Positions 1-10,666 of a stretch of 10,666 nucleotides of DNA are shown here, piece by piece. Where the stretch lies: positions 1-10,666 of the forward strand of contig CAKULN010000075.1 of assembly GCA_934667175.1 (NCBI GenBank). The letters run 5' to 3'. Within the stretch, counting starts at the first letter, position 1. Each line of letters begins with the position of its first letter. The position numbers were made by a program, and so were the translations under genes. Under the pieces are notes generated by a model, which saw nothing but the letters and a program-made list of their open reading frames with translations, made no database searches and was not told where the DNA came from. This DNA comes from an uncultured Bacteroidales bacterium (GTDB lineage: Bacteria > Bacteroidota > Bacteroidia > Bacteroidales > UBA932).

Positions 1-86
1 GAAAAACTTCAGTGTTGACCGCTTCTTCCAAGGAGGATAGCGGTGCTATCTGACTGAAGAAGCGGGAAGAAAATGAAGATTTTTTC
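1..86. other. Nested inverted-repeat (structured) segment at the left edge
   Basis: Three nested inverted repeats can be seen. The outer arm at 1-11 pairs with 74-86 with one bulge. The middle arm CCGCTTCTTC (19-28) pairs perfectly with GAAGAAGCGG (56-65). The inner hairpin GATAGC-GGT-GCTATC lies at 36-50. A competing pairing, CTTCAGT (7-13) with ACTGAAG (53-59), overlaps the middle stem. Read on the minus strand, that competing stem is followed directly by TTTTTC, like an intrinsic terminator downstream of the 65-residue gene. The element could be a terminator, an RNA switch or a short repeat. The window edge may cut it, and its function is not known. Confidence 0.5.
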
Positions 87-134
87 ACCTCAAAGAACAT
101 TTCAAATAAATCAAAACAGCTTCTAAGGTGATTG

Positions 135-332
135 CTACCACCTGGGGGATCTATTCACAGTGGTATTTGCCCCATCTTTATATGCGCCATAAAAATCATC
201 AACATAAAAGCCCATATCTCTCATCTCATCTCGAATTTTCTTTTGTTCCGACTTGTTAGAATTCACCTTGCGCTTAATTAACCGCATTAAGCTCGCACAT
301 TCAGACTTTGTTAAATAATTTTTCCCTTTCAT
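135..332 (-). CDS. Small protein of unknown function (65 aa)
   Basis: I do not recognise this protein. It has an ATG start and a TAG stop, and it begins 21 nt after the stop of the WYL regulator, so the two may share a transcript. The sequence is strongly basic in its first half (KGKNYLTK, LIKRKVNSNK, EQKKIRDEMRD), suggesting helices that could bind nucleic acid. It is followed by an aromatic-acidic patch (MGFYVDDFYGAY, about residues 40-51) and a polar tail. There is no signal peptide, membrane segment or cysteine cluster. The mixed helical pattern and the patch of Tyr, Phe and Asp look more like a real small protein than a random reading frame, but the length is short and no Shine-Dalgarno sequence is present. 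It could also be the remnant of a longer gene. Confidence 0.5.
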   Translation of the reverse strand: MKGKNYLTKSECASLMRLIKRKVNSNKSEQKKIRDEMRDMGFYVDDFYGAYKDGANTTVNRSPRW

Positions 333-353
333 AGAACTAATATTAATTAACGA

Positions 354-1244
354 TTATTTATTTCTCTCCAGAGCCGTGGCCCAGATGGCGTTCATCCGGT
401 CCCTGAGGGACTGAGGAGCCAGAATCTCGATTGAGGAGCTTCGGGAGAGGAGAGCCATCACGAAATCGTTGGTGATCTTCAGGCGAAGGGTCACTTCAAT
501 ATATTCATCAGTCATGGCAACGACCTTTTGGGAAGAATGAATGGGGAGGGTTTTGATGAAGCGGCCGTCCAATGGACTGAACCTTAAGCAGACGTCTTCA
601 ACGGGCATCCTCGGATCATCCCATATTCCGAAGCAATCGCGGAAAAGATTATCAGCGCGGACAGTTTCATCACGGATGAAATCCTCGTCAAGCACCTTGA
701 AGGATTTGAACCTGCCCAACTCGAAGCATTTCAAGACGCCATCAACCATCGCCACCAGATACCAACGATTCTGCGACTGCTTCAGGAAATACGGCTCGGC
801 GAGATATTCAGCCTCCTTGCCTCCAAGCCTTGGTAATGAATATGAAAAACGCACCTTGTGCCTTTGCTTTATCGACCTTAAGACTTTCTGAATATCAACG
901 CTGAACGTCATCCTCCTCTGTTCCGGAATGATGTAGTCACGTGTTCCGGAGTCCGAGCCAACAGTACTTATAATCTCGAACTCAGAAAGAAGTTCCTTGA
1001 ACCGATCGGTATAAACCGGGTCTCTGCCAACAATGTGATACCCTTTCCCTCTGACATTCTGAATCTCGATCCCGAACACTTCCTCAATGGTCTTGATGTT
1101 CCGCTGAAGAGTCCGCAAAGAATATGGTCCGTTCTCAGCCATCTCGCCTGACATGGCCTCCAGCAGGTCCTCTTTGCTGACATATTCACTGATGCCGCTG
1201 AGTTTGTTCACTATCGCGCTTAACAACCTGATTTGTTTAGACAT
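354..1244 (-). CDS. WYL-domain transcriptional regulator
   Basis: This is a predicted DNA-binding regulator of the YafY/WYL family, 296 aa from the chosen ATG. Residues 1-70 form a winged-helix DeoR-like domain (KQIRLLSAIVNKLSG at the start, then SLRTLQRNIKTIEEVFGI, then the wing RGKGYHIVG). A linker follows to about 118. The WYL domain runs from about 120 to 195 and carries the signature NRWYLVAMVDG (Trp161-Tyr162-Leu163). A C-terminal WCX-like extension occupies about 215-296. An in-frame TTG lies ten codons upstream at 1272-1274, but it sits upstream of the TATATTTG promoter element, so the ATG at 1244 is preferred. WYL domains usually sense a ligand, often a nucleotide or nucleic acid, and the family includes stress, CRISPR and defence regulators. 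The target here is unknown. Inverted repeats over the promoter suggest autoregulation. It is not divergent from the citrate operon. Confidence 0.85.
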   Translation of the reverse strand: MSKQIRLLSAIVNKLSGISEYVSKEDLLEAMSGEMAENGPYSLRTLQRNIKTIEEVFGIEIQNVRGKGYHIVGRDPVYTDRFKELLSEFEIISTVGSDSGTRDYIIPEQRRMTFSVDIQKVLRSIKQRHKVRFSYSLPRLGGKEAEYLAEPYFLKQSQNRWYLVAMVDGVLKCFELGRFKSFKVLDEDFIRDETVRADNLFRDCFGIWDDPRMPVEDVCLRFSPLDGRFIKTLPIHSSQKVVAMTDEYIEVTLRLKITNDFVMALLSRSSSIEILAPQSLRDRMNAIWATALERNK

Positions 1245-1255
1245 ATTCAGAAGTG

Positions 1256-1295
1256 TTTGTCGCAAATATAACAATCAAGAGCGACAAATTTTGTC
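1256..1295 (-). promoter_or_regulatory. Promoter and candidate operator of the WYL regulator
   Basis: On the minus strand TATATTTG (1263-1270) matches the Bacteroidota -7 consensus TAnnTTTG exactly and lies 18 nt before the ATG. A TTTG occurs upstream but only 14 nt away, nearer than the usual spacing of about 19, so the -33 box is uncertain. The element is flanked by a perfect 8-bp inverted repeat, TTTGTCGC (1256-1263) and GCGACAAA (1281-1288). The second arm is also part of a palindrome, GACAAA-T-TTTGTC (1283-1295). The half-site GACAAA therefore occurs three times around the -7 box, which fits binding by a dimeric regulator, plausibly the WYL protein itself. Confidence 0.5.
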
Positions 1296-1371
1296 ATCTT
1301 GGAGAAAAATGTATTGTAAAACACTGATTATAATATGGTGGAGCATCACACTATGACTCTCAACCAGTTAC

Positions 1372-1397
1372 AAAACAGCAGCCTTTCATTTAGGCTG
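1372..1397 (-). terminator. Possible intrinsic terminator for leftward transcription
   Basis: Read on the minus strand, a 6-bp stem CAGCCT/AGGCTG (1379-1384 and 1392-1397) with a 7-nt loop is followed by CTGTTTTG. The stem is short and the T-tract is only four residues. It lies about 350 nt past the icd stop and upstream of the WYL promoter, where the end of the citrate operon transcript would be expected. Confidence 0.35.
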
Positions 1398-1437
1398 GCA
1401 GCGTTTAGTAATATATTAATAATAAATAATTTAGCAA

Positions 1438-1640
1438 ACACAACTAACAACTTCGAAAAGTAACCCGGCAAATGAGCCTGTAAGCGACTCTGCGCATAGA
1501 ACGAAGACAAGCGTGGTATGGTGGATCTGGAGAAATGGGTTGAGCATTCGCAAGATTTGGCAGACTACGGTATAAGGTAACAGAAAAGAATTTCCAAACT
1601 TTGATAACGTGCAAAATTGGAAATTCTTTTCTGTTGCCGC
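1438..1640. other. Possible conserved non-coding or degenerate repeat element
   Basis: This part of the 500-nt gene-free stretch is less AT-rich than the block before it (1398-1437, almost pure A/T) and ends in the large inverted repeat at 1576-1638. Both strands carry open frames of only about 50-70 codons. The minus-strand one starts inside the inverted repeat, and neither looks like a known protein. The composition shift and the terminal hairpin suggest a small dispersed element or a non-coding RNA rather than random spacer. I have only a vague impression that similar sequence recurs in Bacteroidales and could not search for it. Confidence 0.25.
1576..1638. repeat. Large perfect inverted repeat downstream of icd
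   Basis: AACAGAAAAGAATTTCCAA (1579-1597) is the exact reverse complement of 1617-1635. The pairing extends three more pairs outward with one G-U, giving about 22 bp, and the loop is 19 nt (1598-1616). An intrinsic terminator stem is normally shorter and GC-rich, and no T-run follows here on the minus strand. It may act as a 3' stabilising or bidirectional terminator hairpin, or mark the end of a small mobile element. Confidence 0.8.
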
Positions 1641-1678
1641 CACTGTTTAGTGACGTTAATCAGTGTCATGGGCGGACA

Positions 1679-1703
1679 GTCGCTTCGACAGGCTCAGCGA
1701 CCG
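1679..1703. repeat. REP-like repeat copy downstream of icd
   Basis: This is a 25-nt copy of the short palindromic family with core TTCGACAGGCTCAGCGAC, bounded by GTCGC and GCGAC arms. Positions 1681-1703 are identical to 6237-6259 inside the citC-citG gene, and a second copy at 6331-6355 differs at one base. The copy lies about 40 nt past the icd stop, a typical place for REP-type elements. Confidence 0.75.
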
Positions 1704-1743
1704 ATATCACGGTCAATCCTGCGAACGCACGGGGCAGCCTTAA

Positions 1744-2952
1744 TTACGCGAGACGCTTTTCGAGGCGCTCGCGGATGGCGGAGATGAAGTCGGCGGAGTT
1801 CTTGACCTGTGGGGTGACGCCTTCCATGAGGTTGGCGAGGTCCTTGGTCACGATGCCTTCGTTGAGGGTGTCGAAGCAGGCGGCCTCAAGCTGGTCGGCG
1901 TAGTTCACAAGCTCAGGGAGGTTGTCCAGCTCGCCTCTCTTGCGGAACGCGCCGCTCCACGCGAAGATTGTGGCGATAGGGTTCGTGGAGGTCTCCTCAC
2001 CCTGGAGGTGCTTGTAGTAGTGACGGGTCACGGTGCCATGGGCGGCCTCATATTCATACTTGCCGTCAGGGCTGACGAGAACGGAGGTCATCATCGCGAG
2101 AGAACCGAAGGCGGTGGAGATCATGTCGCTCATCACGTCGCCGTCGTAGTTCTTGCATGCCCAGATGAAACCACCCTCGCTGCGCATCACACGTGCTACA
2201 GCGTCATCAATCAAGGTGTAGAAATACTCGATTCCGGCTGCGGCGAAAGCCTCCTTGTACTCAGCGAACACCTCCTCGAAGATCTCACGGAAACGTCCGT
2301 CGTACTTCTTGGCGATGGTGTCCTTGGTGGCGAACCAGATGCTCTGCTTCAGGTCAAGGGCGTACTTGAAACAAGCATGGGCGAAGGAACGGATCGAAGC
2401 ATCGGTGTTGTGCATTCCCTGAAGAACGCCTGGGCCCTTGAAGGTGTGGACGATCTGCTCCTCACGCTTGCCGCTCTCGCCTTCGAAGATGAGCTTGGCC
2501 ACTCCCGGCTCCTCAACGCGGATGTCAACACTCTTGTAGACATCACCGTAGGCGTGACGGGCGATGGTGATAGGCTTCTTCCAGAACTTCACGGCAGGAG
2601 AGATGGAAGGGATGGTGATAGGTGTGCGGAACACGGTGCCATCCAACATCGAACGGATGGTTCCGTTCGGGCTCTTCCACATCTGGTGCAGGTTGTACTC
2701 GGTCATACGCTTGGCGTTAGGAGTGATGGTGGCGCACTTCACGGCGACACCGTACTTCTTCGTGGCGTTGGCGGAGTCCACAGTCACCTGGTCGGCGGTC
2801 TCGTCACGGTGAACGAGGCCAAGGTCATAATATTCTGTCTTCAGATCAACAAATGGAATGATAAGTTCATCCTTAATCATTTTCCACAGGATCCTTGTCA
2901 TTTCATCACCATCCATCTCAACGAGAGGAGTGACCATCTGAATCTTTTTCAT
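1744..2952 (-). CDS. icd: NADP-dependent isocitrate dehydrogenase
   Basis: This cytoplasmic homodimeric enzyme oxidatively decarboxylates isocitrate to 2-oxoglutarate with NADP, and is reversible by reductive carboxylation. The 402-residue protein is full length and of the eukaryotic IDH1/IDH2 type, not the E. coli Icd type. Conserved stretches include VEMDGDEMTRI (11-21), VKCATITP (71-78), the substrate loop MWKSPNGTIR (91-100), ARHAYGD with Arg132 in the position of human IDH1 Arg132, the metal-binding LIDD (247-250) and NYDGDVMSD (268-276), and the NADP-binding AAHGTVTRHY (303-312). It is the last gene of the run, 92 nt after the hydratase gene. That gap holds a 13-bp hairpin and a TATATTCG resembling a -7 box, so separate transcription is possible. 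Local codon use favours GAG and TAC, except where GAATAT occurs. Confidence 0.97.
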   Translation of the reverse strand: MKKIQMVTPLVEMDGDEMTRILWKMIKDELIIPFVDLKTEYYDLGLVHRDETADQVTVDSANATKKYGVAVKCATITPNAKRMTEYNLHQMWKSPNGTIRSMLDGTVFRTPITIPSISPAVKFWKKPITIARHAYGDVYKSVDIRVEEPGVAKLIFEGESGKREEQIVHTFKGPGVLQGMHNTDASIRSFAHACFKYALDLKQSIWFATKDTIAKKYDGRFREIFEEVFAEYKEAFAAAGIEYFYTLIDDAVARVMRSEGGFIWACKNYDGDVMSDMISTAFGSLAMMTSVLVSPDGKYEYEAAHGTVTRHYYKHLQGEETSTNPIATIFAWSGAFRKRGELDNLPELVNYADQLEAACFDTLNEGIVTKDLANLMEGVTPQVKNSADFISAIRERLEKRLA

Positions 2953-2994
2953 AATTGAATATCAAAAATTAAAGTGTTTTACGAATATAATCTC

Positions 2995-3027
2995 AGGCCT
3001 GCGGACCATAACAAGGCCCGCAAGCCT
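2995..3027 (-). terminator. Hairpin between the hydratase gene and icd
   Basis: On the minus strand AGGCTTGCGGGCC pairs along 13 bp (with two G-U pairs) with GGTCCGCAGGCCT around a 7-nt loop TTGTTAT. No T-run follows, only GAGATTATATTCG. It sits 17 nt after the hydratase stop and 42 nt before the icd start. It could be a partial terminator, an RNA-processing or stability element that sets the ratio of the two enzymes, or part of the icd leader. Confidence 0.5.
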
Positions 3028-3044
3028 AAAGTGCAAAATTTCAA

Positions 3045-5291
3045 CTACTTGCTCTTCTGTGCCGCATAGAAGTTCATGAGACAGCCGTCAGCGAGGATCT
3101 CACGCTCGTCGGCGGTGAGGTTCTGGAAGTAAAGATGAATATCCTTGACTCCATCGGCGCAGATCACCTTGGCGTCAATCTCCTCCTTACCGGAAAGGAT
3201 GGCCTCGCGGATGCCAGGAACATAGACGAAATCGCCGGCTACATATTCAAAAGGAGTGTCCTTTGAGATTGTGAAAGGAACGATGCCCCAGTTGATGCAG
3301 TTGCTGCGGTAACGCTTGGTGGCATATTCATAGCAGATGTTGGCGTCGCCGCCGAGCACCTTCTGGCATGAAGCGGCCTGCTCGCGGGCTGAGCCGTCGC
3401 CTGGCTTGTTGGCGAACACGCATGAGCCGAATGAGGTGTTTTCCGGCTTCGCACCGACCTTCGCGAGAGCGTCAAGCACGTGCTGAGGGGTCTTGCCCTC
3501 GCGGCGCTCAAGGTCTTCGGCCTGGATTCTCTTGCTCAATCCGACATATTCAGGAACACGGCGGGAGAGAGCGAACTCGGAGAGTTTCAGAGGGTTGGAG
3601 CGGTAGCTTGAGGTTTCGCCGGACGGGATGAGCTCATCGGTCGTGGTGACTGGGTCGTGGATGACAGCGGCGAGTTCAAGGAGCATATTCTCCTCCATCG
3701 GGTACATCTTAGGCCAATCCTTGATGTTCGGACCGTAACGGAGCTCGACTGAAGGGTCTGCCTTGCCGAAGCCGTAGTAGATACGGCTCCTGTAGATGCG
3801 GTCATCGAAAGAATATGGCTTGTGGGTGTCCTCATATTCAATGTCGGTCGCGGCCGTGATGACTCCGCCGTTGGCTGCCGTCGCGGCGATGGAACGCGCG
3901 TCCATCAGGCAGACAAGTGAGATCTGCCCCTGGCCTGGCTTGGAGCCTTCGCGGTTAGGGAAGTTGCGGGTGGTGTGGCGGATTGAGAGCCCGTTGTTTG
4001 CAGGAACGTCTCCGGCACCGAAGCAAGGTCCGCAGAATGCCGGCTTGATCACAACACCGGCCTCAAGCAACTCTTCTGCGATATGGTTGCGTGTGGTCGC
4101 GAGATAGACAGGTGTTGACTGAGGGTAGGCGGACATCGTGAAGTAGTCGTTGCCGATGGTCTTTCCCTTCATGATCGCAGCGGCTTCGCTGAGGTTGTCG
4201 TAAGTACCTCCAGAGCAGCCGGCTATGATGGCCTGGTCAGCGAAAGCCTTACCGTTCTTAACCTTGCTCTCAAGGTCGATGGTGATCTTGTCTCCGAAGC
4301 GTTTCTTGGCATCTTCCTCTACCTTCTTGAGGATTCCCTCAGGGTCAGCCTGGAACTCGTGGATCGTGTAGGCGTTGGAAGGGTGGAAAGGAAGTGCGAT
4401 CATTGACTCCTGCTTGGAGAGGTCAATGCGGATCATAGAATCGTAGTAAGCGATCTCGCCAGGCTGGAGGGTCTTGTAAGCCTCCGGACGCTCGTGCATC
4501 TTGTAGTACTCCTCGACTTTCTCATCGGTGATCCAGATTGAGCTGAGGCAGGTGGTCTCGGTGGTCATCACGTCGATTCCGTTACGGAAATCGGTAGGGA
4601 GGGAAGCCACGCCAGGGCCGGCGAACTCAAGCACCTTGTTCTTCACGAAACCGTTCTCGAACACGGCCTTCACGAGGGAGATGGCCACATCATGAGGGCC
4701 GACACCCTTCTTAGGCTTGCCTTCGAGCCAAACCAGAACAACCTCCGGAGCGTTGATGTCCCAAGTGTTGTGGAGGAGCTGCTTCACGAGCTCACCGCCA
4801 CCTTCTCCGACACCCATGCAGCCGAGAGAGCCGTAGCGGGTGTGGCTGTCCGAACCGAGAATCATGCGACCGCAACCAGCTAGAGCCTCACGGACATATT
4901 GATGGATGACAGCCTGATTGGCAGGGACATAGATTCCGCCGTACTTCTTGGCCGCCGAGAGACCGAAGATATGGTCGTCCTCGTTGATGGTACCGCCGAC
5001 AGCGCACAGGGAGTTGTGGCAGTTGGTCATCGCATAAGGGATAGGGAACTTGTCAAGTCCGCTGGCGCGGGCTGTCTGGATAATTCCGACATAAGTGATG
5101 TCGTGTGAGGCCATGGCATCGAACCTGATGCGCATCTTCTTGCCTTTGCTTCCGTCCACATCGTGGGCGCGGAGGATTCTGTAGGCGATGGTGTTTTCGC
5201 GGGCCTCATCGGCAGACGGCATTCCTGCGGCATCGTTGACGATAGTCTTGCCATTTTTCAGGTAAACGCCATGTGGAATCAATTCTACCAT
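3045..5291 (-). CDS. Aconitase-family hydratase (aconitate hydratase, possibly YbhJ-like)
   Basis: This 748-aa 4Fe-4S protein of the aconitase superfamily would interconvert citrate and isocitrate, as its place between citrate lyase and icd implies. The three cluster cysteines are present: Cys359 (IAGCSGGTYDN), Cys420 and Cys423 (FCGPCFG). Also conserved are GSDSHT (146-151), His130, the arginines in TRNFPNREGS (442 and 447) and Ser634/Arg636 in GDGSAREQ. Several positions differ from mitochondrial aconitase. The CDH of the substrate site reads NCHN (90-93), so Asp100 has no clear equivalent. GSCTNSS reads AGCSGGT, Ser643 is Ala635, and TTDH reads TTDE. The protein resembles the less studied YbhJ-type hydratases more than AcnA or mitochondrial aconitase. 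Citrate activity is likely from context but not certain. The swivel domain is about 610-748, and the length is complete. Confidence 0.85.
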   Translation of the reverse strand: MVELIPHGVYLKNGKTIVNDAAGMPSADEARENTIAYRILRAHDVDGSKGKKMRIRFDAMASHDITYVGIIQTARASGLDKFPIPYAMTNCHNSLCAVGGTINEDDHIFGLSAAKKYGGIYVPANQAVIHQYVREALAGCGRMILGSDSHTRYGSLGCMGVGEGGGELVKQLLHNTWDINAPEVVLVWLEGKPKKGVGPHDVAISLVKAVFENGFVKNKVLEFAGPGVASLPTDFRNGIDVMTTETTCLSSIWITDEKVEEYYKMHERPEAYKTLQPGEIAYYDSMIRIDLSKQESMIALPFHPSNAYTIHEFQADPEGILKKVEEDAKKRFGDKITIDLESKVKNGKAFADQAIIAGCSGGTYDNLSEAAAIMKGKTIGNDYFTMSAYPQSTPVYLATTRNHIAEELLEAGVVIKPAFCGPCFGAGDVPANNGLSIRHTTRNFPNREGSKPGQGQISLVCLMDARSIAATAANGGVITAATDIEYEDTHKPYSFDDRIYRSRIYYGFGKADPSVELRYGPNIKDWPKMYPMEENMLLELAAVIHDPVTTTDELIPSGETSSYRSNPLKLSEFALSRRVPEYVGLSKRIQAEDLERREGKTPQHVLDALAKVGAKPENTSFGSCVFANKPGDGSAREQAASCQKVLGGDANICYEYATKRYRSNCINWGIVPFTISKDTPFEYVAGDFVYVPGIREAILSGKEEIDAKVICADGVKDIHLYFQNLTADEREILADGCLMNFYAAQKSK

Positions 5292-5327
5292 GATAAAATC
5301 AGTTTTGTGTTAAATGAATATAAGTGG

Positions 5328-7298
5328 TTAACAATTAATTATACTATCTACGAATATAGTCAGGGACAGCATGTCGGCGCTTCCGCCGGGCGAGATGTTC
5401 TCCCTGATAAAAACCTTGTTCAAAGACGACATCTCGGCCTCACTGAAGTCTTCCAGAAGCCTTGCGGCCTCGGACTTGGCGCGGGCGAGTCCCTCCGCTC
5501 CCCTTCTGTGGAGAATGTTGGTGTCGTCAAGAGTCGTCATTATGTGAAGCAGGGTCTTGTGACAGCGGTACGGATCGCTTTCCAAACTGCGGTAGTATGG
5601 CAGCCAGTCCTCGAACAGTTCTGGATATGCCGCACGGGCGTTCCCAAGAGCGCCGCCGACCTTGAAACTTCTCTTCGCCTCGGCTCCGTGCGTACCTTGG
5701 GCGAGCGGAATCTCAGATGCGACGCGGGACACAAGTTCCTTAAATGAATATGCAGACACAGATCCTGTTGTCGATGCCAGGTAGGAAGCCACCGCAACGG
5801 AAAGGCCGATGCAGAATAGAGCTCCTTTGTGGGTGTTCACTCCGCTGGTGGCTTTCAGCATGGCTTTTTCAGCCTCAATGCCGATTTCTTTTATCTTGGC
5901 CGGATCTATGTCTTTTGCGGACTCCACGACCAGTCTTGTCAGATAAGGTCTTAATGCTGAGATGCTTTTGGACATCAGAGTATAATCCATGTCTTTGTGG
6001 GCGCCGTTGTCCAGCTTGTCCACAAGACCCGGTTTCGGGGTTGTGTCGAGTTCCATCCGCAGCGCACGCTCAGCTAGATCCGCCACCAAGTAAGGGATGG
6101 TGGATTCGGGAATATATTCCATCGCCTCTTTGAGGTCGCCTTTGTCCAAGGCCTGCCTCAACGATGTGGCGCTGATCGGCTTGCCGTTCTGCTCAAGTCT
6201 TGGAATTTCAATGAAATCTATTCCGGCTGGACGGTGCGCTTCGACAGGCTCAGCGACCGTGGTTCGGCTAAGCTCACCAACCGTGGTTCGGCTAGGCTCA
6301 CCAACCGGACCCTGAGCCTGCCGAAGGGTCGTCGCTTCGACAAGCTCAGCGACCGGAGAAATTGGCTCAGCGACCACGGATGTATGCTCAGGATCCGATA
6401 CCTTTCGGTCACTGAGCCTGTCGAAGTGACCACTCTTCGCAGTGACCAAGGTTCTCGGCAAGATCTCCGCCATCAGCTCGTTGTATCGACGGGTTAGCGC
6501 ATCCTCCGGCTCGCTGCCGGCAAAACGCACCGTACCCCCAAGTGGCTTAGCGATGTGGTTCACGAACAAATCCAGATCAAGGGCGATCTGAGTGTCCGTG
6601 GCATCATCCAATTTCTTTAAGAAATATGTCGGGAAAGTCGCCGCCGAGATGGCGTAGTCACTGCCCTCACAGACGATCACATTGTCAAGTCCGGCACAAC
6701 CGGCCTCGATCATCGCCTTTCTCTCAGCGTAGGAGAAACGCGAGCGATCTTCCTTAACGACAATCACATAGAGATTGTCCACTTGCGAGGCGGCCTGCTC
6801 AATCAGCCAGCGATGCCCTTTCGTGAACGGATTGGCGTTCATCACAATCGCACCGTTCCTGCCCGTACGGGCAAGCGAAGCCAAATACCTCTCGTACTCC
6901 GATAGCCCTCCCCTGCCGTTCTCCATCAGAACAGCCTTCGGCGCAGACGCAAGCAACGAGAACCCGAGGCTTTTGAATATTCCCACGTTCTCCGGCTTGG
7001 TGAAAGCCTTGACCGACTCCCGGCCATCTTCACGGCCAAGAGCGATCAGACGGGACACAAGAATATTCATAAGCCCTTCGCTTCGAGCGGCTTCCGACAC
7101 AGCAACGCACTTGATGACATTGCCGTCAAGTCCGCCTCCCGCAAGGATTTCGTCTCCGTCCTCGTCTCGGCTGATGACAACATAGCGGTCCAGCGGGGCG
7201 AGTCTGAGTCCATTGGCGGAGAGGAAAGCCTCAACCCGTCTCCGGACAGAGTTCAGCGACAGCGGAACCTCGCTTATGTAGTGACGGTTATCGCACAT
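5328..7298 (-). CDS. Fused citrate lyase ligase (CitC) and triphosphoribosyl-dephospho-CoA synthase (CitG)
   Basis: This 656-aa protein serves citrate lyase maturation. Residues about 25-130 form a GNAT-like domain (VIKCVAVSEAARSEGLMN). Residues about 146-385 are the CitC nucleotidyltransferase, with NANPFTKGH (154-162) and ISATSLR (376-382); CitC acetylates the prosthetic group of CitD using ATP and acetate. Residues about 405-656 are CitG, with TPKPGLVDKLDNGAHKDMD (420-438), SGVNTHKGALF, DDTNILHRRG (591-600) and SPGGSADML; CitG makes 2'-(5''-triphosphoribosyl)-3'-dephospho-CoA from ATP and dephospho-CoA. About 70 residues (roughly 285-356) have no place in CitC and are translated REP-like repeats. 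The start overlaps citX by 11 nt, and the next gene begins 36 nt after the stop. CitC and CitG are usually separate proteins; the fusion known to me is CitX-CitG, as in Haemophilus. The reading frame is intact throughout. Confidence 0.92.
   Translation of the reverse strand: MCDNRHYISEVPLSLNSVRRRVEAFLSANGLRLAPLDRYVVISRDEDGDEILAGGGLDGNVIKCVAVSEAARSEGLMNILVSRLIALGREDGRESVKAFTKPENVGIFKSLGFSLLASAPKAVLMENGRGGLSEYERYLASLARTGRNGAIVMNANPFTKGHRWLIEQAASQVDNLYVIVVKEDRSRFSYAERKAMIEAGCAGLDNVIVCEGSDYAISAATFPTYFLKKLDDATDTQIALDLDLFVNHIAKPLGGTVRFAGSEPEDALTRRYNELMAEILPRTLVTAKSGHFDRLSDRKVSDPEHTSVVAEPISPVAELVEATTLRQAQGPVGEPSRTTVGELSRTTVAEPVEAHRPAGIDFIEIPRLEQNGKPISATSLRQALDKGDLKEAMEYIPESTIPYLVADLAERALRMELDTTPKPGLVDKLDNGAHKDMDYTLMSKSISALRPYLTRLVVESAKDIDPAKIKEIGIEAEKAMLKATSGVNTHKGALFCIGLSVAVASYLASTTGSVSAYSFKELVSRVASEIPLAQGTHGAEAKRSFKVGGALGNARAAYPELFEDWLPYYRSLESDPYRCHKTLLHIMTTLDDTNILHRRGAEGLARAKSEAARLLEDFSEAEMSSLNKVFIRENISPGGSADMLSLTIFVDSIINC
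6231..6446. repeat. Cluster of REP-like repeats inside citC-citG
   Basis: At least five related units lie here. Direct ones are at 6237-6259, 6260-6283, 6284-6307 and 6331-6355, and inverted ones are at 6308-6330 and 6407-6431, with fragments around 6363-6376. The units at 6260 and 6284 are a 24-bp tandem duplication differing at one base. Because 24 is divisible by three the frame is kept, and the protein shows an eight-residue repeat (GEPSRTTV, GELSRTTV). The translated pieces VAELVEATTLRQAQGP and VAEPVEA are the peptides expected when this repeat type is read through. Confidence 0.85.
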
Positions 7299-7791
7299 AG
7301 GCCTCGATCATTTCGTCTATCTTAGCCGTCAATTCAGCCATCGTGTGAGTTCGGTTGCGCATGCAGAAGCAAGCCTCGTTGTCACAGACAAGGCACTTCC
7401 TCGGACTTAGACCGATTGACTCTCTCGAAACGGGAACTCCGGCAGTGTCAATCACATCCAAATCGAAAAGACGGCCGAGAGGATGCGTGTCCTCAATCCG
7501 GCACGTCTCACGTTTGGCTTCCTCGTTGGTAAGAGGGGTGACAAGATAGGCCTCGTAACCGGTCGGCAGATCACGGAGTTCCAACTTCAGCATCGAACTT
7601 CCGAATGCCGAGACCAAAGCCGTGACGGCTGCCTGGGCGACAACAAGGGATTGCAGATTACGCTTGACCTTGCCCGGCATTATGACCGTAAGGCAAACCA
7701 GAGTCTTTCCAGGGTAGCTTTTCAGCAGTTCCTTCTGGAAAGAAGCCCGTTCCTCACGACTTGCCAGCAGATGGTCAAGCGTAATCTCCAT
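7288..7791 (-). CDS. citX: Apo-citrate lyase phosphoribosyl-dephospho-CoA transferase
   Basis: CitX transfers the phosphoribosyl-dephospho-CoA group made by CitG onto a serine of CitD, giving holo-acyl carrier protein. The protein is 167 aa from the ATG at 7791, a normal length. Family features are MPGKVKRN (38-45), THPLGRLFDLDVID (102-115), SRESIGLSPRKCL (122-134) and NRTHTMAEL near the end. Four cysteines spaced C-x2-C-x4-C-x-C (133, 136, 141, 143) could bind a metal, as in other CitX proteins. A TTG two codons upstream (7795-7797) is possible, but the ATG fits the family start. The gene overlaps citC-citG by 11 nt and lies 80 nt after citF, the largest gap within the citrate lyase genes. 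No Shine-Dalgarno sequence stands directly before the ATG. Confidence 0.93.
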   Translation of the reverse strand: MEITLDHLLASREERASFQKELLKSYPGKTLVCLTVIMPGKVKRNLQSLVVAQAAVTALVSAFGSSMLKLELRDLPTGYEAYLVTPLTNEEAKRETCRIEDTHPLGRLFDLDVIDTAGVPVSRESIGLSPRKCLVCDNEACFCMRNRTHTMAELTAKIDEMIEAYVR

Positions 7792-7840
7792 AAACAAGAA
7801 TCTATCTAATAATCAGAAGCAGTTTGACTTGATAATTTCT

Positions 7841-7847
7841 CCTCCTT
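7841..7847 (-). promoter_or_regulatory. Orphan Shine-Dalgarno-like sequence in the citF-citX gap
   Basis: AAGGAGG, the same string that precedes citF, occurs on the minus strand 49 nt before the citX ATG. No ATG, GTG or TTG follows at a usable distance. It may be chance, a pausing or stabilising site, or what remains of an earlier gene start. Confidence 0.35.
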
Positions 7848-7871
7848 AAAGGGAATCTTCAATAAATCAAA

Positions 7872-9407
7872 TTAGTCTTCGATGTTCATTATGACATCCA
7901 TGACGGAGCCGTCACGGTTCATCACGACTCCCACAACCTTGTCTCCGAACGGAAGCGGATCAGGAACACCGATGGACTTGAGGGCCAGTTTCTTAAGGTC
8001 ATGAATATCCACGATCTTCAAGCCGGCCTCCTTCAGGCGCTCGGCGATCTCAGGACGACGAGGATTGACAGCGATGCCATATTCAGTGACAACGACATCG
8101 ACTGTCGAGCCAGGAGTGATGAGGGTTGTGACCTCGTCCACCACGCAAGGGATGCGTCCGCGCATCAGAGGGCAGACAATGATTGAGAGAGCCGAGTCAG
8201 CCGCTGTGTCAGGGTGTCCGCCGACAGCGCCCCGGATGACTCCATCGCTGCCCACAAGCACATTGACATTGAAGTTGACATCCACCTCAAGAGCCGAGAG
8301 GATGACAATGTCGAGATAGTGGACGGCTGATCCAGGCTCGTCCGCACTGGCATATTCATTGGCGGAGACTCCCTTGTGGAACGGGTCGTTCTTGATGGAT
8401 TCGGCGGCCACGCGGTCGAATGACTGGACGTCGATGAGACGCTCGATAAGGCCTTCCTCGTGCATCTTGACCATGTGGGCGGTGATTCCTCCGAGCGCGA
8501 AGCTGGAATGGATGCCCCTCTTGATCATTTCCTCACGAATATACTTGACCGCGGCAAGAGAAGCTCCGCCGGATCCGGTCTGGATCGAGAAACCTTCCTT
8601 GAAATAGCCGCTGTTGACGATGACCTTGGCCGCGTTCATGGCGAGCAGGATGTCACGAGGGTTCTTGGTGTCGCGGATGGCTCCGGAAGAAATCTTGGAG
8701 GAATCACCGACAGAGTCCACGAGGACAACATAGTCCACATCGTGCTCGGAAATCGAGTTCGGAGTGTTCGGATAATCAACGAGATCGTCGGTGATGATCA
8801 CAACCTTGTCAGCGTACTGGGCGTCAGGCTTGGCGTAGCCGAGGGATCCGCAGATGGACTTGGCGTGGTCGGAGCGGGAGTAACCGCTGGCGTTGCCGGC
8901 AGGGTCGCTGGAAGAGGCTCCAAGGAAAGCGACATCAATGTGGAGATCTCCGTTGGCTATGGCGCTTCCACGTCCACCGTGACTGCGGAACACAACCGGC
9001 TCCTCCATCAGACCGTGAGAAATCTCCTTGGCGAGTTCTCCACGAAGTCCTGAGGTCGAGATCTTTGTGATCACCCCGTTCTTGATGTGGTCGATCAGCG
9101 GGGCATGAACGTCCGAAAGGCTGGATGCAGCGAGGTGGAGATTCTTGAACCCCATCTCGGCCAGTTTGCCCACGACCATATTCACAACCTTGTCTCCGCC
9201 TCTGAAATGGTGGTGGAAAGATATTGTCATTCCGTCCTTGAGGCCGCTGAGCCTGATGGCATCCTCAAGCGTGACCACCTTTGACTGAACCTTCTGGAGA
9301 TCCTTGCGGAATGTAGTGTTCTTCGGGGTCTCTCCTGAATACACCTTCTTTCCCATCGCGGCTGCCGCCTTACCTACAAGCGCAGCCCTTTCCTTTATAT
9401 TACTCAT
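7872..9407 (-). CDS. citF: Citrate lyase alpha subunit (citrate CoA-transferase)
   Basis: CitF swaps acetate on the acyl carrier protein for citrate, releasing acetate and giving citryl-ACP. It works in the cytoplasmic CitDEF complex. The 511-aa protein is full length. Visible family features are KDLQKVQSKVVTLEDAI (about 35-51), the glycine-rich MTISFHHHFRGGDKVVNMV (60-78), AFLGASSSDPAGNASG (160-175), the GSGGASLAAVKY motif (278-289), FALGGIT, and TEYGIAVNPRRPEIAERLK (441-459). It ends in MNRDGSVMDV (496-505), like the DGS-V-DV end of other CitF proteins. The start overlaps the citE stop by 8 nt and is preceded by AAGGAGG with a 6-nt spacer, the only clear Shine-Dalgarno sequence before a gene in this window. 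Confidence 0.97.
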   Translation of the reverse strand: MSNIKERAALVGKAAAAMGKKVYSGETPKNTTFRKDLQKVQSKVVTLEDAIRLSGLKDGMTISFHHHFRGGDKVVNMVVGKLAEMGFKNLHLAASSLSDVHAPLIDHIKNGVITKISTSGLRGELAKEISHGLMEEPVVFRSHGGRGSAIANGDLHIDVAFLGASSSDPAGNASGYSRSDHAKSICGSLGYAKPDAQYADKVVIITDDLVDYPNTPNSISEHDVDYVVLVDSVGDSSKISSGAIRDTKNPRDILLAMNAAKVIVNSGYFKEGFSIQTGSGGASLAAVKYIREEMIKRGIHSSFALGGITAHMVKMHEEGLIERLIDVQSFDRVAAESIKNDPFHKGVSANEYASADEPGSAVHYLDIVILSALEVDVNFNVNVLVGSDGVIRGAVGGHPDTAADSALSIIVCPLMRGRIPCVVDEVTTLITPGSTVDVVVTEYGIAVNPRRPEIAERLKEAGLKIVDIHDLKKLALKSIGVPDPLPFGDKVVGVVMNRDGSVMDVIMNIED

Positions 9408-10293
9408 AAACTTCCTCCTTTGTTAATATGCCCGAAGCAATTGCAAGGTCAATGGTGCGCTGCGCCCTGATGACGACAGGACGGTCAACCATCTTTCCGT
9501 TCACAGCGATGACACCAGAGCCGCGTTTCTCGGCCTCCTTGATGGCTGCGAGAATCTTCTTGGCCTTTTCTATGGCCTTCTCGGTCGGTGCGAACACCTC
9601 GTTCACGATCTGGATCTGACGAGGATTGATGATGGACTTGCCGTCGAATCCGAGGGTTTTGATGAGTTCGACCTCCTTGCGGAAAGTCTCCATGTCATCG
9701 AGGTTTGAATATACCGTGTCAAGGGCGTCAATCCCGGCAGCCCTGGCTGCCACCACGATGGTCTCGCGGGCATAAAGGAGTTCGGCTCCACCCGGAGTGC
9801 GCTGCGTTTTGAGGTTGGCGCAGTAGTCCTCGGCTCCGAGGGCGATACCCATCATCCTCTTGGAGGCCTTGGCGATGGCGAAGGCGTTGCAGATACCCTC
9901 CGCGCTTTCGATGGCGGCCATCATGCGGGTTCTTCCCAGGCAGCCTATCTCTTTCTCTACTTTCTCAATCTCTGCCTCAAGCTCACGGACCTCATCTGCG
10001 GTCTCGGTCTTAGGCATGCGGATCACCTGCACACCGGCCTTGACGACAGCCTCGACATCCTTGTGGCCGTAAGGGGTGCTGAGCGGATTGATGCGGACAA
10101 CCATTTCGGTGTCACCGTAGTCTATTGATTTCAGTGCATTATAGACGAGCAAACGAGCTGCATCTTTTTCGGCCATCGTCACGGAGTCCTCCAGGTCGAG
10201 CATGATCGAGTCCGGCCCGTAGATGAAGGCATCCTGCATCATTCCGGGATTGTTGCCCGGAACGAACATCATTGTTCTTCTTAATCTTTCCAT
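9400..10293 (-). CDS. citE: Citrate lyase beta subunit (citryl-ACP lyase)
   Basis: CitE cleaves citryl-ACP into acetyl-ACP and oxaloacetate, a magnesium-dependent retro-aldol step. The 297-aa protein belongs to the HpcH/HpaI aldolase family and is a normal length. Features are RRTMMFVPGNNP (5-16), the phosphate- and metal-binding LDLEDSV (33-39 region), VVRINPLSTPYG with Arg67, RMPKTE (92-97), AAIESAEG with metal ligand Glu129, and GAEDYCANL with Asp156. GFDGKSIINPRQI (215-227) and the C-terminal helical segment are also typical. It begins 12 nt after citD and its last codons overlap citF, so the three subunits are probably translationally coupled. A related protein, CitE-like malyl-CoA lyase, is unlikely because citD and citF are adjacent. 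Confidence 0.97.
   Translation of the reverse strand: MERLRRTMMFVPGNNPGMMQDAFIYGPDSIMLDLEDSVTMAEKDAARLLVYNALKSIDYGDTEMVVRINPLSTPYGHKDVEAVVKAGVQVIRMPKTETADEVRELEAEIEKVEKEIGCLGRTRMMAAIESAEGICNAFAIAKASKRMMGIALGAEDYCANLKTQRTPGGAELLYARETIVVAARAAGIDALDTVYSNLDDMETFRKEVELIKTLGFDGKSIINPRQIQIVNEVFAPTEKAIEKAKKILAAIKEAEKRGSGVIAVNGKMVDRPVVIRAQRTIDLAIASGILTKEEVYE
9414..9420 (-). promoter_or_regulatory. Shine-Dalgarno sequence of citF
   Basis: AAGGAGG on the minus strand lies 6 nt before the citF ATG, inside the 3' end of citE. It is notable because the other accepted genes lack one, which fits a Bacteroidota host. It supports the chosen citF start and may secure extra alpha-subunit translation. Confidence 0.6.
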
Positions 10294-10305
10294 AACTGTA
10301 GATGA

Positions 10306-10584
10306 TTATGCCCAAACATCCTTACCTGTGGCGCGCACCGCGGCCGCGGTCACCCTCGCGCGGATCGTGCAGTCACGGGCACCCTTGTCAACCGCTTTGA
10401 TGTCGGCGTCCTCAAGGCCAAATTCGGTGAGCGTCTCCTCAATGACCTTGCGGATCTGCCTGCCAAACTGTGCGGCTACAGAACTGTCGAGGTCGATGTG
10501 CAGACCTTTCGTCTCTGCCGGGGCGATCTGGATCATGATGTCACCTGACTCCAGCGTTCCGGCTACAGCGTTCTTTACTTCCAT
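10306..10584 (-). CDS. citD: Citrate lyase gamma subunit (acyl carrier protein)
   Basis: CitD is the small acyl carrier of citrate lyase and holds the phosphoribosyl-dephospho-CoA thiol arm. The 92-aa protein is complete and close to other CitD proteins in length. The N-terminal KNAVAGTLESGDIMIQIAP matches the family, and Ser13 in AGTLESGD is the expected attachment site (Ser14 in E. coli numbering). Further signatures are SSVAAQFGRQIR (34-45) and DKGARDCTIRARV (66-78). It is first in the run, with citE 12 nt downstream. The leader within the window has an inverted repeat around 10617-10631, but I found no convincing promoter, so the promoter or further operon genes may lie to the right of the window. 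Confidence 0.96.
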   Translation of the reverse strand: MEVKNAVAGTLESGDIMIQIAPAETKGLHIDLDSSVAAQFGRQIRKVIEETLTEFGLEDADIKAVDKGARDCTIRARVTAAAVRATGKDVWA

Positions 10585-10616
10585 AGCGAAATGTGCGATA
10601 AAAAAGTCATCAGTGT

Positions 10617-10631
10617 CTCTGAATATCAGAG
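10617..10631. promoter_or_regulatory. Inverted repeat upstream of citD
   Basis: CTCTGA-ATA-TCAGAG has perfect 6-bp arms and a 3-nt centre and lies 32 nt before the citD ATG. It contains one GAATAT. It could be an operator or a small leader hairpin for the citrate lyase operon, but a palindrome this short can also arise by chance. Confidence 0.3.
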
Positions 10632-10666
10632 GCGTGTTAATAATTATGTGTCAATCTTAAACAAAA

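Follow-up and report, generated by a model that had tools for sequence, protein, structure and literature searches.

GAATAT is a very frequent, chromosome-wide DNA word in some species of one gut Bacteroidales genus and may serve as a mark of self DNA

Results

A locus dense in GAATAT

The window (the whole stretch of DNA analysed, 10,666 nucleotides from an uncultured Bacteroidales bacterium) contains eight genes, all on the minus strand, among which and between which copies of the word GAATAT are scattered (Table 1). An Rfam search of the window gave no matches. The exact count is 35 copies of GAATAT (17 on the plus and 18 on the minus strand, 3.3 per kb) and 12 of the longer form TGAATATG, where dinucleotide-preserving shuffles gave 3.63 (largest of 200 shuffles: 11) and 0.24 (largest 3), respectively. 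This is in agreement with the first-pass annotation, which had reported about 35 and 12 copies, far over expectation, at a G+C content of about 54% (the actual value is 53.1%). The balance of strands that it described applies to GAATAT; TGAATATG, by contrast, is split unevenly in the window (2 plus, 10 minus), the minus copies being mainly Glu-Tyr codons of the minus-strand genes. By a second-order Markov score, GAATAT ranks top among the 6-mers of the window (35 observed versus 5.72 expected), and because the Poisson tail is 1.2e-16, the excess survives the choice among ~2,080 words. A maximal-order Markov score, conditioned on the 5-mers within the word, puts TATTCA first instead.

Table 1. 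Genes of the window and positions of GAATAT, alone or within longer forms
Feature	Location	Reading or remark	Position	Strand
WYL/WCX-domain protein		carrier gene	354..1274	-
icd, isocitrate dehydrogenase		carrier gene	1744..2952	-
acn, aconitase		carrier gene	3045..5291	-
citC-citG fusion		carrier gene	5328..7298	-
citX		without any copy	7288..7797	-
citF		carrier gene	7872..9407	-
citE		carrier gene	9400..10293	-
citD		without any copy	10306..10584	-
GAATAT	WYL gene	Glu-Tyr	501..506	-
GAATAT	WYL gene	GGA ATA	623..628	-
GAATAT	WYL gene	Glu-Tyr	804..809	-
TGAATATG	WYL gene	antisense	837..844	+
GAATAT	WYL gene	antisense	890..895	+
GAATAT	WYL gene	antisense	1120..1125	+
TGAATATG	WYL gene	Glu-Tyr	1181..1188	-
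TGAATATG	WYL gene	Leu-Asn-Met	1242..1249	-
TGAATATG	icd	Glu-Tyr	2049..2056	-
GAATAT	icd	Glu-Tyr	2830..2835	-
GAATAT	intergenic icd/acn		2957..2962	+
GAATAT	intergenic icd/acn		2983..2988	+
GAATAT	acn	antisense	3137..3142	+
TGAATATG	acn	Glu-Tyr	3242..3249	-
TGAATATG	acn	Glu-Tyr	3323..3330	-
TGAATATG	acn	Glu-Tyr	3545..3552	-
GAATAT	acn	Glu-Asn-Met	3685..3690	-
GAATAT	acn	antisense	3811..3816	+
TGAATATG	acn	Glu-Tyr	3833..3840	-
GAATAT	intergenic acn/citC-citG		5316..5321	+
GAATAT	citC-citG	antisense (ATA TTC)	5352..5357	+
TGAATATG	citC-citG	antisense	5745..5752	+
GAATATATTC	citC-citG	two overlapping copies, opposite strands	6110..6119	.
GAATATTC	citC-citG	two overlapping copies, opposite strands	6975..6982	.
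GAATATTC	citC-citG	two overlapping copies, opposite strands	7061..7068	.
GAATAT	citF	antisense	8003..8008	+
TGAATATG	citF	Glu-Tyr	8078..8085	-
TGAATATG	citF	Glu-Tyr	8351..8358	-
GAATAT	citF	antisense	8537..8542	+
TGAATATG	citF	Val-Asn-Met	9177..9184	-
GAATAT	citE	antisense	9707..9712	+
GAATAT	intergenic upstream of citD		10621..10626	+

Several reading frames are used, as had been claimed (GAA TAT, GAG AAT ATG and GGA ATA TTC are all present), and the earlier remark on icd also proved correct: the gene prefers TAC over TAT (12:5) and GAG over GAA (22:8), yet two of its five Glu-Tyr pairs are written GAATAT. Across all eight genes this spelling is used for 12 of 17 Glu-Tyr pairs, and the pair itself occurs above expectation (17 Glu-Tyr, observed/expected 2.24), both of which would suit a codon-pair, amino-acid or chance effect within one operon. 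In codon counts, from which open reading frames containing N were excluded, synonymous codon shuffling lowers the coding copies from 31 to 6.65 (at most 16 in 2,000 shuffles). GAATAT is filled at 31 of the 61 places that the proteins permit, and seven control words of the same composition at 13 of 353. Orthologue counts covered 15 of the 31 coding sites, with citC-citG left out and no match for the WYL gene (eight coding sites) among the 23 loci used.

GAATAT in related genomes

The genome-wide tests were run on relatives rather than on the window's own genome, and they support the proposal of a genome-wide signature word under selection: in a number of related species the counts greatly exceed those of the reversed word used as control. 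TGAATATG is present in 500-1,488 copies in 20 of 400 genomes of one genus (control 4-50); five of these, 2.3-3.0 Mb in size, have 1,237-1,488 (control 10-32), and many other genomes of the same genus have 20-60. One sample, G263 (six short contigs, G+C of 18.9% over all letters, probably masked), was dropped before the counts. In six high samples GAATAT reaches 1.1-2.6 copies per kb, and codon shuffling places it as the top or joint-top 6-mer in G161, G183, G003, G453, G639 and G402, so that the excess over synonymous shuffling remains in relatives as well as in the window. In the six sampled high genomes 25-38% of the possible sites are filled (G453 231/617, G639 340/887, G161 258/701, G183 255/668, G402 34/120, G003 178/720), versus 4-10% in low genomes (G314 18/211, G545 19/201, G291 9/246) and 0-12.5% for the seven control words in all samples.

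The nearest relative of the window, G001, is weakly enriched (69 of 557 possible sites), and the trait therefore varies between close kin. In this genome other words are over-represented and CATG is avoided, with no word equivalent to GAATAT; among the lows G314, G545 and G291, no alternative word of similar strength was found.

The excess extends to the antisense orientation and to other frames and is therefore no codon-pair effect of one frame. Intergenic DNA shows it clearly in four out of five high genomes counted, G003 being the exception (22 copies versus 18.4). The observed/expected ratio of Glu-Tyr in the highs (G183 1.41, G453 1.28, G639 1.19, G161 1.08, G402 1.04, G003 1.03) and in other samples (G001 0.88, G314 1.01, G545 0.86, G291 1.11) gives at most a hint of an amino-acid effect. 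With the word genome-wide in many relatives, a codon-pair, amino-acid or chance effect confined to one operon is very improbable. GAATAT is a DNA-level word that occurs chromosome-wide and at very high frequency in some species of one gut Bacteroidales genus, and it uses both strands, most or all reading phases, and synonymous codons against local preference.

Form, orientation and neighbours of the word

The core consists of six fixed bases with weak flanks (T 0.56 and G 0.48 in G453, weaker or similar in other samples), and the best form of the word is T/G-GAATAT-G/C. Forward and reverse counts of TGAATATG are similar in high genomes. The strand bias for which a check had been proposed was not found: over five genomes there is no strand polarity (757 on the G-rich versus 730 on the C-rich strand, in draft contigs whose skew is noisy over stretches up to 20 kb) and no bias in gene orientation (650 sense versus 602 antisense). 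Both in the window and in six high samples, the opposed double word GAATATTC is 2.4-12 fold above shuffles, and each orientation therefore counts. Spacing, also proposed as a check, gave a divided result: filled sites less than 300 bp apart are fewer than expected in G003 (44 pairs versus 70.5) and G453 (107 versus 128.2), and in G639, G161 and G183 there is no effect or an excess.

One-mismatch neighbours of GAATAT are not broadly enriched. Relative to the lows, the pooled highs are depleted in GAGTAT (0.64), GAATAC (0.60) and GTATAT (0.60), as if these had been converted to GAATAT where the protein allows, although not in every high genome (G003 GAATAC 0.99 and GAGTAT 1.07; G161 GAATAC 0.99). 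The apparent conversion of GAATAC and GAGTAT, together with the presence of the word on both strands and in coding and non-coding DNA, is what a context-dependent mutational or repair process yielding GAATAT without function would leave. However, a single mismatch process would deplete one neighbour class, and here the three depleted words differ from GAATAT at three different positions; in addition, 62 of the 99 Ile-Phe pairs of G453 are spelled ATA TTC. We consider pure mutation or repair bias distinctly unlikely.

The one mobile island examined contains few copies of GAATAT. The locus with this island, L151, has 31 copies in bases 1-11,000 and 4 in bases 11,001-20,000, which encode an integrase, a DpnII endonuclease and a DNA methylase. 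That island DNA was not converted in the same genome also speaks against mutation bias, though its young age could explain this. Among genes without the word that have at least five possible sites (14 listed, ten scanned), four of the ten scanned lie within the island, and others encode an AAA/DUF4143 ATPase and a SusD-like protein; two unscanned ones look like housekeeping genes, for an asparaginyl-tRNA synthetase and Era. Word-free genes number 12 versus 3.6 by chance in G639 and are hardly above chance in G453 (4 versus 3.2).

Candidate machinery

The first-pass annotation had proposed a search for a matching DNA-binding, uptake or methylation protein. All 20 genomes searched have ComEC (PF03772), and because the ten low genomes are among them, it is no predictor of the word. 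In the ComEC tree all ten high genomes fall in one clade (86/99); a link to the word drawn from this tree was rejected, as the seven high genomes with rpoB (found in 14 of 20 genomes) likewise form one clade (91/93) in the rpoB tree, and the ComEC clade therefore reflects species kinship. The same kinship probably accounts for the ComEC neighbourhood, which in nine high genomes is unlike that of ten low ones. No secretin (PF00263) was detected in the draft genomes (0 of 20; control rings, 6 of 14), and thus nothing points to the pilus route used by known uptake sequences. The methyltransferase search comprised four families, PF01555, PF02086, PF07669 and PF02384, none of which is common to all ten high genomes, drafts that may miss genes; G453, G402, G431 and G294 have no match above the cut-off in any of them. 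A shared methyltransferase based on weak PF01555 matches in four high genomes was dropped, as we take these proteins to be RlmD, a housekeeping rRNA methylase.

Discussion

The earlier analogies with known genome-wide words hold in part. The uptake sequences of Neisseriaceae (DUS) and Pasteurellaceae (USS) have a core of 9-12 bases and are taken up by a type IV pilus/secretin machine, which prefers DNA that carries them. Like them, GAATAT is a short asymmetric word with many copies, on both strands and in genes and gaps, with hundreds to thousands of TGAATATG in the 20 high-count genomes and the inner-membrane channel ComEC in every genome searched; unlike them, it has a shorter core with weak flanks, and no secretin was found in the drafts, high or low. 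For DUS/USS, the literature describes an atypical distribution in mobile elements (PMC7371117) and one that tracks lineage (PMC3630211), both with a parallel in GAATAT, and also inverted terminator pairs with a bias towards gene ends (PMC2346458).

HIP1 and the alternate HIPs of cyanobacteria (GCGATCGC) are likewise genome-wide, with a density of roughly one or more per kb. GAATAT could be marked in the same manner by an orphan DNA methyltransferase, with mark-tied mismatch repair ratcheting mutations towards the word. Its adenine at position 5 of the 6-mer recalls the sites of BREX/MmeI-type methylation, where the adenine takes that position. Such a ratchet is the Elhai model for HIP1, and in the same source HIP1 has a density that GAATAT approaches or exceeds, and some relatives lack it or have another word in its place (PMC4390886), much as GAATAT is absent or weak in some. 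HIP1, however, is a GC-rich palindrome and GAATAT is AT-rich and not palindromic; HIP1 is generally accompanied by cognate methyltransferases, and here none of the four families searched is shared by the ten high draft genomes. We regard a HIP1-like ratchet as quite improbable.

Chi sites attenuate RecBCD/AddAB and show an orientation bias with replication, and KOPS and architecture-imparting sequences are strand-polarised. GAATAT shares with Chi its shortness and frequency and with KOPS and architecture-imparting sequences their genome-wide over-representation, but is without polarity to GC skew or genes. These words bear on the possibility that an abundant chromosome protein (a nucleoid organiser, a repair or recombination enzyme, or a Chi-like exonuclease brake) binds GAATAT, which selection would then maintain with no part for uptake. 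The occurrence of the word inside and between genes genome-wide fits such a protein, its scarcity in the mobile island also suits a core-genome mark, and short words do serve as recombination signals in the case of Chi (PMC8022716). Against it stand the missing polarity, the AT-rich composition and the restriction of a strong signal to some species of the genus (Chi is well conserved in Enterobacteriaceae, according to PMC8022716); with about half of the possible window sites filled, selection would moreover be needed at each of thousands of sites. We regard a chromosome-protein site as a serious candidate, albeit an unlikely one.

The word itself is solid. That it is a mark of self DNA, read during DNA uptake or recombination, is the reading we tentatively favour, at somewhat less than an even chance; we infer that the word is kept by selection or by uptake/recombination drive through a putative reader. 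The reader would be a sequence-preferring protein on a ComEC/DprA-type competence and recombination route of Bacteroidota that works without a type IV pilus secretin. By favouring DNA that bears GAATAT, it would let word-bearing kin fragments replace word-less ones, so that the word would build up at permissive sites by uptake-bias drive and selection, and foreign DNA without it would be disfavoured. PMC1939737 argues that uptake words accumulate by drive. In Riemerella, also of the Bacteroidota, transformation requires ComEC, DprA, ComF and RecA and four further proteins without homology to known machinery (PMC8459023). That a Bacteroidota clade has a self-recognition word whose uptake or recombination reader uses neither type IV pilus secretin nor DNA methylation is possible but on balance doubtful.

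A title and abstract search, of partial literature coverage and so not proof, found no report of GAATAT or of a signature word in Bacteroidales, and to our knowledge genome-wide words this strong are known from few groups. If a reader that uses neither secretin nor methylation exists, GAATAT would be a separately evolved genome-wide self mark, with up to half of the synonymously possible sites filled. Neither of the two best-known mechanisms is in evidence, which points to a new DNA-reading protein, and the high and low species within one genus form a natural comparison for locating its gene. In metagenomes the word could help to tell mobile from core DNA, and should it govern uptake, it could offer a handle for transforming these gut bacteria.

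Excess of the word in the window

GAATAT occurs 35 times in the window (17 copies on the plus strand and 18 on the minus strand), and its 8-mer form TGAATATG occurs 12 times. Dinucleotide-preserving shuffles gave 3.63 and 0.24 copies, and 0 of 200 shuffles came near the observed counts, in agreement with the over-representation reported in the first-pass annotation. When the 6-mers of the window were scored with a second-order Markov model, GAATAT ranked top (35 copies against 5.72 expected), with a Poisson tail of 1.2e-16 that holds after correction for the choice among ~2,080 words. The window is a Bacteroidales operon encoding a WYL-domain protein, icd, acn, a citC-citG fusion, citX, citF, citE and citD, all on the minus strand; 31 copies are genic and four lie between genes. 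Synonymous codon shuffling of these genes, a check suggested in the same annotation, gave 6.65 expected copies against the 31 observed, so the excess persists, and the annotation's remarks on the codons in which the word is written proved correct. All six phase/orientation classes hold the word, each above the codon-shuffle expectation (some with only two copies).

Permitted sites were defined as all positions, on either strand and in any phase, at which GAATAT is compatible with the encoded amino acids. In the window, 31 of 61 such sites are filled, against 13 of 353 for seven control words matched in composition. Glu-Tyr is written GAATAT in 12 of 17 cases; outside Glu-Tyr, GAA accounts for 63 of 215 Glu codons and TAT for 38 of 87 Tyr codons. 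The filled fraction is 24.7–38.3% in samples of six related genomes rich in the word (highs), 12.4% in the relative G001 and 3.7–9.5% in three poor genomes (lows), with control words at 0–12.5% in these samples. We consider it very likely that the preference is for the word as such, at the DNA level.

Coordinates of features in the window and in L151, a stretch of the high genome G639
Sequence	Positions	Feature
Window	354–1274	WYL-domain gene; densest GAATAT cluster (8 in 921 bases, several frames, both orientations)
Window	1680–1710	CGCTTCGACAGGCTCAGCGACC-type repeats, downstream of icd
Window	6230–6430	Short repeat family (CGCTTCGACAGGCTCAGCGACC and variants), in frame in citC-citG, separating the CitC from the CitG domain
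L151	1–9,668	Five genes, 31 copies of GAATAT
L151	9,801–19,824	Mobile island, nearly word-free: nine ORFs, 3 copies within ORFs; tyrosine integrase, DUF3987/PriCT_2 protein, DpnII endonuclease (part of a DpnII-type restriction-modification system), DNA methylases

The CGCTTCGACAGGCTCAGCGACC-type repeats translate to EPVEA/TLRQAQGP-type filler of a kind known from other genomes.

Distribution in related genomes

Related loci were fetched via citF (best 80 of 583 confirmed); among these and the window (81 sequences), the GAATAT ratio is highest in the window (9.4), with L073 next (5.1). Patterns were then counted in 12 whole genomes, in 299 from the family of G002 and in 400 from the genus of G001, the latter two sets drawn from larger groups. 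The genome-wide counting proposed in the first-pass annotation was thereby carried out in relatives, and the word is genome-wide in some species. Within the genus set, strand counts are balanced, 20 of 400 genomes hold at least 500 copies of TGAATATG (counted from the table of results) and many hold 20–60, although these counts are raw, without base-composition correction, and mid-level values in AT-richer genomes may be ordinary.

Counts in related genomes (whole-genome counts raw, the top five from the genus set; other columns from samples of first contigs, at most 20 kb each; observed/expected; most highs and lows picked from the extremes of the 299- and 400-genome counts)
Genome	TGAATATG, whole genome (reversed control)	GAATAT, codon shuffling	GAATAT, intergenic	GAATATTC, shuffles
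G161	1,488 in 3.0 Mb (31)	258/124.5	41/24.1	17/3.75
G263	1,445 (32)			
G183	1,318 (28)	256/130.3	57/21.5	12/5.0
G453	1,300 in 2.3 Mb (10)	231/72.2	33/13.7	16/2.5
G639	1,237 (31)	343/155.0	62/28.7	18/5.25
G003		178/77.2	22/18.4	17/2.25
G402		34/7.8		6/0.5
G001 (low)	190 (18)		12/15.4	1/2.2
G314 (low)		18/21.2		
G545 (low)		19/20.4		
G291 (low)		9/10.7		
Lows				0/1.35

Under codon shuffling the excess is present in all six highs and absent in the three lows, and not every class is enriched (G453, sense phase 2: 14 observed, 13.5 expected). The intergenic excess is clear in four highs, weak in G003 and absent in G001. Other words also deviate: G001 (L091–L100, L001) strongly avoids CATG-containing words (e.g. 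CATGGC, 2 against 70 under codon shuffling), as would a genome under a CATG restriction system, and CCTTAA/TTAAGG falls far short of the codon-shuffle expectation in G003 (L081–L090; 16 against 71.3) and G453 (L134–L145; 12 against 64.8).

Form of the word and its origin at individual sites

In a codon-controlled comparison, T or G is preferred 5′ of GAATAT and G, next C, 3′, with A under-used at both flanks. Opposed copies that overlap, GAATATTC, number 2 in the window where shuffles give 0.19, and they likewise outnumber shuffles in each of the six highs, with no excess in the lows or G001. Over five genomes there is no polarity by G-rich/C-rich strand (757 against 730) or by gene sense (650 sense, 602 antisense), and single genomes lean either way. 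A site for a chromosome protein is an explanation of the word that we consider rather unlikely. Filled sites less than 300 bp apart are rarer than expected in G003 and G453, not in three others.

In pooled highs relative to lows, the neighbours GAGTAT (0.64), GAATAC (0.60) and GTATAT (0.60) are depleted and GGATAT slightly so (0.81); most remaining one-mismatch neighbours show no depletion, and TAATAT (2.23) and GCATAT (1.68) are raised, on small low-genome counts. The window is the most strongly depleted in GAATAC and GAGTAT; depletion is also clear in G453 and is not seen in every high (G003: GAGTAT 1.07, GAATAC 0.99). The pattern is consistent with synonymous positions having been converted through more than one kind of mutation; mutation bias as the source of the excess appears improbable. 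Orthologues were compared at 15 window sites in acn, icd, citF and citE, using only cells with agreeing amino acids: the word stands in 32 of 68 cells in highs, 10 of 53 in lows and 5 of 69 in unclassified genomes, shared ancestry included. The contrast is sharpest at citF base 1323 (GAATAT in 6 of 6 highs, 0 of 4 lows, absent in G001); elsewhere, for example at acn base 1740, lows carry the word too.

Word-free genes and mobile DNA

Among 383 ORFs of four high samples, at least 14 have five or more permitted sites and none filled. Ten of the 14 listed were scanned, and four of these are neighbours in L151. The remaining scanned ORFs gave a SusD-like protein, an ATPase of the AAA/DUF4143 type, a weak match to an ATPase, or no family at all; two unscanned ORFs resemble asparaginyl-tRNA synthetase and Era. 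The L151 island, adjoined by what is presumably mnmE and with its far end beyond the fetched stretch, is a single illustration of word scarcity in mobile DNA.

Candidate readers

Ten high and ten low draft genomes were searched with profile families; every absence is weakened, since drafts can miss genes (rpoB was recovered in only 14 of 20). Matches above cut-off were found in highs and lows, respectively, for the methyltransferase families PF01555 (3/10, 6/10), PF02086 (2/10, 3/10), PF07669 (6/10, 6/10) and PF02384 (5/10, 3/10), and four highs (G453, G402, G431, G294) match none of these four; methylation as the reason for the word seems quite improbable. ComEC (PF03772) was present in 20 of 20 genomes and secretin (PF00263) in 0 of 20. 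In a Riemerella screen, transformation depended on ComEC, DprA, ComF and RecA together with four proteins that lack homologues among the known machinery (PMC8459023), so uptake may also proceed where a secretin is missing. The genes beside ComEC (L266–L284) are arranged differently in nine highs than in ten lows: one neighbour cluster, a sugar-permease-like protein, occurs in all nine highs and in none of the ten lows.

Descent and possible function

In the acn tree, the window groups with G001 (99/95) and G385 (98/96); the seven genomes with >300 copies included there lie elsewhere. In the rpoB tree, the seven highs in which rpoB was recovered fall into a single clade (91/93). Because the window lies beside G001, which is classed low, intermediate by whole-genome count and weak by filled sites, the word may have arisen independently in the window's lineage, or it may be on its way out in G001. 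That the window lineage and the high clade use one and the same word favours a shared or transferred reader. GAATAT behaves like an uptake sequence or HIP1; it is filed as neither, because features that define them were tested for and not found. Tentatively, we infer a self-word for uptake or recombination, which would account for its asymmetry and lack of polarity, its scarcity in the mobile island and its accumulation from several neighbour words.
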